Shown piece by piece: positions 1 to 64,000 of a stretch of 64,000 nt of DNA. Every line of letters starts with the position of its first letter. Positions within the stretch are counted from its first letter, which is position 1. The stretch is taken from contig NZ_AUFW01000017.1 of NCBI RefSeq assembly GCF_000426705.1, positions 1-64,000 on the forward strand, in the 5' to 3' direction. The translations under genes were made by a program, and so were the position numbers. The notes under the pieces were generated by a model. The model saw nothing but the letters and a program-made list of their open reading frames with translations, searched no databases and was not told the origin of the DNA. The stretch comes from Spirochaeta cellobiosiphila DSM 17781. GTDB taxonomy: Bacteria > Spirochaetota > Spirochaetia > DSM-17781.

Positions 1-2
1 TA

Positions 3-521
3 ACTGAAGTGGTGAGGGATGAATTATTATCAGGGAACAGAATCATTACGGATTTGTTCCAAGCCAGTGTAAGTATCAAAGGGGGATTTGCTACAGACTC
101 CACTGATTATGATAGCAATGTACATTATGTAAAGCCTAACTTTACGGCCTCGGCTAAGCTTAGAAAGGACATTGTCTCCAAAGCGGGAGTCAGCAAGGTC
201 GACCCTGGTCAGAAGGTTCCCAAGGTGAGCTTGGTCTATGACATCCGCTATGGAACTTATGGTCCCCACTATCCTATTGGGGGCATCATCGAAGTAAAGG
301 GTAAGAACTTCACCTTAGATGAAGAACTGGAAATCCTTTTAGTTAGTGACTTCTCTGGAGAATCTGTCGGAGGGGTACATCTTCTTAAGATCACTCCTTC
401 CAGTATTCTCTGTCAGTTACCTGATACTTTGGAAGCCGGGGAATACACCATGATCGTAGTTGTGGGAACAGGAGACGGAGCGCTCCGTGGTACCTATAAA
501 ACGATGATGAGTATCAGCTAG
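3..521 (+). CDS. C-terminal part of DUF4469-type protein with HU-like domain (partial)
   Basis: The reading frame is open to the left edge of the window, so this is the C-terminal part (about 172 residues) of a longer protein. Seen: a first half with RIITDLFQASVSIKGGF and HYVKPNFTASAKLRKDI, then a second half ending in a beta-rich, IPT/TIG-like stretch (GGIIEVKGKNF, IVVVGTGDGALRGTYKT). This order resembles the HU-like DNA-binding domain followed by DUF4469 known from Bacteroidetes and some other phyla; that is recognition by memory, not by search. The function of the family is unknown. An intrinsic terminator follows directly. A GTG at 9 could be used as a start, but a whole small protein starting there is less likely because it would cut the first domain. 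Confidence 0.5.
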   Translation, partial: TEVVRDELLSGNRIITDLFQASVSIKGGFATDSTDYDSNVHYVKPNFTASAKLRKDIVSKAGVSKVDPGQKVPKVSLVYDIRYGTYGPHYPIGGIIEVKGKNFTLDEELEILLVSDFSGESVGGVHLLKITPSSILCQLPDTLEAGEYTMIVVVGTGDGALRGTYKTMMSIS

Positions 522-541
522 AGCGTAACTTACTAGATCCA

Positions 542-572
542 TCCCGAAGGCTATAGGCTTTCGGGATTTTTT
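542..572 (+). terminator. Intrinsic terminator after the DUF4469-type gene
   Basis: A 9-bp stem (tcccgaagg at 542-550 with ctttcggga at 558-566, one G-T pair) is followed by six T residues (567-572). It sits 20 bases after the stop codon of the upstream gene. Confidence 0.85.
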
Positions 573-589
573 AAGGCTCAAACATCAGA

Positions 590-717
590 TTTTGCCTAGG
601 AGGAAATGGTGATTTTGCTTACTGAGTTTTGACCAAAGCTAGTAAGCAAATGGTCAAAACCTAACAGGCAAAGGAATGAAACTAAGTAAGCAAACGGGCA
701 AAACCTAGTAGGCAAAA
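590..717. repeat. Cluster of short direct and inverted repeats
   Basis: Two direct copies of a roughly 32-base unit lie at 641-672 and 685-717. Each begins agtaagcaaa and continues through a variant of caaaaccta to ggcaaa. Inverted partial copies precede them: ttttgcctagg at 590-600 and ttttgcttactgag plus ttttgacc at 613-634. The cluster sits in the gap between a terminator and the holin gene and codes for nothing evident. It could be a protein-binding array, a recombination site or a remnant of a mobile element; the sequence does not decide. Confidence 0.6.
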
Positions 718-760
718 TCCTTGTTTTGAGCACGAGAAATTGACAATAAGGAGACTCATT

Positions 761-1195
761 ATGAATGTGTTAGACGCGATAGGTGGCTTGTTCCAACCGG
801 CCTGTGACCTAATAGATGATATACATACTTCGGGAGAGGAGAAGCTGACTCTTCAGAATAAGTTGGAATCCATTAAGATGGGTATCCAGTCCCAGATGCT
901 TAGTTATGAGGCTGAAGTCTTAAAGGCTCAGAGGGATGTGCTTGTAGCTGAAGCTCAAGGGCAGAGTTGGATACAGAGGAATTGGCGTCCCTGTTTGATG
1001 ATGGTGATCATTGCCATTATAGGGAATAACTATGTGTTACTTCCTTATCTGAGTCTGGTATTAGGGAAGGCTCCGAAAATGGAAATGCCACCGGAATTGT
1101 TTAACCTTCTATCCATTGGGGTTGGCGGTTATGTTGTGGGACGTAGTGGTGAGAAGATTGCTTTGAATTTGAAGGGGGTTAGGGATAGGAAGTAA
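761..1195 (+). CDS. 3TM holin family protein (phage/GTA-type)
   Basis: A protein of 144 residues. Seen: an N-terminal amphipathic/coiled region (about 20-70) containing VLKAQRDVLVAEAQGQSWIQ, then RNWRPCLMMVIIAIIGNNY starting a membrane segment, a second hydrophobic stretch (LLPYLSLVLG) and a third (LLSIGVGGYVVGRSGEKI). The WIQRNWRP and GGYVVGRSGEK signatures match the holin family of gene transfer agents and prophages (Phage_holin_3-type), which permeabilises the inner membrane for release of lysin or particles. The start at 761 is chosen because AAGGAG lies at 748-753; an upstream in-frame codon at 740 lacks a ribosome site. No endolysin or phage structural gene is visible next to it, so it may be a prophage remnant or a domesticated holin. 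Confidence 0.75.
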   Translation: MNVLDAIGGLFQPACDLIDDIHTSGEEKLTLQNKLESIKMGIQSQMLSYEAEVLKAQRDVLVAEAQGQSWIQRNWRPCLMMVIIAIIGNNYVLLPYLSLVLGKAPKMEMPPELFNLLSIGVGGYVVGRSGEKIALNLKGVRDRK

Positions 1196-1227
1196 ATAAC
1201 CGAAAGGAATTATCTAAGAATATTTTG

Positions 1228-1258
1228 TCCCCCTGTCTTTGGATGGGGGGATTTTTTT
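1228..1258 (+). terminator. Intrinsic terminator after the holin gene
   Basis: The stem tccccc (1228-1233) pairs with ggggga (1246-1251) and is followed by seven T residues (1252-1258). It shows that the ATG at 1239, inside the hairpin, is not the start of the next gene. Confidence 0.8.
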
Positions 1259-1337
1259 GTGTAGAAAAAGTACTTTATGTAAGACTCCTAACACCTCTAT
1301 AATTAAGATTATATATTTTAAAATTAGAGAGGAAAAA

Positions 1338-4300
1338 GTGGTTAAGAAAAAAAATACAGAGGAAGAGAAGAAAACAGCAATATATAAATATACAGCCCCT
1401 GCTATAAACGAAGATGAGGATCCGTTGTTCTCTGTTCTTAGCGATGCAATAAATGCAGATAATGTACTCAATATAGGAATAACAGGTCCTTATGGATCGG
1501 GTAAGAGTACTTTTTTACGATCGTACTTTAAAAAGTATGAGAAGAAGGGAGAGGATGAGCCTATTGAAGTTTCAGTTGCTTACTTTGGCACAGAAAATGA
1601 TAGGAGATCTAAGGGAGATATACAGTACAATATTCTACAACAACTCCTCTATAAAGAAAAAGTGGAGACAAGTGAAGAATCAAAGCAAATATTTAAATTA
1701 GAGTTCAAACAAGCATGGAGTATAAAGCTCTTTCGAATATCAATACCTTTTTTATTCTTATCCTATTTACCTTTTCATGATTATTGGAACTTCTTAACTA
1801 CTTGCTATTCTCTCTACCCTAGCCAATTGTTTGATGTAGTTCTACCTGATTGGCTGATTGATCTTCTTCAAATACCAGGATATTTATTTCTCGCCTATAT
1901 TATCAATGTTCTACTACTACTAGGCAAAAGAAGCTTTAGATTAATCTCAAAAGTAAATACTCCAGTGGGGGAAATAGAAATTAGAAGAACTGAAGAGATA
2001 TCCGTTATAGATCAAAATATGGATCGGATAATAAATTTTTTTAGGGAAAATAAAAAATATAGTTATGTAATTATTGAGGATGTAGATAGGTTGAAGGAAG
2101 AAGGTGGCATAAGCTTAATGCTAAAGCTACGGGAGATGAATCTTTTACTCAATAACTCTAAAGAGATTCAGCGCAAAATAATCTTCCTATATGCTGTAAA
2201 GGATGATTATCTAGATGGTGAGGAGCGAACAAAATTTTTTGATTTTATGATTCCCATAATTCCAATTATCAATCCTACTAGCTCATACGATTTCCTAGTT
2301 AAGGAGTATAGAGAAAAGGTAGATAACGATTTATTTCAAACTTGTAATCAAAACTACCTAGAAGATATTTGTATGTATGTGACGGATGCGAGAACAATTT
2401 TCACAATAATGAATGACTATTTTATCTATTATACTAAATTAAGACGAAATGAAGACCTCAAGGAGGACACCAAGAAAAAATCCCCTGATCTTGATGTTAA
2501 GAAGATATTTGCCATAGTTGTATACAAGAATTTCTTTCCACAGGATTTTGATGATTTGCATAGAAATATGGGTACGTTATATGATGTCTTTCATAGCTTT
2601 AAAGAAGGATACTTAAATAGGAAGATTTCAGATCTTGATGAGAATATCAGAAAAATACAACAAAAGCTGGAGCCACTAGAAAAGGAGCATTTAGAGGATG
2701 TTGAGGACTTAAGACGTATTATTCTATTTAAAATAGCTGATGAATATGGACGTATCTTTAATATTCGAAATTATTTCAGCTCTATTCATGATGAAAGCAA
2801 TTTTAATAACATATTCTCTGACCTATCCAATCTTCATCAAATAAATATGCGGGATTTGAAGAAGGAATATGAAGATCGTAAAAGAATAATAGATTCTAAA
2901 AGTAAAATATTAAAAGCGAAGAAAGAGATTGAAGTTTTAAAGTCCAAAAGAGCTAATCTAAGATCATCAGCATTAAAAGATATTATAAGTAATGATATAG
3001 ATGCTTTACGGAAGAAGTATAAGGATCTAGAAGACTCTATGAAATATAATTTGGATCTAGCGATATACCTAATTAAGAATGGATACATTGATGAAAATTA
3101 CAGGTTCTATATTTCTCATTATCATGAAGGTGCCATCACACAGAGAGATAGAGACTTTTTAATAGCTGTAAAGAGTGGGGAGCCTTTGTCCTCAGACTAT
3201 AATATTGATAACATTAATAATGTCTACCAAAGAATAAATCCATATGAATGGCGACAAAAGTCAATTATTAATAAAAAACTATATGATCACACTTTAGAGC
3301 ATAACAAGGAAAAAAGTGAGTTAATATTAGAGCAAATTGTAAATCATAAATGCGATGAGCTATTTTCATTTTTTTTAACAACTAAAGATATACGAGAAAA
3401 ATCTTTTACATGGTTATTATTGAATTATTCTCAATTTTCGCATGATTTAATAGAATATTATGAACATACTCAAGAGGAAGTAATCTATGATTTAATCATA
3501 TTCTGTTCCGATTTATCTGATGATATAAAGATTTTTGATGAAAATATTGAATCAATAAGAACATGGATAGGACAAAAAGTAGATTTAAATCTATTAGATC
3601 ATTTTAGAAAAACGGATAAGTTAGAGTCTATTAAAGACTTCTTTGAAAGAAATAATATAATATTCAAGTCTGTTAGTGATACTACTAGTAAAAATAATGT
3701 GGAATGGATTTTAGATTGCAAGCTATTTGAACTTAATAGATCAATGATCTGTTTGTTTTTAGCTGTGTTAGAACAGTCTGAAATAAATATAAAGAGAAAT
3801 GATATTATTACTTCCATATTTAGAACTAATGATCAGAGGTTAATAGATTGCTATAAGGAAAATATTGAAATCATTGTTGGGATCTTATTAGAAAAAAATA
3901 ATATTAACGAGGACGAGAAATATTTACATTTTCTTATTGAAGTATTAGATCAGGATAAGGAAAATGAAGAAAGTATAAAAGAAATAATCAATCGACTTCC
4001 AAAATATTACTTTACAGATATTGGTGATATTTCAAGTGAATATTATCTTGATTTAATACGGGTTAATTCTATTAATCCTACAATAGGCAATATACATAAA
4101 CTAATTTTATCAGGAGATATCGAAAATAAAGTAATAGATCAATTAAAGAATGTTGAAGCGTCAAGCATATTCTGTAAAAGTATACAGTCAGAAGAAAATG
4201 AGTCGCCATATTTGGAAACTATAGAAAAGGTATTTATTGAAGTAATTACGAATGAAGACTTCAGTTTTGAAATATTTAAATCAGAGATTATTGCTTTTGG

Positions 4301-4928
4301 TAGAGAATTTGATATCGAATGGAGTTCTGTAAATAGTAATAAATTTAGTTTTCTCTTGGAAAATGATTTGATTTCTCTCTCGCAAGAGAACTATAAAGAA
4401 CTTGCTGATCATGATGATAAAACTCTAGTCATATTATACTTAAATAAGTACATAAAAAATATAGACAAGATAGATATTGATAGTGATGTTGTCAGATTGT
4501 ATATAAACGACGATAAGATCGATACAACATATAAAGTTACGATGTTTGAAAATACCATTGAGACTCTAATTGACGAGAATGATTTTGACTATGTGCTGGA
4601 TACTATCTTGAAGCTTAGATATGATGGTATTATATATAGTTTTAATAGATTATGGGAAGGAATTTCGGATCGAGATAAACGTATAGAGTTGCTAATAATT
4701 CAGGAAGATAATATAAATCCTAGTGATTTTTTGGAGTGTTTTCATAATCTCGGATCAGAATATGAGAAGATAGGTTTGAGAGACCACAGACGTCCAACTA
4801 TAACTTTCTCAGAGTCAAATAGAAGACTTCTAGACATTTTGATGGCCAAAGGTTTAATAAAGAAATATGACGAAGAGGTTAAAAAAGACGTTAGAGAACT
4901 AAGAGTTTTAAATCCTGAAAAGGGTTAA
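1338..4928 (+). CDS. YobI-like membrane P-loop NTPase, candidate defence/conflict protein
   Basis: A protein of about 1196 residues. The GTG start at 1338 is chosen because AGAGAGG lies 5-6 bases upstream and the longer frame would begin inside a terminator hairpin. Seen: Walker A GPYGSGKST at about residues 50-58, two hydrophobic segments at about 133-195 inside the NTPase domain, a Walker-B-like IIEDVDRL near 245, and FLYAVKDDYLDGEERTKFFDF soon after. This layout fits the YobI/KAP class of P-loop NTPases, which carry a membrane insertion; B. subtilis YobI is of similar length. The rest (about 400-1196) is charged, helix-rich, with coiled-coil stretches near 430-580, and has no recognised domain. 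The gene is visibly richer in A and T than its neighbours, which suggests acquisition. Relatives are often suspected of roles in phage defence, but the function here is inference. Confidence 0.75.
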   Translation: MVKKKNTEEEKKTAIYKYTAPAINEDEDPLFSVLSDAINADNVLNIGITGPYGSGKSTFLRSYFKKYEKKGEDEPIEVSVAYFGTENDRRSKGDIQYNILQQLLYKEKVETSEESKQIFKLEFKQAWSIKLFRISIPFLFLSYLPFHDYWNFLTTCYSLYPSQLFDVVLPDWLIDLLQIPGYLFLAYIINVLLLLGKRSFRLISKVNTPVGEIEIRRTEEISVIDQNMDRIINFFRENKKYSYVIIEDVDRLKEEGGISLMLKLREMNLLLNNSKEIQRKIIFLYAVKDDYLDGEERTKFFDFMIPIIPIINPTSSYDFLVKEYREKVDNDLFQTCNQNYLEDICMYVTDARTIFTIMNDYFIYYTKLRRNEDLKEDTKKKSPDLDVKKIFAIVVYKNFFPQDFDDLHRNMGTLYDVFHSFKEGYLNRKISDLDENIRKIQQKLEPLEKEHLEDVEDLRRIILFKIADEYGRIFNIRNYFSSIHDESNFNNIFSDLSNLHQINMRDLKKEYEDRKRIIDSKSKILKAKKEIEVLKSKRANLRSSALKDIISNDIDALRKKYKDLEDSMKYNLDLAIYLIKNGYIDENYRFYISHYHEGAITQRDRDFLIAVKSGEPLSSDYNIDNINNVYQRINPYEWRQKSIINKKLYDHTLEHNKEKSELILEQIVNHKCDELFSFFLTTKDIREKSFTWLLLNYSQFSHDLIEYYEHTQEEVIYDLIIFCSDLSDDIKIFDENIESIRTWIGQKVDLNLLDHFRKTDKLESIKDFFERNNIIFKSVSDTTSKNNVEWILDCKLFELNRSMICLFLAVLEQSEINIKRNDIITSIFRTNDQRLIDCYKENIEIIVGILLEKNNINEDEKYLHFLIEVLDQDKENEESIKEIINRLPKYYFTDIGDISSEYYLDLIRVNSINPTIGNIHKLILSGDIENKVIDQLKNVEASSIFCKSIQSEENESPYLETIEKVFIEVITNEDFSFEIFKSEIIAFGREFDIEWSSVNSNKFSFLLENDLISLSQENYKELADHDDKTLVILYLNKYIKNIDKIDIDSDVVRLYINDDKIDTTYKVTMFENTIETLIDENDFDYVLDTILKLRYDGIIYSFNRLWEGISDRDKRIELLIIQEDNINPSDFLECFHNLGSEYEKIGLRDHRRPTITFSESNRRLLDILMAKGLIKKYDEEVKKDVRELRVLNPEKG

Positions 4929-4952
4929 GATAATAAGAGAGCGAAAACAGAG

Positions 4953-5177
4953 ATGAAAGAAAATAGTTTTAAAATGAATGATGTGGTGTATGGTAATGCA
5001 ACATTGAATAATTTTATGTTATCAAGTTTTTTTAGGGAATTAAGTAGTGAAGCGAGAAACAAACTAAAACGAGCCTGTTCATCTTTATCTCAATGCTTTT
5101 CTGAAAAATATACCTCGTCAGGAGTTCTTTCTGTGATGATTACCTGCAGGACAACCCCATTCAAAGACAAACTTTAA
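4953..5177 (+). CDS. Small unrecognised protein (doubtful)
   Basis: A frame of 74 codons begins 24 bases after the NTPase gene on the same strand. No domain or membrane segment was recognised, and the ribosome site is weak (agag nine bases upstream). It could be a small partner of the NTPase, the front of a broken gene, or chance. Confidence 0.25.
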   Translation: MKENSFKMNDVVYGNATLNNFMLSSFFRELSSEARNKLKRACSSLSQCFSEKYTSSGVLSVMITCRTTPFKDKL

Positions 5178-5230
5178 ACGGAATCCATCCAAAAATTGAG
5201 AGTAGTAATTATCACTTTTCTGCTTCAATA

Positions 5231-5761
5231 TTAAAATATACTGGTTACTCGGTGTTTGCAATAGAGTACTTCCCTAACATTTTCACCCATTACTTCTTTA
5301 TCAAAATATCTCACAAATTTCATTCCATTTTTTTCAGCAACCCGTAGTGAAGGTTTATTATCATATTTTGTATATGTATATACTACAGGATAATCAAAGA
5401 TCTTAAATGCATATTCCATACAAGCTATTGCTGCTTCTGTGGCGAATCCTTTATTACAATATTCCTTTTTGATATGATATCCGAGTTCAGGTAATGGTTC
5501 ACCTTCTATGTCTTGTATGGTTATTCCGCAATCTCCAAGAAAAATATTTCCTTCCTTTAAAATAACAGCCCAGAGTCCGTGCCTGTATTTTTTGTAATTA
5601 TCTATATTCCATTTTATCCAATCCTCAACTTTTTTATCATTGAATGTTGTAGGATAAAATTTCATTGACTCTGGATCAGTTAGTATTTTAGATAACTCTT
5701 CTTTATCACTTTTAATTAATTCTCTAAGATAAAGTCTTTTCGTTTCGATTATTCTTTTCAC
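5231..5761 (-). CDS. GNAT acetyltransferase, RimJ/RimL type
   Basis: A 176-residue N-acetyltransferase that would move an acetyl group from acetyl-CoA to an amine; the acceptor is unknown. Seen: the N-terminal ETKRLYLRELIKSD typical of the RimJ/RimL branch, the acetyl-CoA loop region ELGYHIKKEYCNKGFATEA near residue 95-115, and the C-terminal NKPSLRVAEKNGMKFV. The GTG at 5761 is preferred over the TTG at 5776 because GGAG (5768-5771, minus strand) is 6 bases before it. It ends a minus-strand run that starts with an HNH nuclease gene at 8153, and a second GNAT gene lies just upstream. A part in resistance or small-molecule modification is possible but not shown. Confidence 0.8.
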   Translation of the reverse strand: MKRIIETKRLYLRELIKSDKEELSKILTDPESMKFYPTTFNDKKVEDWIKWNIDNYKKYRHGLWAVILKEGNIFLGDCGITIQDIEGEPLPELGYHIKKEYCNKGFATEAAIACMEYAFKIFDYPVVYTYTKYDNKPSLRVAEKNGMKFVRYFDKEVMGENVREVLYCKHRVTSIF

Positions 5762-5866
5762 AAGGATCTCCGACAAAATTACAATTGATATTAAAATTGA
5801 TTACAAATTATCGTTAACTCTTTAAATTCTTCACTAGATAAATTATGCAGACTATAACTCCGTCTA

Positions 5867-6433
5867 CTATAATTTTATCCAATGCTCTTTAAGTAGCCCA
5901 AAATGAACGACATCCCTATATTCACCTTTTATTTTTACTTCTTTCAATGCCACACCTTCTTTTTTCATTCCAACCTTTTTCATAACTTTTCCAGATTTTT
6001 CGTTTCCAACATAATGTATAGCTTCTACTCTATTTAATTCTAGATCAGTAAATGAAGCATCGATAATTCTGGCCAAGGCTTCGGTCATATATCCTTTATT
6101 CCAATAATTTTGATTTAAAACATATCCAAATGAGCCCTTATCATTTGGAGCATCAATTCTTAATTCTATACATCCTATGCATTTCTTCTGTAATTTTAAT
6201 TCAATCGCAAACATTCCTGGTTTATGAAGAAACAAATCGGGAAACCTTTTTTTTGTGTATTCAATATCAGAATGAGGAGGCCATGTTAAATATGTAACGA
6301 CTTCTTCATGGGAAGCATATTCAAAAACATCTTTAATATCAGATAATTCAAACCACCGAAGTGTTAATCGTTGAGTATCTAGTGATTTTATCTTCGAGAG
6401 TTTTTGATCATATATGGTTTTATTTTCACTCAT
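5867..6433 (-). CDS. GNAT acetyltransferase, RimJ/RimL type
   Basis: A 188-residue GNAT protein, different in sequence from the neighbour at 5231. Seen: SLDTQRLTLRWFELSDIKDV near residue 18, IELRIDAPNDKGSFGYVLNQNYWNKGYMTEAL around the acetyl-CoA site (about 105-135), and the C-terminal VGNEKSGKVMKKVGMKKEG that is common in this branch. The acceptor is unknown. It sits about 90 bases downstream of an unknown gene in a minus-strand run of single-domain genes. No clear Shine-Dalgarno sequence precedes the ATG. Confidence 0.8.
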   Translation of the reverse strand: MSENKTIYDQKLSKIKSLDTQRLTLRWFELSDIKDVFEYASHEEVVTYLTWPPHSDIEYTKKRFPDLFLHKPGMFAIELKLQKKCIGCIELRIDAPNDKGSFGYVLNQNYWNKGYMTEALARIIDASFTDLELNRVEAIHYVGNEKSGKVMKKVGMKKEGVALKEVKIKGEYRDVVHFGLLKEHWIKL

Positions 6434-6525
6434 ATATAATTACTTATGTACAACATGTTATGATAGTAGTTTAAACAAATTATCTTAAGTGCTGAACCCT
6501 CTAGCATGGAATCCTCAAACACTTT

Positions 6526-7014
6526 TTATCTGATCTTACGTTGTTCATTTTCAATGCGATGGAATACGAGCTGATAATCAATTAATTCATTTGTTTCGAT
6601 ATTATCATTAAAGGAAATATCAAACAAATAGTTTGGAAAATCTGCTTTTAATTTCGTTTTGTAAATTTCCAACAGCTTCTTTCCTAAATATAAGACTTGA
6701 TTCTTACTGCTTTCATTTTGTTGTTCCCAGACAAATAAATCCAATATATGAAAGTGGTTAAGAACGCTTTCAATTTGTGAATAATATTCAATAGATTCTA
6801 TTTTTTTCCAAGTTTCAAAACTATCTACTGAAAAACGTGATTCTATAAATACACAACCCTCATGTTCTATAAAATTAGGCCAGAACATAAACGAATATCC
6901 TATTGCTAACTGGATATTTCCTTCACATCTTGTCCAATCAGAAATATCAAAGTCATCACCATTTTCTTTTTTCCAGCTTTTTAACTCTGGGATTAATTTT
7001 TCTTCATCAATCAT
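6526..7014 (-). CDS. Protein of unknown function beside the HNH nuclease
   Basis: A 162-residue soluble protein that I do not recognise. It is acidic and aromatic-rich, with a central stretch AIGYSFMFWPNFIEHEGCVF and VLNHFHILDLFVWE, no signal peptide and no membrane segment. It starts 30 bases after the HNH gene ends, on the same strand, so the two are probably co-transcribed. That placement allows a role as a partner or antidote of the nuclease, but nothing in the sequence itself shows this. Confidence 0.6.
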   Translation of the reverse strand: MIDEEKLIPELKSWKKENGDDFDISDWTRCEGNIQLAIGYSFMFWPNFIEHEGCVFIESRFSVDSFETWKKIESIEYYSQIESVLNHFHILDLFVWEQQNESSKNQVLYLGKKLLEIYKTKLKADFPNYLFDISFNDNIETNELIDYQLVFHRIENEQRKIR

Positions 7015-7043
7015 TTAGCTTAGCCTTTATTAGATTATTGGTT

Positions 7044-8153
7044 TTATTTTTTGAATATATTTTCATAGTGATACTTGAGACTTGAAAGATCTAGATCTTT
7101 ACGTGAATAATTTAAGTTTTTGTTATGAAATATATTTCTTTTATCAGTATGTTCTATCAACATAGTTTTAGGATTTATAGCAATTGATCCATAGTCAAAT
7201 TCTGTATGATGATTTGGACATAAAATTATTAAATTACCGAGAACATCAGGTCCATTATAATTGCCTCCAAGAGGTATCAAGTGATGTGCTTCAGCATAAA
7301 AATCATAAGTAGGTAATACTATTTGCATACCACATATTTGACATTTCCAATTGTAAGTTTCTTTTACTTTACGTGATAATTTTGTATCTCTTATAATTCT
7401 AGAAACATTAACATCTTTGCGAGAAGGAGCACTATAGTCTGCATACGATGGTTCATTTACTGTAGGGACATGAATAATATTTTCAGAAAATGAAGGTGAA
7501 AAACTAATAGACTTAGAAACCTCATTAAATATAGCGTAGATTTCATTATTACATGGTGCTAGATAACGTTGCTGAATTCTTAACTCTTTTTCTTCCCCAT
7601 AAAGAGTATAGAACTGACTTTTATCTTTTTTATACTCTTCTACTAATCTTTCAGTATATGAATTAAATATATTATTCACATAAGCTGATTCAGATAAAGG
7701 GTTATATTGATATAAATCAATTCTTTGATACGGTGCCATGTCAGCCCAGTCTGTTGGGTTTGGCGGTGAAGATTTAAGAGATTTTACTTTTGACTCAACT
7801 TTTGAAATTCCCACCCATTTATAGTCCGGATCTTTTAATAAATGTATAACAAAATCATTTTGTTTAACATCTCCTAGAATTTGCCATCGATTACGGCCAC
7901 CTTTATCCTGTACAGGGCTCCATAAGCAAGTGCCAAAATCCCATCCAGGACCACCATGAATAGGGTTTGTTATTTCAATAAATACGGATTGATTATATTC
8001 TAATTCTGGTAACATATAAACCTTATTAAAAATTACACCTAACGTTTCTGGAATAGGTGGAGTACTGAAATGTCTATTTTCTATTATAGACCATAAGCAC
8101 CATTGGGCAAACCAATATTGAGCTATGGATGTCGAAGTATACCTCTTTTTCAA
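7044..8153 (-). CDS. HNH endonuclease with N-terminal EVE/PUA-like region (candidate type IV restriction enzyme)
   Basis: A 369-residue protein. Seen at the C-terminus: an HNH nuclease with zinc-type CQIC near residue 270, EAHHLIPLGG near 290 and LCPNHHTEFDYG near 314. The N-terminal half has GRNRWQILGDVKQNDFVIHLL followed by WVGISKVESKV, a pattern like EVE/PUA-type domains that read modified bases. Known EVE-HNH fusions restrict DNA with modified cytosine, so this is a candidate modification-dependent restriction enzyme; the EVE call is tentative. The start is a TTG at 8153: AAGG lies 7 bases upstream and a stop codon sits just above, with no ATG nearby. It is the first gene of a minus-strand group with an unknown protein and two acetyltransferases. 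Confidence 0.75.
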   Translation of the reverse strand: MKKRYTSTSIAQYWFAQWCLWSIIENRHFSTPPIPETLGVIFNKVYMLPELEYNQSVFIEITNPIHGGPGWDFGTCLWSPVQDKGGRNRWQILGDVKQNDFVIHLLKDPDYKWVGISKVESKVKSLKSSPPNPTDWADMAPYQRIDLYQYNPLSESAYVNNIFNSYTERLVEEYKKDKSQFYTLYGEEKELRIQQRYLAPCNNEIYAIFNEVSKSISFSPSFSENIIHVPTVNEPSYADYSAPSRKDVNVSRIIRDTKLSRKVKETYNWKCQICGMQIVLPTYDFYAEAHHLIPLGGNYNGPDVLGNLIILCPNHHTEFDYGSIAINPKTMLIEHTDKRNIFHNKNLNYSRKDLDLSSLKYHYENIFKK

Positions 8154-8241
8154 ACACCAACCTTAGCAAAATAAATAGAATGAGAGGCTTTTATTAAGTA
8201 TACAATTTTTCAGCTAATTTAATTGATACTTATTTATCACT

Positions 8242-8376
8242 TTAACAAAACAAGACAGGGACAAAGCCTTTCTTTGTACACTCCTCAATGTAGGCACAGG
8301 CTGTAACATACGCTAGTCCCATTTTTCGAAAATTGGGAAATCTTTTAATCCCAGTTCTTTGTAAACGCCTACCTGA
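8242..8376 (-). pseudogene. Fragment of a GNAT-type acetyltransferase
   Basis: On the minus strand one frame reads FRKMGLAYVTACAYIEEC then TKKGFVPVLFC before a stop at 8242. The pattern (FRxxGLA, then A-x-IE-x-C, then a KGF-P step) resembles the acetyl-CoA-binding end of the Bacillus-type GNAT family, whose members continue well past this point. The rest of such a gene is absent, so this is read as a remnant. The length is short and the call rests on pattern memory. Confidence 0.35.
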
Positions 8377-8482
8377 TATCATAATCCAGAAAAGAAATAC
8401 TTTCATTGTTGGAGAGAATTCTTTATGGTAGTGGGCTACGAATAAGAGAAGTATCCACCATTAAAATCAGACATCTAGATCT

Positions 8483-8906
8483 TTATTTTCTATAAATGAA
8501 AACGAAGCTATTCTCCTGACCAGGAACATCATCTAGTTCTCCAACTTTTACCATAAATCAATGCTTTGTGGTCCGGTCTTACTAATCCATAAATCTCTTT
8601 TTATTCAGAATCGAGACTCCATAGTGGATTGCAAAATGTGCAATTTTTGTAGCATATCCTTTACCCCAAAACTTTTCATCGATACGGTAACCTAAATTTA
8701 ATTTTTCTTCATTTCCAAACATTTTATAACTTAATCCACCAATACCAATAATGTCAGCTCCTTTAGTGACTATTTTCCATTGGCCAAAACCATGAATGTT
8801 CCAATGATCTAATATTTTTGTAAAACTTTTTTAAGCAATACTAATCGACTTTATCGATCCAGAAGGATTAAAAAGATTGTTGTTGGGATTTTTGTTAAGG
8901 CACTAT
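8483..8906 (-). pseudogene. Decayed GNAT acetyltransferase gene (RimJ/RimL type)
   Basis: Translation of the minus strand gives a clear GNAT sequence broken into frames. From the 5' side: NLFNPSGSIKSISIA, a stop codon, then KILDHWNIHGFGQWKIV and an acetyl-CoA region LGYRIDEKFWGKGYATKIA, HFAIHYGVSILNKKRF. A frame change follows to GLVRPDHKALIYGK, and another to VGELDDVPGQENSFVFIYRK with a stop at 8483. One in-frame stop and at least two frameshifts mark it as non-functional, while the conserved core is intact enough to be recent. Confidence 0.8.
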
Positions 8907-9226
8907 TTAAAATAAACACAGTCTTACTTTTTAATTCATAAGCTTCAATTAGGACTTATTCAAATGCGAAAGAATGGGCATTACAATCAGGTTTTCCTTT
9001 GGGATAATTAACAGTTATTATTCCTACTAATTCTAATTACCGTGTTAATTCTTTTGAAAGAGTTTCAATTGAACTTTCTTCAATTCATCAATAGTTATAG
9101 AATATATTATATCCGACACTTTTCAGCTCTGGGAATGACGCAATATCAGAACTCTGCTCATTAGCCCTTTTCCCAATTATTATTGATTTTCTTCTTTATT
9201 TGTTCTCGGTCTTACCTTTTAGATCC
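8907..9226. other. No intact gene; degenerate sequence
   Basis: No convincing coding frame was found. The minus strand shows short protein-like pieces such as VGIITVNYPKGKPDCNAHSFAFE followed by a stop, then IEAYELKSKTVFILNSAL, which look like remains of another lost gene but match no family I recognise. Confidence 0.5.
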
Positions 9227-10510
9227 CTATATTAAATACACATCCATCACAACAGCCAACAACTCATACTGTCGTCCCTTCTTCCTAAAAACAAACAACA
9301 CCCAAGAAGCATCTGAGTGCTTCACCTCAACAAGAGCACAATCTTTGCCAAAACGATTTTCAATTTCATTAGGAGTACAACGTTCGAAGCTATTAACATA
9401 GTATTCCTCTGGCTCTCTTATGGAATACGGACTATCAGAATAACCAAACGCTTCTTGTATAGCCTTACGCCCCTGTCCTATTTTTGTATCATCATGACTA
9501 AGCAAAACTTGATATAACTCTCCTACTTCTACGGAAGAATACTTACCTTCATAACGTGGTTGATTGGATTTGATTTCTTTGTAGACTTTATTAACAGCAC
9601 TTATCAAATTATTTTTTGATTTATCATCAATGAGATAATCATCGATTTGACTTTGCACAATTTGCTGATGAGTTCGTCTTTGTTCTTTATAGACCTCCTG
9701 ATAATTAAGAGGCCCACTAAGTCTTTTATATTTTTCATCACTAAAATCATACCCTTTAACTTGGATCACACTGTTAGGATAGGTGATGATCTTGACGTTG
9801 AAGTAAACAACAGGATCAACTCCTGGTACTTCATAATTAGAATTCAATAAATAACCATAATCCGTCTTATTAATGGTAGTTAAACCCATCCCTTCATAGG
9901 TCTCCCTCATTGATAGAGACTCTTGTCTTTTCCAATCTTGTTCAAAGTCTGCTGAGAAGTAAAAAGTGGGATTATAATCTTCTCCCCACGAATATGAGGC
10001 TTTTCGTTTGAAATGAAAGATATCGTCCCTATAACTATTTTCCAGTGATGTATAGACACCACAAATATCCCTATAAAAAGCAACCAATTCATAGAAGCTA
10101 ATGTCACCTTTCAATGTCCTACTTACAGAAACTTTAATACCATTAATATTAATATTTATGATATCGATAGTATCTAAGTTAATAGATGAGTAAAGGGGTA
10201 AATCAGAGATAGGAATAATCGTTGAAACAAAGGGAGAATAAATCCAACCTCTCTGCTCCTCCGTTTCAATATATAACCAATATCCGGATAAGTTTTGAAT
10301 GCTACTCTTTTCAGGGCTACGACTAAAAATGATAAAGGGATCTTCTTTGTTCAATAACCCAAATATAGAGGAATCAAGACTTGGTTCTGATCGCAACCTA
10401 ACACGTTCATCATTACAAGTACCATAATAAATATCTATACCATTGGCTACTGAGTTATAAATCACAAAAAGGAGCATTATCAAAATAGTTATAGTCTTTT
10501 TATAATTCAT
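9227..10510 (-). CDS. Exported protein with bacterial SH3 domain
   Basis: A 427-residue protein with a signal sequence (KKTITILIMLLFVIYNSVANG) but no lipobox cysteine. Residues about 28-95 have the bacterial SH3 pattern: VRLRSEPSLDSSIFGLL, then GYWLYIETEEQRGWIYSPFV. Such domains bind peptidoglycan or peptides in the envelope. The remaining 300 residues hold no recognised domain; a part near residue 130-240 has beta-rich SLENSYRDDIFHF and PTFYFSADFEQDW. AAGGA precedes the ATG. It stands alone, minus strand, downstream of hcp with a gap of about 140 bases. A periplasmic or surface role is inferred. Confidence 0.75.
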   Translation of the reverse strand: MNYKKTITILIMLLFVIYNSVANGIDIYYGTCNDERVRLRSEPSLDSSIFGLLNKEDPFIIFSRSPEKSSIQNLSGYWLYIETEEQRGWIYSPFVSTIIPISDLPLYSSINLDTIDIINININGIKVSVSRTLKGDISFYELVAFYRDICGVYTSLENSYRDDIFHFKRKASYSWGEDYNPTFYFSADFEQDWKRQESLSMRETYEGMGLTTINKTDYGYLLNSNYEVPGVDPVVYFNVKIITYPNSVIQVKGYDFSDEKYKRLSGPLNYQEVYKEQRRTHQQIVQSQIDDYLIDDKSKNNLISAVNKVYKEIKSNQPRYEGKYSSVEVGELYQVLLSHDDTKIGQGRKAIQEAFGYSDSPYSIREPEEYYVNSFERCTPNEIENRFGKDCALVEVKHSDASWVLFVFRKKGRQYELLAVVMDVYLI

Positions 10511-10653
10511 ATTTTTCCTTGTTCAAAAGTAAGTTAAAAATATTTCTCTTTTGATACTACTTCATCCAAGGATATAGATCAAATGTAACTTCACCAGATA
10601 CGCCCTTGTCACACAAGGCAGGGGAACGCCCCCACCCTGTTCAAGATAAAATA

Positions 10654-12279
10654 TTACCTTCCGGCCATCATAGCTTCAACGTCTGTCCCAACGTCACCAG
10701 TAGGCTTGATGTCAAAATTCTCAACAAGGACTTTAACAACATTAGGAGAAAGAAAGGCAGGAAGTGTAGGGCCTAAACGAATTCCTTTAACACCAAGAGA
10801 TAGTAACGCTAATAGAACGGCAACAGCCTTTTGTTCGTACCAGGCGATATCATAGGATATGGGCAAATCATTGATATCCTCTAATTCAAAGACTTCCTTT
10901 AGCTTCAATGCTATTAAAGCCAGAGAATAAGAGTCATTACACTGACCGGCATCCAAAACTCTGGGAATACCATTTATGTCCCCTAAGTTTAATTTATTAT
11001 AACGATACTTAGCACAACCAGCGGTCAAAATAATAGCATCTTGGGGAAGCTCTTCAGCGACTTCTGTAAAATAAGATCGAGTCTTATGTCGTCCATCACA
11101 ACCACCCATGACAATAAAACGTTTAACAGCTCCTGATTTGACCGCTTCAACGACTTTATCTGCCAAGGCAAAAACCTGTTCATGAGCAAAGCCTCCTACA
11201 ATAGAACCGGTTTCAATATTAGTAGGAGGATTACAAGTCTTGGCCTTTTCAATGATGGCAGTAAAATCTTTTTTACCATCTTTTTCTTCTATATGAACAA
11301 CACCTGGATAACCAGCCATACCTGTCGTATAGATTCTATCTTTATAACTATCCTTTACAGGAACAATACAGTTTGTGGTCATTAAAATGGCTCCATTAAA
11401 GGAAGCGAATTCTGAATCCTGTTTCCACCAGGCATTACCGTAGTTACCTACAAAATGTTTATACTTTTTAAACTTAGGATAATAATGGGCAGGAAGCATT
11501 TCTGAATGCGTGTATATATCGACGCCTGAGTCTTTGCTTTGTTCCAGTAGTTGTTCAAAATCCTTCAGGTCATGTCCTGACACCAATATTCCAGGTCTTG
11601 AGCCCGCACCAATATTTACTTCTGTGATTTCCGGATTTCCATAAGTTTCTGTATTGGCTGTATCTAAAGTCGCCATAGCTGTGACAGCGGCTTCTCCTGT
11701 TTTAAGAGTCAAAGCGATTAATTTATCCACATCAGATTCGGATATTAAACTTTTCATTGTCTGAAGATGAAAATCCCAAAGTTTCTCATCATCATAACCT
11801 AGTACCTCTGCATGCGTAGTATAAGCAGCTAATCCTTTTAAACCGTAAGTGATCAATTCCTTGAGGCTTCTAATGTCTTCATTATTTTCTAATCTCACTC
11901 CAATACTTGTAGCTTTGGCAGCCCAGCCAGATTCAGGTAGATCCCAATTAGCAGAATCATGCTCAAATGAAGCTCCCTTTGAAAGTAATTCCCTGCGAAT
12001 GACAATGGTCTCCCTGATTAACTCTTTAATACGATCATCATCAAAATTGGCATTAGTAATGGTTGCGAATAAAGCTCGAGCAATGAACTTTGCCACACTT
12101 ACCCTTTCTTCCTTAGTTATGGCGTTCTTATCTTGAGCATTGATAACTAGTCCAGATAGACCTTTGAGGGAATAAATCAATAGATCCTGTAGGTTAGCTG
12201 TTGTTTCAGATTTACCACAGACACCCTTGATTTCACAGCCTGTTCCTTTAGCAGCTTCCTGGCATTGATAACAAAACAT
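10654..12279 (-). CDS. hcp: Hybrid cluster protein (hydroxylamine reductase)
   Basis: A 541-residue cytoplasmic iron-sulphur enzyme, full length for the family. Seen: the N-terminal cysteines C3, C6, C15 and C21 (C-x2-C-x8-C-x5-C), which is the arrangement of class I Hcp with a [4Fe-4S] cluster, and hybrid-cluster ligand motifs such as [22 protein letters not shown] and [12 protein letters not shown]. The family handles nitric oxide or hydroxylamine in anaerobes under nitrosative stress. AAAGGAG lies before the ATG. No hcr or ferredoxin partner follows. A GTAAC-N4-GTTAC palindrome lies 56 bases upstream in the space shared with a divergent methyltransferase gene, which suggests control by an HcpR-type CRP/FNR regulator. 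Confidence 0.95.
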
Positions 12280-12334
12280 GTTAGACTCCTTTTCTTATTT
12301 TTCTTGAGTCTAGTAGAGGGGGCATTACGATTCC

Positions 12335-12348
12335 GTAACCTATGTTAC
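12335..12348. promoter_or_regulatory. Palindromic operator, HcpR-like (gtaac-N4-gttac)
   Basis: A perfect 5-4-5 inverted repeat, gtaacctatgttac, lies between hcp and the divergent methyltransferase gene. CRP/FNR-family HcpR regulators are reported to recognise this kind of site before hcp genes in several anaerobes. For hcp its centre is about 62 bases before the start codon. For the plus-strand gene it falls at the -35 position. Confidence 0.6.
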
Positions 12349-12369
12349 AGAATTAACTTTTTTTATTTT

Positions 12370-12375
12370 TATAAT
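12370..12375 (+). promoter_or_regulatory. -10 box of the methyltransferase gene
   Basis: A perfect TATAAT ends 7 bases before the ATG at 12383. No Shine-Dalgarno sequence fits in between, so the transcript is probably leaderless. No good -35 box is seen; the palindrome at 12335-12348 occupies that place, which would suit an activator. Confidence 0.5.
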
Positions 12376-12382
12376 AGTGATT

Positions 12383-13117
12383 ATGGAATTATATAAAACA
12401 CTTGCCAGGGAATATAAAGATATATTTCCTTGTACCAAGGATAAGCTTAGATTTGTTGAAAGCTATTTGGATCCAGAACACAATCAGGTAATACTGGATA
12501 TAGGCTGTGCCACTGGAGAACTTCTCACACAGTTATCTACGGAGAATAGAGAACTAACAGGAATAGATCTAGATGAGAGTATGATAACGGAAGCAAAGAA
12601 ACAAATCCCCTTATCTATAAAAGGGCAGCTCCAGTTTGTTCAATCGGATATGCTTTCCTTCTTGTCTGGATCAGAATCAGATAAATATAATCTGATAACT
12701 TGTCTGGGGAATACATTGGTCTACCTCCCTGATGAATCGGTATTATTTGATTTTTTAAAAGCGACTCAAAAGACACTGGTAAAGGAAGGAACCTTAATCC
12801 TTCAGATTCTTAATTACAGGAATCCTTCTCTCTCTCCAGGGTTCACCTTTCCTACAATAGAGACAGAAAATATGGAATTTACAAGGATATATGAAACAAG
12901 CAAGGATCTCACAAAACTAGGATTTAAGACCATTATAAAGAGTAAGATAAATGGGGAGATCCTGGAAGATAGACATGACCATACTCCCTTTTTAAGTAAC
13001 AATATCCAAGAGATGGCCAAAGAAGTGGGATTTTCATCAACATTAATATTCCGTGATTACCATCATAGGGAGGCAGTAATTTCTGACTTCTTCCATTTGC
13101 TGGTAATGAAGAAATAG
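12383..13117 (+). CDS. Class I SAM-dependent methyltransferase
   Basis: A 244-residue methyltransferase. Seen: motif I ILDIGCATGELLTQL near residue 37-52, the acidic residue after strand 2 in GIDLDESMI, and YNLITCLGNTLVYLPD as motif IV (about 103-118), then a C-terminal sheet typical of small-molecule methyltransferases. The substrate is unknown. The ATG at 12383 is chosen over the GTG at 12377 because a TATAAT lies 7 bases upstream of the ATG, giving a likely leaderless mRNA. It is divergent from hcp and shares the regulatory palindrome with it, so a link to nitrosative stress is possible but unproven. Confidence 0.85.
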   Translation: MELYKTLAREYKDIFPCTKDKLRFVESYLDPEHNQVILDIGCATGELLTQLSTENRELTGIDLDESMITEAKKQIPLSIKGQLQFVQSDMLSFLSGSESDKYNLITCLGNTLVYLPDESVLFDFLKATQKTLVKEGTLILQILNYRNPSLSPGFTFPTIETENMEFTRIYETSKDLTKLGFKTIIKSKINGEILEDRHDHTPFLSNNIQEMAKEVGFSSTLIFRDYHHREAVISDFFHLLVMKK

Positions 13118-13302
13118 GCAGAGCAGAAACAAAATAGGACTACACTTAAAACAAGAGCTTCGATCTGAGTTGAGGTGCTCACTAAAAATGAAACACAGTG
13201 AGGAAGCAGGTTATCTGCTACCACTTGTTTCACCATAATATTGTTGGAGCATAGTGGGATAAGAACGGCAAATTGTTTACTGTTCATTATCTAGTCACCT
13301 AA

Positions 13303-15231
13303 TCAATATATTGTATTCACCAAAGTGTACAAATTCGGCACATCTGAAAGAATAACCTCAAGAGCATCCAGCAAGCGATCACCACTTTCTAGAGAAAAGG
13401 GAAGAACATCTTGCCCATTCTTATAAAGCTCCTGATTTTGCCAAAGGATATCTCCATCTCTATTTACAATAAAGATGGTATTAACAAGGGGTTTTTTCTC
13501 ATCAGAATAGAAAATACCACTAACCATATAGATCGTATTAGATATGGCTTGAACATCATTAATCTTGAAACTAACAGGATTTAGTCCCCATTCATTGTAA
13601 GTGCTAATAGAAGGAGCTTGAACAAAAAAGGTGGAGACAGGCTTTGAGGAACTTCTGTACTCATCGTACTCAAAGAAATATAGCCCATCTCGATATCCCA
13701 ACAAAATCGTTCCATCATTATAGATGCAGGATCTATATGTTTGGAAATTTAGAGTAATACCGACATCTAATAAGGGTGTATTGGTGACAGTCTCTTTTTG
13801 GAGATCAAAGGTCATGATGTATGGAACACTTTCAACCGGAGAAGGCTCCTGAGTGTTATAGCAAATAACTTTATCATCACTTACATCCCAAATTTTTAAT
13901 GCACTATAATACGTATAGTTATCTTTTGGATTATAAGTTTCCTTTTCTAATATGTTAAAATTCCCATCACAAACCGTCAAGAATATGGCCTGAGAATAGT
14001 CATTTTTGTCTTTACTCAAGTTTCCTTCAGAGAATATATAATATTTATCACCGGACTTTATAATGTCCCTAACCCATTCACGGGAAAAAGGGAATTCTGA
14101 TTCTTCAGGTATAACCTTGGAGGGCGGAGCTAGAAGTTTCTCTTTCCCATACTTTCCAATGTCTATAATTTCAGAACTCACACCATCTTCTATATTAATA
14201 GGAAGAATCAATGGAAATATATCTTTTGCATCAGCATAGGCTTCATCTGTTCCACCGATCAAATAGAGATTAGATCCAACAAGAGCGAGCCCTAAACGCC
14301 CCCATTCATCGGCTTCGGGAATATTTATTTGTTTTAGAATATTCCCCTGTCGATTATAAATGGATATCACCCAACGGCTTTCCGCCCTTTGAGAGCCAAT
14401 ATTTTTGCCCAGAATAGCTATATCACCAGAGGGAAGATTCTCCCCATCGGTAAAAAAACAGCCTTTATCCCCATCTAAAGAGAAAAGCGTCTGCCGACTG
14501 ACAGTATCAATAACCTCTAATCCTCTTTCAATATAGGAATGTCGGTCTTTCCACCAGAGAAACGGGTAAACCACACTCAGAGGCTTTGTATCAGAGATTA
14601 TTTGTTCTTGAGAACTTTCATAGGTAAAAAGAGCTCTGACATGGTAAGCCCCCGGAAGCAGGCCGATTAAGTAACCGCTTTGACCTTTTCCAAGATTAAT
14701 CTCACTTATAATATTACTGAAATCTTTATCTGTTGATACTTGAACAAAACCAGTCCCCCTAATCTTTCGCTGTTGAGTCCATTCAACTTCAATGGAGAGA
14801 TCCTCTTCATAAGTAAATGTTTCTGCAGATACCTTGAGCTCTACATCGGACTGTCCTGACCCTTTATAGACTATAGAAACAGGAGTTGACCAGGAACCGG
14901 AGATTATTCCCAGAAAAATAGGTTTTACCCGAAAGAAATACAAACCGTTAACCAAGCTTGTCCCCTGAGATTCATCCCCTAACTTCAGACTTTTTTGCTC
15001 AGTCTCCCATTGATGCTCTATCTGGGCAAAGTCGGCATAAGCCGATGCCTGAACTAAGTAATTTCCAGCCATGGACACTTTATCCCACTCCAAGGTAAAT
15101 TGAGCGCTCGTAACTATTGAATCGCTTCCTGATTCCAGTACGGATAACCTTCCGCTCTTACAGGAAGGGAGAATAAATGTTAGAGATAGGAGAAGGAAAA
15201 GCAAAAATGTTTTTTTCTGGAAGAATCTCAT
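13303..15231 (-). CDS. Lipoprotein with fibronectin-like repeats and a propeller-like region
   Basis: A 642-residue exported lipoprotein. Seen: signal peptide ending in the lipobox FILPSCKSG (Cys near residue 24). Two similar beta-sandwich modules follow at about 40-120 and 130-220, each with an F-x-x-EW start (FTLEWDKVSMAGNYLVQAS; LSIEVEWTQQRKIRGTGFVQVS), like fibronectin type III. The rest (about 235-642) has repeated aromatic beta-strand stretches such as GDIAILGKNIGS, LYLIGGTDEAY and IYMVSGIFYSDE, which look like a beta-propeller. AAAGGA precedes the ATG. No enzymatic residues were recognised; a surface or periplasmic binding role is inferred. Confidence 0.75.
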   Translation of the reverse strand: MRFFQKKTFLLFLLLSLTFILPSCKSGRLSVLESGSDSIVTSAQFTLEWDKVSMAGNYLVQASAYADFAQIEHQWETEQKSLKLGDESQGTSLVNGLYFFRVKPIFLGIISGSWSTPVSIVYKGSGQSDVELKVSAETFTYEEDLSIEVEWTQQRKIRGTGFVQVSTDKDFSNIISEINLGKGQSGYLIGLLPGAYHVRALFTYESSQEQIISDTKPLSVVYPFLWWKDRHSYIERGLEVIDTVSRQTLFSLDGDKGCFFTDGENLPSGDIAILGKNIGSQRAESRWVISIYNRQGNILKQINIPEADEWGRLGLALVGSNLYLIGGTDEAYADAKDIFPLILPINIEDGVSSEIIDIGKYGKEKLLAPPSKVIPEESEFPFSREWVRDIIKSGDKYYIFSEGNLSKDKNDYSQAIFLTVCDGNFNILEKETYNPKDNYTYYSALKIWDVSDDKVICYNTQEPSPVESVPYIMTFDLQKETVTNTPLLDVGITLNFQTYRSCIYNDGTILLGYRDGLYFFEYDEYRSSSKPVSTFFVQAPSISTYNEWGLNPVSFKINDVQAISNTIYMVSGIFYSDEKKPLVNTIFIVNRDGDILWQNQELYKNGQDVLPFSLESGDRLLDALEVILSDVPNLYTLVNTIY

Positions 15232-15439
15232 ATACGTCCTTTTACTCCGATAACTTCAGCTGTTCGGAATTTGAAACCATAATTACTGTAGGTGACTTCA
15301 GATAATAAAGAAAGTCTTTTTTTTTAAAGAGGTTTGATTACTTGTGAGAGTTACTTACTACTCTTTTGAACTATGTAATTTGGGATAATATAGGACTAAG
15401 TATCTTACTTCGGTTTGTCCTTCCCATTAAAACAAGACT

Positions 15440-17059
15440 TCAATGGGCCACCTTCCCAGGATACCATTTCTGAAACCATATAGTCAGCATACCCAGAACA
15501 AGAGGCCCAATCTGAGTCACCAATCCTAAGTAAGGTTTAATACTTGTAGCCAATAAAAAGTAAGACACAATACCAATGACAATATAATAATATCCCCACC
15601 AGGAAGTAATGATCTTGTTGGTTTTCATAAACAAAGGATTAGAGAAGGCAGAGCTCCCCCCATAGGATCTTGAAGAGTAATAAGCCGTTAAAGGTACTTT
15701 GCTAAAAAGGGAACCTACCCACAAAAGGCCAAAGACAATATAGGATAGTACTATCAATATCGATTTATCTTCCAGATAAAAACTGATCAAACCTAATAAG
15801 GGAGCAACAGACAGGGTAAGCCTATCATAGGGTGTTAACTCAAAACGATGCCCCAGTAAAGTAATCAAACTGGATAAGACAATGGCTAATATCCCTCCTA
15901 ATAGAGCAATACCTTCAATAGGTGTAAAGATCCACAAAGCCAACCAGGGCAGAAGTAAAAGAATCATAGAAGGAGATTTTTTGCTTTGACATCCCTCTTG
16001 ATGGAGGTCTTTATGAGGTGACTCACTGCCAAACATCTGGTCCATATGATTCATTGTATCGAACTCTCCCCGGACCTTAAGCCCCCCATCCATCATAGCC
16101 TGTGCACCGGCAATGCTCCCTTCTGATATCTGCTTCCACAGGGTAAAGCTTGTCTCGATAATCGTATCAGCCTTATCTGCTCTGTTGGGAGCCTTAATGA
16201 CCTCGCAGCCTGTCCGGGTGATATGGAAGGCATAAGATTCTTCTACATCTGTAAAATCCATTCGGATCTTCAAATCTTTATAATAACTTTTAGGATTATA
16301 CACAGCAGCCATCTGTTTGATAAAAGGGAGCGCCTTCGCTCCTTCTCTCTGTTCATTAATAACCCAATGGGAATTAGCCATCTCACAGAAGACTTCCGGT
16401 GGATAGAGAAGCTCATTTAATTTTGATTCAACCTCAAGAGAGACAGTACCTGTATGGGCATATTCCTGACCAGCTGTTGTAACAGACTGGAGATACTCTG
16501 AAGTTCTTCCTTGTAATTGGGGTACAGAAAAAAGTTCACCTTCAGGACATAAGATAGTATAGGGATGAGACTGATCGACCCTAAAGCGTTCGAACTGTTT
16601 TAACAAAGCATCATAATTACTATCCTTACTATAGAATCCGCAGGTGGATATGAGGATCGTATTTTGATGGGACATATCATAACGAGAAGGATGGGTCGCT
16701 CTTACCTGAGGATCTGATACAATATCAGGCAGGTTCATAGGCAGTAACCTATCCATTACAGCCTTTGCCGGAGAAGGCATTCCAAAGTAATAAAGCGGAA
16801 AGGACCATATCACTAGATCAGCCGCTATGTACTTCTCAAGAACAAAACTCATATCATCCTTTATCACACATTGACCGGGACTTTTTGTCCAACAATGAAA
16901 GCAGCCAAGGCAGGGTTTAATCTGTAAATCTTTGATGTTAAGAAATTCAGTGCGATAAAGCCCTGAAGACTCTAAGCCCTTACAAAAAGCTTTTGTTAGT
17001 ATAAGGGTATTACTCTTCTCCCCCCTGGGAGAACCGTTAAGAACCAGAATGGATTTCAT
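15440..17059 (-). CDS. Flavodoxin-fold FMN reductase fused to SCP2-like and membrane domains
   Basis: A 539-residue three-part protein. Residues about 1-190 are an NADPH-dependent FMN-reductase-type flavodoxin fold: ILVLNGSPRGEKSNT binds the FMN phosphate, and PCLGCFHCW adds a cysteine pair found in iron-sulphur flavoprotein-like members. Residues about 230-350 resemble an SCP2 sterol-carrier domain (VIKAPNRADKADTIIETSF, then MMDGGLKVRGEFDTM). Residues about 365-535 are hydrophobic with roughly five membrane segments. The fusion would place a redox domain and a lipid-binding domain at the membrane face; the substrate is unknown. AGAGG lies before the ATG. It directly follows a PadR regulator gene, so it is likely the regulator's target. 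Confidence 0.75.
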   Translation of the reverse strand: MKSILVLNGSPRGEKSNTLILTKAFCKGLESSGLYRTEFLNIKDLQIKPCLGCFHCWTKSPGQCVIKDDMSFVLEKYIAADLVIWSFPLYYFGMPSPAKAVMDRLLPMNLPDIVSDPQVRATHPSRYDMSHQNTILISTCGFYSKDSNYDALLKQFERFRVDQSHPYTILCPEGELFSVPQLQGRTSEYLQSVTTAGQEYAHTGTVSLEVESKLNELLYPPEVFCEMANSHWVINEQREGAKALPFIKQMAAVYNPKSYYKDLKIRMDFTDVEESYAFHITRTGCEVIKAPNRADKADTIIETSFTLWKQISEGSIAGAQAMMDGGLKVRGEFDTMNHMDQMFGSESPHKDLHQEGCQSKKSPSMILLLLPWLALWIFTPIEGIALLGGILAIVLSSLITLLGHRFELTPYDRLTLSVAPLLGLISFYLEDKSILIVLSYIVFGLLWVGSLFSKVPLTAYYSSRSYGGSSAFSNPLFMKTNKIITSWWGYYYIVIGIVSYFLLATSIKPYLGLVTQIGPLVLGMLTIWFQKWYPGKVAH

Positions 17060-17060
17060 T

Positions 17061-17606
17061 TTAAACCTCTTTTAAGAGTTGTAAGGCTTCTTCAGCCCAG
17101 CGAATATTAGCTTCATGATGAAGAACCCCCGAGCGGGCAGTAATCTTCCAGAACACAGCCTGCTCTGGCGAGCTTATATCTGAGTAATTTCCAATGTACT
17201 CATTGATATGATCATGTTCTTGCCCTTCCTTTTTTTGTTCTTCCAAAAAAGCTTCCAACTTTTCTATAGCCCTCTCTTTTGATAATTCCCCAAGGAAAAA
17301 AACCTTCATTAGAAAGCTACTCCTAATAGGGAGATCACTATTATCACGGTCCTCTTTGAGCCACTTGAGAAAAGCTTCTCGTCCTTCTGGTGTTAAGGAA
17401 TACACCTTTTTATTAGGTTTATCTTCTTGTAATACCAGAGAGACACTTAGCCAACCTTGTTTTTCCAGGTTTACAAGTTCTTTATAGATCTGGCTCTTCT
17501 GTGCCTGCCAGAAGAAGTTCAGTGATTCATCAAATATTTTTTTCAATTCATAGCCAGTGGCATCAGAGTAGCCCAGAAGCCCCAGTAGTCCGTACTTTAG
17601 CGACAT
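17061..17606 (-). CDS. PadR family transcriptional regulator
   Basis: A 181-residue repressor. Seen: the PadR winged helix at residues 1-85 (MSLKYGLLGLLGYSDATGYELKK, IYKELVNLEKQGWL, KVYSLTPEGREAF) and the C-terminal helical dimerisation part (about 95-180, Vir-type) with KVFFLGELSKERAIEKL. The ATG at 17606 is preferred over the one at 17618: AGGA lies 5 bases before it and PadR proteins usually begin with this sequence. The gene is first in a two-gene operon with the flavodoxin/SCP2/membrane protein. A 22-base palindrome overlaps its promoter, as expected for autoregulation. Confidence 0.9.
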   Translation of the reverse strand: MSLKYGLLGLLGYSDATGYELKKIFDESLNFFWQAQKSQIYKELVNLEKQGWLSVSLVLQEDKPNKKVYSLTPEGREAFLKWLKEDRDNSDLPIRSSFLMKVFFLGELSKERAIEKLEAFLEEQKKEGQEHDHINEYIGNYSDISSPEQAVFWKITARSGVLHHEANIRWAEEALQLLKEV

Positions 17607-17623
17607 TTTAGTCCTCATGTATA

Positions 17624-17645
17624 ATAGTCTACTTATAGACTATTA
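17624..17645. promoter_or_regulatory. PadR operator palindrome in the padR promoter
   Basis: Two perfect 9-base arms, aatagtcta (17624-17632) and tagactatt (17637-17645), flank ctta. On the minus strand a consensus TTGACA lies at 17661-17666, upstream of the palindrome, so binding here would cover the -10 region of the PadR operon. Confidence 0.7.
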
Positions 17646-17716
17646 GTGTGCTGTGACATTGTCAAGAAAATAAAGCATGGTAAAAGTTTTCTTTGAAAAC
17701 TGCTCATTTACTATTT

Positions 17717-18472
17717 ATGATTGAACCTATGATCAAGTTTAAAAAAGTATTTTATTTTATCTTTACATTACGATTTGGACTGTCCCTTCTTGGAGTACTT
17801 ATCTTGATCATGATACCTGCAGGATTCCTATCCCAGGGACATGCACCTAGTTATTACATCAATCAGTACGGCTTTGTTGTTGGTCGCCTAATAACCGTCT
17901 TACAGTACAATCTGTTTTTCTCCTCCCCTTTATTTATAACAGTGGTTCTCTTATTCGGCCTCAACTTAGCCGGCTGTACTCTAGTGCGGCTATCCAAATC
18001 GATCAAATCAAAAAGGAAGGATTTTGGTCCGGACATCATTCATATAGGAATTCTCCTAGTCATTGTTGGGGGTGTTACCTCAGCAATGACCGCCGAACGT
18101 CTTCAATTTTATTTAAAGCCCGGGCAAGCCTTGCAAATAGGAAGTAATTTGGTGATTGGAATTACAGATTTTGAGTTTCAAAAAGATGAGAAGGGATATC
18201 CGAAGCAGTGGATTTCCACAGGGATAATGACAGATCGTGAAGGTCATAAGATTTCAGATTTTATGACCAGTGTGAATAATCCCTATCGTTATCATGGGAT
18301 AACCATTTATCAATATAGTTATAATAAAGACCAGGATGGCCAATATCATACAGGCCTATTAGTGGTAAGGGATACAGGGAAGAACATCATCTTTCCCGCT
18401 TTTATCATTATCATAATAGGCATCTTCACAAGCTATTATAAAAGGATACGAAATGTTTCTAAATCCCCTTAG
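17717..18472 (+). CDS. ResB-like cytochrome c assembly protein (short form)
   Basis: An integral membrane protein of about 251 residues. Seen: membrane segments at the N-terminus (FGLSLLGVLILIMIPAGFL), a second pair near 75-100 (FITVVLLFGLNLAGCTLVRL) and 115-135 (IIHIGILLVIVGGVTSAM), an extracytoplasmic domain (about 140-215) with GITIYQYSYN, and a last segment (FPAFIIIIIGIFTSYY). This is the plan of ResB in system II cytochrome c maturation but much shorter than the 450-550 residues of Bacillus ResB. The gene overlaps the ccsA-like gene by 20 bases, which supports the function. The start is uncertain: in-frame starts at 17693, 17717 and 17729 all lack a good ribosome site. Confidence 0.75.
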   Translation: MIEPMIKFKKVFYFIFTLRFGLSLLGVLILIMIPAGFLSQGHAPSYYINQYGFVVGRLITVLQYNLFFSSPLFITVVLLFGLNLAGCTLVRLSKSIKSKRKDFGPDIIHIGILLVIVGGVTSAMTAERLQFYLKPGQALQIGSNLVIGITDFEFQKDEKGYPKQWISTGIMTDREGHKISDFMTSVNNPYRYHGITIYQYSYNKDQDGQYHTGLLVVRDTGKNIIFPAFIIIIIGIFTSYYKRIRNVSKSP

Positions 18473-19238
18473 TTATGCCCTTTGTGCTATGACAGTACTT
18501 CTGGCAGCAATTGGTCTATTCAAACAATCTGCCTGGGTCAAACAACTTCAGCGCATCACTACCATACTAACAGCTCTTGTTCTGCTTGCAGCGATCATCT
18601 ATCGATCAATTCAAATGAATTTTCCTGCTTTGACCAATACCTTTGAATCCCTATTGATCTATAGTTGTCTCGTGTTGTTAATCATGATTTGGTACCAGTT
18701 CCAGAAAGGATGGCCTTTTAACCAGAGACTGTTCTTTTTTACAACCTTTGTGGCATTAGTGTTACTATTGATGGCTTCCAGCCCCATAACAGATAAAAAT
18801 ATAACTCCTCCTGTACCGGCTCTTAAATCAACCTGGCTTATCCTTCATGTCTTCTTCTCCTTTGTAGGAGAATCCTTCTACGTTTTATCCTTTGTAGCAT
18901 CCCTACTGGTTCTTAGATCTGTGGAGGATAAGAAAAAAAAAGAATTCGACCATTTTGCTTATGTATTTACTATCCTAGGGTATTCATTTTTTACTGTAGG
19001 TGCTTTAATATTTGGTTCTATTTGGGCAGAACAAGCATGGGGAAGCTATTGGTCATGGGATCCTAAAGAGACTTGGGCTCTTATTACCTGGCTTATCTAC
19101 TCGTTCTATTTGCACTACCGAATGCGATCTAAAGAGCCCAACAAACTAGCCTGGATATCTATTGTTGGCTTTTTGTGTACGATGTTTACTTTTTTTGGTG
19201 TAAATTATCTGCTGAAAGGACTACATAGTTATATCTAA
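18453..19238 (+). CDS. ccsA: Cytochrome c assembly protein, CcsA/ResC family
   Basis: A 261-residue protein with about eight membrane segments. Seen: the haem-handling WWD signature WGSYWSWDPKETWALITW near residue 195-212, and conserved histidines in STWLILHVFFSF (about 125-137) and SFYLHYRM. With ResB it forms the system II haem lyase that exports haem and attaches it to CXXCH of c-type cytochromes. The family usually has 230-400 residues. It overlaps resB, with AAAGGA upstream of the ATG. An unknown 538-residue gene follows after 18 bases and may share the transcript. No c-type cytochrome gene lies in the window. Confidence 0.9.
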   Translation: MFLNPLSYALCAMTVLLAAIGLFKQSAWVKQLQRITTILTALVLLAAIIYRSIQMNFPALTNTFESLLIYSCLVLLIMIWYQFQKGWPFNQRLFFFTTFVALVLLLMASSPITDKNITPPVPALKSTWLILHVFFSFVGESFYVLSFVASLLVLRSVEDKKKKEFDHFAYVFTILGYSFFTVGALIFGSIWAEQAWGSYWSWDPKETWALITWLIYSFYLHYRMRSKEPNKLAWISIVGFLCTMFTFFGVNYLLKGLHSYI

Positions 19239-19256
19239 GGAGTTGGAGTACCACAC

Positions 19257-20873
19257 ATGTCAGATATCGATCCTGAGATAGCTGAACTGATAGGAATAGA
19301 GAACCAGGAAAACCAGGATAAGGCTCCTGATTTTTCTGACCTTTTTGATGAAGAGAACCCTCAAGGGACTGAAGAAAAGGATATTCCCGACTTAGCTAAA
19401 GAAAGTATTAAACCAATCACTCGTTTTACAGAGGATCCTAAACCTTATTTTGCAGATAAAAACTTTTATAAAACGATTTTAACCGGGGAAGGAGAAGCCT
19501 CCAAATTAATGCATGCGGGGCTCACCAAGTATCTCCATACACAGGATAAGAAGGAACGTTCCTATTATAGAGCAAGAATCACTAATTCTTTTTGGGACAT
19601 TGCCCAAAGCATTGCTGCCAAAATAGGAAGCACACAGCCCCTACCCAAAAGGTTATTCCTCAGATATGGCGTTCTTCTTCCTACTCTGATTACTGATGCA
19701 CAAAGACAATCTATTGCCAGTATTATCTATGAAAACAATACGGGAGAACCTGTTCATTACGTTGATGAATGGTTAGAACAAGTGGCCAGAGGACGAATCA
19801 ATCCTTTGGCTTCAGATGAAGAACCTATATCCAAAAGAACACCTCAATCAAAAGTCACAGGTCAGCTAGACAAGACAATAGGCCATAGACACTCTCAGCT
19901 GGCGGTTCTTAAAACCAAATTAACCTATATTGATCAACAAGAATTGAGAATGGTGGAAGCCCTCAAGCTTATCCGGCATCATCAAAAACATCAGAAATAT
20001 CCTGATCTGAACGATACCTATGGAGCCGGCCAGAGGCAAGCGTTAAATGATCTCCATGATGCTATCAAACAGGTCCTTACGACAGACAAAGAAGTATCAC
20101 GGATTTACCATGAGTTAGAGCGATTGGATATAGAGCTATCCAAACTGGAACAACAGGCAGGAGAATTGGGAGAAGGATCTAATGTTGATGGAAGCGTCGC
20201 CATAAATGAAATGATCTCCGTTCGTCAGATTCATAAGCTTTGCGGAGGACGACAGGGAAACCACCTGCCTTTACTGATGAAGAACTTCTTCTTTGAAAGA
20301 GGAGACAATTATTGTACTCGTGAAAATGTCCTTGAGCAAATGCGTCTTGTAGAAGAGTTAGATCCCGGACTTTTCAAAAGGACCTTCAGACAACAGACCC
20401 ATCGGATCGTACCCCATGTGATTTTGGTAGCTTCCTATGGAAACCGGGGGTTATGTTGGGAACCTTTTGAACGTTATAATAGAGCAACCAGTCGAGGACG
20501 TATTGGAATTCCTATGTTTCCCAGAGACATGAAGATTGCCATACTGTCGGCTTTAGCAGATTTACGTTGGCAAGTCGCCAAAGAAAAGGCTCAACACTAT
20601 TGGATGGAAGAAGGCTTAACCGGATGGTACTATCAGAGATTCGAGGATAGAAAGTTACGAGGAGATGTAAGACTTCAGTTTATAGAAGACTATATCCTCT
20701 GGATCACGAAGGAAAGCCAGGGAACCCAGAAGCTGGACAAAGAAGTCCGGGCTATATTCTGGCGTTATATGCCCTTCCCTCAGGAAGTCAAAGACAACCT
20801 GAGAAATAGGGGATTCATATACAATGAATTGTATAAGAAAGATATGAACCGCCTGTCTTCAGACGGTTATTAA
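19257..20873 (+). CDS. Unknown 538-residue protein behind ccsA
   Basis: A soluble protein I cannot assign. Seen: an acidic low-complexity N-terminus (about 1-60, rich in D, E, N), a helical region with FWDIAQSIAAKIGSTQPLPKRLFLRYG (about 105-140), a likely coiled coil at about 205-305 (HSQLAVLKTKLTYIDQQEL, ELERLDIELSKLEQQAGEL), and a C-terminal basic, aromatic region with VILVASYGNRGLCWEPFERY and RIGIPMFPRDMKIAILSALADLRWQVA. No signal peptide, membrane segment or nucleotide-binding motif was found. GGAG lies 9 bases before the ATG. It follows the cytochrome c assembly pair by 18 bases, so it may be co-expressed, but the context does not tell the function. I suspect it is a lineage-specific conserved protein. 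Confidence 0.7.
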   Translation: MSDIDPEIAELIGIENQENQDKAPDFSDLFDEENPQGTEEKDIPDLAKESIKPITRFTEDPKPYFADKNFYKTILTGEGEASKLMHAGLTKYLHTQDKKERSYYRARITNSFWDIAQSIAAKIGSTQPLPKRLFLRYGVLLPTLITDAQRQSIASIIYENNTGEPVHYVDEWLEQVARGRINPLASDEEPISKRTPQSKVTGQLDKTIGHRHSQLAVLKTKLTYIDQQELRMVEALKLIRHHQKHQKYPDLNDTYGAGQRQALNDLHDAIKQVLTTDKEVSRIYHELERLDIELSKLEQQAGELGEGSNVDGSVAINEMISVRQIHKLCGGRQGNHLPLLMKNFFFERGDNYCTRENVLEQMRLVEELDPGLFKRTFRQQTHRIVPHVILVASYGNRGLCWEPFERYNRATSRGRIGIPMFPRDMKIAILSALADLRWQVAKEKAQHYWMEEGLTGWYYQRFEDRKLRGDVRLQFIEDYILWITKESQGTQKLDKEVRAIFWRYMPFPQEVKDNLRNRGFIYNELYKKDMNRLSSDGY

Positions 20874-20875
20874 AA

Positions 20876-21154
20876 TTATTTCTTCTTTGGGATAACCCAG
20901 GGAAGAAAGTATTTATCCATATCTACCTTTTTGGAAAATAGATTAAGGGCCCATTGGTATATCACAAAGCTAAGAACCAGGCTTCCCAGGAAGGCTAAGC
21001 TAACCACAATCTGGACGACTTCAGACTCAGCCCATCCTCTCAAGAGGAGAACAAAGATAACCAAAAATACAAGACATAGAATAGTAAGAGTTAGGATATT
21101 AAAAACACTAGCTCCTATCATAAATAGTATAGAATTAACTTTCTTGCTTGCCAT
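20876..21154 (-). CDS. Small two-helix membrane protein after lspA
   Basis: A 92-residue protein with two strong membrane segments (about 9-36, ILFMIGASVFNILTLTILCL onward, and 44-68, VVQIVVSLAFLGSLVLSFVI) and a basic C-terminus. It starts 20 bases inside the end of lspA, in another frame, so translation is likely coupled. The function is unknown; the position suggests a link with lipoprotein processing or the membrane, by association only. Confidence 0.65.
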   Translation of the reverse strand: MASKKVNSILFMIGASVFNILTLTILCLVFLVIFVLLLRGWAESEVVQIVVSLAFLGSLVLSFVIYQWALNLFSKKVDMDKYFLPWVIPKKK

Positions 21155-21662
21155 TCTTCACCTCCAATAAAATAAAACTAATGGCTATAAGAACACCACA
21201 AACAACAACAGCGCTATCAGCCACATTAAAAACAGGCCATCGTTCTAAACCAAACAAGCCGTAGAATTTAAAATCTAAAAAATCCACAACACCTTGAGGT
21301 CTAAAAATACGGTCTATCACATTCCCTAGACCACCACCGAGAATACCCGCTAAACACCATTGTTGGAGTTTAGTGAGGTTATTATCCCAGAAGTAATACA
21401 CAGCAACAATAACCAGAACAGCTAAGGGAAACAAAATGAAAATAAACGCTCTGAATAAATGGGGAAGTCCATCCCCCATACTAAAAGCCACACCAAGGTT
21501 TCTCACATGAACCAATCGGAAAAAATCTCCTCCCCAGGTAGTGGCTATGGTATTAACAGGAACATATTTAACAATCAAGGCTTTGGTAATCTGATCCATA
21601 ACGATTATTAACAGTGTCAGACTAAAGGGAAATAATTTCTTTTTTAACATGTCATTCCTCAT
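21135..21662 (-). CDS. lspA: Lipoprotein signal peptidase (signal peptidase II)
   Basis: A 175-residue inner-membrane aspartyl protease that cuts the signal peptide from diacylglyceryl prolipoproteins. Seen: four membrane segments, VRNLGVAFSM near residue 52, the catalytic aspartate in GNVIDRIFRPQGVVDFLDF (about 113-130) and the second in FNVADSAVVV (about 143-152). Length is normal for the family. The start codon is immediately after the stop of the Nif3 gene, and a small membrane protein gene overlaps its end, forming a three-gene operon. Lipoproteins that need it are encoded at 13303 and 56624. Confidence 0.95.
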   Translation of the reverse strand: MRNDMLKKKLFPFSLTLLIIVMDQITKALIVKYVPVNTIATTWGGDFFRLVHVRNLGVAFSMGDGLPHLFRAFIFILFPLAVLVIVAVYYFWDNNLTKLQQWCLAGILGGGLGNVIDRIFRPQGVVDFLDFKFYGLFGLERWPVFNVADSAVVVCGVLIAISFILLEVKNGKQES

Positions 21663-22421
21663 TTACAAACCTGTGGGCACATCAATATATACTGTCGCCA
21701 GACCCAATTCTGTTGCTATTTTCTTTGCTACGAACTGAACGCCCCAGATTTCTGTTGCATAATGTCCTCCGAAGATAACATTCATTCCCCCTTCCTGACA
21801 ATCATGATAGAGGATATGAGACGCATCACCAGTAATATAAAGGTCTAAGTTCTTACTTAATGCTTCCCTTGCTTCTGATCCACCACTTCCTGTTACGACA
21901 GCCATGGTTTTGATATTCTTTTTACCAAAAGGAAGAACCTTAATAGTGTTGTCATAACCACCGAATAGGGATTCCACAATCTCATCCAAAGTTCTTTCAT
22001 GGGGAAACTCACCTTGAAGACCAATAGCTTGACCCTTGTAATAACCAAAGGATTGCACATTTGTTAAACCGAGAACTTTGGTTATAACGGCATTATTGCC
22101 TAATTCGGGGTGAACATCTAATGGCAGATGCATAGCGTATAAAGCCAGTTCTTTATCTATTAAGTACTGTATTCGTTTATAATGACGACCTGTAATGGCC
22201 ATAGGGAATCCCCAGTACAGACCATGATGAACAAACAACATATCAGCACCTTGCTGATGGGCCCGTTCAAAGGTCTCCATACAGGCATCCACCGCAAAGG
22301 CGATTTTATTAATGTCCTGATTCTGTCGATCTACCTGTAAGCCATTAATGGCCATGTCTTTAAGAGAGGCCGATCCTGGAAACTGGTCCTGAATCCATTT
22401 GTCTAATTCTTTTAATAACAT
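21663..22421 (-). CDS. Nif3-like dinuclear metal centre protein
   Basis: A 252-residue member of the widespread Nif3/YbgI (GTP cyclohydrolase I type 2-like) family. Seen: metal-binding residues in DMLFVHHGLYWG (about 60-71), the LPLDVHPELGNN stretch near 100, and FGGHYATEIWGV near 217-228 with conserved His and Glu. The biochemical role is still debated; members bind two metal ions and form rings. It is the first gene of the operon with lspA. The start is an ATG at 22421. Confidence 0.9.
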   Translation of the reverse strand: MLLKELDKWIQDQFPGSASLKDMAINGLQVDRQNQDINKIAFAVDACMETFERAHQQGADMLFVHHGLYWGFPMAITGRHYKRIQYLIDKELALYAMHLPLDVHPELGNNAVITKVLGLTNVQSFGYYKGQAIGLQGEFPHERTLDEIVESLFGGYDNTIKVLPFGKKNIKTMAVVTGSGGSEAREALSKNLDLYITGDASHILYHDCQEGGMNVIFGGHYATEIWGVQFVAKKIATELGLATVYIDVPTGL

Positions 22422-22449
22422 GGAACTAGTATAGTCAGGTTTTTTCTAT

Positions 22450-22478
22450 TTGCATAGAATCTTATGGAGCTGCATAAT
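22450..22478 (+). promoter_or_regulatory. Promoter of the Lon-like protease gene
   Basis: TTGCAT (22450-22455), a 17-base spacer and CATAAT (22473-22478) end 8 bases before the ATG at 22487. The AAAGG in between is only 2 bases from the ATG and too close to serve as a ribosome site, so a leaderless transcript is likely. Confidence 0.55.
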
Positions 22479-22486
22479 TAAAGGCA

Positions 22487-24844
22487 ATGATAACAGAACT
22501 ATCCTATGACGAATTGAATCTGGAATTTGAACAAATTGACTTTCATGCTTCCCTTGAAGATATATCTGATCATGTGATTATTGGTCAAAAAAGAGCCTGG
22601 GAGGCTCTTAAAATGGGAACAGAAATGCGGTCAAAAGGCTATAATATCTTTGTTTCCGGACCTTATGGGACAGGACGTACGACAGCAGTCAGAAAACTAT
22701 TAAGTGAAGTCAGTAAAGACACATCCTTAATAAGAGATATTGTTCTTGTCTATAATTTTGATAAACCAGAGACGCCCAGAGTAATCTACACTCCTCCGGG
22801 CAAGGGTATCCAATTCAAGAAGAAGCTCCATAGCCTTATTGAAGACTTTAAAAAAGGAATACCCCGCTGTCTCAATAACGATAGCTTTAAAACCAAAAGG
22901 GACCATACCATATCCCTCCAGGAGCAGGAGGAAAATCACCAATTACATAACTTTGAGATAACCCTAAAGCAAGCCGGTTTCAAGATCGTTCAAATCACTG
23001 AGGAAGATAGCAGTGCCACAGATATCGCCCCCATATACAAAGGGAAAACCATAAGTTTTGAGGAACTCCAACAACTTGTTAATACGGGCAAGATGACCCA
23101 GGAAGCCTGGAATCAGATCCGTGAACAATATTATCGTTATATGGATCAGATGAAGACCCTCTTTACCACCCTCAGACAATCTCGAGAACAAATGGAAAAA
23201 GACCTTCACAAGCTCCAAATCGATACGGTTCGCCATTATGTAAATCAAAAAATAAAAGAAGTAGAGGAAGCCTTTGCCTTTGACGGGGCAAAACAATATT
23301 TAACGAGTTTTACTGATGATATTCTGAATCACCTTTATATGTTTACAACTGAAGAAACCTTTGAAGATGATTATGGGAATCCTTCTTTTATTCGCTATGG
23401 TGTTCATATTTTGGTAAATCACAAAGATTCCAAAACCGCCCCTGTAATCTTCGAAAATCACCCAACCGTAGCCAATCTCTTTGGTTCTATTGAAACACGT
23501 ATGGATGGAAAAGGGGAAGGAAGGACCAACTTCATGATGATCAGAGGGGGCAGTCTAATTCAAGCATCAGGAGGCTATCTGGTTATAAGAGCAGAGGATA
23601 TTTTCGAAGAAGAAGGTAGTTGGATGGGATTAAAAAGAGCTCTCCAAACTAGCTTTGCTGAGATCCAAATGACCACAACACCCTTCACCCCCATTGGCCC
23701 CCTATTAAAACCGGAACCAATTGCCATCAAGGTAAAAGTAATCATCATCGGAAGTGAGCACTTCTATGATCTTATATATAATACTGATCTGGATGTAAAA
23801 AAACTCTTTAAGGTATCCGCCGAGTTTGATTCAACCATGACACGAACAGTGGAGAATACCCAATTATTTCTCAGGTTTCTGGAATCCAACATTGAACAAA
23901 AGAAGCTTCTTCCCTTCAGCCCCAACGGGATCAAAGCCTTATTGATTCAATCCATTAGAATGGCAGAGGATAGGTCAAAGCTATCCACCAGGTTCAGTAT
24001 GATGAATGATATTATCAATGAGACGGACTATTGGGCCAAAAAAGAGAACAAAACCCTCTGCGATCAAGAGGATGTCTATAAAGCACTTCTTAATAAAAGA
24101 CAGCAGTTCTCACTCATGGAAGAGAAATTCGATAACCAGATTATGGACGGGACTATTTTACTGGACACTTCTGGAACCTGTATTGGTCAGGTTAACGGTT
24201 TGGCTGTTTTTGATAGAGGTTATTACACCTTTGGTCGTCCTATGAGAATCTCAGCGGAAGTAGCCCCCGGTAAGTCAGGAATAGTGAATATAGAACGTGA
24301 AGCAGGTCTTAGCGGCGAAATCCATGACAAGGGAGTCTTGATTCTGGAAAGTTATTTGCGAAGCTATGTAGCACAGGAATATCCCCTAAGCCTTTGGGCT
24401 GGACTTAGTTTTGACCAAAGCTATAATATGGTAGACGGAGATTCTGCTTCCAGTACAGAAGCATATGCCTTGATGTCTGCCCTCTCACAGATTCCCCTTC
24501 GTCAGGAATTGGCTGTTACCGGTTCCATTAATCAAAGAGGTCAGCTACAGCCCATAGGAGGAGCTACAGAAAAGATCGAAGGATTCTATGATGTGTGTTA
24601 TCAACTGGGTTTAACCGGAACTCAAGGGGTGATACTCCCCTATCAAAATGTAAAAAATATCATCCTACGTCAGGATATTTTGGAAGCCATCAAAGAAAAA
24701 CGTTTTCATATATATCCTATTAGACATATCAGTGAAGGTTTACGACTATTAACAGGTCTAGATTATCAAGATATACTGGATAAAGCTCATTTGAGACTGA
24801 AACACTACTGGGAGCTTTCAACCAAGTATGGACACCCCTATTAA
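22487..24844 (+). CDS. Lon-family AAA protease (LonB/LonH-like, AAA_32 type)
   Basis: A 785-residue ATP-dependent protease. Seen: Walker A region ISGPYGTGRTTA-like (VSGPYGTGRTTAV, about residues 56-68), a long helical insertion (about 125-270), a second ATPase part with GGYLVIRAEDIFEE (about 362-375), and the Lon serine protease domain at about 565-770: catalytic Ser in MVDGDSASSTEAY and Lys in GGATEKIEGFYD. It lacks the N-terminal LAN substrate domain of classical Lon, which is encoded separately at 42965. Members degrade unfolded or specific proteins; the substrates are unknown. The DUF4922 gene starts 17 bases before its stop, so translation is likely coupled. Confidence 0.9.
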   Translation: MITELSYDELNLEFEQIDFHASLEDISDHVIIGQKRAWEALKMGTEMRSKGYNIFVSGPYGTGRTTAVRKLLSEVSKDTSLIRDIVLVYNFDKPETPRVIYTPPGKGIQFKKKLHSLIEDFKKGIPRCLNNDSFKTKRDHTISLQEQEENHQLHNFEITLKQAGFKIVQITEEDSSATDIAPIYKGKTISFEELQQLVNTGKMTQEAWNQIREQYYRYMDQMKTLFTTLRQSREQMEKDLHKLQIDTVRHYVNQKIKEVEEAFAFDGAKQYLTSFTDDILNHLYMFTTEETFEDDYGNPSFIRYGVHILVNHKDSKTAPVIFENHPTVANLFGSIETRMDGKGEGRTNFMMIRGGSLIQASGGYLVIRAEDIFEEEGSWMGLKRALQTSFAEIQMTTTPFTPIGPLLKPEPIAIKVKVIIIGSEHFYDLIYNTDLDVKKLFKVSAEFDSTMTRTVENTQLFLRFLESNIEQKKLLPFSPNGIKALLIQSIRMAEDRSKLSTRFSMMNDIINETDYWAKKENKTLCDQEDVYKALLNKRQQFSLMEEKFDNQIMDGTILLDTSGTCIGQVNGLAVFDRGYYTFGRPMRISAEVAPGKSGIVNIEREAGLSGEIHDKGVLILESYLRSYVAQEYPLSLWAGLSFDQSYNMVDGDSASSTEAYALMSALSQIPLRQELAVTGSINQRGQLQPIGGATEKIEGFYDVCYQLGLTGTQGVILPYQNVKNIILRQDILEAIKEKRFHIYPIRHISEGLRLLTGLDYQDILDKAHLRLKHYWELSTKYGHPY

Positions 24845-25874
24845 ATTAACTAAAGATATTTTACTGGAACTGGCAGAAGTTGAGGATATGGCTTCTCTAT
24901 CAGCAGAAGCAATGCGAGATTTTTTTAGAGAAGAAATCCCTAAGTTACCCCATCTGCCTAGTTCTAAGGTGGTACATGATCCGCGTAATCAACTACCCAT
25001 TTTTTATTCTCCCGGAAGGCAAAATAGACCTTTCATTGCAAAGGAAGATCGTAGTTGTCCTATCTGTGAGGGAAACTTAACTGGAATAATTGATCTATGT
25101 CATTTGTCAGGTGAGGAATATGCGTTTATCAATAAAAATCTCTATCCCATAAGTGTACCCCAAGGGATAGCCCATGAAAAAAACAACAATTGGGGACTCC
25201 ATTTTTTATTATGGCCCAGTAATATTCATGAAAGGCGATTTGAAAACATGGAGATCAATATCGCTCATAAAGTATTGTCCAGAGTCATTCTCCTTGAAAA
25301 AATACTTCTTAATAGTTCTCTATTGGATAAGGGTTATTTCGCTTTTATCCGTAATGAAGGCCAGAGTGTAGGAGGTTCTGTCTATCATGATCACTTCCAA
25401 ATGCTTTATTCCAACCAGGAGCCTCTCAGCTTTAGAGAAGATCGGAATTTTTATGAGAAACATGGCGTGGGTCCTACACAAATTCTTCATGAGGAGATAT
25501 CAACAGAATTAATAGTGTTAAGTCAGGGAGAATGGCAGTTGGTTGTTCCCCCTTATATAAAAAGACCCTATGAACTTATGATCTATACACCAAATCGAAG
25601 TAATGTTCATCTTAATAGCTTATCTGAGACCAGTGTTAGAGACCTTACTTTCTTGCTGCAAAAAAGCTTTCAGCTCCAAACGTCTCTCTTCAAACATCTG
25701 GGAAAAGACAAAGCATATAACCTAATTTGTCATAATTCCGGGTATGGTAGTATATATTTTGAACTGTTTCCCATGGTTCAACCCCTTGGAGGATTTGAGA
25801 GATTAGGTTTATATTTATCTCAAGGGGATCCTATAGAGGGGGCAGAACTTTATCGACAACTGCTTTTTTCTTGA
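24828..25874 (+). CDS. DUF4922 protein, GalT/Ap4A phosphorylase-like (HIT superfamily)
   Basis: A 348-residue nucleotidyltransferase-like protein. Seen: a zinc-type CPIC near residue 76, NKNLYPISVPQG near 102, and the histidine-triad core GGSVYHDHFQM (H-x-H-x-Q) near 182-192. This core is shared with galactose-1-phosphate uridylyltransferase, GDP-galactose phosphorylase and Ap4A phosphorylase, and the overall sequence looks like DUF4922. The reaction is probably transfer of a nucleotide to phosphate or a sugar phosphate; the substrate is unknown. It overlaps the upstream Lon-like gene by 17 bases. A second member of the superfamily is at 33096. Confidence 0.75.
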   Translation: MDTPIKLTKDILLELAEVEDMASLSAEAMRDFFREEIPKLPHLPSSKVVHDPRNQLPIFYSPGRQNRPFIAKEDRSCPICEGNLTGIIDLCHLSGEEYAFINKNLYPISVPQGIAHEKNNNWGLHFLLWPSNIHERRFENMEINIAHKVLSRVILLEKILLNSSLLDKGYFAFIRNEGQSVGGSVYHDHFQMLYSNQEPLSFREDRNFYEKHGVGPTQILHEEISTELIVLSQGEWQLVVPPYIKRPYELMIYTPNRSNVHLNSLSETSVRDLTFLLQKSFQLQTSLFKHLGKDKAYNLICHNSGYGSIYFELFPMVQPLGGFERLGLYLSQGDPIEGAELYRQLLFS

Positions 25875-25898
25875 CAGACCAATGAGCTATAATATAAT
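25871..25898 (+). promoter_or_regulatory. Consensus promoter for the HDOD gene
   Basis: TTGACA (25871-25876), a 16-base spacer and TATAAT (25893-25898) match the sigma-70 consensus exactly. It overlaps the end of the previous gene by four bases and lies 48 bases before the HDOD start codon. Confidence 0.8.
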
Positions 25899-25946
25899 CC
25901 AATAAGATGGACCCTTGACCAACATCATAAAGGAAATAACAAAAAT

Positions 25947-27428
25947 ATGGATTTTGAAAGTCAGAAAGCAAAGATTCTGAAAGCGGCCCGGTCAAATATT
26001 CCTATTACTATCAAGACCTATACGCTTCCCCGCGAGACAGAGATGCAACTCGAAGAAGTTCTTCGTTTTTTCCTTGCTGAAGTAGGTCAGGATCATCTCA
26101 TTGACCATCTAAGCTATTGCCTCAGAGAACTAACCGTCAATGCGAAGAAGGCCAATACAAAACGGGTTTACTTTGAGGAAAAAGGCTTCAACATCGAAGA
26201 TCCTGCCAGTTATGAAAAGGGAATTAAAGGATTTAAAGATGAGACCCTTTCCAATATCAGTTATTGGTTAGAGAAACAAAAAAAAGCGGGCTACTATATT
26301 AAAGTCCAATTTCATCATCAGACAGATGCCTTGCGTATCGCAATAAAGAATAATGTTGCTATCAACAGAAAAGAAGAGAATCGGATAAAGGAACGAATTG
26401 CTAAATCACGTAGTTATGATTCCATGGAAGATGCCTTCACAGAAATCCTGGATGATTCTGAAGGGGCCGGATTAGGAATTGTTATCATGATTCTTATGCT
26501 TAAAAAGATGGGCCTCAATGAAGATGCTTTTGCGATTGCAGCGATTAATGGCGAGACCATAGCCACCCTTCATATTCCTTTCAATGAAGTTCGATTGGAA
26601 GATCTTGATTCCCTATCCCAGACAATAGTAGATGAGATACACAATCTTCCTCCCTTTCCTGCTAACATTCTCGAAATCCAAAAACTAATTGCTGATCCTG
26701 AATCAAAAATTAATACGATTGCCAAACATATAAGTGTAGATCCTAGTTTAACAGCTGACTTATTGCGTCTCGTTAATTCTGCGCAGTATGTTTTAGCCAA
26801 AAAAGTCGAAAACATCATGGAAGCGGTTAAAATTGTTGGGTTAAAAGGTCTTAAAAATCTGCTCTACTCCTATGGAACTCAACTTGTTCTAGGCAAAGAT
26901 ACGCCAGAACAAGAAGCCCTATGGGAACATTGCTATCGTACTGCGACCTTCGCTTATTTGCTAGCCAAGTACTTCAAGAGAAAACGTGATCTTATGGATG
27001 ATGTGTATGTAGGAGGAATTCTCCATGATATGGGGAAAATTGTATTTAGTAATGTACACCCTCAACTCTTAGAAAAAATCCAGCAATTCAACGACGAACG
27101 GCAACTGCCCTTCAATGCGATTGAAGAACTAACCGCTGGCTTAAATCACCAGGAAATAGGGGCCCGCATAGCTGAGAAATGGAATTTCCCTAGTATATTG
27201 GTAGAAGCTATACGTTATCATCATGAACCAGATAAATGTTCCCCCGAACATAGGGACCATGTATATATTGTTTATCTGGCCAATGTGCTAACTCATTATG
27301 AAGCAAAAGAGCTAGGCTTTGAACAATTAGAGCCTCGTGTGCTTAAGTATTTTAATATAGCTACAGAGATGGAACTCTATAACATCCTTGATCAATTAAA
27401 ATCAGATTTCAACGAAGATATTATTTAG
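25947..27428 (+). CDS. HDOD domain signalling protein with N-terminal ATPase-like region
   Basis: A 493-residue cytoplasmic protein. Residues about 30-205 look like a histidine-kinase-type ATPase fold: HLSYCLRELTVNAKKANTKR has the N-box asparagine and DSEGAGLGIVIMILMLKKMG looks like a G-box. Residues about 225-425 are an HDOD domain: LPPFPANILEIQKLI, VDPSLTADLLRLVNSAQY, and the HD-like GGILHDMGKIVFSN. HDOD proteins act in regulation and second-messenger or stress signalling without known catalysis. AAGGAAA lies upstream of the ATG and a consensus promoter precedes it. A glutaredoxin gene follows after 56 bases. Confidence 0.85.
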   Translation: MDFESQKAKILKAARSNIPITIKTYTLPRETEMQLEEVLRFFLAEVGQDHLIDHLSYCLRELTVNAKKANTKRVYFEEKGFNIEDPASYEKGIKGFKDETLSNISYWLEKQKKAGYYIKVQFHHQTDALRIAIKNNVAINRKEENRIKERIAKSRSYDSMEDAFTEILDDSEGAGLGIVIMILMLKKMGLNEDAFAIAAINGETIATLHIPFNEVRLEDLDSLSQTIVDEIHNLPPFPANILEIQKLIADPESKINTIAKHISVDPSLTADLLRLVNSAQYVLAKKVENIMEAVKIVGLKGLKNLLYSYGTQLVLGKDTPEQEALWEHCYRTATFAYLLAKYFKRKRDLMDDVYVGGILHDMGKIVFSNVHPQLLEKIQQFNDERQLPFNAIEELTAGLNHQEIGARIAEKWNFPSILVEAIRYHHEPDKCSPEHRDHVYIVYLANVLTHYEAKELGFEQLEPRVLKYFNIATEMELYNILDQLKSDFNEDII

Positions 27429-27447
27429 ATCAAATTGCCTGTAAAAA

Positions 27448-27475
27448 CCTTATATATTATATTCTATATATAAGG
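27448..27475 (+). promoter_or_regulatory. Hairpin covering the ribosome site of the glutaredoxin gene
   Basis: Arms of 10 perfect base pairs, ccttatatat (27448-27457) and atatataagg (27466-27475), enclose an 8-base loop. The last four bases of the 3' arm are the first part of the Shine-Dalgarno AAGGAG (27472-27477), whose ATG is at 27485. A weak AU stem over a ribosome site is the plan of an RNA thermometer; a promoter origin of the AT-rich tract is the alternative. Confidence 0.45.
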
Positions 27476-27484
27476 AGAGTTATT

Positions 27485-27715
27485 ATGTCTGTTACTGTAT
27501 ATTCCACACCAAGTTGTCCCTACTGCGTCATGGCTAAGAGGTATTTTAAGGAAAATAAGATTTCTTTCACCGATTATGACGTTTCCCGAGATCAAACTAA
27601 AGCTGATGAGATGATTCGTAAAAGCGGACAAATGGGAGTTCCTGTATTGGATATAAATGGTCAGATACTTGTTGGCTTTGATAAAGGGCGAGTAGAAAAA
27701 GCACTCAAACGTTAA
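27485..27715 (+). CDS. Glutaredoxin-like protein
   Basis: A 76-residue thioredoxin-fold protein. Seen: the dithiol site CPYC in TPSCPYCVMAKRYF (residues about 8-21), the cis-proline MGVPVLDING (about 50-59) and GFDKGRVEKAL at the end. It reduces disulphides of small targets; length and sequence also fit NrdH-like proteins, but no ribonucleotide reductase gene is nearby. AAGGAG lies 7 bases before the ATG, inside a hairpin. Its stop overlaps the end of the convergent methyltransferase gene by four bases. Confidence 0.9.
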   Translation: MSVTVYSTPSCPYCVMAKRYFKENKISFTDYDVSRDQTKADEMIRKSGQMGVPVLDINGQILVGFDKGRVEKALKR

Positions 27716-28467
27716 CTAACGTTCTGATACCACCAGGACATTAGGATTCCAAAAGCGACTCCTACATTTAGCGAGGCTTTAGAGCCAACTAAAGGGATGG
27801 AAACAATACCTGCACTAGCTTCAGTTTTCTTCCTGGCTTCCGGACTAATTCCCAACTCTTCAGATCCAAGGATGACTGTTCCAGAGGAAGGAAAATCAAA
27901 CTGATTAATGGAAGTACCACCAAGCTCTAATGCAAAAACAGGTCCTGGAATATCACCTACATTGGTATACTTCCAGGACAACTTCTTGTCACAGCCCATG
28001 GAACTTCTTATTGCTCTGGGATGTTCGGGAGAAGTTGTATATGGGCTGAGGCTAAACTCAGAACCTCCATAAGCTTCCAGGGTTCGCATGATGGAACCAA
28101 TATTGAAGGGTGATCGAATACCATCAAGATGCACCTTAAAAGGATAGTTTTTACCTTCTGTATCTTCACCCTTCTCTATGGGCATATCCCAATCAGCCGG
28201 TTCTGCTCCTAAATATTGAAGGATAAGATGGCGTAATTTATTAACACTGAACAAGAGTTGTCTCGCATCTGTTCTATTAATATCAAAATTTCTGATGCGA
28301 AGAGGCAAAACAACTTCTTGCTTAATTAAGTCACTTAGCTCAAGAAGATAGACCTTATCTATGATTCGACCATTAATTAAGTCCTGTTCAAGACTTTGAA
28401 GAATCACCCCATACTTACGTATTCGGGTTGTCTCTTTTAAGGTTTTTAGTTTTTTAATAGTAATCAT
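27712..28467 (-). CDS. TrmH/SpoU family RNA 2'-O-methyltransferase
   Basis: A 251-residue SPOUT enzyme that would methylate a ribose in tRNA or rRNA using SAM. Seen: motif 1 HLDGIRSPFNIGSIMRTLEA (about 113-132, with the conserved Asn and Arg), motif 2 VILGSEELGIS (about 192-202) and motif 3 VSIPLVGSKASLNVGVAFGI (about 217-236) that forms the trefoil knot. The N-terminal 100 residues are an extra helical domain, probably for RNA binding. The target base cannot be told. The gene starts 14 bases inside the end of the upstream Fe-ADH-like gene, so the two are probably translated together. Confidence 0.9.
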   Translation of the reverse strand: MITIKKLKTLKETTRIRKYGVILQSLEQDLINGRIIDKVYLLELSDLIKQEVVLPLRIRNFDINRTDARQLLFSVNKLRHLILQYLGAEPADWDMPIEKGEDTEGKNYPFKVHLDGIRSPFNIGSIMRTLEAYGGSEFSLSPYTTSPEHPRAIRSSMGCDKKLSWKYTNVGDIPGPVFALELGGTSINQFDFPSSGTVILGSEELGISPEARKKTEASAGIVSIPLVGSKASLNVGVAFGILMSWWYQNVS

Positions 28468-29566
28468 TTATTATACTACGGAGTTCTCCCGTTGTTAGTA
28501 GAGCATGTTTAATCTCATGCTTGAGTTCACCTTCTAAACGCTCAACCGCATTATCAATAACATCCCTTGGAATTTCAATATTACTAATACGCATGGGAAT
28601 ATTATAACGGGTCATAAGGCGCTTTATACTACCAACCATTCCCTTCTTTATGGACTCAACCGGGAGTAAGTCAATGTCTTCACGAAAAATCAAACCCAGT
28701 TTCATCAATCCTTCTGGATTTTTCCTGGCCCCAGTTTCAATAACAGAAGGGAGTAAGATACTGGAAACAATGCTTCGTGGTGAGCTTATCATCCCATCCA
28801 ATGTATAAGCAAAGAGAGAGGCTGTTCCCAGGGAGGCCTGACCTAAAGCCAGAGATATAACGAAACCAGCTTCACTAATGCTTTTTTTAACTAACCAATT
28901 CTCTTGTCGATGATAAGCGTTATCAATCATTTCATAGATCTTCGCAATGACCCCATAGAGCATGCTCTGCACAAAAAGATCATTGTCAGTCTTCAGGAAC
29001 GTTTCAATACCATTGAGAAGCATCTCCAGTAGAGAACTTATGGCATATATTTCTGTATTACCAGAGGTAAATGAAGGATTATAAAACAAAGCTTCCAGGG
29101 GCTGACTATTAATTTTAATGAATTTAAGCCGGTGAGACTTTCCTCCAGTAAGAAGAACCATATCCCTAAATAAAAAAGGATTACGGTCTGTAGAGGGAAT
29201 ACTAATATAGGGTAATTTGGTATTTTCTGGATCATCGTAGGATAGTTTACGTCCCAAATGGGCCAGATATCGAGCAAAGCTTAAGGTAATAACGCCGCCA
29301 ACTCCTATAACAAGATCGCAATGTCCTGCTTCGATCATTTGCTGGGCCCCTTCCAAGCTGGATAGGGTATCACCGATCCGCAAATCATCGAAGATCATGA
29401 CAGATAAGCCTTTTTCTTTTAGGTAGTCCTCTATCTCACCATGGTCTTTTTCAGTTCTAAAAGCAGAGTCTCTGACCACCAGAGCTTTAGCTCCTAAGCC
29501 TTTAGCAACAACACCTAGCTTGTCCAGTGAACCTATATATATGTCTCGAGGATATCCAAAATACAT
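28454..29566 (-). CDS. Degenerate iron-alcohol-dehydrogenase-like protein
   Basis: A 370-residue protein with the overall plan of Fe-dependent alcohol dehydrogenases: Rossmann half (VVAKGLGAKALVVRDSAF, DLVIGVGGVITLSFARYLA) and helical half (SSLLEMLLNGIETFL, SSILLPSVIETG). Key residues are altered. The NAD loop GGGS-x-x-D-x-AK reads GGVITLSFAR, PTT-x-GTGSE reads PSTDRNPFLF, and in the metal site Asp and three His appear replaced (EMLLN in place of DALTH; no His in the SPRSIVSSILLP stretch). It is therefore likely a non-catalytic or differently active member. The start at 29566 is preferred to 29617: GGAG lies 8 bases before it and the extra leader overlaps a terminator. It precedes the SpoU gene with a 14-base overlap. 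Confidence 0.7.
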   Translation of the reverse strand: MYFGYPRDIYIGSLDKLGVVAKGLGAKALVVRDSAFRTEKDHGEIEDYLKEKGLSVMIFDDLRIGDTLSSLEGAQQMIEAGHCDLVIGVGGVITLSFARYLAHLGRKLSYDDPENTKLPYISIPSTDRNPFLFRDMVLLTGGKSHRLKFIKINSQPLEALFYNPSFTSGNTEIYAISSLLEMLLNGIETFLKTDNDLFVQSMLYGVIAKIYEMIDNAYHRQENWLVKKSISEAGFVISLALGQASLGTASLFAYTLDGMISSPRSIVSSILLPSVIETGARKNPEGLMKLGLIFREDIDLLPVESIKKGMVGSIKRLMTRYNIPMRISNIEIPRDVIDNAVERLEGELKHEIKHALLTTGELRSIINDYY

Positions 29567-29581
29567 TTTTACAACTCCTAC

Positions 29582-29611
29582 AAAAAAAAGACAGAGCCTC
29601 TGCTCTGTCTT
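29582..29611 (-). terminator. Intrinsic terminator after flgM
   Basis: On the minus strand a 9-bp perfect stem (aagacagag at 29611-29603 pairing with ctctgtctt at 29596-29588, six-base loop) is followed by a run of T residues down to 29582. It separates flgM from the Fe-ADH-like gene. Confidence 0.9.
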
Positions 29612-29635
29612 CTTCACATGCTTCTACATATTAAA

Positions 29636-29920
29636 TTATAAGCCGAAAAGATCCATTAGATTGTCAGCTACAGAATCAAGTACAGTATCATCGATATAGG
29701 AAGGATCTTCTAACTTTCTCTTTACTTCTTCAACACGGTCCATTCGAACTTCCGGTGCGCTTTTTGCAATCTCCGTTGCTTTGAACAACTCCGCACGAGT
29801 TTTTGCTTCAGCAGACACATTTATGGAATCACCACCGTTAGTAGAAGCATTCTTCTGGGTTTTGGATGTTTTGTTGTAATTTCGTAATGGATCAACTGAT
29901 CCTACTCTATCTATCTTCAT
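29636..29920 (-). CDS. flgM: Anti-sigma-28 factor FlgM
   Basis: A 94-residue protein. Seen: the N-terminal MKIDRVGSVDPLRNY, a flexible linker rich in S, T, N and K, INVSAEAKTRAELFKATEIAK (about 40-60), and the sigma-binding helices MDRVEEVKRKLEDPSYI (about 65-81) ending in ADNLMDLFGL. FlgM holds sigma-28 (FliA) inactive until the flagellar hook-basal body is complete and then is exported. The ATG at 29920 is used because AGGA lies 7 bases upstream; the longer frame from 29941 is unsupported. It supports a flagellated organism, although no other flagellar genes are in the window. It follows rsmI and ends in a strong terminator. Confidence 0.85.
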   Translation of the reverse strand: MKIDRVGSVDPLRNYNKTSKTQKNASTNGGDSINVSAEAKTRAELFKATEIAKSAPEVRMDRVEEVKRKLEDPSYIDDTVLDSVADNLMDLFGL

Positions 29921-29970
29921 AATGATTCCTACCTTCCACACCTCAATTATCGGTAACCGTACTCTTTATG

Positions 29971-30651
29971 TTAAGTCTTTTTCTTACCAGAAACAAGTAC
30001 TGAGAACTCTCCCTTTACAGAATTCTCCTTTTCCAGTAAAAAAATTAACTCTTTTGGTGTAGCAGACTTATATTCTTCAAAAGCTTTTGTCATCTCACGT
30101 CCAACTACAACAACCCTGTCATTGTCAATCTCGGACAATTCAGTTAAAAGCTTTATAATTCTAAAGGGACTTTCATATAAAACGAAGCTTTCTTCCCTTT
30201 CCATAAGCTCTACCAGGCGTTTCCTGCGTTTACCAGGCTTTTGAGGGAGAAATCCTTCAAATAAATAGGTCTTTCCTCCAATTCCAGCAATACTAATTAG
30301 GGAGGCAAAAGCAGAAGGCCCCGGAAGTGGATATATATCATGACCAGCATTTCGTACATGACTCACTAAAACAGATCCAGGATCACTAATCCCAGGGGTA
30401 CCTGCATCGGTTAAATAGGCTACATCAGCCCCTTCATCCATTAGCTTCACGATTCCCTTGGCGGAGTTTTCTTCATTACGGGCCCTGCAACTTAGGGTTC
30501 TTTTCTCGATACCATAATGGTCCAACAGCTTTCTACTTTGTCGTGTGTCTTCACAGGCAACAATATCAACTTCTTTCAATACTTCTACTGCTCTGTAAGT
30601 AATATCTTTCATATTACCTATAGGCGTTCCTACTACATATAATATAGACAT
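29971..30651 (-). CDS. rsmI: 16S rRNA (cytidine-1402 2'-O) methyltransferase RsmI
   Basis: A 226-residue tetrapyrrole-methylase-fold enzyme that methylates the ribose of C1402 in the 16S rRNA decoding centre. Seen: YVVGTPIGNMKDITYRAVEVL (1-25), ACEDTRQSRKLLDHYGI (about 33-49), AGTPGISDPGSVLV (about 82-95) and PLPGPSAFASLIS (about 105-118). It lacks most of the C-terminal 50-60 residues present in E. coli RsmI (286 residues), the small helical domain. No Shine-Dalgarno sequence is seen; a TATTTT lies 6 bases upstream of the ATG, so the message could be leaderless. Confidence 0.9.
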   Translation of the reverse strand: MSILYVVGTPIGNMKDITYRAVEVLKEVDIVACEDTRQSRKLLDHYGIEKRTLSCRARNEENSAKGIVKLMDEGADVAYLTDAGTPGISDPGSVLVSHVRNAGHDIYPLPGPSAFASLISIAGIGGKTYLFEGFLPQKPGKRRKRLVELMEREESFVLYESPFRIIKLLTELSEIDNDRVVVVGREMTKAFEEYKSATPKELIFLLEKENSVKGEFSVLVSGKKKT

Positions 30652-30711
30652 AGTAATAAAATAGCCTTTTTATAACCTCTTGCCTATACTCAACCTCTTG
30701 GATAGGATGAC

Positions 30712-31128
30712 TTGATGGAATACTTTGTAGCAGCTGTATTTATTGTAATTTTAATCCTTATTGCCTTATCTCTCCTCACAAAAAAGGATAAAGTCAAAGA
30801 AGAAGGCCTTTCCATTATTCCAGAGAAGGACCAAAGGACATGCCCCTTATGCGGATCCGTCTTACAATCAGGTTGGCGCGTACACTCAACAGTTTACAGA
30901 GAGATAGATTCAACGGATCAAATGATGCATATATACGGATGTCCCTTTTGCTATCCTAACCATAAACAGTCCCATTTAGCTAAGGGACAGTGGCAGGATC
31001 GTTATTGTCCTGTTTGCAAAGAAAAACTAAAGTCAGGTATCCCTGTTTATGCACGTGTTTTTAACAAACCACACAAAACTCATGTTCATGTACTGGGATG
31101 CCCTAAATGTCGTAAGGAGTCAAAATGA
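30712..31128 (+). CDS. Membrane-anchored zinc-ribbon protein
   Basis: A 138-residue protein with one N-terminal membrane segment (YFVAAVFIVILILIALSLL) and two similar zinc-ribbon units: CPLCGSVLQSGW (about 43) with GCPFCYPNH (about 77), then CPVCKEKLKSG (about 101) with GCPKCRKES (about 130). The repeated plan CPxC-x~30-GCPxC points to an internal duplication. The binding partner is unknown; zinc and a membrane-associated scaffolding or RNA/protein binding role are plausible. It leads a five-gene set with four-base or one-base overlaps at the next two junctions. Confidence 0.7.
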   Translation: MMEYFVAAVFIVILILIALSLLTKKDKVKEEGLSIIPEKDQRTCPLCGSVLQSGWRVHSTVYREIDSTDQMMHIYGCPFCYPNHKQSHLAKGQWQDRYCPVCKEKLKSGIPVYARVFNKPHKTHVHVLGCPKCRKESK

Positions 31129-31955
31129 CAAATTGGAATATAAAAGAAATACTTAAATTTCTCAAAGAAGCAGGTAATATTGCTTTAGATATTCAAAAAC
31201 GTGATGAATGGGATTTTAAAGAGGATCACTCCCTCGTTACAGAAGCAGATAAAACCATCGAAGATATGGCTAGAAAACGCTTTATCAGTGAAGGAGCATA
31301 CTTCATCGGAGAGGAGACCATCCTTACCGATTCGGAAGAAGATATTCAAAATGCCATTAAGGGACCTACCTGGATTCTTGACCCTGTTGACGGAACAGCG
31401 CCCTTTGCCAATGGCCTGCCAACATGGGGTGTGAGTTTGGGATTCATGGAAGAAGGTAAACTTACTGAAGGGGCCATAGCCTTTCCCGGCTTAGATCTAA
31501 CAGTTTATACAAATGAAGGGACAACCTATATTATAGAAGGGGATCAAGAACCTCGGCCTCTAACAGTTAGCACTTCAGATTTTAACGAAGGAAGAATGTT
31601 ATGCATCCCTCAAGATGTAACCAAGTGGGGTGTCTTTACTGGTGACACACCAGTTCAAGTAACCGGTTCTTGTGTGTATTCCATGTTGCAACTATTACTG
31701 GGCAGATACTCTTCCTATTTCTCACGGGCAAAAGTATGGGATATTGGTGCAGGATGGCCCATTCTTAGGACAGCAGGTGTTAAAGCCTATTTCTATAATG
31801 GAGAAGAAACAGACCTGTTATTAGAACCAAAAGACTTTGTCCTTGATGTGGATAGTCCTAAGAGATGGAGAACTCAATACCACGTAATATATGCCAATAA
31901 TGAACAAGCCAGAGCTTACATGAATGAACACATTAAATTAAAGGATGAAGTGTAA
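31125..31955 (+). CDS. Inositol monophosphatase family phosphatase
   Basis: A 276-residue Mg-dependent phosphatase. Seen: EADKTIEDMARKRF (about 40), the metal site GEETI (about 65), the signature WILDPVDGTAPFANGLPTWG (about 83-102) and the second acidic motif VWDIGAGWPILRTAG (about 204-218). Possible substrates are inositol phosphate, histidinol phosphate or nucleotide phosphates such as PAP; sequence alone does not choose. It overlaps the previous gene by four bases and the next by one, which points to one operon. Confidence 0.88.
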   Translation: MTNWNIKEILKFLKEAGNIALDIQKRDEWDFKEDHSLVTEADKTIEDMARKRFISEGAYFIGEETILTDSEEDIQNAIKGPTWILDPVDGTAPFANGLPTWGVSLGFMEEGKLTEGAIAFPGLDLTVYTNEGTTYIIEGDQEPRPLTVSTSDFNEGRMLCIPQDVTKWGVFTGDTPVQVTGSCVYSMLQLLLGRYSSYFSRAKVWDIGAGWPILRTAGVKAYFYNGEETDLLLEPKDFVLDVDSPKRWRTQYHVIYANNEQARAYMNEHIKLKDEV

Positions 31956-32803
31956 TGGGAATAGAATTTCCAGAATTGGCTCATATTATGCGGCGTCCCG
32001 CTTTATATGATCAAACGCCAGATACATTCTGGAATACCCCCTATATATCTTCCCATGTTCTGGACGCCCACCTAGATGAAGAAACAGATGATGCCAGTCA
32101 TAATCGACAGACGATAGAGGACACTATCAAGTTCCTTCTAAATCGCTTAGGGCAAGGCTCTACCCACATTCTTGATTTGGGATGTGGTCCTGGATTATAT
32201 GCCTTACCCCTTGCTTCAGAAGGACATCATGTAACAGGTATAGATTTTGGGCCCTCCAGTATTAGTTATGCTAAAGAACAAGCAGCACAAGCCTCAGTCT
32301 ATATTGATTATAGAGAAGAGGACTATACTCAAATAGATTTTGAAGAGAATAGTTTTGATGCGGTTCTCTTGATTTATGGGAACATATGCACATTAGTTCC
32401 TTCCCAAAGAGATGCTTTATTGAATAACATCTATAAGTGGTTAAAACCGGGGGGATTATTTTTCTTTGACCTTTTTACACCTAAGTACCTGGATATTCCC
32501 TTAGATAAGGATTGGTATTACCGAGCTAAGGATGGATTCTGGCGGGAAGGAGAACATATCGTTATGGAAGACAAGGTCAGCTATAGTGGTGGCAAGATTC
32601 GTCTGGATCGATATATCGTTATTGATAAAGATGGTCATATAACTCCCTATCATATGTGGCATACTTCTTATACAAGACTTGATACAGAAGTGCTTTTAGA
32701 AAAAAATAAGTTTATAGACTACCAAATTTATAATGACCTTACAGGCCAAACATGGAGAGAAGATTCCCAGTGGATCGGTGTTTGCGCTAAGAAGACAACG
32801 TAA
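31955..32803 (+). CDS. Class I SAM-dependent methyltransferase
   Basis: A 282-residue methyltransferase. Seen: motif I ILDLGCGPGLYALPLA (about 72-87), VTGIDFGPSSISYAKE (about 93-108), and FDAVLLIYGNICTLV (about 133-147). The N-terminal 60 residues (HIMRRPALYDQTPDTFW) and the C-terminal sheet resemble methyltransferases acting on small molecules. The substrate is unknown. The start overlaps the upstream stop as TAATG. Confidence 0.88.
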   Translation: MGIEFPELAHIMRRPALYDQTPDTFWNTPYISSHVLDAHLDEETDDASHNRQTIEDTIKFLLNRLGQGSTHILDLGCGPGLYALPLASEGHHVTGIDFGPSSISYAKEQAAQASVYIDYREEDYTQIDFEENSFDAVLLIYGNICTLVPSQRDALLNNIYKWLKPGGLFFFDLFTPKYLDIPLDKDWYYRAKDGFWREGEHIVMEDKVSYSGGKIRLDRYIVIDKDGHITPYHMWHTSYTRLDTEVLLEKNKFIDYQIYNDLTGQTWREDSQWIGVCAKKTT

Positions 32804-32815
32804 GAGGAGATTAAA

Positions 32816-33106
32816 GTGATTAAGCATATGGTAATGTGGAAGGTTCAAAATGAGAACAAATTACAAGCCATTCATAAGATTAAAGAATCACTAGAAAGCC
32901 TCATCCCCTTGATAAGACAGATTCAATCCCTTGAGGTAGGAGTTAATATTAATACTTCTGCCTCCGCTTATGATATCATTTTGGTATCAACTTTTGCTAA
33001 CAGGGAAGACCTTGATATCTACCAAAATCATGAAGAACATAAGAAAGTAGGATCCTTTATAGGTTCTGTTACGAGTGACCGTAGAGTCGTTGATTATGAG
33101 GTTTGA
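32816..33106 (+). CDS. Dabb (stress-response A/B barrel) protein
   Basis: A 96-residue ferredoxin-like dimeric barrel protein. Seen: IKHMVMWKVQNENK at the start, LIPLIRQIQSLEVGVNIN in the middle and DIILVSTFANREDLDIYQNHEEHKK near the end, the typical pattern of the family. Function varies and is often unknown. It begins with GTG, preceded by GAGGAG, and its stop overlaps the next gene's ATG region. Confidence 0.88.
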   Translation: MIKHMVMWKVQNENKLQAIHKIKESLESLIPLIRQIQSLEVGVNINTSASAYDIILVSTFANREDLDIYQNHEEHKKVGSFIGSVTSDRRVVDYEV

Positions 33107-33920
33107 TAGTTCCCGCTTCAGAGCATTTGTAATAGACAAGCAAGATAAAGCCCTGGCCAATCAGTCCTTACAATCCTTTCATACTACTAGATATTATTTG
33201 AAAATTGAAGAATCCATTATTCTCATTAGGATGATGGATAAATCACTGGACTCTAACAGACTGCATAGGAAGAAAAGAAGCTATACCCCTCCGGAAAGCC
33301 CTTTCATCCCTCCAGAGGATGATTTGTTTATTGGTTCCCTGAATGAAGAATACAATATTATCCTCAACAAATATAATGTTTGTGAGAATCATATACTTTT
33401 AGTTACCAAAGAATTTGAATACCAGAACACGCCCTTAGAATGGAAAGACTTTGAAGCCGCCTGGTTAAGCTTGCAAGGATCTAAAGCTTTGGTGTTTTAT
33501 AATTCTTCTTCTATTGCAGGAGCTAGTCAACAGCATAGACATCTGCAATGGCTGCCTCTGCCCTTGTTTGATGAACTAAATACAGACCCTATTATTTTTG
33601 TTAAACAGTATCTGGATACACATCTTATAGTGGGAATAAAAGAATTTACGACACTTCCCACAGCCAAAGAACTATATGAAATCTATCAAAACCTTCTCTC
33701 TCGTTTAAAATCCCAGTGCAAGCAATCAGAACATTATAATCTTCTACTAACCCATAAAGGGATGGCTTTGATCCCTAGACATAGTTCCCAGGTTGAAGGA
33801 ATATCTATTAATTCCCTGGCCTTTTGTGGAAGTCTTTTTGTCACCAACGAACAACAAAAAGAATATATTGAGACAAAAGGGCTTCGTGATCTCCTAAAGC
33901 AGGCAGCCTACCCCGTGTAA
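33096..33920 (+). CDS. Ap4A phosphorylase-like (ATP adenylyltransferase) protein
   Basis: A 274-residue HIT-superfamily protein. Seen: a front part with PFIPPEDDLFIGSLNEEYNIILNKYNVCENHILLVT (about 65-105), typical of the Ap4A phosphorylase N-terminal domain, the core ASQQHRHLQWLPLPL with H-x-H-x-Q (about 140-154), and a C-terminal part with YNLLLTHKGMALIPRH (about 212-227). The family splits diadenosine tetraphosphate with phosphate, giving ADP and ATP, and so limits stress-linked dinucleotides. The ATG at 33096 is favoured over the GTG at 33075 because it overlaps the preceding stop region as in the rest of the operon. It is the last gene of the 30712-33920 set. Confidence 0.8.
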   Translation: MRFDSSRFRAFVIDKQDKALANQSLQSFHTTRYYLKIEESIILIRMMDKSLDSNRLHRKKRSYTPPESPFIPPEDDLFIGSLNEEYNIILNKYNVCENHILLVTKEFEYQNTPLEWKDFEAAWLSLQGSKALVFYNSSSIAGASQQHRHLQWLPLPLFDELNTDPIIFVKQYLDTHLIVGIKEFTTLPTAKELYEIYQNLLSRLKSQCKQSEHYNLLLTHKGMALIPRHSSQVEGISINSLAFCGSLFVTNEQQKEYIETKGLRDLLKQAAYPV

Positions 33921-33935
33921 AGCAAGACAATAGTC

Positions 33936-33965
33936 TTGATAAAAGACAAGCCAGAATGGTAGATT
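33936..33965 (+). promoter_or_regulatory. Promoter of aspS
   Basis: TTGATA (33936-33941), an 18-base spacer and TAGATT (33960-33965) end 7 bases before the ATG at 33973. No Shine-Dalgarno sequence is present, so aspS is probably read from a leaderless transcript. Confidence 0.5.
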
Positions 33966-33972
33966 GCTAGCT

Positions 33973-35751
33973 ATGAATGAAATGAAGCGAACAGTTACCT
34001 GCGGTGAGTTATCCGCCGCCAACGCAGGACAAGAAGTCGTCCTTAACGGCTGGGTACACCGGCATAGGGATCATGGCGGTATCCTTTTTATTAACCTTCG
34101 AGATCGATATGGAATTACACAAACCGTTGTTGATCAGGATGCACCTGCAGAACTGATGGCTAAAGCTGAAGCTTTAAAAATGGAATACTGTGTGGCCATT
34201 AAAGGGATTGTACAAAAACGTCCAGATGAAATGGTCAACAAGGACATGTCCACCGGATCCATAGAAGTAGTAGTTAAAGAATTAGAAGTGTTAAGCACTT
34301 CAGAGGTTCTTCCCTTCATGATTGACGGTGACTCAGAAGCCAATGAAAACCTACGATTAAAATACAGATACCTAGACTTACGAAGGGAAGAGATGCAGCG
34401 TAATATTAAGTTACGGGCTGATGTGTCTTATCGAACCAGAGAATACCTTACACAACAGGGATTCCTGGAATTAGAAACACCTACCCTTATTAAGTCCACT
34501 CCTGAAGGAGCTAGAGATTTTCTTGTTCCCTCAAGACTTCAAGCTGGTAAGTTCTATGCCTTGCCCCAAAGTCCTCAATTATATAAACAGCTTTTGATGG
34601 TTTCAGGATTTGATAAGTATTTTCAAATAGCAAGATGTTATAGAGATGAAGATGCTAGAGGTGATAGACAGCTCGAATTTACACAAATCGATATGGAAAT
34701 GAGCTTTGTTAGTGCTGAAGATGTATACAGCATGACAGAGGGTATGATGAAACATATCTTCAAAACAACATTAAACGTGGATCTCAATCTACCTTTCAAA
34801 CGCTTGTCCTACCACGATGCCATGAATACTTATGGTAGTGATAAACCAGAACTTCGCTTTGATATGCCTTTTAAAGATTTTGCCGAGTTTGTTCCAGGTT
34901 CGGAATTTGGCGTTTTCAAATCAGTATTGGATGAAGGAGGAGCCGTTAAAGCCCTTAAAGTTCCCGGTTGTGCTCATTATAGCCGTAAGATGATTACTGA
35001 TTTGGAAAACATAGCTAAACACTATGGTGCCAAAGGTATGGCATGGATGAAGGTAACAGCTGAAGGACTGGAAGGCGGTGTGAGTAAGTTCTTTACAGAA
35101 CAAAGCCAGCAAATTATTAGCTATCTTGAAGCACAAGAGGGAGATCTTATCCTATTTGGGGCGGGACCCTGGTCTACAGCCTGTACCAGTCTGGGGGCAG
35201 TAAGAAGCCAGTTGGGTAAGGATTTGAACCTTTGTGATCCTAATAAGTTTGAATTTTGTTGGATAGTAGACTTCCCGCTGTTTGAATGGAATGAAGAGGA
35301 GAACAAATGGGATCCTTGTCACCATATGTTTACTATGCCTCAAAGTCAGTATCTTGAAACGATGGAACAAGACCCAGGTGAAGTAAAAGGGGATTTATAC
35401 GACCTCGTATTAAATGGTTATGAACTGGCTTCAGGCTCTATCAGATGTCATGATTCAAATGTGCAAAAAAGGATCTTTGATATTGTTGGTTTTGATCCTG
35501 AAGAGGCCAAAGAACGTTTTGGATTCCTACTTGATTCATTCCAATACGGACCTCCACCACATGGAGGTATCGCACCAGGATTGGATCGTCTTGTAATGAT
35601 AATGTGCGGAGAGGACAGTATTAGAGAGGTGATTCCCTTCCCCAAAAACTCTGTTGGAGTTAGCCCTATGGATGATGCACCTGCAGTCGTTGATGATCAA
35701 CAGATGAAGGATCTCCATCTGGTTCTGAACTTACCAGAAGATAAAGAATAA
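33973..35751 (+). CDS. aspS: Aspartyl-tRNA synthetase
   Basis: A 592-residue class II synthetase of the bacterial type. Seen: anticodon-binding OB fold (VVLNGWVHRHRDHGGILFINLRDRYG, about 20-50 in two adjoining motifs), motif 1 region LETPTLIKSTPEGARDFLV (about 165-185), motif 2 FQIARCYRDEDARGDRQLEFTQ (about 213-234 in part), the bacterial GAD insertion domain (about 300-410), and motif 3 GIAPGLDRLVMIMCG (about 530-545). It charges tRNA-Asp; whether it also serves tRNA-Asn cannot be told, and no gatCAB is in the window. The start is set at 33973, 7 bases after a -10 box. Confidence 0.97.
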   Translation: MNEMKRTVTCGELSAANAGQEVVLNGWVHRHRDHGGILFINLRDRYGITQTVVDQDAPAELMAKAEALKMEYCVAIKGIVQKRPDEMVNKDMSTGSIEVVVKELEVLSTSEVLPFMIDGDSEANENLRLKYRYLDLRREEMQRNIKLRADVSYRTREYLTQQGFLELETPTLIKSTPEGARDFLVPSRLQAGKFYALPQSPQLYKQLLMVSGFDKYFQIARCYRDEDARGDRQLEFTQIDMEMSFVSAEDVYSMTEGMMKHIFKTTLNVDLNLPFKRLSYHDAMNTYGSDKPELRFDMPFKDFAEFVPGSEFGVFKSVLDEGGAVKALKVPGCAHYSRKMITDLENIAKHYGAKGMAWMKVTAEGLEGGVSKFFTEQSQQIISYLEAQEGDLILFGAGPWSTACTSLGAVRSQLGKDLNLCDPNKFEFCWIVDFPLFEWNEEENKWDPCHHMFTMPQSQYLETMEQDPGEVKGDLYDLVLNGYELASGSIRCHDSNVQKRIFDIVGFDPEEAKERFGFLLDSFQYGPPPHGGIAPGLDRLVMIMCGEDSIREVIPFPKNSVGVSPMDDAPAVVDDQQMKDLHLVLNLPEDKE

Positions 35752-35762
35752 TTAATATTTTT

Positions 35763-35786
35763 CCCTGCCGGGATATCCTGGCAGGG
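35763..35786 (+). terminator. Strong stem-loop after aspS
   Basis: Arms ccctgcc (35763-35769) and ggcaggg (35780-35786) pair perfectly and the loop itself is largely self-complementary. No T-run follows on the plus strand, so it is a weak or factor-aided terminator, or a stabilising 3' end of the aspS message. Confidence 0.45.
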
Positions 35787-35808
35787 CTGTCTATGTCATA
35801 ATTGTAAT

Positions 35809-37179
35809 ATGAACAAGATAGTCGTTAAATTTGGGGGATCCAATCTTAAAGATGAACAGGGCATAACATGGATCACCCAAAGAGTTAAAGAATATAACAG
35901 CCCTCTTATCATCGTTGTTTCAGCTTTTTTTGGTATAACAAACTTTCTCACTGATGGCATTGAAAAGGTCCTGCAAAACAGTGAAGAGATTCAAGCAATT
36001 CTCTCCCGAATTAGAAATAAAAAACACAAAACAATTGATTACTTCATACAAGAGAACGAAGATAATCTAAAAGTAAAAGCTTTACTTGATATCAGACTTG
36101 GTGAGTTGGAAAAGTTTCTTAAAGGCATCAATTACATTGGGGACATACCTGATTTTATTTCTGATAAAGTTCTTAGTTATGGGGAAAGACTTAGCTCACT
36201 CTTACTTACACAAATACTGCAATCCATGGGTATAGAGGCTCAGGAAGCATTGCCAGAGGATATTGGTTTCTATACCGATGGAGAGCATGGGAATGCTACT
36301 ATTGATTTTGAGATAAGCACTCCTCTGGTTCGAGAATCATTAAAAGAAGACAAGGTCTATATCATTCCAGGATTTTACGGCATGTCCCAAAGCAATAAGG
36401 TAACTTTACTTGGCCGCGGGGGATCAGATTACTCAGCAGCAGGGTTGGCTAAGATGATGGGAGCTCCCTCTCTGGATATCTGGAAAGATGTCTCTGGCTA
36501 CCGAACGGCTGATCCTAAAATTGTCCCCTCATCATTAGGGATAGCAGAGCTCAGCTATCAGGAAGCTGCAGAGTTAAGCTATTTTGGGGCCAAAATCCTT
36601 CATCCCAGAACAGTAGAACCGTTGCTGGAAACATCCATTCCTATTCGTATATTCAATATAGAAGAAGAGGGATTATCCCCAAAATCACAAATAACGGATC
36701 ATAGAATTATTAATGACAGAGTTATAAAATCAGTGACCTACTCTAATGATTTTGCCATCCTTAGATTAGAAGGGCCGGGTGTAGGTGTCAAACACGGGAT
36801 ATTAGCTGATGTTACTGGCTTACTTAATGATAACAAGATCAATATCAAATCAGTCGTCACAAGCCAAACAGTTATTAATATCTATTTAGAATCTGGTGAT
36901 TTAGATCAGGCCTTGGAGATCCTTGGTAAGTTAAAGAATTCAGCAATTACAAAGATCACTGGAGAGGACAAACAAACATTGGTAGCTGTAGTCGGACACG
37001 GTATCAAAGACAAGCCTGGCATAGCAATGACCATGATAGCCGCCTTATCGGATCAGAACATTAATATTAAAAACATAGCCTTGGGGGCAAGCGACGTAGC
37101 GTCCTATCTGGTTATCGATAATGAAGACAAAATAAATGCAGTAAAAGCCATTCATGAGGCTTTTTTTACACAGAGGTAG
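35809..37179 (+). CDS. lysC: Aspartate kinase
   Basis: A 456-residue enzyme that phosphorylates aspartate, the first step to lysine, threonine, methionine and diaminopimelate. Seen: KFGGSNLKDEQGI at the ATP site (about 4-16; KFGGT is more usual), DKVLSYGERLSSLLLT (about 122-137), TLLGRGGSDYSAAGLA (about 200-215), WKDVSGYRTADPKIVP (about 224-239), and two C-terminal ACT domains (about 305-450) with GILADVTGLLNDNKINIKSV and KPGIAMTMIAALSDQNINIK. The ACT pair indicates feedback control. There is no Shine-Dalgarno; CATAAT lies 6 bases before the ATG, but no good -35 box is seen. The YhhN gene follows after three bases. Confidence 0.93.
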   Translation: MNKIVVKFGGSNLKDEQGITWITQRVKEYNSPLIIVVSAFFGITNFLTDGIEKVLQNSEEIQAILSRIRNKKHKTIDYFIQENEDNLKVKALLDIRLGELEKFLKGINYIGDIPDFISDKVLSYGERLSSLLLTQILQSMGIEAQEALPEDIGFYTDGEHGNATIDFEISTPLVRESLKEDKVYIIPGFYGMSQSNKVTLLGRGGSDYSAAGLAKMMGAPSLDIWKDVSGYRTADPKIVPSSLGIAELSYQEAAELSYFGAKILHPRTVEPLLETSIPIRIFNIEEEGLSPKSQITDHRIINDRVIKSVTYSNDFAILRLEGPGVGVKHGILADVTGLLNDNKINIKSVVTSQTVINIYLESGDLDQALEILGKLKNSAITKITGEDKQTLVAVVGHGIKDKPGIAMTMIAALSDQNINIKNIALGASDVASYLVIDNEDKINAVKAIHEAFFTQR

Positions 37180-37182
37180 TCT

Positions 37183-37848
37183 ATGGATAAGTTTGTATTA
37201 CTATCATTATCCGCTCTATTGTACTTATTAGGAGCTGTATGTAATCACAAAAAATCTTTATTTGAAGTCTTGTTTAAAGTACTGGCAACGGCGATCATTG
37301 TGTTCCTTTTAGGAACAAACCTATCCCCGTCCATTCAAGCTGTGTTTATTGGGGCTGTGTTTGCTCTACTCGGAGATGCAGTATTAGCAGTGAATAATCA
37401 TGTAGAGGACGATACCACTCCTTCTCTTGTATTAATGGGTATTGGAATACTTCTGTTTCTCATAGGCTATCTGTGTTATGGAATTACCTTTCTTGCAAGG
37501 GGCGAGGAAGTCATCTTTTCTCTAGTCTTCCTAATAGGGATGACATTCCTAACTTTTGCTTGTTATAGGCAATTCAAATTACTAGACAAAGTTACAAGAG
37601 TTCCGGTTATCTTATACTGTCTTCAAGGGATTTTATTAATAACTGCGGCCTTTCGACTGCTTTTGAGTTCTCCCTCTTTATCGACGGCTCTTATATTCGT
37701 AGGAAGTGCCGGCCTGTACATATCAGATATGATTATCGGTTTTAATCTGTTTTGTAAAAAACTCGATAAAGGAGAGATAGGAATCATGGCAACCTACGCC
37801 TTAGGTCAAATCGCGATTACATGGGGTGTAATCAACGGCTTTTCTTGA
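37183..37848 (+). CDS. YhhN family membrane protein (TMEM86/lysoplasmalogenase-like)
   Basis: A 221-residue protein with about eight membrane segments. Seen: FKVLATAIIVFLLG (about 28-41), the family signature AVFALLGDAVLAV (about 60-72), and LIFVGSAGLYISDMIIGFN (about 167-185) with a conserved Asp. Animal relatives hydrolyse the vinyl-ether bond of lysoplasmalogens; plasmalogens occur in some anaerobic bacteria, so this is a plausible substrate, not shown. AGAGG precedes the ATG and the gene is tightly coupled to lysC. Confidence 0.8.
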   Translation: MDKFVLLSLSALLYLLGAVCNHKKSLFEVLFKVLATAIIVFLLGTNLSPSIQAVFIGAVFALLGDAVLAVNNHVEDDTTPSLVLMGIGILLFLIGYLCYGITFLARGEEVIFSLVFLIGMTFLTFACYRQFKLLDKVTRVPVILYCLQGILLITAAFRLLLSSPSLSTALIFVGSAGLYISDMIIGFNLFCKKLDKGEIGIMATYALGQIAITWGVINGFS

Positions 37849-37872
37849 CAGAGAACCTAAAAAAACTAATAT
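37845..37872 (+). promoter_or_regulatory. Promoter of rex, directly abutting its start codon
   Basis: TTGACA (37845-37850), a 16-base spacer and TAATAT (37867-37872) end 7 bases before the ATG at 37880. There is no ribosome site between, so the rex message is predicted to begin at or next to its start codon. Confidence 0.7.
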
Positions 37873-37879
37873 TAAGCCC

Positions 37880-38509
37880 ATGTCTCAAAACATCCCTAAA
37901 CCTGCTATTAAACGTTTGGCGTCTTTATACCCTATGTTATCAAAATTATTGGAAGAAGGACAAAAAAGTCTATCCAGTCAAGAGTTGGGAACCTTAGTAG
38001 GAGCTCCTGCCCACACTATACGCAAGGATTTTTCCTATCTCAAAGACAAACCTATCAGTACAGGAACTTATAACCTCAGTGAATTAAGGGATGTCATAGG
38101 TGCAGCCCTCGGATTAACCAGTAAATCCAAGACCTGTATTGTTGGTCTGGGAGAACTTGGACAGGCGATAATGAACTACCCTGTGTTACTAGGGGATAAT
38201 TATAATTTAGTCGCTGGATTTGATACGAACATTAATCGACTGGAAATTCTCAAAACCCCCTTACCTCTTTTTCCAGCCTATGAATTACCAGAAGTGGTAG
38301 CTCAAAAACAGATTCTTTTGGGAATATTAGCGGTAGATACAGCTTATGTAGATAAATCTCTTCAAAGAATGATTGAAGGTGGAATCAAGGGGATACTAAA
38401 TCTAAGCCCCATAATTCTCCCAGAACAAATAGAATCCGTACAAATACGAAACATATTTTTATCAGGAGAACTAAACCTTTTGGAAGGTTTAATCAAAAAT
38501 TCTACTTAA
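37880..38509 (+). CDS. rex: Redox-sensing transcriptional repressor Rex
   Basis: A 209-residue repressor that binds DNA when NADH/NAD is low and lets go when NADH binds. Seen: the N-terminal winged helix IPKPAIKRLASLYPML and SSQELGTLVGAPAHTIRKDFSYL (about 5-57), the Rossmann motif CIVGLGELGQAIMNYP (about 87-102) with NLVAGFDTNINRLEIL after it, and a swapped C-terminal helix. Length matches the family. Two sites of the Rex consensus lie just downstream, bracketing the serC promoter, so serC-serA is the obvious local target. Confidence 0.95.
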   Translation: MSQNIPKPAIKRLASLYPMLSKLLEEGQKSLSSQELGTLVGAPAHTIRKDFSYLKDKPISTGTYNLSELRDVIGAALGLTSKSKTCIVGLGELGQAIMNYPVLLGDNYNLVAGFDTNINRLEILKTPLPLFPAYELPEVVAQKQILLGILAVDTAYVDKSLQRMIEGGIKGILNLSPIILPEQIESVQIRNIFLSGELNLLEGLIKNST

Positions 38510-38527
38510 TTGTGAAATATTTCACAA
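38510..38527. promoter_or_regulatory. Rex operator 1 upstream of serC
   Basis: TTGTGAAATATTTCACAA is a perfect 18-base palindrome identical to the usual Rex consensus. It lies just upstream of the -35 box of the serC promoter and begins at the rex stop codon. Confidence 0.92.
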
Positions 38528-38534
38528 CAACCAA

Positions 38535-38563
38535 TTGACAGCATATAAAAGTGATCTTATAGT
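38535..38563 (+). promoter_or_regulatory. Promoter of serC-serA
   Basis: TTGACA (38535-38540), a 17-base spacer and TATAGT (38558-38563). It is flanked by Rex sites on both sides. Confidence 0.85.
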
Positions 38564-38565
38564 AC

Positions 38566-38583
38566 CTGTGAATTATTTCACAA
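38566..38583. promoter_or_regulatory. Rex operator 2 over the serC transcription start
   Basis: CTGTGAATTATTTCACAA matches the Rex consensus in both half-sites with small differences. It begins three bases after the -10 box, so it should overlap the transcription start and block initiation when occupied. The serC Shine-Dalgarno AAGGAG follows directly. Confidence 0.85.
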
Positions 38584-38593
38584 GGAGATCATT

Positions 38594-39670
38594 ATGGATC
38601 GAGTATTCAACTTTTCTGCAGGCCCTTCCTGTTTACCAGAAAGGGTTCTTCAAAAAGCATCAGAGCAGATGCTAAATTACAAAGGTAGCGGTATGTCTGT
38701 TATGGAGATGAGTCACCGATCCAAATGGTTCGATGATATAATTAAAGAAACAGAACAACTCTATAGGGATAATATGAATATCCCAGATAATTATAAGGTT
38801 CTCTTCTTACAAGGGGGAGCCTCCTTACAGTTCACCATGATTCCTCAAAACCTATTTGGTAAGAACAAAAAGGCTGGTTATATCAATACCGGTGCTTGGT
38901 CTAAGAAAGCCATGAAGGAAGCAAAGATATTCGGTGAAGTTATTGAGTTAGCGTCTAGTGAAGACAAGGTGTACAACTACATTCCAGAAATCCCTGCCAT
39001 ACCATCTGACCTTGACTATGTTCATATTACCTACAACAACACCATATATGGAACGGTATACAAGAACATTCCTCAAACAAAGGATATTCCCCTAGTGGCA
39101 GATACTTCTAGTGGCATATTAAGTGCACCACTTGATGTGAGCCAATTTGGATTAATCTATGCAGGAGCTCAAAAGAACTTAGGTCCAGCTGGTGTCGCCG
39201 TTGTGATTATCAGAGAGGACTTAATTGGTAATGCTTTAGACAAGACACCGACCTTTCTCAATTATAAAACACATAGTGATGCAGGTAGCTTATTTAACAC
39301 TCCTCCTTGCTACAGTATCTATGTTTTAGGTCTTGTTCAAAAATGGATAAAAGAAGAAGGAGGACCGGAAGCTATCTATAAGGCTAATGAAGAAAAAGCC
39401 TCTCTTTTGTACAACTATCTTGATAACTCTGACTTCTTTAAAGGTACTGTTGTAAAGAAAGACAGATCCTTAATGAATGTTCCCTTTTTATCACCATCTG
39501 ATGAACTCAACGCCAAGTTCGTAAAAGAAGCAACAGCTCTAGGCATGGAAAACCTAAAAGGACACCGAACTGTTGGTGGTATGCGAGCCAGCATCTATAA
39601 TGCTATGCCTCTAAAAGGGGTTACAACCCTGATTGACTTTATGAAGAAATTTGAACAGGAGAACAAGTAA
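38594..39670 (+). CDS. serC: Phosphoserine aminotransferase
   Basis: A 358-residue PLP enzyme that makes 3-phosphoserine from 3-phosphohydroxypyruvate and glutamate. Seen: FNFSAGPSCLPERVL at the start, SGMSVMEMSHRSKWF (about 32-46), QGGASLQFTMIPQN (about 74-87), and the PLP lysine in YAGAQKNLGPAGVAVVII (about 190-207). The C-terminus has MRASIYNAMP with the phosphate-binding Arg. AAGGAG precedes the ATG. It forms an operon with serA (TAATG overlap) under an apparent Rex-controlled promoter. Confidence 0.95.
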   Translation: MDRVFNFSAGPSCLPERVLQKASEQMLNYKGSGMSVMEMSHRSKWFDDIIKETEQLYRDNMNIPDNYKVLFLQGGASLQFTMIPQNLFGKNKKAGYINTGAWSKKAMKEAKIFGEVIELASSEDKVYNYIPEIPAIPSDLDYVHITYNNTIYGTVYKNIPQTKDIPLVADTSSGILSAPLDVSQFGLIYAGAQKNLGPAGVAVVIIREDLIGNALDKTPTFLNYKTHSDAGSLFNTPPCYSIYVLGLVQKWIKEEGGPEAIYKANEEKASLLYNYLDNSDFFKGTVVKKDRSLMNVPFLSPSDELNAKFVKEATALGMENLKGHRTVGGMRASIYNAMPLKGVTTLIDFMKKFEQENK

Positions 39671-40842
39671 TGTATAAGATTCAAACCTTAAACAAAATAA
39701 GCACAAAAGGATTATCCAAACTACCATTGGATAATTACGAAATCGCCTCTGAGTTCTCCAAACCAGATGGTATTATTCTAAGAAGTTTTAAGATGCATGA
39801 TATGGATTTGCCAGAGTCTTTAAAGGCTGTAGCGAGGGCTGGTGCAGGAACAAACAATATTCCTATTGATAAGTGTTCTGAAAAAGGTATTGTTGTATTT
39901 AATACACCAGGAGCAAATGCTAATGCGGTTAAAGAGCTTGTTCTCACAGGTTTATTACTATCTTCACGTAAGATAGCCCAAGGAATAACTTGGGCTCAGA
40001 CCTTGAATGGTCAGGGAGACGAAGTCCCTGCCCTTATTGAAAAAGGTAAAAGTAATTATGTTGGTCCAGAGTTAATGGGAAAAAAACTAGGGGTTATTGG
40101 TTTAGGGGCCATTGGAGTCATGGTCGCTAATGCGGCGTATGCCCTTGGAATGGAAGTCGTTGGTTATGACCCCTTTATTTCTGTTAATGCAGCATGGGGC
40201 CTTCAAAAAGAAGTTCAACAAGCAAGAGACCTGGATAGTCTTATTTCAGAGGTAGATTATATTTCTGTCAATGTTCCTCTTAACGACAACACAAAGGGCA
40301 TGATCAATTTAGAAAAAATAAATAAGATGAAAGATGGCGTGCGCATCGTAAACTTCGCCCGAGGAGGATTAGTTAATAATAAAGATATTATTGCAGGTCT
40401 CAAATCCGGTAAAGTTGCTGCTTACGTTACAGACTTTCCAGATGAAGAACTAATAGCAACCGAGAATGTTATTGCTATCCCTCACCTTGGCGCCAGCACC
40501 CCCGAAGCAGAAGAAAACTGTGCTGTTATGGCTGCCACACAATTAAAAGACTTTCTTGAAACTGGAAATATAAAGAACTCTGTAAACTTTCCTGAATGTG
40601 AATTGCCTATAACAGGTAAAAGCCGAATACTAATTGCAAACAAGAATGTTCCGAATATGGTTGGTCAGATAACAACAATTTTAGCAGAAGCCAATATCAA
40701 TATCGATGACCTTTTAAACAAACATAGAGGCGAACTGGCTTACAATATTATTGAATTATCTACTGATGTTACTGATTCTGTTATTGATAAACTTAAATCT
40801 ATAGCAGGGATCACTATGGTAAGAGTTATTAAATTCTCATAA
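39670..40842 (+). CDS. serA: D-3-phosphoglycerate dehydrogenase
   Basis: A 390-residue enzyme that oxidises 3-phosphoglycerate with NAD, the first step of serine synthesis. Seen: VARAGAGTNNIPIDKCSEKGI (about 56-76 in part), the NAD motif GVIGLGAIGVMVANAAYALG (about 139-158), catalytic Arg in VNFARGGLVNN, Glu in DFPDEEL and His in AIPHLGASTPEAEENC (about 271-286), then an ACT domain (about 315-390). The ACT domain suggests feedback by serine; the length fits the short form with a single ACT. Because the enzyme makes NADH, Rex control would match it to cofactor balance. Confidence 0.94.
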   Translation: MYKIQTLNKISTKGLSKLPLDNYEIASEFSKPDGIILRSFKMHDMDLPESLKAVARAGAGTNNIPIDKCSEKGIVVFNTPGANANAVKELVLTGLLLSSRKIAQGITWAQTLNGQGDEVPALIEKGKSNYVGPELMGKKLGVIGLGAIGVMVANAAYALGMEVVGYDPFISVNAAWGLQKEVQQARDLDSLISEVDYISVNVPLNDNTKGMINLEKINKMKDGVRIVNFARGGLVNNKDIIAGLKSGKVAAYVTDFPDEELIATENVIAIPHLGASTPEAEENCAVMAATQLKDFLETGNIKNSVNFPECELPITGKSRILIANKNVPNMVGQITTILAEANINIDDLLNKHRGELAYNIIELSTDVTDSVIDKLKSIAGITMVRVIKFS

Positions 40843-40848
40843 ACCATT

Positions 40849-40878
40849 GGACTGGTATTTTTTGAGGAATACCAGTCC
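40849..40878 (+). terminator. Stem-loop terminator after serA
   Basis: Perfect 11-base arms ggactggtatt (40849-40859) and aataccagtcc (40868-40878). The downstream stretch taatctttctt is only moderately T-rich, so efficiency is uncertain. Confidence 0.65.
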
Positions 40879-41033
40879 TAATCTTTCTTATTGCTATTGC
40901 TAAAATATTCCTTTATAATTTTACCTATAAAATTGAATTATTAAGTTGAATTCTTACAGAAGAAGACAGGGGCATTAAATCTATAAATCAATTTGATTTA
41001 TTCGATTAAATATACTATCCGCAAGGAGAAGGC

Positions 41034-41804
41034 ATGGATTCTCAGACTGCTCCATCATTATTTGTTTTATTAGCAGAGGATAACAAAGTAAATCAAAATG
41101 TACAGCTTCGCATGTTGCAAAAGTTAGGCTGCCAAGTCCAGGTCGCGGACAATGGGAGAGAAGCTGTTGAAGTCTCATCAGGTACCGAGTTTAACTTAAT
41201 CTTTATGGATTGCCAGATGCCAGAGATGGATGGAGTTGAAGCTACGAAGTTAATGAGACAGCAAAAAAACAATCAGAAAACTCCTATCATTGCCTTAACA
41301 GGTTATGGCTCGGCTGATGATAAAGAAAGGTTCTTAGCTGCCGGTATGAATGATCTATTAGTAAAACCAATAAAAATGGATGATTTTAAAGCAATGTTAT
41401 CGAAGTGGACATCTTTTACGGAAATACACAAAAAAGATAGCGATTATCCATCAAACATTGACCAGTATCCCCTATTTAATCAAACTAAAGCTTTAGAACG
41501 ATTAGGGAATGATAATCATATATTACAATCTGTTGTTGAAACTTATATAGAAGATATTCCTCAACAACTATACAATCTTATAGATAAAATCAATTCAGGT
41601 GATATAGAGGGATCCCGCAAAATAAATCACTCTATAACAGGAGCAACAACAGCTGTCTCTGGAGAGAAGCTCCTTAAGCATTTAGAACTGCTAAGAACGC
41701 ATTTACTGCAAAAAGATCTTGATAACGCAAATCGGGAAGCAAAAATAATAGAGATTATATTTACACAAACCCTAGAAAAACTGAAAACTTATTTAAAGTC
41801 ATAA
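41034..41804 (+). CDS. Receiver-Hpt phosphotransfer protein
   Basis: A 256-residue two-component signalling protein without a kinase or output domain. Residues about 7-125 form a receiver: FVLLAEDNKVNQNVQ with the acidic pair, the phospho-acceptor Asp in LIFMDCQMPEMDG (near 56), the Thr in IIALTGYGS and the Lys in LLVKPIKMDDF. Residues about 155-250 resemble an Hpt module with the likely phospho-His in KINHSITGATTAVSG. Such pairs pass phosphate between a hybrid kinase and another regulator. The partner kinase is not in the window. AAGGAG precedes the ATG; the gene stands alone. Confidence 0.85.
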   Translation: MDSQTAPSLFVLLAEDNKVNQNVQLRMLQKLGCQVQVADNGREAVEVSSGTEFNLIFMDCQMPEMDGVEATKLMRQQKNNQKTPIIALTGYGSADDKERFLAAGMNDLLVKPIKMDDFKAMLSKWTSFTEIHKKDSDYPSNIDQYPLFNQTKALERLGNDNHILQSVVETYIEDIPQQLYNLIDKINSGDIEGSRKINHSITGATTAVSGEKLLKHLELLRTHLLQKDLDNANREAKIIEIIFTQTLEKLKTYLKS

Positions 41805-41879
41805 CATAAGGGTTAACTTGCCAATTTCCTCTTACCATGTTAGCTTTTACCCCAAAATAAACAATCAAAAGAGGATCAC

Positions 41880-42920
41880 ATGAGACATAGCATGAGACAA
41901 CACATATGGCTGGTAATTAGCTTATTGTTTCTATTTCCAGCACTAGTCAGTAGTGAACCTAACAAGGATGGACAAATGCAAGATGGCCTTTATGCCAAGA
42001 TGAAAACCTCAAAGGGGGAAATAGTATTATTTCTGGACTTTGAGAAAGCTCCCTTAACTGTAGCCAATTTTGTTGGTTTAGCAGAAGGAACTATTGATAA
42101 TGAAGCAGTACCACCTGGTGATCATTATTACGATGGACTTACCTTTCATAGAGTTGTGGATAATTTTGTCATTCAGGGTGGAGACCCAGAAGGAACAGGA
42201 CGTGGAGGCCCAGGATATAACTTTCCTGATGAATTCAACCCAGCATTGAGACATGACAAAGCTGGTATTATTTCTATGGCTAATGCTGGTCCCAATACTA
42301 ACGGAAGTCAATTCTTCATTACCTTGGCACCGACTCCAAACTTAGATGACAAACACTCCGTCTTTGGACATGTTGTAGAAGGTTTGGATGTGGTAAAATC
42401 TGTAAAACAAGGTGATGTTATTGAGAAAGTGGAAATTCTTCGGGTTGGAGATAAGGCACAAGCTTTCAAAACTGATACAAAAGCGTTTAAAGAGCTAATT
42501 TCTACAGCCAAAGAGAGAACAGCTAAAGCCGCAGAAGAGGCTAATAAAGCAAAAATTGAAGTAATAGAAAAAAAATGGCCCAATGCCACAGTTACAGAAG
42601 ATGGTATTAGATACATTATCCGACAAGCTGGACAAGGAACAAAACCACAAAAAGGTGCAATAGTTAAAGTTCACTATGAGGGGACTTTCCTAAATGGACA
42701 AGTATTTGATTCTTCCATTAGAAGAGGAGAACCTATTGAGTTTCCTGTTGGTACAGGTAGAGTTATTCCTGGCTGGGACATTATGGTCATGGATATGACA
42801 AAGGGAGAGAAGAGAACTATTATCCTACCTCCTAATATGGCCTATGGAGCACAGGGAGCAGGAGGGGTAATTCCACCTAATGCTTATCTAGTATTTGAAT
42901 GTGAATTAGTTGATTTCTAA
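41880..42920 (+). CDS. Exported dual-family prolyl isomerase (cyclophilin-FKBP fusion)
   Basis: A 346-residue protein with a signal peptide ([18 protein letters not shown]) and no lipobox, so probably periplasmic. Residues about 38-195 are a cyclophilin: [37 protein letters not shown] and [14 protein letters not shown] hold the active-site Arg, Phe and Gln. Residues about 200-250 are a charged helical linker with many A, K and E. Residues about 255-346 are an [34 protein letters not shown] and [18 protein letters not shown]. Both parts catalyse proline cis-trans isomerisation and help fold exported proteins. Dual-family immunophilins are known but uncommon. GAGGA precedes the ATG. Confidence 0.92.
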
Positions 42921-42927
42921 ATAAAAA

Positions 42928-42956
42928 GGCTGTTGCAATAGATTTTTGCAACAGCC
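42928..42956 (-). terminator. Terminator between the prolyl isomerase and lon genes
   Basis: A perfect 11-base stem (ggctgttgcaa, 42928-42938; ttgcaacagcc, 42946-42956). On the minus strand it is followed by a T-rich run (ttttta), so it terminates lon well. It may also stop the plus-strand gene. Confidence 0.8.
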
Positions 42957-42964
42957 ATGTCTTT

Positions 42965-45340
42965 CTATACAATATCAGATCGTTTTGGGTAATCATCTCC
43001 TCTCATAAAGAGAGGAAGCTCAACCCCATTATTTTCAATACCAAAGACTATTTTTAATACATCCTTTGTATTTTCTGCAAAACTAATCTTTAAAGCATTC
43101 AGAACTTCACTTGGAAGATCTTTTAGGTCTTTTTTGTTTTTTGCAGGGAGAATGATTCTTTGTATTCCACTCCTATGGGCGGCAATGAGTTTTTCTTTAA
43201 CCCCTCCAATAGGTAAGACTCTGCCACTCAATGTTACTTCCCCTGTCATGGCTAGTTTGGGATCAACCTTCTTATTCAAGAATAATGAAACAAAAGCTGA
43301 GAACATAGCAATACCAGCACTAGGACCATCTTTGGGAACAGAACCATTAGGAACATGCAAATGAATATTCTTGTCCAAATATAGATTCATTGATTCTGCC
43401 AAAGGTCCACTTCTAGCTACAGATAGAGCTATCTGAGCAGATTCTTTCATAACATCCCCAAGCTGACCTGTGATAGTCATTCCCCCTTTACCTAATGAAG
43501 CATTAGCTTCAATAAAAAGGATATCTCCCCCAACGGGAGTCCATGCTAACCCTGTTACCACTCCAGCAGGATTGTTTAATCCTGATACATTCGGGATGTA
43601 CACTTCTCTACCTAAAGCTTTAGGTAGATGATCCACTGTAACTTTGAAAGGGGTACCTTCCTCATGGGATAAGATTTTTTCCAAAGCATATCGGCTAAGA
43701 CCTTCTAACTTCCTCTTTAGGTCTCGGACCCCTGCCTCACGAGTGTATTTTTGAATGATTTCTTTTAAGACTGATTCTGGTAAATCAATCTCATCATCCC
43801 TCAAGCCATGCTCAGTCCATACAGATTTGATAAGATGCTTTTCAGCAATACTTTCTTTTTCCAAGTCTGTATAACCGGATAACTGAATCAACTCCATCCG
43901 ATCTAACAAAGGACCGGGAATGGAGGATAGATTATTAGCTGTGGCAATGAAAAACACCTTTGATAAATCATAGGTAATTTCCAAAAAGTGATCAGAGAAA
44001 GTGTCGTTTTGCTCTGGATCTAAGACCTCTAATAATGCACTAGCAGGATCGCCGTTGTAGGATTGTGCTAATTTATCGATTTCATCTAGTACAAAGACAG
44101 GATTACTTGCCCCTGCTTTTTTCATCCCTTCTATGATACGTCCTGGCAATGCGCCCACATAGGTACGTCTATGGCCACGAATTTCTGATTCATCCTTGAC
44201 CCCTCCTAAACTAACACGAACAAAGGGACGACTGAGAGCCTTAGCAATACTCTTACCAAGACTAGTTTTTCCAACACCAGGAGGACCAACCAATAGTAAG
44301 ATACTACCCATTTTATCTTTCTTTCGTTTCATAACAGCTAAGTGCTGGATGATTCGCTTTTTTACTTTCTCTAACCCAAAATGGTCTTCATCTAATATGG
44401 CCCTTGCTCTATCCAATTCAAAATCCACAGGCTCAGGAGTCTCCCAGGATAAAGTAAGAATTAAATCAAGATAGTTCTGTATGATATGTGCATCTGGTGA
44501 CCCGGGACTAGTGGAATTTAATTTCCTTATTTCTTCTCTAGCTCTTTTAAGGGCATGTTCTGGTAGATGAGCTTTCTCTATACGTTCATCATAACTTTTA
44601 CCATCACCCTTATCACCTAATTCCTCTTGAATGGCACGCATTTGCTCTTTGAGAAGATTCTCTCTATGGATTTTGCTTGCCTGTTCAGAAACACGATCTG
44701 CCAATTCCACTTGAAGCTTTATACTTTCTTTATGCCTAACCATCTCATCCAGAACATGAAGAGTTCTGGCTTTCAGTGAACGCATTTCTAGAATTTGCTG
44801 CTTTTCCTTACGGCTTAGATTTAAGTGTTGTGATACATAATGCAATAAGGTGCCTAATTCTGTTTGTTCTTGAATTCGTTGATCAAGATGATCCATTCCA
44901 TCAAGCATACCTAGAATATCCGCACTTATAGCCTTTATAGAGGCCATATAAACGCTTTGCCCCTCTTCGTCTAAATCATTGATATCGTTATGAACTTCGA
45001 AAGAACAACTATATAAATTATCCTCTTGTTCCCAATTCAGCCGTTTTATTCTATGAAGATTCCTGACTTTTAACTCAACATAAGATCCTTTCTCATCTAT
45101 AAAGTCTATCTTTGCTAAGATACCAACCTCATACAGATCATCAGGAGACCATCCTTCGTCAGGAGTGTCATCATCCTTGGAAGTAAAAGCTAAAATAAAG
45201 TTGTCATTTTTTGAGCTCTTTTCATATAAATGGTATCCCAATTCTTTTGAAACTTGAATCGTATTAGCCATGGAAGGATAAATCACTGATCGCTTCACTG
45301 GCAAGATATATAATTGGGGATATAATTCTGACCACTCCAT
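42965..45340 (-). CDS. lon: ATP-dependent protease Lon
   Basis: A 791-residue classical Lon. Seen: N-terminal LAN domain (about 8-200, LYILPVKRSVIYPSM), a helical linker, AAA module with Walker A GPPGVGKTSLGKSIA (about 353-367), Walker B VFVLDEIDKL (about 417-426), and the protease domain with catalytic Ser in VPKDGPSAGIAMFSA and Lys in GVKEKLIAAHRSG. It degrades misfolded and regulatory proteins in the cytoplasm. AAGGA precedes the ATG. The gene converges on the prolyl isomerase gene, sharing a terminator. No heat-shock promoter was evident. Confidence 0.96.
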   Translation of the reverse strand: MEWSELYPQLYILPVKRSVIYPSMANTIQVSKELGYHLYEKSSKNDNFILAFTSKDDDTPDEGWSPDDLYEVGILAKIDFIDEKGSYVELKVRNLHRIKRLNWEQEDNLYSCSFEVHNDINDLDEEGQSVYMASIKAISADILGMLDGMDHLDQRIQEQTELGTLLHYVSQHLNLSRKEKQQILEMRSLKARTLHVLDEMVRHKESIKLQVELADRVSEQASKIHRENLLKEQMRAIQEELGDKGDGKSYDERIEKAHLPEHALKRAREEIRKLNSTSPGSPDAHIIQNYLDLILTLSWETPEPVDFELDRARAILDEDHFGLEKVKKRIIQHLAVMKRKKDKMGSILLLVGPPGVGKTSLGKSIAKALSRPFVRVSLGGVKDESEIRGHRRTYVGALPGRIIEGMKKAGASNPVFVLDEIDKLAQSYNGDPASALLEVLDPEQNDTFSDHFLEITYDLSKVFFIATANNLSSIPGPLLDRMELIQLSGYTDLEKESIAEKHLIKSVWTEHGLRDDEIDLPESVLKEIIQKYTREAGVRDLKRKLEGLSRYALEKILSHEEGTPFKVTVDHLPKALGREVYIPNVSGLNNPAGVVTGLAWTPVGGDILFIEANASLGKGGMTITGQLGDVMKESAQIALSVARSGPLAESMNLYLDKNIHLHVPNGSVPKDGPSAGIAMFSAFVSLFLNKKVDPKLAMTGEVTLSGRVLPIGGVKEKLIAAHRSGIQRIILPAKNKKDLKDLPSEVLNALKISFAENTKDVLKIVFGIENNGVELPLFMRGDDYPKRSDIV

Positions 45341-45385
45341 ATTTTCATCCTTGTGTAAAAAAAAGATTCTCTATAAGGTAATCAC

Positions 45386-46315
45386 ATGTCTAGAAAAGTC
45401 CAAATAACTAAGTCAGAAAGGGGCATAAATCTTCTAGACTGGCTTACCAACCGTTTTACCTACCATTCAAGAACTGAGTGGACTAGCAACATTGTCCACC
45501 ATAGAGTGAAAGTTAATAGTCAGATAACTCATCTTGATTATGTTTTAAATCAGAATGATGTTATTAGCTATGAACCGGAAAACTTAGTTGAACCTGAAGT
45601 CAATACTAATTACAGTATAGTCCATAACAGTAGAGATATACTAATAATTGATAAACCTTATAATCTTCCCTGTCACCCTGGGGGTATATATTATAAAAAT
45701 ACCCTATGGTATTTACTCAAAGATACCTATCCCAATGTTCATATGTTAAGCCGACTAGATAGAGAAACATCTGGTCTTATGATAGTTGTAATAAATGACA
45801 GCAATGGCAAATACTATTACAATTTAGGCATCAATAAAGGAATCACCAAAAAGTATAAAGTGCTGGTACATGGGACATTTCCCGAATACTTAGATGCCTC
45901 TGGTTTTCTTATAAAAGATGAAAAGAGTAGTATTCGTAAGAAGAGAAAGTTTATTTCAGATGCGGACTCTTTAAGCACACAAGGTCAGAAAGTTCGTACA
46001 GAGTTTAAAACCATTCAACAAAATAAGGATTTTAGTTTATTGGAAGCCACACTTCACACAGGACGAATGCATCAAATTAGAAGTACCTTATTTTCCCTAG
46101 GATATCCAGTTGTGGGAGACAAAGTGTATGGTTTAGATGAGCAGTATTTCATAAAGTTGATGAATGATGAATTAACAGATAAAGATAAAACAGATCTTAT
46201 ATTACCAGGCCAAGCCTTACATAGTGCTTATTTGTCTTTCTCAACGCACGATGGAACTAGAATAGAATTGGTAAGTCCTGTACCACAAAAATGGAACAGT
46301 TTATTTAATAAGTAA
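45386..46315 (+). CDS. RluA family RNA pseudouridine synthase
   Basis: A 309-residue enzyme that turns uridine to pseudouridine in rRNA or tRNA. Seen: an S4-type RNA-binding region (about 8-70, INLLDWLTNRFTYHSR, VKVNSQITH), ILIIDKPYNLPCHPGG (about 88-103), and the catalytic Asp in MLSRLDRETSGLMIVV (about 121-136). LHTGRMHQIRSTLFSLGYPVVGD (in two neighbouring motifs, near 217-240) is also typical. The target position is unknown. A TATAAG ends 8 bases before the ATG; AAGG at 45375-45378 could be a ribosome site instead. Confidence 0.9.
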   Translation: MSRKVQITKSERGINLLDWLTNRFTYHSRTEWTSNIVHHRVKVNSQITHLDYVLNQNDVISYEPENLVEPEVNTNYSIVHNSRDILIIDKPYNLPCHPGGIYYKNTLWYLLKDTYPNVHMLSRLDRETSGLMIVVINDSNGKYYYNLGINKGITKKYKVLVHGTFPEYLDASGFLIKDEKSSIRKKRKFISDADSLSTQGQKVRTEFKTIQQNKDFSLLEATLHTGRMHQIRSTLFSLGYPVVGDKVYGLDEQYFIKLMNDELTDKDKTDLILPGQALHSAYLSFSTHDGTRIELVSPVPQKWNSLFNK

Positions 46316-46850
46316 TAGAAAGACCTGCACGAATGTAAGTACTATTTTCTTCATCCGATGCGACATCTACTCCCCAATATGGTTCTAAAAAATAGAAATC
46401 TCCCAACAAAAAAGGAAGACGAACCTCATAGGACATACAAAAGGAGTCCTTCTTTTGAGCCTCCAGATGGCCCTCCGTATCTTTAATCGATCCTTTCAAC
46501 CAAAGCCAACTAGGACCGGCCAGGGGAATCAGATACAGATCACCCTGGAGGTGAAAACTTAATCCCAACATTAACCTTGATTGCAAGTAGAATAACTCAT
46601 TCAATTCAGATTCAGCAGAAGCTGATACACCAGAAAAATCCTGTTGATAACTAAAATAAAGAATATTTTTCTTGGGAGAGTTAAGTTGAAAGCCACCAAG
46701 CACCATAAAACTATCAGTAACATCAGCCAGGATTCCAAAAGGAATAATAACACCCGTTGTCAATCCTAAATTCCATTCATCCCCATTCTGACTTTGGGAA
46801 AAGAGGTTAAATGGCAGAAAGAAAATAGCAAGAATAATGTACTTGTTCAT
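46305..46850 (-). CDS. Exported beta-rich protein, possible outer-membrane barrel
   Basis: A 181-residue protein with a signal peptide (YIILAIFFLPFNLFSQS) and alternating beta-strand patterns throughout (LYFSYQQDFSGVSAS, LGLSFHLQGDLYLIPLAG), ending with the aromatic-terminated strand YIRAGLSITY. This looks like a small outer-membrane beta-barrel, by pattern only. GAGGAG precedes the ATG. Its end overlaps the convergent RluA-family gene by 11 bases. Confidence 0.6.
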   Translation of the reverse strand: MNKYIILAIFFLPFNLFSQSQNGDEWNLGLTTGVIIPFGILADVTDSFMVLGGFQLNSPKKNILYFSYQQDFSGVSASAESELNELFYLQSRLMLGLSFHLQGDLYLIPLAGPSWLWLKGSIKDTEGHLEAQKKDSFCMSYEVRLPFLLGDFYFLEPYWGVDVASDEENSTYIRAGLSITY

Positions 46851-46887
46851 GAACTCCTCTCTACCATTCTAGTTAAGGATTATTCGA

Positions 46888-48165
46888 TTAGCAAGTTGCA
46901 CCTATTAAATGCGGATCATCCCCCTCACTAAGCCCAAGGATATTTACATTCACGAACTCATTATTGCTTCCATCCCAGGGAAATTGTATGGGAACATAAT
47001 GCTGACCGTAACCTTGGGCCATACCATCAATCACTTTTTCAATCAAAACTCTTTCTGTTTGTCCTATTAAGCTTTGACCATATATTCTTTTACACTCTTC
47101 TGAAGCATTCCTGATTTGCTCTGCTCTATCTTTTTTTACAGATTCGGGAATCTGATCAATCATTCTATCTGCTCTAGTGTTTTTCCTACGACTATAAGGA
47201 AAAGTATGAACATGTCCAAAGCCTATTTCTCGAATAGCACTAATCGTTTCATTAAAATCTTCGTCAGATTCACCAGGAAATCCGACTATTAAATCTGTTG
47301 TTATATGAAAGTTATCATTTGTAGATCTGACTTTGGTCACAATATCCTTATATTGTTGATAGGTATATTGACGACGCATTTTTAACAAAGTCTTTTCACT
47401 TCCACTCTGTAAACATAAATGTAAATGGGGAGTCATTTTGGGGTGATTTAGTAATTTGTAAAACTTATCCCCTATCATTTCTGGTTCCATGCTTGAGATT
47501 CTTAATCGAAAATCCAGATCCAGATTAAGTATCTGTTCAATGAGATCTTCAAAACTAACGCCTTCATAATTGTATCTACTGATATTAACACCAGTTATGA
47601 CAACTTCTTTAAAACCTTGGGCTACAGCTTTTTTAACATTATCAAGGATTTTATCTACAGGACGACTTACGGCCCGTCCGCGAACATGAGGGATAATACA
47701 GAAGGTACAAAAATTATCACAACCATCTTGGATCTTTATCATTCCTCTCGTATGGAAACCATCTACAGCGGTATTATATGCAAAACGATCACCCACTAAA
47801 TTCGTAGGCTGAATAAACTCGCCTTTAAAGTGAGCATCCACAATGGAGAATATTTCACTTTTTCTATCATTATCAACGACATAGGTTATGCCTTCTGCTG
47901 CTTCTAAAGCCTCTCTATCAGAATCGACATAACATCCAGTAACAACAACCACTGGGTTCTCAGTTCTGTTCTTGGCTTTATTTACAGTATTTCTGCTTTT
48001 TCTATCACTCTTATTGGTAACTGTGCAGGTATTAATAATATAAGCATCAGCTTCTTCTTCAAAAGGAACAACATCATATCCAGCCTTTGTAAAGCTGGTG
48101 ACAAGTGAATCTGTTTCGTATTGGTTTAGGCGACAGCCTAATGTTTGAAAACCTATCTTCTTCAT
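46888..48165 (-). CDS. mtaB: tRNA t6A37 methylthiotransferase MtaB
   Basis: A 425-residue radical SAM enzyme that turns t6A37 of tRNA into ms2t6A. Seen: the N-terminal methylthiotransferase domain IGFQTLGCRLNQYETDSL (first cluster cysteine) with INTCTVTNKSDRKSR and VVTGCYVDSD, the radical SAM cysteines in QDGCDNFCTFCIIPHVRGR (C-x3-C-x2-C, near 142), and a C-terminal TRAM region (near 365-425). LGCRLNQ is typical of the MtaB branch. The ATG at 48165 starts the conserved sequence; neither it nor the ATG at 48198 has a clear ribosome site. Confidence 0.92.
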   Translation of the reverse strand: MKKIGFQTLGCRLNQYETDSLVTSFTKAGYDVVPFEEEADAYIINTCTVTNKSDRKSRNTVNKAKNRTENPVVVVTGCYVDSDREALEAAEGITYVVDNDRKSEIFSIVDAHFKGEFIQPTNLVGDRFAYNTAVDGFHTRGMIKIQDGCDNFCTFCIIPHVRGRAVSRPVDKILDNVKKAVAQGFKEVVITGVNISRYNYEGVSFEDLIEQILNLDLDFRLRISSMEPEMIGDKFYKLLNHPKMTPHLHLCLQSGSEKTLLKMRRQYTYQQYKDIVTKVRSTNDNFHITTDLIVGFPGESDEDFNETISAIREIGFGHVHTFPYSRRKNTRADRMIDQIPESVKKDRAEQIRNASEECKRIYGQSLIGQTERVLIEKVIDGMAQGYGQHYVPIQFPWDGSNNEFVNVNILGLSEGDDPHLIGATC

Positions 48166-48327
48166 AGCGCGAGAATTATGCCAGAGAATACCAATCATTG
48201 AATAGAGGGAAGAGAGATCAATTTCCCTATTTGTTGAGTTTTTTTATCAACAAACTATCATTAACACTCCTAGTGTAGCAATTCACATTATGTGTATTTT
48301 ATGTTATTCCTTAGATGGAGGCAGGAT

Positions 48328-49167
48328 ATGAAACAAAAAGCTTTGGTTGTCGAAGGTGGAGGAATGCGTGGTGTATTTGCCGCTGGAGTCTTGGATTCTT
48401 TTCTTCTCAATAATCTTAAGGACTTTGATTTTTGCTTAGGAGTGTCTGCTGGATCGACGAACCTATCGAGCTGGATGTCTAACCAACTTAAGCGAAGTTA
48501 TCGAGTAATTGTTGATTACTCCTGTCGCCCAGATTTTATTAATAAAAAGCGTGCTTTCACTGGCGGAAGTATGATGGATCTTGATTGGTTATGGGATATC
48601 ACTCTTAAAGAGATCCCCTATGACTTTGATACCTTTTCAAAACAAGAATGTACTTTTTATATTGTTGTAACACCGGAAGATACGGGTATTGCAGAATACA
48701 TTCGAGCGGATAAAGATAATTTGATCCAGCTATTAAAAGGTTCTTGTGCCCTGCCCTTAGCTTATAGAGGACAAGCGCTCTACAATAACAGAAGAATGTT
48801 TGATGGAGGAGTCGCTGATCCCATACCAGTTAAAAAAGCCTACGAAATGGGAGCGAGAAACATTACAGTTGTCCTTTCCCAAAAAGCAGGTTATCGCAAG
48901 AAAAAATCAAAGCTTTCCAAACCATTATCCAAAATCATCTATAGAAGCGAGGGGATTAGGAATGCTATGAACATACGAGATGAAGTGTACAATGAATCTT
49001 TAGATTTCATTAACAATCCTCCATCAGATTGTACAATACACACTATTGCCCCTTCCGATGATTTTGATGTGTCCCGCATGACCATTGATATCAATAAACT
49101 GGAAGCTGGTTATAGTATTGGTCTGGAAGCAGGAAAAGCATACAAAGAGAGCCTTTCCTTAATCTAG
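48328..49167 (+). CDS. Patatin-like phospholipase
   Basis: A 279-residue serine acyl hydrolase. Seen: the oxyanion motif VVEGGGMRGVFAAGVLD (about 6-22), the nucleophile in CLGVSAGSTNLSS (G-x-S-x-G, about 38-50), and the catalytic Asp in MFDGGVADPIPVKKA (about 157-171). It is like the YjjU/RssA-type bacterial patatins, which hydrolyse lipids; the substrate is unknown. The ATG at 48328 is chosen over 48292 because GGAGG lies 6 bases upstream. Confidence 0.9.
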   Translation: MKQKALVVEGGGMRGVFAAGVLDSFLLNNLKDFDFCLGVSAGSTNLSSWMSNQLKRSYRVIVDYSCRPDFINKKRAFTGGSMMDLDWLWDITLKEIPYDFDTFSKQECTFYIVVTPEDTGIAEYIRADKDNLIQLLKGSCALPLAYRGQALYNNRRMFDGGVADPIPVKKAYEMGARNITVVLSQKAGYRKKKSKLSKPLSKIIYRSEGIRNAMNIRDEVYNESLDFINNPPSDCTIHTIAPSDDFDVSRMTIDINKLEAGYSIGLEAGKAYKESLSLI

Positions 49168-49172
49168 TTATT

Positions 49173-50345
49173 CTATTTTTGTTGAAGAGCTTGTTGAAGA
49201 TCTTCCCATATGTCTTCCACATCCTCTAATCCTATACTTAATCGTATGGATCCATTTGTTATATTCGCTGCTAAGCGTTCCTGTTCTGATAGTTTAGAAT
49301 GAGTTGTGGAAGCAGGATGAGTCGCAATAGATCTAGAATCACCAAGATTAGCTACCAGACTGAACATTTTCAAATGGTCTAAAAACTTGCGGCCCTGTTC
49401 GACACCTCCCTTTATCTCAAAGGCCACCATACCCCCTCCTGTTTTCATTTGCTTAACCCCAACAGAGTAAGCAGGATGGGAGGGAAGGTGCGGGTACTTA
49501 ACCCAGTTCACTAGAGGATGTACTTCAAGTCTTTTGGCGATCTCTAATGCATTTTCACTGTGAGCCCTCATTCGGACAGGAAGGGTTTCTAGACTTTTGC
49601 TTAATACCCAGGCATTGAAGGGACTTAAAGCAGGTCCTGTCTGACGACAAAAAAAGCGAATAGGTTCTAGAAGTTCTGACTTGCCAAGTATAGCTCCTCC
49701 CATAGATCGCCCCTGTCCATCGATATATTTAGTTGCAGAATGAAGGACAATATCAGCACCCCAGATAAGTGGTTGCTGAACATAGGGACTAGCGAAACAA
49801 TTATCAACAACCATAATCAATTTATTTTTCTTACAAAATTCAGATACTAATTCTAAATCTATTAAATCTAATACTGGATTTGTTGGTGTTTCCAGATAGA
49901 AGAGTTTCGTCCTTGTGGTGATTTGACTGGTCCAGGAATCAGGGTTGGAAGGATCCACTAGAGATGCGGTTATGTTCCATCTCGGAAGTATCTGATTAAT
50001 CACAGAAACAGTAGAACCAAACAAACTTCGGGAAGCAATAAAATGATCACCTGCATTTAATAAACCAGCAAAGGTTCCGAAGACAGCCGCCATACCTGAA
50101 GAGGTACCAATACCGTCTTCAGCACCTTCCAAACTCGCCAACTTGAGGATGAACTCAGACACGGAAGGATTTGAGTAACGAGAATATATGTTGTCATCCT
50201 TCTCCCCTGTAAATCTAGCACGTGCATCTTCCGCATCTTCAAATTGGTAGCCAGAAGTCATATAGATAGGGGAAGAGAACTCTCCATACTGACTACTTTC
50301 GACTTTTGTTCTTACAGCTTTAGTTTGAAACCGTTGCTTTTTCAT
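49173..50345 (-). CDS. metZ: O-succinylhomoserine sulfhydrylase or related Cys/Met metabolism PLP enzyme
   Basis: A 390-residue PLP enzyme. Seen: NIYSRYSNPSVSEFILKLASLEG (in two blocks, about 50-73), the SSGMAAVFGTF loop, LETPTNPVLDLIDL (about 149-162), DNCFASPYVQQPLIWGADIV (about 179-198) and the PLP lysine in LHSATKYIDGQGRSMGG (about 199-215). KYIDGQGRSMGG and the overall pattern fit MetZ, which joins O-succinylhomoserine with sulphide to make homocysteine; cystathionine gamma-synthase is the main alternative. GGGGGA precedes the ATG. It is divergent from cysM across 65 bases with a palindrome, so both sulphur genes may share control. Confidence 0.8.
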   Translation of the reverse strand: MKKQRFQTKAVRTKVESSQYGEFSSPIYMTSGYQFEDAEDARARFTGEKDDNIYSRYSNPSVSEFILKLASLEGAEDGIGTSSGMAAVFGTFAGLLNAGDHFIASRSLFGSTVSVINQILPRWNITASLVDPSNPDSWTSQITTRTKLFYLETPTNPVLDLIDLELVSEFCKKNKLIMVVDNCFASPYVQQPLIWGADIVLHSATKYIDGQGRSMGGAILGKSELLEPIRFFCRQTGPALSPFNAWVLSKSLETLPVRMRAHSENALEIAKRLEVHPLVNWVKYPHLPSHPAYSVGVKQMKTGGGMVAFEIKGGVEQGRKFLDHLKMFSLVANLGDSRSIATHPASTTHSKLSEQERLAANITNGSIRLSIGLEDVEDIWEDLQQALQQK

Positions 50346-50377
50346 TGATTCCCCCTTATTTTTAAGACAAGACTTAC

Positions 50378-50394
50378 TCTATCATTCTGATAGA
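50378..50394. promoter_or_regulatory. Palindrome between metZ and cysM
   Basis: Perfect 7-3-7 inverted repeat TCTATCA-ttc-TGATAGA lies in the 65-base divergent gap, ending 16 bases before the cysM start. It is well placed for one regulator to act on both sulphur genes; the regulator is unknown. Confidence 0.45.
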
Positions 50395-50410
50395 TAAACT
50401 GGAGAATAAC

Positions 50411-51298
50411 ATGAATTACTTGACGGTTAAAGATATAATCGGGAATACACCCCTAATTAAATTACAAAAACTGGGTTCAGGTAAAAACACTCTTTTAGTC
50501 AAACTCGAAGGAAACAACCCTGCCGGATCAGTTAAAGATCGCCCGGCTTACAACATGATTGTTAAAGCAGAAGAAGAAAAACTTATACAACCTGGAGACA
50601 CTTTAGTTGAAGCCACTAGTGGAAATACAGGCATAGCCCTAGCTATGGCTGCAGCTATAAAAGGTTACAAGTACAAGCTTATAATGCCTGAAAACTCAAG
50701 TAAAGAACGAATCGCCATCATGAAAGCCTATGGAGCAGAAGTCATTCTGACACCGGCATCAAAAGGTATGGAGGGAGCCATAGATCTAGCAGATGAAATG
50801 GCATCTCGTAAGCAGGCAATCAAGCTTGATCAGTTTGGCAATTATCACAATCCAGAGGCTCACTACCTGAGTACTGGACCAGAGATATGGAAACAGACTA
50901 ATGGAGAAGTATCCCACTTCTTTGCTACCATGGGAACAACAGGAACCTTAGTAGGAACAACACGATATCTAAAAGAAAAAAAGCCCTCCCTAATATCCAT
51001 AGGAGTACAACCTTTAGAAGGTGCTAATATACCAGGGATACGAAAATGGGCAAAAGAATATTTACCTAAAATCTATTCAGGTGATCAAATAGACTCAATA
51101 CAGTATGTATCCCAGGAAGAAGCAGAAGATATAACCAGAAAGATGGCTTCTCAGGAAGGAATCTTCTGCGGAATCAGTGCAGGTGGTAATGTAGCAGCAG
51201 CACTCAAGGTAGACAGCCAGGTTACAGGACAAACACTTGTTATAATTCTTCCAGATAGAGGTGATAAATACTTATCTACAGGCGTCTTTCCTGTGTAA
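50411..51298 (+). CDS. cysM: Cysteine synthase, CysM type
   Basis: A 295-residue PLP enzyme that forms cysteine from O-acetylserine and sulphide or thiosulphate. Seen: IIGNTPLIKLQKLG (about 9-22), the PLP lysine in LEGNNPAGSVKDRPAYNMI (about 32-50), the substrate loop EATSGNTGIALAMA (about 67-80) and the phosphate loop TMGTTGTLVGTTRYL (about 173-187). The EGNNPAGSVKDRPA pattern is that of CysM. GGAG precedes the ATG. It is divergent from metZ. An EamA transporter gene follows after 9 bases. Confidence 0.9.
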   Translation: MNYLTVKDIIGNTPLIKLQKLGSGKNTLLVKLEGNNPAGSVKDRPAYNMIVKAEEEKLIQPGDTLVEATSGNTGIALAMAAAIKGYKYKLIMPENSSKERIAIMKAYGAEVILTPASKGMEGAIDLADEMASRKQAIKLDQFGNYHNPEAHYLSTGPEIWKQTNGEVSHFFATMGTTGTLVGTTRYLKEKKPSLISIGVQPLEGANIPGIRKWAKEYLPKIYSGDQIDSIQYVSQEEAEDITRKMASQEGIFCGISAGGNVAAALKVDSQVTGQTLVIILPDRGDKYLSTGVFPV

Positions 51299-51307
51299 TA
51301 TGCACGG

Positions 51308-52195
51308 ATGAAAATAAAACAACACTTATTAGCCATCCTCGCTTGCCTTTTGTGGTCTTCAGCATTTGCAGTTATTAAATATGCCCTTGCTTATTGGCAA
51401 CCCTTACCATTAGCTGGTGTCCGCTTCTTTTCTGCGGGGTTGGTTCTATCACCTTTTATCCTTAAGGAAAAAAAAATCAAAGAACTATTTAAGATTGCAA
51501 TTCCTTTAGGGTTTATCCAAACAGCATTACAATATGGAGCCTTTACTTTTGGAATGAACCTAGTTGATGGAGCATCGGGAGCCATTGTGGTCGGGATTGG
51601 TCCTTTGGCCGCGGCGGTATTAAGTCATTTTTATTTTCACGATGACAAAATGAACAAAGCCAAAGCCTTGACCATTGGAGCTGGAATATTTGGTGTGGTA
51701 ATATTAGCAATACCCAAAGGATTCTCCGCCAATAGAGACATGTTTTACCTATTAGGTCTTCTATTACTATTGATCTCTGTATTATCATCCTCATTTGCCA
51801 GTATTTTAGTGGCCAAGAAACGTGATAAGAACTTGAATCCCTTTGCGCTTAATTCCTTGCAGTTCATGTTGGGAGGGTCGTTTCTCATTCTGCTGACAGT
51901 CCTAACGAATCATAACAGTTTTGTTTTGCCCCATAATACAATATTCTGGGCTGCTTTAGGTTGGCTAATATTCCTCTCAACAGGCGCGTTTAGCCTATGG
52001 TATTACCTATTGGCTGATAAAGACGTCAAAGTATCCCAACTTAGTTTTTGGAAATTTATTATTCCAGTGTTTGGTGCTTTGCTTTCTTGGGTGATTCTCC
52101 CCGAAGAAGAACCTAGTTTATTAAGTATAGTAGGTATACTGATTAGTGGTGGAGCCGTCTTACTTTATTACCTCGTTCCAGCAAAACAAAAATAA
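51308..52195 (+). CDS. EamA/DMT family transporter
   Basis: A 295-residue inner-membrane protein with about ten membrane segments in two EamA repeats (about 5-140 and 150-290). Seen: LACLLWSSAFAVIKYAL at the front, GASGAIVVGIGPLAAAVLSHF near 90-110 and WLIFLSTGAFSLWYYLLADK in the second half. Family members export amino acids and related metabolites; placement just after cysM makes cysteine or a thiol product a reasonable guess. No clear ribosome site; TAATAT ends 6 bases before the ATG. Confidence 0.85.
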   Translation: MKIKQHLLAILACLLWSSAFAVIKYALAYWQPLPLAGVRFFSAGLVLSPFILKEKKIKELFKIAIPLGFIQTALQYGAFTFGMNLVDGASGAIVVGIGPLAAAVLSHFYFHDDKMNKAKALTIGAGIFGVVILAIPKGFSANRDMFYLLGLLLLLISVLSSSFASILVAKKRDKNLNPFALNSLQFMLGGSFLILLTVLTNHNSFVLPHNTIFWAALGWLIFLSTGAFSLWYYLLADKDVKVSQLSFWKFIIPVFGALLSWVILPEEEPSLLSIVGILISGGAVLLYYLVPAKQK

Positions 52196-52220
52196 TGAAC
52201 ATTGTTAACCCTAATTAATC

Positions 52221-52249
52221 TTGACAATTGTGATCTATATATCTAATAA
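52221..52249 (+). promoter_or_regulatory. Promoter of the flavodoxin gene
   Basis: TTGACA (52221-52226), a 17-base spacer and TAATAA (52244-52249), 43 bases before the flavodoxin ATG. Confidence 0.75.
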
Positions 52250-52260
52250 TGAGAGAACAA

Positions 52261-52276
52261 GTTAACTGGTATTAAC
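52261..52276. promoter_or_regulatory. Inverted repeat in the flavodoxin leader
   Basis: GTTAA-ctggta-TTAAC, a perfect 5-6-5 inverted repeat, lies just after the expected transcription start. A partial match with the same spacing (GTTAA-N6-TTAAT, 53271-53286) occurs before feoA, which would fit a shared iron-responsive repressor; this is inference. Confidence 0.4.
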
Positions 52277-52292
52277 CAAAAGGATATAAGTA

Positions 52293-52790
52293 ATGGCAAA
52301 GATTGGGATTTTTTATGGTTCTACAACAGGAAATACAGAAACAGTTGCAGAAAAAATAAAAGAACTTTTAGCAGAAGCTGACTTGCAGGACATTAGTGAT
52401 GCAAGTGTTAAAGACTTTTTAGATTATGACATCCTTCTCCTGGGATCCTCAACTTGGGGAATGGGTGATCTACAAGATGATTGGGAAATAAAAATAAATG
52501 AACTAGCAAAACTAGATTTAACAGGAAAGAAAATAGCTTTCTTCGGAACGGGTGATCAAGAAGGCTATCCAGACACCTTTGTAGATTCTCTTGGAATTAT
52601 ATATGAAGCTATCCAATCTACGGGAGCTTCTTTCCTAGGAATGGTGGGTCCTGAAGGATACAATTTTGATGAGTCTAAAGCTCTGGTTGATGGCAAGTTT
52701 ATCGGTCTTCCTATAGATGAGGACAATCAATCAGACAAGACACAAGAACGAGTAGAAGAATGGGTGGGTTCCCTTAAAGCCCAAATGTAG
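52293..52790 (+). CDS. Flavodoxin
   Basis: A 165-residue long-chain flavodoxin that carries electrons through FMN and often replaces ferredoxin when iron is short. Seen: the phosphate loop GIFYGSTTGNTETVAEKI (about 5-22), the aromatic-flanked LLLGSSTWGMGDLQDDW (about 49-65) and FFGTGDQEGYPDTF (about 84-97). AAAGGA precedes the ATG. A stem-loop and a DUF2023 gene follow, and the Feo iron uptake operon is 670 bases downstream, consistent with an iron-limitation response. Confidence 0.93.
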   Translation: MAKIGIFYGSTTGNTETVAEKIKELLAEADLQDISDASVKDFLDYDILLLGSSTWGMGDLQDDWEIKINELAKLDLTGKKIAFFGTGDQEGYPDTFVDSLGIIYEAIQSTGASFLGMVGPEGYNFDESKALVDGKFIGLPIDEDNQSDKTQERVEEWVGSLKAQM

Positions 52791-52818
52791 TCACACACAC
52801 TTTTCTATTGTTTTATAC

Positions 52819-52848
52819 GGGCCTGCAGGTTTGTCCACCTGTAGGCCC
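52819..52848 (+). terminator. Strong stem-loop between flavodoxin and DUF2023 genes
   Basis: Twelve-base arms gggcctgcaggt (52819-52830) and acctgtaggccc (52837-52848) with one mismatch. The following ttccctct is weakly T-rich. It may terminate partly or set a ratio between the two genes. Confidence 0.6.
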
Positions 52849-52867
52849 TTCCCTCTAGGAGATGAAG

Positions 52868-53203
52868 ATGAAAATACTATGTCACCACATTTATGAACTT
52901 CAAAAAGGTCTACGTAATCTCGTCCTTCATACAATTCACAAAAAAGAATTGGAGAAATCTATTCAAAAGTTGGAGAACTCACATATGGCTTATGTCATAC
53001 AGGAAGTTACTCCCTCTAGATATAATCTCTTTTTTGGAGAATCGGAATGTGTTGAACTTATCAGTCAATTCATCCACAAACCACTAAACGAGTTCACAAA
53101 TGAAGAGGACTTTATTCTGGGGACACTCTTAGGATATAGCAGAATGGAACAGTGCAAACGTTATCTAAAACGTAGTACAACAAAAGAGGAAGTTTGCGCT
53201 TAA
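52868..53203 (+). CDS. DUF2023 family protein
   Basis: A 111-residue protein. Seen: LCHHIYELQKGLRNLVLHTI at the start, NLFFGESECVELISQF in the middle and EDFILGTLLGYSRMEQCKRYL near the end, which I recognise as the DUF2023 pattern. Family members are often encoded beside flavodoxin; the function is unknown. The ATG at 52868 is preferred to 52862: AGGAG (52857-52861) is 6 bases before it. Being paired with flavodoxin, it could be a redox or iron-linked partner. Confidence 0.75.
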   Translation: MKILCHHIYELQKGLRNLVLHTIHKKELEKSIQKLENSHMAYVIQEVTPSRYNLFFGESECVELISQFIHKPLNEFTNEEDFILGTLLGYSRMEQCKRYLKRSTTKEEVCA

Positions 53204-53229
53204 TTTATCCATATAAATGAAAATTAGCC

Positions 53230-53259
53230 TTGACTAATATCTTTAAGGCTATCTACTAT
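53230..53259 (+). promoter_or_regulatory. Putative promoter of the feo operon
   Basis: TTGACT (53230-53235), an 18-base spacer and TACTAT (53254-53259). It would give a leader of nearly 200 bases before feoA. The string ttgactaata recurs at 53323-53332. Confidence 0.5.
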
Positions 53260-53277
53260 GGGAGGACAGTGTTAATG

Positions 53278-53292
53278 TTAGTTAATAACTAA
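53278..53292. promoter_or_regulatory. Palindrome in the feo leader
   Basis: TTAGTTA-a-TAACTAA is a perfect 7-1-7 inverted repeat about 19 bases after the putative -10 box. Position and symmetry suit a metal-responsive repressor of the Fur or DtxR class, but neither consensus matches exactly. Confidence 0.5.
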
Positions 53293-53350
53293 TTATCGTC
53301 AGGCAATAACCGTTATTTGATACTTGACTAATAGCATGTGAGAACGTATT

Positions 53351-53421
53351 GATCTTCTAATATTATAAGGATTAATATGACTTAAGATAAAAGGTCTGTA
53401 ACTACTAATATTAGGAAGATC
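53351..53421 (+). promoter_or_regulatory. Long-range stem in the feo leader
   Basis: gatcttctaatatta (53351-53365) pairs with taatattaggaagatc (53406-53421), 15 pairs with a single bulged G, around a 40-base loop. It ends 38 bases before the feoA start. It could be a riboswitch-like or attenuator structure; no known riboswitch motif was recognised. Confidence 0.5.
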
Positions 53422-53459
53422 TAAGTAAGTAAAGGATTACTACTTCAAGGAGATCTATT

Positions 53460-53705
53460 ATGAACAATACAAAAGCACCAGAATTTCCATTACTATTTGC
53501 CCAGGATAATGATGAATTAATCATCAGTAATCTAAGAGGTGGTGGAGAATTTAAAGAAAAATGTATTAGCCAAGCATTGATTCCCGGTCAGACAATAAAA
53601 ATGATACGAAAGGCAGGAGAAGGTCCCTGTCTTGTAATGGTCAACAATACTAGGGTTATGATTAGCCACGGAATGTTGAATCGTATCATGGTTCAGCCTA
53701 ACTAA
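53460..53705 (+). CDS. feoA: FeoA family protein (first copy)
   Basis: An 81-residue SH3-like cytoplasmic protein. Seen: ELIISNLRGGGEFKEKCISQALIPGQTIKMI, where the usual short LRGG-G and L-x-PG-x-x-I pattern of FeoA is kept, and VMVNNTRVMISHGMLNRIMV at the end. FeoA helps the FeoB ferrous-iron permease. AAGGAG precedes the ATG. A second feoA and feoB follow. Confidence 0.88.
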   Translation: MNNTKAPEFPLLFAQDNDELIISNLRGGGEFKEKCISQALIPGQTIKMIRKAGEGPCLVMVNNTRVMISHGMLNRIMVQPN

Positions 53706-53767
53706 CATAATACTACTGAATAAATTTTTTATTACTCACACAGAACCATCAATTCAGGAGGCAGGGA

Positions 53768-54007
53768 ATGGCGACCATTCAAGATCTCCACGTAGGAGAT
53801 AAAGTCGTGATAAGCGGCTATGAAAAAGATAACCCCACTTATCGCCAAAAATTATTATCCATGGGCTTAACACGTGGAACAGAGGTAGAACTGACAAAGG
53901 TAGCCCCTATGGGTGATCCAGTAGAAATTCTCGTGAGAGGGTTTAAATTATCACTTCGTAAGGAAGAAGCACAAATACTCAAATTTGAAGAGGTCAGCCA
54001 TGAGTAA
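53768..54007 (+). CDS. feoA: FeoA family protein (second copy)
   Basis: A 79-residue FeoA. Seen: ATIQDLHVGDKVVISGY, RQKLLSMGLTRGTEVELTKVAPMGDP (in one run, about 27-52) and ILVRGFKLSLRKEEAQIL, the classical pattern. AGGAGG precedes the ATG. The feoB ATG at 54000 lies inside its end, so the two are translationally coupled. Two different FeoA copies in one operon are common in anaerobes. Confidence 0.93.
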   Translation: MATIQDLHVGDKVVISGYEKDNPTYRQKLLSMGLTRGTEVELTKVAPMGDPVEILVRGFKLSLRKEEAQILKFEEVSHE

Positions 54008-56291
54008 GACAATCGCACTAGTTGGCAATCCGAACTGTGGTAAAACGACCTTATTCAACGGTTTAACTGGTGGTAAAATACGAACAGGAAACTGGCCTGG
54101 TGTTACCGTCGAGAAAAGAGAAGGACATTTTACTTATGGTGAAGATAAAGTAACTGTAGTGGATCTTCCGGGAATCTATTCCTTCTCTGCCCAGTCTGAA
54201 GATGAAAAAGCAGCGAGAGATTATGCGCTTAGTGGCGAACCTTCTATGATAGTGAACATCATTGATGCCACAAACCTGGAAAGGAATCTCTACCTCACAA
54301 CACAACTTATTGAAATGAATGTGCCAGTATTCCTTGTGCTTAACATGATGGATATGGCTGAAAAGAATAAAATTCAAATAGATTTAAAAGAGCTTTCTAA
54401 GACTCTTTCTATACCTGTGATCGGCATATCTGCGGTTCAGAACAATGACATAAAAAATGTCAAAGAAGAAATACTCAAGGCACTTAAAAACACAAAAGTC
54501 TCAAACTCTTCTGTGGCTTATCCAAATGAACTAGAAGACAGCATCGCTAAGTTACAAAGTGGTCTAACTAAGACAGCCAAAGACTTAGGCGTTGATACAC
54601 GATGGGTGGCCATCAAAATTCTTGAAGATGATAGTTGGGTAATAGAAAAAACTATAGCCAATGAAGAGATCACGCATGAAGTTATCGATAAAGAAAAAAA
54701 TGAAATCGAATCAATTTTAGATGATTCCGTAGACATTATTGCAGCCGATGCCCGCTACGGCTTCATTCATGGTATCGCCAAACAATGTATTAAACGTTTA
54801 GAAAACAGACAATCCACAACAGATAAAATCGATAAGTGGGTCTTGAACAAGTTCCTTGGAATTCCTTTATTCCTAGGGGCTATGTACTTAATATTCTGGT
54901 TAACCATTACCGTAGGTGGAGCTTTCATTGACTTCTTTGATATCTTTTTTGGAACTATTTTTGTTGATGGCTTTGGCACTTTACTTACCAATATAGGTTC
55001 ACCTGAATGGCTCGTTGTTTTATTAGCTAATGGTATTGGTGGAGGTATTCAAACAGTATCAACCTTTATTCCAATAGTATTCATGATGTTCTTTATGCTT
55101 TCTCTGCTTGAAGATAGTGGTTATATGGCACGAGCAGCCTTTGTTATGGATAGATTCATGCGATTTATTGGCTTACCAGGTAAGTCCTTTGTTCCTTTAT
55201 TGGTTGGTTTCGGTTGTACTGTTCCTGCCGTAATGGCAACAAGAACTTTGGAAAATAAGAAAGATAGATTACTAACGATTTTCATGGCTCCCTTTATGTC
55301 CTGTGGTGCCAGGTTACCTGTATATGCATTATTCGTGGCGGCCTTTTTTCCTAAGAATGGCGGTTTAATTGTATTCTCTATCTATGTAGCAGGTATTATC
55401 TTTGCTGTACTGACTGGTTTACTAATGAAGAATACTTTATTTAGAGGAGAAGCTTCCTACTTTGTTATGGAACTCCCCCCCTATCACGCACCTAGACTAA
55501 AGCATATTATTATTCATACCTGGGATAGGTTAAAATCTTTTGTTTTACGATCTGGAAAAGCCATTATAATCGTCGTTGCCATCTTGAGTTTACTTAATTC
55601 GATTAGTACAAAAGGTACTTTTGGTAATGAAGATAGTGAAGACTCGCTTTTGGCTGCCATTGGTAAAACGATCACACCTGTGTTCACACCTATGGGAATT
55701 GAAAAAGAAAACTGGCCTGCTACAGTAGGACTTTTTACAGGACTATTTGCTAAAGAAGCAGTAGTAGGAACATTGAACTCTCTATATGGACAGCTAGCAG
55801 CCATCGAATCTGGTGAAGAAGAAGAGGAGTTTGACTTCTGGGCGGGAATCAGTGATGCCTTCTTGTCCATACCTGATGCACTATCCGGTATATGGACAGC
55901 CATTGCAGATCCTCTAGGATTAGGTGTTCTTTCAGAATCAGACGAAACAGCGCTTGCTAATGAGATTGGTGCAGATTCTGGGTTATTCCAGCAAATGCAA
56001 AAGTATTTTTCAAAAGGTCCAAATCAAGCTTATGCTTACCTTTTGTTTATTTTACTCTACTTCCCTTGTGTTGCGGCCTTTGGTGCTGTATGGAAAGAAG
56101 CAGGCCCCTTCCTTGGTTCGTTAAACGCTGCATATTTAACCCTATTAGGTTGGATAGTCTCAGTCACATACTACCAAGTCACAGTAGGACATAATCTTAT
56201 AATGATTGGCGTTGCCATGCTGCTATTGGCCTTCATCATAGTTGGTTTGTATATTCTAGGAAGAAAAGAGAACAAAGCCTTAGTCCAATAA
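54000..56291 (+). CDS. feoB: Ferrous iron transporter FeoB
   Basis: A 763-residue inner-membrane iron permease. Seen: N-terminal G domain with GNPNCGKTTLFNGLTG (G1, about 8-23), TVEKREG (G2), VVDLPGIYSF (G3, about 54-63) and LNMMDMAEKN (G4, about 115-124), then a helical GDI region and two Gate domains: PGKSFVPLLVGFGCTVPAVMATRTL (in two adjoining motifs, near 395-420) and AKEAVVGTLNSLYGQL. Together with FeoA it imports Fe(II) under anoxic conditions. The ATG at 54000 overlaps feoA (GAGG upstream), so the longer frame from 53985 is not used. Confidence 0.96.
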   Translation: MSKTIALVGNPNCGKTTLFNGLTGGKIRTGNWPGVTVEKREGHFTYGEDKVTVVDLPGIYSFSAQSEDEKAARDYALSGEPSMIVNIIDATNLERNLYLTTQLIEMNVPVFLVLNMMDMAEKNKIQIDLKELSKTLSIPVIGISAVQNNDIKNVKEEILKALKNTKVSNSSVAYPNELEDSIAKLQSGLTKTAKDLGVDTRWVAIKILEDDSWVIEKTIANEEITHEVIDKEKNEIESILDDSVDIIAADARYGFIHGIAKQCIKRLENRQSTTDKIDKWVLNKFLGIPLFLGAMYLIFWLTITVGGAFIDFFDIFFGTIFVDGFGTLLTNIGSPEWLVVLLANGIGGGIQTVSTFIPIVFMMFFMLSLLEDSGYMARAAFVMDRFMRFIGLPGKSFVPLLVGFGCTVPAVMATRTLENKKDRLLTIFMAPFMSCGARLPVYALFVAAFFPKNGGLIVFSIYVAGIIFAVLTGLLMKNTLFRGEASYFVMELPPYHAPRLKHIIIHTWDRLKSFVLRSGKAIIIVVAILSLLNSISTKGTFGNEDSEDSLLAAIGKTITPVFTPMGIEKENWPATVGLFTGLFAKEAVVGTLNSLYGQLAAIESGEEEEEFDFWAGISDAFLSIPDALSGIWTAIADPLGLGVLSESDETALANEIGADSGLFQQMQKYFSKGPNQAYAYLLFILLYFPCVAAFGAVWKEAGPFLGSLNAAYLTLLGWIVSVTYYQVTVGHNLIMIGVAMLLLAFIIVGLYILGRKENKALVQ

Positions 56292-56302
56292 GGAGAATAA
56301 TT

Positions 56303-56530
56303 ATGTTAGTGAAAGAAGTAAGAAGTTTCCTAAGAGATCATAAAGAAGCCTCTCTATTACAAATCGTGGGAATGCTGAAAGAAGATAAAGAGATGGTTAG
56401 ATTATCCCTTCATTTACTACAACAACGCCATCTTGTTGAGGAATATAAAGTTCCCCTTCCCTGTAAAAGCTGTAATTGTGGATCTTCTTGCGATGAGAAG
56501 GATTCTGTCTACTATAAGTGGGTAGGATGA
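56303..56530 (+). CDS. feoC: FeoC-like winged-helix protein
   Basis: A 75-residue protein. Residues 1-50 fit a small winged helix (VKEVRSFLRDHKEASLLQIV, MVRLSLHLLQQRHLVEEYK) and residues about 55-65 carry the cysteine cluster CKSCNCGSSC that in FeoC may bind an iron-sulphur cluster. It closes the feo operon; AAGGAG precedes the ATG. FeoC is thought to protect FeoB from proteolysis or sense iron. Confidence 0.85.
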   Translation: MLVKEVRSFLRDHKEASLLQIVGMLKEDKEMVRLSLHLLQQRHLVEEYKVPLPCKSCNCGSSCDEKDSVYYKWVG

Positions 56531-56569
56531 ATAAACTGACTTAATATTCTTAATTTTATATAAGGAAAA

Positions 56570-56598
56570 CCCATTAGGCTGCTACCTAATGGGTTTTT
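56570..56598 (+). terminator. Bidirectional terminator of the feo operon
   Basis: Nine-base arms cccattagg (56570-56578) and cctaatggg (56585-56593), with five T after it and four A before it. It can stop both the feo operon and the convergent nucleotidase gene. Confidence 0.9.
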
Positions 56599-56623
56599 AT
56601 TTTAAGGATTTTATTCCACTTAA

Positions 56624-58426
56624 TTACTTATTAGGAATATAAGACTTCATAGGGAACTCCTCCTTGGATAGCTTAGATAAATCATTACCTGCACTTTCTA
56701 GTTCCCTGGCATATTTGATAAAGCTTAAAGCATAATCAGTCATAGTATCGTATCCATTACCACGTTCATCTTGAACAGTCTTGAATGTAACATAACCGTC
56801 TTTACCACTTGCGATATAATCATTTGTCAAAACAACATAAAAGCTGTCCATTTCTATAGGACTCCAAACGCCAGTTTTTCTGTCCAAGATTTCCATATTA
56901 TTGATTCGACTATACGCGTCCTTAGTAGCATCAACATCATAGCGAATACCATAAGCATAAGGGAAACTTCCTGTTGACCCATTATCCAAAGCATTGGATA
57001 GAGCATCTTCCATGACTTGAACGATTTCGGCACCGGTCATATTTATCTCATACATAGTATTAGAGAAAGGTAGTAATTCATATGCTTCCTTCATCGTTAA
57101 ATCACCAGCAGGAATACTGATCCGTACACCACCACCATTCTGAATGGACAGATCTGCTTTGGGGTCTATCTCATAGAAAGCTTTGGCTACGATAGGAGCA
57201 ATATCAGATCCCAAAGGTAAGACATAACCATCTCGTCCATCGCCAGGTATACGATTATGACCAAGGTTCTCACTAACTGAAGCTATCACTTCCATTTCAG
57301 CTTCCCCTTTCATATCATTGTATCCTTTGATAATACCTTCAATACTAGGATCAGGAGATACAATGGTGAATATACCTGAAGCCTCTACTGTTTCCTGTAA
57401 TTTCGCCAGTTCATCACCATTTACCTCTACGAATTGAGGGTTCCCTTTATCATCATTATTACCAGAATCAACCTTTAATTCAGCACTGACTGGTATATAA
57501 GGATGACCAGAAGCAGAAGTTACAATGTCACCTTCAAAAGTCACATCAAGAGCTCCTAACATTTTACCATATTCCCAAGCTTGAACGATATAGACAGGAT
57601 CACCATTCTTTGAGGTCGTTACTGTTGGATAGGAACCTTCAGAAACAAGACCATAAGAATCAAGCTCGCCTAATTTGGTGTGAGAATCTCCAGAAACAAT
57701 AACATCAACATCTGTGACAAGAGGAGCCCAAGCACTTACCTTTTCATAAGTATCATGTGCCAGTACAATGATTTTTTTAATCTTCTTTTTCTTAAGAACA
57801 TCAACATACTTCTGAACAGTTTTTGCTTCTTCATGGAATTGTATCTCATCACTAGGACTTGAAGATTCTTTAGTCTTTTGTGCAATAGTAAGTCCAATAA
57901 TCCCAATCTTCTGACCATCAAATTCTTTAATAATATAAGGGGAAAATAATCCATCAAGGACATTACCTTTATCAGGTACTACATTAGCACTGATGACTGG
58001 AAAATCAAATTTCTGGATTAGCTCTGCTAAAAATTCATCACCCAAATCAAACTCATGGTTACCAATCGATAGAGCCTCAAAGCCCATGGCATTAAGAACA
58101 TCAGCTTCTGCGTTCCCATTAAAAAAAGTAAAATAGGTTGTACCCATTATGGCATCACCAGCATGTAACGTAAGAACATTTTCTCTTTCAGAACGTAGTT
58201 CATTAAGAATGGTACTGATTTCAGCCATTCCTCCTATTTGAGCTCGAACAGTACCAATCTCATCAAAAGTAAGATCCTGTTGGATACTTTCAAAATGGGA
58301 ATGGGTATCATTCATATGTAAGATACGAATATCCAGGGGGGCTGTGTTATTAGAATCATTAGCACAAGAGGCTAATAAAACTACAACAGCTAAAATAGTC
58401 AATGGAAAGAATTTCTTCATTGGCAT
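56624..58426 (-). CDS. 5'-nucleotidase/UshA family lipoprotein
   Basis: A 600-residue exported metallophosphoesterase. Seen: signal peptide with lipobox VLLASCAND (Cys near 21), metal site ILHMNDTHSHFE (about 35-46), HAGDAIMGTTYFTFFNG (about 92-108), SIGNHEFDLGDE (about 119-130) and VIVSGDSHTKLGE, then a C-terminal 5_nucleotid_C domain (about 370-560) with SIQNGGGVRISIPAGDLT. It would release phosphate from extracellular nucleotides, feeding nucleoside uptake. The ATG at 58426 has AAGGAG 7 bases upstream. Convergent with the feo operon. Confidence 0.92.
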   Translation of the reverse strand: MPMKKFFPLTILAVVVLLASCANDSNNTAPLDIRILHMNDTHSHFESIQQDLTFDEIGTVRAQIGGMAEISTILNELRSERENVLTLHAGDAIMGTTYFTFFNGNAEADVLNAMGFEALSIGNHEFDLGDEFLAELIQKFDFPVISANVVPDKGNVLDGLFSPYIIKEFDGQKIGIIGLTIAQKTKESSSPSDEIQFHEEAKTVQKYVDVLKKKKIKKIIVLAHDTYEKVSAWAPLVTDVDVIVSGDSHTKLGELDSYGLVSEGSYPTVTTSKNGDPVYIVQAWEYGKMLGALDVTFEGDIVTSASGHPYIPVSAELKVDSGNNDDKGNPQFVEVNGDELAKLQETVEASGIFTIVSPDPSIEGIIKGYNDMKGEAEMEVIASVSENLGHNRIPGDGRDGYVLPLGSDIAPIVAKAFYEIDPKADLSIQNGGGVRISIPAGDLTMKEAYELLPFSNTMYEINMTGAEIVQVMEDALSNALDNGSTGSFPYAYGIRYDVDATKDAYSRINNMEILDRKTGVWSPIEMDSFYVVLTNDYIASGKDGYVTFKTVQDERGNGYDTMTDYALSFIKYARELESAGNDLSKLSKEEFPMKSYIPNK

Positions 58427-58501
58427 TTAAATTCTCCTTGTTTAGTGTTATCTCAAGGATGATCCAAGTACCCTTTTAATTGCAATAGAATCTAATAATT
58501 T

Positions 58502-59332
58502 TTATGGAGTATGTCTGTAATATCGAGGAGGATGTCCGGTCACTTCTTTAAAAACTTTACCAAAATGGGTGATACTTCCAAAACCTACCTCTGAGGCTAC
58601 ATCTATAATTTTATTTTTTTTGTTTTTAAGTAGTTTTTTGGCTTCACTTACCCTCAAACAATTTAAATACTCCACAAAATTATAATTTGTTACCTCTTTA
58701 AATATTTTACTCAGGTAAGGTGAACTAAGATAAAATTTATCCGCAATCATTTGCAGGTTCAATTCATTCTGATAATTCTGTTGAAGATAACCTAGGATTC
58801 TAGCGACCTTCTCCTGTTTTGGACTAAGCTGACAATTCTTTAATTCCCTATTATGATCATAAGAACGGCCTATGATAATGATCATCCTCATTAAAAATGA
58901 TGTCATCATAACAGAATATCCCCATTCCTGATGATGCCCTTCAAACAGGGTATGACGCAATAGAAAACCTACATCTTCCTGCTCCTTGAGAGGCAGCTGT
59001 AAATGGAACTTATCCTTTTGCCCCCAAGCTTCTAAACATTCTGTACAGCCTGTCCTTTTCAGAAACCCTTCTGTTACATATACGAGCAAACAATCACACT
59101 CAGAACTATTGTTAATGGTTGCTGTATGCAACACATGAGGTCCAATGAAAATAAAGTCTCCCTTCTTAGCCTGAAAAATGCGATCTCCAACTAAGAAATC
59201 CCTTTCTCCTTCTGTTATGTAAAGAATCTCATAAAAACTATGCTCATGTTTAGGTTGGGAAGCAGAAAGTCTACGAGAAGAGATATAGAAATCAACTTGA
59301 CCTTTATTAAATAAGGAGCGTTCAAAATTCAT
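58502..59332 (-). CDS. AraC family transcriptional regulator with cupin sensor
   Basis: A 276-residue regulator. Residues about 15-95 are a cupin-like sensor (HEHSFYEILYITEGERDFLV, GDFIFIGPHVLHTA); residues about 175-275 hold two AraC helix-turn-helix motifs (LQMIADKFYLSSPYLSKIFKE and IIDVASEVGFGSITHFGKVFK with GHPPRYYR). Such proteins often sense sugars. There is no Shine-Dalgarno; the promoter abuts the ATG. It is divergent from the toroid-protein gene at 59582, a possible target. Confidence 0.92.
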   Translation of the reverse strand: MNFERSLFNKGQVDFYISSRRLSASQPKHEHSFYEILYITEGERDFLVGDRIFQAKKGDFIFIGPHVLHTATINNSSECDCLLVYVTEGFLKRTGCTECLEAWGQKDKFHLQLPLKEQEDVGFLLRHTLFEGHHQEWGYSVMMTSFLMRMIIIIGRSYDHNRELKNCQLSPKQEKVARILGYLQQNYQNELNLQMIADKFYLSSPYLSKIFKEVTNYNFVEYLNCLRVSEAKKLLKNKKNKIIDVASEVGFGSITHFGKVFKEVTGHPPRYYRHTP

Positions 59333-59338
59333 AGTTTT

Positions 59339-59367
59339 ATATTAAAATATAAGAGCAATAGTGTAAA
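59339..59367 (-). promoter_or_regulatory. Promoter of the AraC gene, abutting its start
   Basis: On the minus strand TTTACA (59367-59362), a 17-base spacer and TAATAT (59344-59339) end 6 bases before the ATG at 59332. A leaderless message is predicted. Confidence 0.6.
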
Positions 59368-59430
59368 TCTATTAATAACTGATCAGATTTTTATAGAAAA
59401 CTAGTATATCTTGAGAACAACTTACTAATA

Positions 59431-59518
59431 TTACCGATCTGCGGTAACCCATGTCGATAGCCCTGGAGGTAAAGAAAAGTGTTCAAACCCGTTGCTTCCA
59501 GGGCTGACTTGTTTTTTT
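59431..59518 (+). ncRNA. Candidate attenuator leader or small RNA with terminator
   Basis: A small hairpin (ttaccg, 59431-59436, with cggtaa, 59442-59447) is followed by a larger one (agccctgga, 59459-59467, with tccagggct, 59497-59505) and then by a T-run (59512-59518). The structure ends 63 bases before the ATG of the gene at 59582. This is the plan of a riboswitch or attenuator with its terminator, or a short RNA ending in one. No known family motif was recognised. Confidence 0.45.
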
Positions 59519-59581
59519 ATCCTTTTCAAGGGGATACTATAACTTTTACCCTTTGAAAAACTCTCTCAGAGGTGGAATAAT

Positions 59582-60634
59582 ATGTATAAAGATCCTTTGT
59601 TTGGTAACTTTTTTCCTTGGTTAGCTTCTTTATATGATCCCGTTATAGGCGGATTTTACTACTCTAAAAGTGCAAAAGATTCTCCAGAGTTTAACCCGGA
59701 TATTGAATCTACAGCCCAAGCATTAGACATACTTACAAATGTAAAACTAATGGATTCGATGCCTGATGAAATGGTAAAAAAACTCATCCTTTTTTTTCAA
59801 CAAAAGCAATTAGATACAGGTTATTTTATTGATTCCCATAATGACATGAAGCAATATGATAGGATGGTAGCTCGTGCCTTAATGTATAGTTTGAAAAGTT
59901 TATACATTCTAGGAGGTAAACCTTTATATCCAACAGAGAGTCTAGTAACAAAGAATTTACCTCTTCATTTAAAAAGCTTGGATAGTTTAAAAACTTGGCT
60001 TGTTGAGCGACCTTGGGATAACCCTTGGATGGCTTGTGATAACATATCTGCCACTTCTGTATATTTTCAATTAATGGAACAACAAGATAAGAAAGAGTTC
60101 CTGAATTGTGTGATGCAATTCCTGGAAGAAAAACAGGATTCACAAACAGGTATGTGGGGAGAGGGACGCCCATACCTAAAAATATCTGGGGCGTTTAAAT
60201 TATCCTTGTTTTTTAAGAAATTAAACATACCCTTCCCTTTGGCAGACAGGGTATATGACTATATGAAATACACTTTGGTTAACGATACATCTGAAGACAT
60301 GTGTTGGACACGTAACGTTATGGATTTACTAGATGCCATCACTCCCCAACTAGGAGAGATACCTAAGAAAGACATAGATCTTATATTGAATATTACATGG
60401 AGGAACCTAAGACTATATTACAAAAAAGATGGAGGCTTCTCACGGCATATTCACAACTCTCTGGTTACCCCTAATAATGTACCCTTAGGCAAAGGATTAG
60501 AAGAAGGAGATATGAATGCTTCTACTCAGGCTATTAAAATTCAATATTTAACAAAAAAACTATTTCCTGCAGAAGCTGTAAAAAACATTGAAATATTACC
60601 CTCAGGATTTTATAAAAACATTTTGTCTATTTGA
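59582..60634 (+). CDS. Unknown protein, likely alpha/alpha-toroid fold
   Basis: A 350-residue soluble protein I cannot name. Seen: repeated helix pairs with recurring Q-x-D-x-G-F/Y or D-x-x-x-GGF motifs: SLYDPVIGGFYYSKS (about 17-31), QQKQLDTGYFIDSHND (about 72-87), EEKQDSQTGMWGEGRPYL (about 184-201) and YYKKDGGFSRHIHNSL (about 279-294). Such repeats are typical of the alpha/alpha toroids in prenyltransferase/terpene-cyclase-like proteins and some glycoside hydrolases. No DXDD or zinc site of true cyclases was seen. AGAGGTGG precedes the ATG. It lies behind a candidate attenuator and opposite an AraC-type regulator, which would suit sugar metabolism. Confidence 0.6.
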   Translation: MYKDPLFGNFFPWLASLYDPVIGGFYYSKSAKDSPEFNPDIESTAQALDILTNVKLMDSMPDEMVKKLILFFQQKQLDTGYFIDSHNDMKQYDRMVARALMYSLKSLYILGGKPLYPTESLVTKNLPLHLKSLDSLKTWLVERPWDNPWMACDNISATSVYFQLMEQQDKKEFLNCVMQFLEEKQDSQTGMWGEGRPYLKISGAFKLSLFFKKLNIPFPLADRVYDYMKYTLVNDTSEDMCWTRNVMDLLDAITPQLGEIPKKDIDLILNITWRNLRLYYKKDGGFSRHIHNSLVTPNNVPLGKGLEEGDMNASTQAIKIQYLTKKLFPAEAVKNIEILPSGFYKNILSI

Positions 60635-61034
60635 TTAAGGTGGACCAATCCCAATGTATAATTCTAGAAGCAAAAGTAGGTGCTAAGAGTTCATATTCTT
60701 TGCTGTCACATGATAACCATCGGTATTCCCCATGTTCCTCAGATAAACGTAAATCATTGATATCAGAATTCAACTGACATAAATAGATAATCCCTGTTAT
60801 CTGTCTATTAGGAAAATAGGAATCCCAGGTATCAACAAAGCGAAGTGGTTTTACATGATAATTCACTTCTTCCTTGATCTCTCTGATCAATGCTTCTGGA
60901 GCGGTTTCTCCATATTCCAAATGACCACCAGGCAACTCCCACACAGAGGGGTTCGGATAATTACGTCGTAGAGCCAAAAACTTGTTATCGTTTATTATTA
61001 AGGCTTTAACTGAAAAGGTTACTTTTTTCTCCAT
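60627..61034 (-). CDS. NUDIX hydrolase
   Basis: A 135-residue pyrophosphohydrolase. Seen: the Nudix box GGHLEYGETAPEALIREIKEEV (in part, about 37-58) with catalytic Glu residues, after a beta-rich ALIINDNKFLALRR. The length suits a MutT-like or NTP-cleaning enzyme; the substrate is unknown. The ATG at 61034 is chosen because GGAG lies 5 bases upstream. It overlaps the end of the toroid gene by eight bases on the other strand. Confidence 0.88.
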   Translation of the reverse strand: MEKKVTFSVKALIINDNKFLALRRNYPNPSVWELPGGHLEYGETAPEALIREIKEEVNYHVKPLRFVDTWDSYFPNRQITGIIYLCQLNSDINDLRLSEEHGEYRWLSCDSKEYELLAPTFASRIIHWDWSTLIK

Positions 61035-61098
61035 TTTAACTCCAGAATATACAAAGTTTATTGTTATCACTAGAACAATAGGCTACTTTTACAAAGGC

Positions 61099-62226
61099 AT
61101 GGATATTTTAACTGCTGAAGAATTCTTATCGCACAAATCCTTAACCAAGGATTATACTCACAGATTCTTCTATAATGAAAGTCCCTCTTACAACATTAAT
61201 ACAGATATATCAAATGTTTGGGCACAGTTATATTTTGTCAACATTGAGGACCAGTGGATTCCCATTGCTATTCCAGACTCAGATAAACCCAATTGTTATG
61301 TATGTTCCCCTTACAGTCATTACATTGTTTATGCAAGAGAAGAAGTGGAACTCATTTCCTCAAGGACACTTAGGTTCATATCAAAGCTCTTAATAAAATT
61401 TTTAGATCACTTTTATACCAAGATAAATATTGATGATGTTGTGTACATTAACAATTGGTTTCTCTCTACCAACCTCTATCCAAAGCTTTCAAATAAGGTA
61501 TGGATTCAGCTCATCAAAGTAATAAAGGAAAAGTTCCCTACAAAAACTATTATGCTCCGCTCTCTAAATGAACAACATCACAAGGACCTGATAAACACTT
61601 GTCTAAAGCTTGGTTTTAAAAAGATAGCTAGTCGTCAAATATATTGCACAGAACCCTGGAATCCTTCGATTTATAAAAAGAGAGACTATAAAAATGATAA
61701 AAAACTTTTTGAGCGATCTGAATACAAAGTTCTTAGAAATGATGATTTTTCTACCCAAAATATAGATCGCATACTGGGATTGTATAATCAGCTATATTTG
61801 GATAAGTACACAAACCTAAATCCCCATTTTACTTCTGAATTTATTTACAAAGCGATCAAATCTGATACATTCTTCCTTATGGGATTAGAGAAAGAAGGAA
61901 GAATTGATGCCATACTGGGATATTTTATCAGAGAACAAATCATGACTACGCCTCTTTTTGGTTATGATCTAAGCGTTTCGCCAAAGGAAGGATTGTATCG
62001 CTTATTATCTTTTTTGTTATTGAAAGAATCTGAAGATAAAAACTTAATACTCAATCAAAGTTCTGGTGCTGGTCCTTTCAAATTGAATAGGGGTGCACAG
62101 AAAATAATTGAGTATAATTTGTATGATGACAGTAGTGCCAATAAAAAACAAAGGCGTGGTTGGAAGATACTCAACTACCTTGCAACTCAATTTTTTGAAC
62201 CCATGTTAAGGAAAAAAGATTTTTAA
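61099..62226 (+). CDS. GNAT/FemAB-like acyltransferase
   Basis: A 375-residue protein that looks like two related acyltransferase folds. Seen: in the first half IMLRSLNEQHHKDLINTCLKLGFKKIASRQIY (about 155-185), in the second GRIDAILGYFIREQIMTTPLFGYDLSVSPKEGLYRLLSFLLLKES (split over about 268-312) and NQSSGAGPFKLNRGAQKIIEYNLYD near the end, a pattern common at the close of FemAB/GNAT-type proteins. The acceptor is unknown. Start at 61099 is preferred over 60982: it is preceded by TTGTTA-N17-TACTTT ending 9 bases before it, and the longer frame runs into the divergent NUDIX gene. The ATP-grasp gene begins at its stop codon. Confidence 0.6.
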   Translation: MDILTAEEFLSHKSLTKDYTHRFFYNESPSYNINTDISNVWAQLYFVNIEDQWIPIAIPDSDKPNCYVCSPYSHYIVYAREEVELISSRTLRFISKLLIKFLDHFYTKINIDDVVYINNWFLSTNLYPKLSNKVWIQLIKVIKEKFPTKTIMLRSLNEQHHKDLINTCLKLGFKKIASRQIYCTEPWNPSIYKKRDYKNDKKLFERSEYKVLRNDDFSTQNIDRILGLYNQLYLDKYTNLNPHFTSEFIYKAIKSDTFFLMGLEKEGRIDAILGYFIREQIMTTPLFGYDLSVSPKEGLYRLLSFLLLKESEDKNLILNQSSGAGPFKLNRGAQKIIEYNLYDDSSANKKQRRGWKILNYLATQFFEPMLRKKDF

Positions 62227-63374
62227 TGAATATACTCCTCACAGGAGCCAGAGCTCCTTATACCTTAGATTTAGGCAGAAGATTATCCGCATTAAGACAT
62301 AACATCTATTATGCGGATAGCTATTACCTGGCTTTGAGTCGATTTTCCAATACAGGACGAGCCTTTATAAAACTACCTTCTCCACGGTACAAGACAGAAT
62401 CCTTTGTCCAAACATTAAAAGATAGTCTTATTAAATTTGATATTGATTGTCTTATTCCCACATGTGAAGAAATATTTTATATTGCACAAAACAGGTCAAG
62501 GCTTCCTAAGAATGTAAATATTTTTTGCGATAGTTTTGATACTTTAAATCTCCTACATAATAAATATTCTTTTATAAAATTAGCCAAAAAAATAAGTCAT
62601 AAGAATATTAAAATACCTAATACCATCCTGATTAATAAGACCAGTGATATAGAGGATTTTATTGACCATGATAAAAATTGGATTTTAAAACCAGTATATT
62701 CTCGCTTTGGAGAAAGCGTTTTATCCCTTAACGATTTAAAACAAAAAAAGCTTCCTCAAATCACGGTTGAGAATCCTTGGATAGCACAAGAGTACATTAA
62801 GGGTGAAGAGTATTGTTCCTATACAGTAATTCAACATGGTAATATTAAAGCTCATACAGTATATAAATCTCAATATCGAGCAGGAGGAGCTTCTACATTT
62901 TTTGAACATTATCAAATTAGTGTTCTTGAAAAATGGATTGAAAAACTTGTTACTAATATGGGATTTCATGGTCAGATAGCTTTTGACTTTATCAAAACAG
63001 AAGAGGGTTATTACTATCCTATAGAATGCAATCCCCGAATGACCTCAGGATTTCATATTCTATGCCAATCCTCTCATTTAGATACTGTTTATATAGATCA
63101 GGAATCTGAAAGAATTTATCCTCTTCAAAAAGCGAATAAAATTGCCTTAGCCATGAAAATCTTCAATAGAAAAAATAACACACAATTTAAAGAGGATTTT
63201 AGACGTTCACGAGATGTCATATCCAGTCCCACTGATAGGTTTCCTGAATGGGGACAATATCTATCCTATTCCGGTTTACTTTTGAAAGCCCTGTTCAAAC
63301 AAATAAGCCCCATTGAAGCAAGTGTAGAAGATATTGCTTTTAGTCCCCTCATAATAGCAGACTCAGACCATTAA
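62226..63374 (+). CDS. ATP-grasp ligase
   Basis: A 382-residue enzyme of the ATP-grasp class, which joins a carboxylate to an amine or thiol through an acyl phosphate. Seen: an N-terminal Rossmann-like part (ILLTGARAPYTLDLGRRL), LLHNKYSFIKLAKKI (about 98-112), the ATP-binding WILKPVYSRFGESVL (about 152-166), IAQEYIKGEEYCSYTVI (about 182-198) and the metal site YYPIECNPRMTSGFHIL (about 258-274). The substrate is unknown. Start overlaps the previous stop (TAATG), so it is coupled to the acyltransferase. Its end overlaps the convergent KAS III gene. Confidence 0.85.
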   Translation: MNILLTGARAPYTLDLGRRLSALRHNIYYADSYYLALSRFSNTGRAFIKLPSPRYKTESFVQTLKDSLIKFDIDCLIPTCEEIFYIAQNRSRLPKNVNIFCDSFDTLNLLHNKYSFIKLAKKISHKNIKIPNTILINKTSDIEDFIDHDKNWILKPVYSRFGESVLSLNDLKQKKLPQITVENPWIAQEYIKGEEYCSYTVIQHGNIKAHTVYKSQYRAGGASTFFEHYQISVLEKWIEKLVTNMGFHGQIAFDFIKTEEGYYYPIECNPRMTSGFHILCQSSHLDTVYIDQESERIYPLQKANKIALAMKIFNRKNNTQFKEDFRRSRDVISSPTDRFPEWGQYLSYSGLLLKALFKQISPIEASVEDIAFSPLIIADSDH

Positions 63375-64000
63375 TGGTTAAACCTGCTGCCGTTCCTAAC
63401 AACAAGATACAATCCCCTTCTTTGACAAGAGAATTATCCAGTGCTTGACTAAGCATATAAGGAACAGAAACCGCTACCATATTTCCATAATCAGCTACAT
63501 TATCAATGTATTTATCCTGAGGAATATTCAGTCGCTTCATTATAAAACTAAGGGCTTTACTCGCTTGATGAGGGATAACCTTATCAAAACTCTCAAGAGG
63601 GATTCCCCCTTCTGCCACATAATCCTTACAAAAAAGACTGACCTTGCTTATCGTAAAACGGAGAGCTTCTCTACCTTTCATATCAAATAAATAGTCTTGT
63701 AAGCGAGAAGGATCAAAGTGTTGGCCTTGCAAGTTACTTAAGCCTCCTCTGATTTCCGTATGATGAGCGCCTTCCCCCCAAGTATTTTCCTTGGCAAACA
63801 TAACACCTTTGTTCTTATCTGTTTTACTTATGATAAAAGCTGCTGCAGCATCACTGAATAGTTCATAACTTTCTTTTTGATCTTTGTTTAAACCTTGAGA
63901 AGGGACTTCAGCAGATACAATTAACACTTTTGCATATCTTCCCGCTTCTATAAGATAGGATATTGTATCTAGCGCAGTAATAAAACTAGTACAGGAAGTA
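63349..64000 (-). CDS. 3-oxoacyl-ACP synthase III family protein (partial)
   Basis: The minus-strand frame is open to the right window edge, so about 216 C-terminal residues are present. Seen: the active-site Cys in TSCTSFITALDTISYLIEAG next to the edge, SDAAAAFIIS, His in VIPHQASKALSFIM and Asn in VADYGNMVAVSVPYML, the Cys-His-Asn triad of KAS III. FabH starts fatty acid chains from acetyl-CoA; many relatives instead serve natural-product or olefin pathways. Its position beside an ATP-grasp and an acyltransferase hints at the latter. The N-terminus lies outside the window. Confidence 0.88.
   Translation of the reverse strand, partial: TSCTSFITALDTISYLIEAGRYAKVLIVSAEVPSQGLNKDQKESYELFSDAAAAFIISKTDKNKGVMFAKENTWGEGAHHTEIRGGLSNLQGQHFDPSRLQDYLFDMKGREALRFTISKVSLFCKDYVAEGGIPLESFDKVIPHQASKALSFIMKRLNIPQDKYIDNVADYGNMVAVSVPYMLSQALDNSLVKEGDCILLLGTAAGLTINGLSLLL

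Follow-up and report, generated by a model that had tools for sequence, protein, structure and literature searches.

The window considered here is the whole 64,000-nucleotide stretch of DNA, and the part of interest is a short run on its forward strand in which rex is followed directly by serC and serA, with two Rex-type palindromes and a promoter lying between rex and serC. The features, in order, are as follows.

37845..37872, + strand: possible promoter of rex itself, TTGACA-N16-TAATAT; matches only 10/12 consensus positions and has no operator nearby
37880..38509, + strand: rex, 209 aa, serine-linked Rex lineage (NCBIfam NF003995; PDB 5zz5, E 1.5e-29; tree)
38510..38527, no strand assigned: upstream (distal) Rex operator TTGTGAAATATTTCACAA, a perfect palindrome directly before the -35 box; 0 mismatches to TTGTGAAWWWWTTCACAA; same architecture in locus L026
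38535..38563, + strand: serC-serA promoter, TTGACA-N17-TATAGT, between the operators; 11/12 consensus positions; in many relatives at the same place relative to the proximal operator
38566..38583, no strand assigned: downstream (proximal) Rex operator CTGTGAATTATTTCACAA; 1 mismatch to TTGTGAAWWWWTTCACAA; over the predicted transcription start
38594..39670, + strand: serC, phosphoserine aminotransferase (NCBIfam TIGR01364 above cut-off; PDB E 5e-114)
39670..40842, + strand: serA, phosphoglycerate dehydrogenase (PGDH), short ACT-domain type (Pfam 2-Hacid_dh_C; PDB PGDH, E 2e-42)
40849..40878, + strand: terminator-like hairpin 3' of serA, with a 13-pair stem and a T-rich tail

The window Rex scores 132.8 bits against NF003995 (cut-off 126), matches PF06971 and PF02629 above cut-off (a winged helix and a CoA_binding/Rossmann domain) and, at the E value listed, has T. 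maritima Rex as its closest relative in the PDB. SerC reaches 499.3 against a TIGR01364 cut-off of 443.6, and its gene overlaps serA by one base; the remaining matches to serA in the genome are generic 2-hydroxyacid dehydrogenases, only about 31–33% identical. The two operators are 18-bp palindromes placed 56 bp apart, start to start, the distal one beginning one base past the end of rex at 38509. Between them, the promoter (TTGACA at 38535-38540, TATAGT at 38558-38563) gives a better sigma-70-like match than anything else in the region, and the proximal operator covers the predicted start at about 38570, its last two bases falling within the AAGGAG ribosome-binding site ahead of the serC start at 38594. 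The sequence-only reading, which placed two Rex sites around the serC-serA promoter with rex directly upstream, is thus borne out in its description of the locus.

The 5' side of rex is arranged differently. There is no operator upstream of the gene and a promoter-like sequence stands just before it, so that autoregulation seems to be absent in the window. An aspartokinase gene and a YhhN-family gene (35809-37848) lie directly 5' of rex on the same strand, with gaps of 3 and 31 bp, and rex may therefore be co-transcribed with them; this neighbourhood was absent from every other locus examined.

Distribution of the sites in the genome

A scan of the window allowing three mismatches returns three sites where 1.18 are expected, which alone is unremarkable. 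The 3.95-Mb genome contains only three sites at one mismatch or fewer: the two serC operators and a third (C26:135684), which was discarded as a Rex operator because it lies within a dicarboxylate-symporter-like gene. The core GTGAANNNNTTCAC occurs seven times in the whole genome compared with nine times for a reversed control pattern, and the Rex core motif is not enriched genome-wide. The five core palindromes away from serC all look coding (C26:135684 is the one that could be assigned to a named gene), and the motif is thus concentrated at serC rather than spread over the genome, the serC pair being the only Rex-type core palindromes found outside coding sequence. A chance origin of this pair was rejected, given its spacing of 56 bp, the near-consensus promoter, the adjacent rex and the statistics across relatives described below. 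Exact copies of TGTGAANNNNTTCACA number 0–3 per genome in 14 genomes with the lineage, most of them at the rex-serCA operon. Rex is familiar as a redox regulator that controls fermentation and respiration globally, with many operators over the genome; here, the only non-coding sites are the two at serC, and serine-linked Rex appears to be dedicated to one operon, a local rather than a global regulator.

Conservation across phyla and a separate Rex lineage

We searched for Rex in the window's class, in GTDB contigs and in the phyla to which Fibrobacter-, Omnitrophota- and Margulisbacteria-type hits belonged, giving 244 sequences that were reduced to 156 by clustering at 70% identity. Loci L050 and L137-L139, stubs of 100 bases, were left out. 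One large group has rex followed immediately by serC-serA (serA alone in some families) with the palindrome upstream, and this arrangement is found in Spirochaetota, Fibrobacterota, Omnitrophota, Margulisiibacteriota and others. At least one operator (at most two mismatches) is present in 100 of the 105 clustered serine-linked loci, where dinucleotide shuffles give an expectation of 2.7, and a second operator lies upstream in 53 of them (1.6 expected), so that about half of the loci have one operator only. With at most one mismatch allowed, sites occur in 99 of 112 serine-linked loci versus 8 of 64 other Rex loci. The sequence-only reading had named a lack of conserved sites before serC in related genomes as grounds for refutation, and the sites are in fact kept; conservation across phyla strongly supports Rex control of serC-serA. 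Two contigs labelled Clostridia (L146 and L148) also carry a serine-linked Rex with an operator, through either horizontal transfer or a binning error.

In most relatives the operators stand before rex, which would fit sites that serve rex autoregulation with serC-serA as a mere passenger. This explanation is hardly credible and, as the only role of the sites, was rejected. First, the window and loci L106, L113 and L265 have their operators between rex and serC. Second, eight Rex proteins within the serine-linked set are not adjacent to serine genes; serC was located separately in their genomes, ten of the eleven hits having enough upstream sequence, and nine of these ten testable genomes have, within 500 bp upstream of serC, at least one operator (at most two mismatches). 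Pairs are present at six of these serC genes, 135, 135, 135, 126, 135 and 87 bp apart, three of them from near-identical relatives. Four genomes (G306, G312, G390 and G136) have the non-adjacent rex within a few kilobases of serC; in others, G179 among them, the distance is about 148 kb or rex is on another contig. The operators placed before serC when rex is elsewhere, together with those between rex and serC, indicate that the sites follow serC and not rex.

A maximum-likelihood tree was built from 153 Rex proteins by quick search, with SH-aLRT as the only measure of support. In it, all 41 canonical Rex, including those of Bacillota and the two other Rex proteins of the window genome, rex2 and rex3, fall on one side of a branch with SH-aLRT 97, and every serine-linked Rex falls on the other. 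The tree is unrooted, and a root placed among canonical Rex would make serine-linked Rex a single clade. The tree and the gene neighbourhoods together point to a Rex lineage that is nearly confined to the serine operon and separate from all canonical Rex sampled.

The second Rex of the genome (G000:C25:257340-257981; L046:2841-3482) is transcribed away from genes that encode a small iron-sulphur-type protein and an [FeFe]-hydrogenase-like protein, followed by a phosphatase-like gene, which is a classical setting for Rex. The third (G000:C4:34136-34783; L047:3136-3783) has a cyclic-nucleotide-binding-domain-like protein encoded about 2 kb away. A TTGTGAA-type site is absent upstream of both. 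In L142 (G034:C124), two Rex-type palindromes 17 bp apart are found 557-574 bp upstream of a non-serine Rex.

The presence of two canonical Rex in the same genome raises the question of which protein reads the serC sites, and the core of the sites also satisfies the CRP-type pattern, TGTGA-N6-TCACA. Binding by a CRP-family protein or by one of the two other Rex is, in our judgement, improbable: the sites co-occur with serine-linked rex at about a hundred loci in several phyla, their conserved A at position 7 and T at position 12 fit Rex better than CRP, and the genome has only two non-coding sites, unlike what a global regulator would have. Moreover, a variant palindrome, ATGTGAA-N4-TTCACTT, stands instead upstream of several other Rex genes of the class (39-49 bp before rex in the canonical loci L031, L033 and L143), and this variant suggests separate operators for the paralogous Rex of a cell.

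Operator spacing, promoter geometry and proposed mechanism

Where two operators are present, their spacing ranges from 43 to 148 bp and proceeds in steps of about 10.2 bp, with clusters at 56, 65-67, 75-77, 84-88, 92-96, 105-106, 117-118, 127-129, 135-138 and 147-148 bp. The discovery set gives a Rayleigh p of 8e-6 at a period of 10.5 bp, and a separate second set of loci, unused before, gives 9e-8 with the phase almost unchanged (0.14 and 0.11 turns), p values which are too small as they stand because the loci are related. The phasing also holds within groups (R 0.80 in the Treponemataceae-type family f24 and 0.67 in all others) and is again significant when only distinct values are counted (R 0.66), checks which address kinship only in part; sites with at most one mismatch give R 0.67. 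The best period is 10.23 bp (95% interval 10.09-10.37), a constant helical phase of the kind that is a feature of DNA-looping repressors, and the window's 56 bp lies 0.10 turn from the mean phase, placement of the two sites on the same side of the helix depending on the helical repeat assumed. Cooperation between two Rex dimers, whether direct or via a small loop, would best account for a constant phase over such distances. Phased double operators and DNA loops are familiar from LacI, GalR and AraC, and the likeness extends to two operators around a promoter with a spacing constrained in helical steps, the evidence here being comparative only.

A good promoter was called in 118 of 133 loci, and its -10 box starts 8 bp before the proximal operator in 32 of them, the window included. 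In most of the rest the distance is 4-13 bp, and there is a second mode roughly one turn farther away. As the downstream operator sits just after the -10 box, the geometry reads as that of a repressor over the start site. Activation of serC-serA by Rex from the upstream operator is a very improbable alternative: the distal operator of the window does abut the -35 box, and activation has been proposed for a C. bescii hydrogenase operon, which has a Rex site upstream of its promoter (PMC8579813), but the near-universal operator is the proximal one over the start site, and the distal sites are spread over 43-148 bp.

The reading we prefer, and hold to be likely, is repression of serC-serA by serine-linked Rex through two operators, with phased cooperation or looping and with probable release by NADH. 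The sites, their conservation, their position over the promoter, the choice of serC as target and the phasing are seen in the sequence; binding, repression, cooperativity or looping, and the effector we infer, as follows. Two Rex dimers would occupy the two operators; Rex on the downstream one would cover the transcription start and thus block RNA polymerase, while the upstream one, at a constant helical phase, would allow cooperative binding or a small loop that encloses the promoter. As with other Rex, NADH bound by the Rossmann domain would probably bring about release, and serC-serA would be derepressed at high NADH. Such derepression may look backwards, as PGDH itself makes NADH; a high NADH/NAD+ ratio would disfavour the oxidation of 3-phosphoglycerate, however, so that a larger amount of enzyme would be required to sustain the supply of serine.

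Relation to known Rex systems and the effector

A link between Rex and serCA is already known from a single genus, whose Rex is global. Gel shifts show C. bescii Rex binding ahead of an operon for a class V aminotransferase and PGDH, and in a rex deletion this operon is up by log2 0.57-0.63 in RNA-seq, the shading for significance not being legible in the source (PMC6391272); all 14 Caldicellulosiruptor genomes have serC-serA among their predicted Rex targets (PMC8579813). The sequence-only reading had regarded direct control of serine synthesis as a distinct regulatory link, and while such control is strongly supported, it is not new (PMC6391272, PMC8579813). The two systems share a site upstream of the aminotransferase-PGDH operon. 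In Caldicellulosiruptor, however, the regulator is global, is encoded away from the operon and has a single site listed there, whereas the rex gene described here lies beside serC-serA, encodes a member of another lineage and is accompanied by double, phased operators. The open-access literature yielded no account of a Rex lineage dedicated to serine, of phased Rex operators, or of rex-serC-serA operons in either Spirochaetota or Fibrobacterota. As this search covered few subscription papers, it is weak evidence that what may be new is a Rex lineage nearly confined to the serine operon, together with its phased double operators.

If correct, this would mean that the Rex sensor has been repurposed and kept, tied to one biosynthetic operon over several phyla, and that serine synthesis is an output of the redox state of the cell or of a new signal. 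Many uncultured bacteria would gain a predicted regulator-target pair, and the natural series of operator spacings offers a direct test bed for cooperative binding or looping by Rex.

With the canonical Rex of T. maritima, T. aquaticus, B. subtilis and S. aureus, the lineage shares the winged-helix and Rossmann fold, the 18-bp TTGTGAA-N4-TTCACAA site, Arg10/Arg46/Asp48 and GxGxxG. In the window Rex, the DNA contacts Arg10, Ser31, Arg46, Lys47 and Asp48 are all present, and Arg10, Arg46 and Asp48 are found in 107 of 107 lineage members. GxGxxG is present as GLGELG, as is the adenosine-binding Asp112, and since both are kept in most members, dinucleotide probably binds in most of them, the window's protein included. 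In contrast to canonical Rex, the lineage lacks Tyr14, which is universal in the former, has an altered wing, appears to act locally rather than globally and carries lineage-specific residues, Asn116 (104/107) and Glu119 (103/107; T. aquaticus numbering), beside Asp112. Its switch residues are also relaxed. Judged against the published redox switch Arg16-Tyr98-Asp188 (PMC6125430, PMC8836258), the window Rex has Pro16, Tyr98 and Phe188; Arg16 is also missing from TmRex, a functional Rex (PMC6125430). Tyr98 occurs with Asp or Asn at 188 in 28 of 107 lineage members versus 31 of 42 canonical Rex. The redox part of the sequence-only reading is weakened by this relaxation, NADH being a less secure effector than it had assumed. 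The window protein is nevertheless likely to sense NADH, and a ligand other than NADH is possible.

These differences bear on a further reading, in which repressor and operators are the same and the effector has changed: a metabolite of the serine pathway or a different nucleotide would be sensed, either in place of NADH/NAD+ or in addition to it. Asn116 and Glu119 beside Asp112, the relaxed switch and nine of 107 lineage members without an intact GxGxxG (none among the canonical Rex sampled), six of which fall in two families that keep the operators and the serA linkage, all point this way. On the other hand, most members keep GxGxxG and Asp112, and NADH contacts in Rex are partly main-chain, so that loss of side chains need not abolish sensing (PMC8836258). 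We therefore regard a changed effector as unlikely, though far from negligible. The fuller proposal, of a one-operon Rex over several phyla that loops the promoter between phased operators and responds through the Asn116/Glu119 site to a signal other than plain NADH/NAD+, is slightly more doubtful still.

The six members just mentioned (L034, L036, L042, L098, L100 and L129) have lost the middle glycine of GxGxxG (for example GLDSWG) and retain NRLE-type residues; their Rex may have lost dinucleotide binding.
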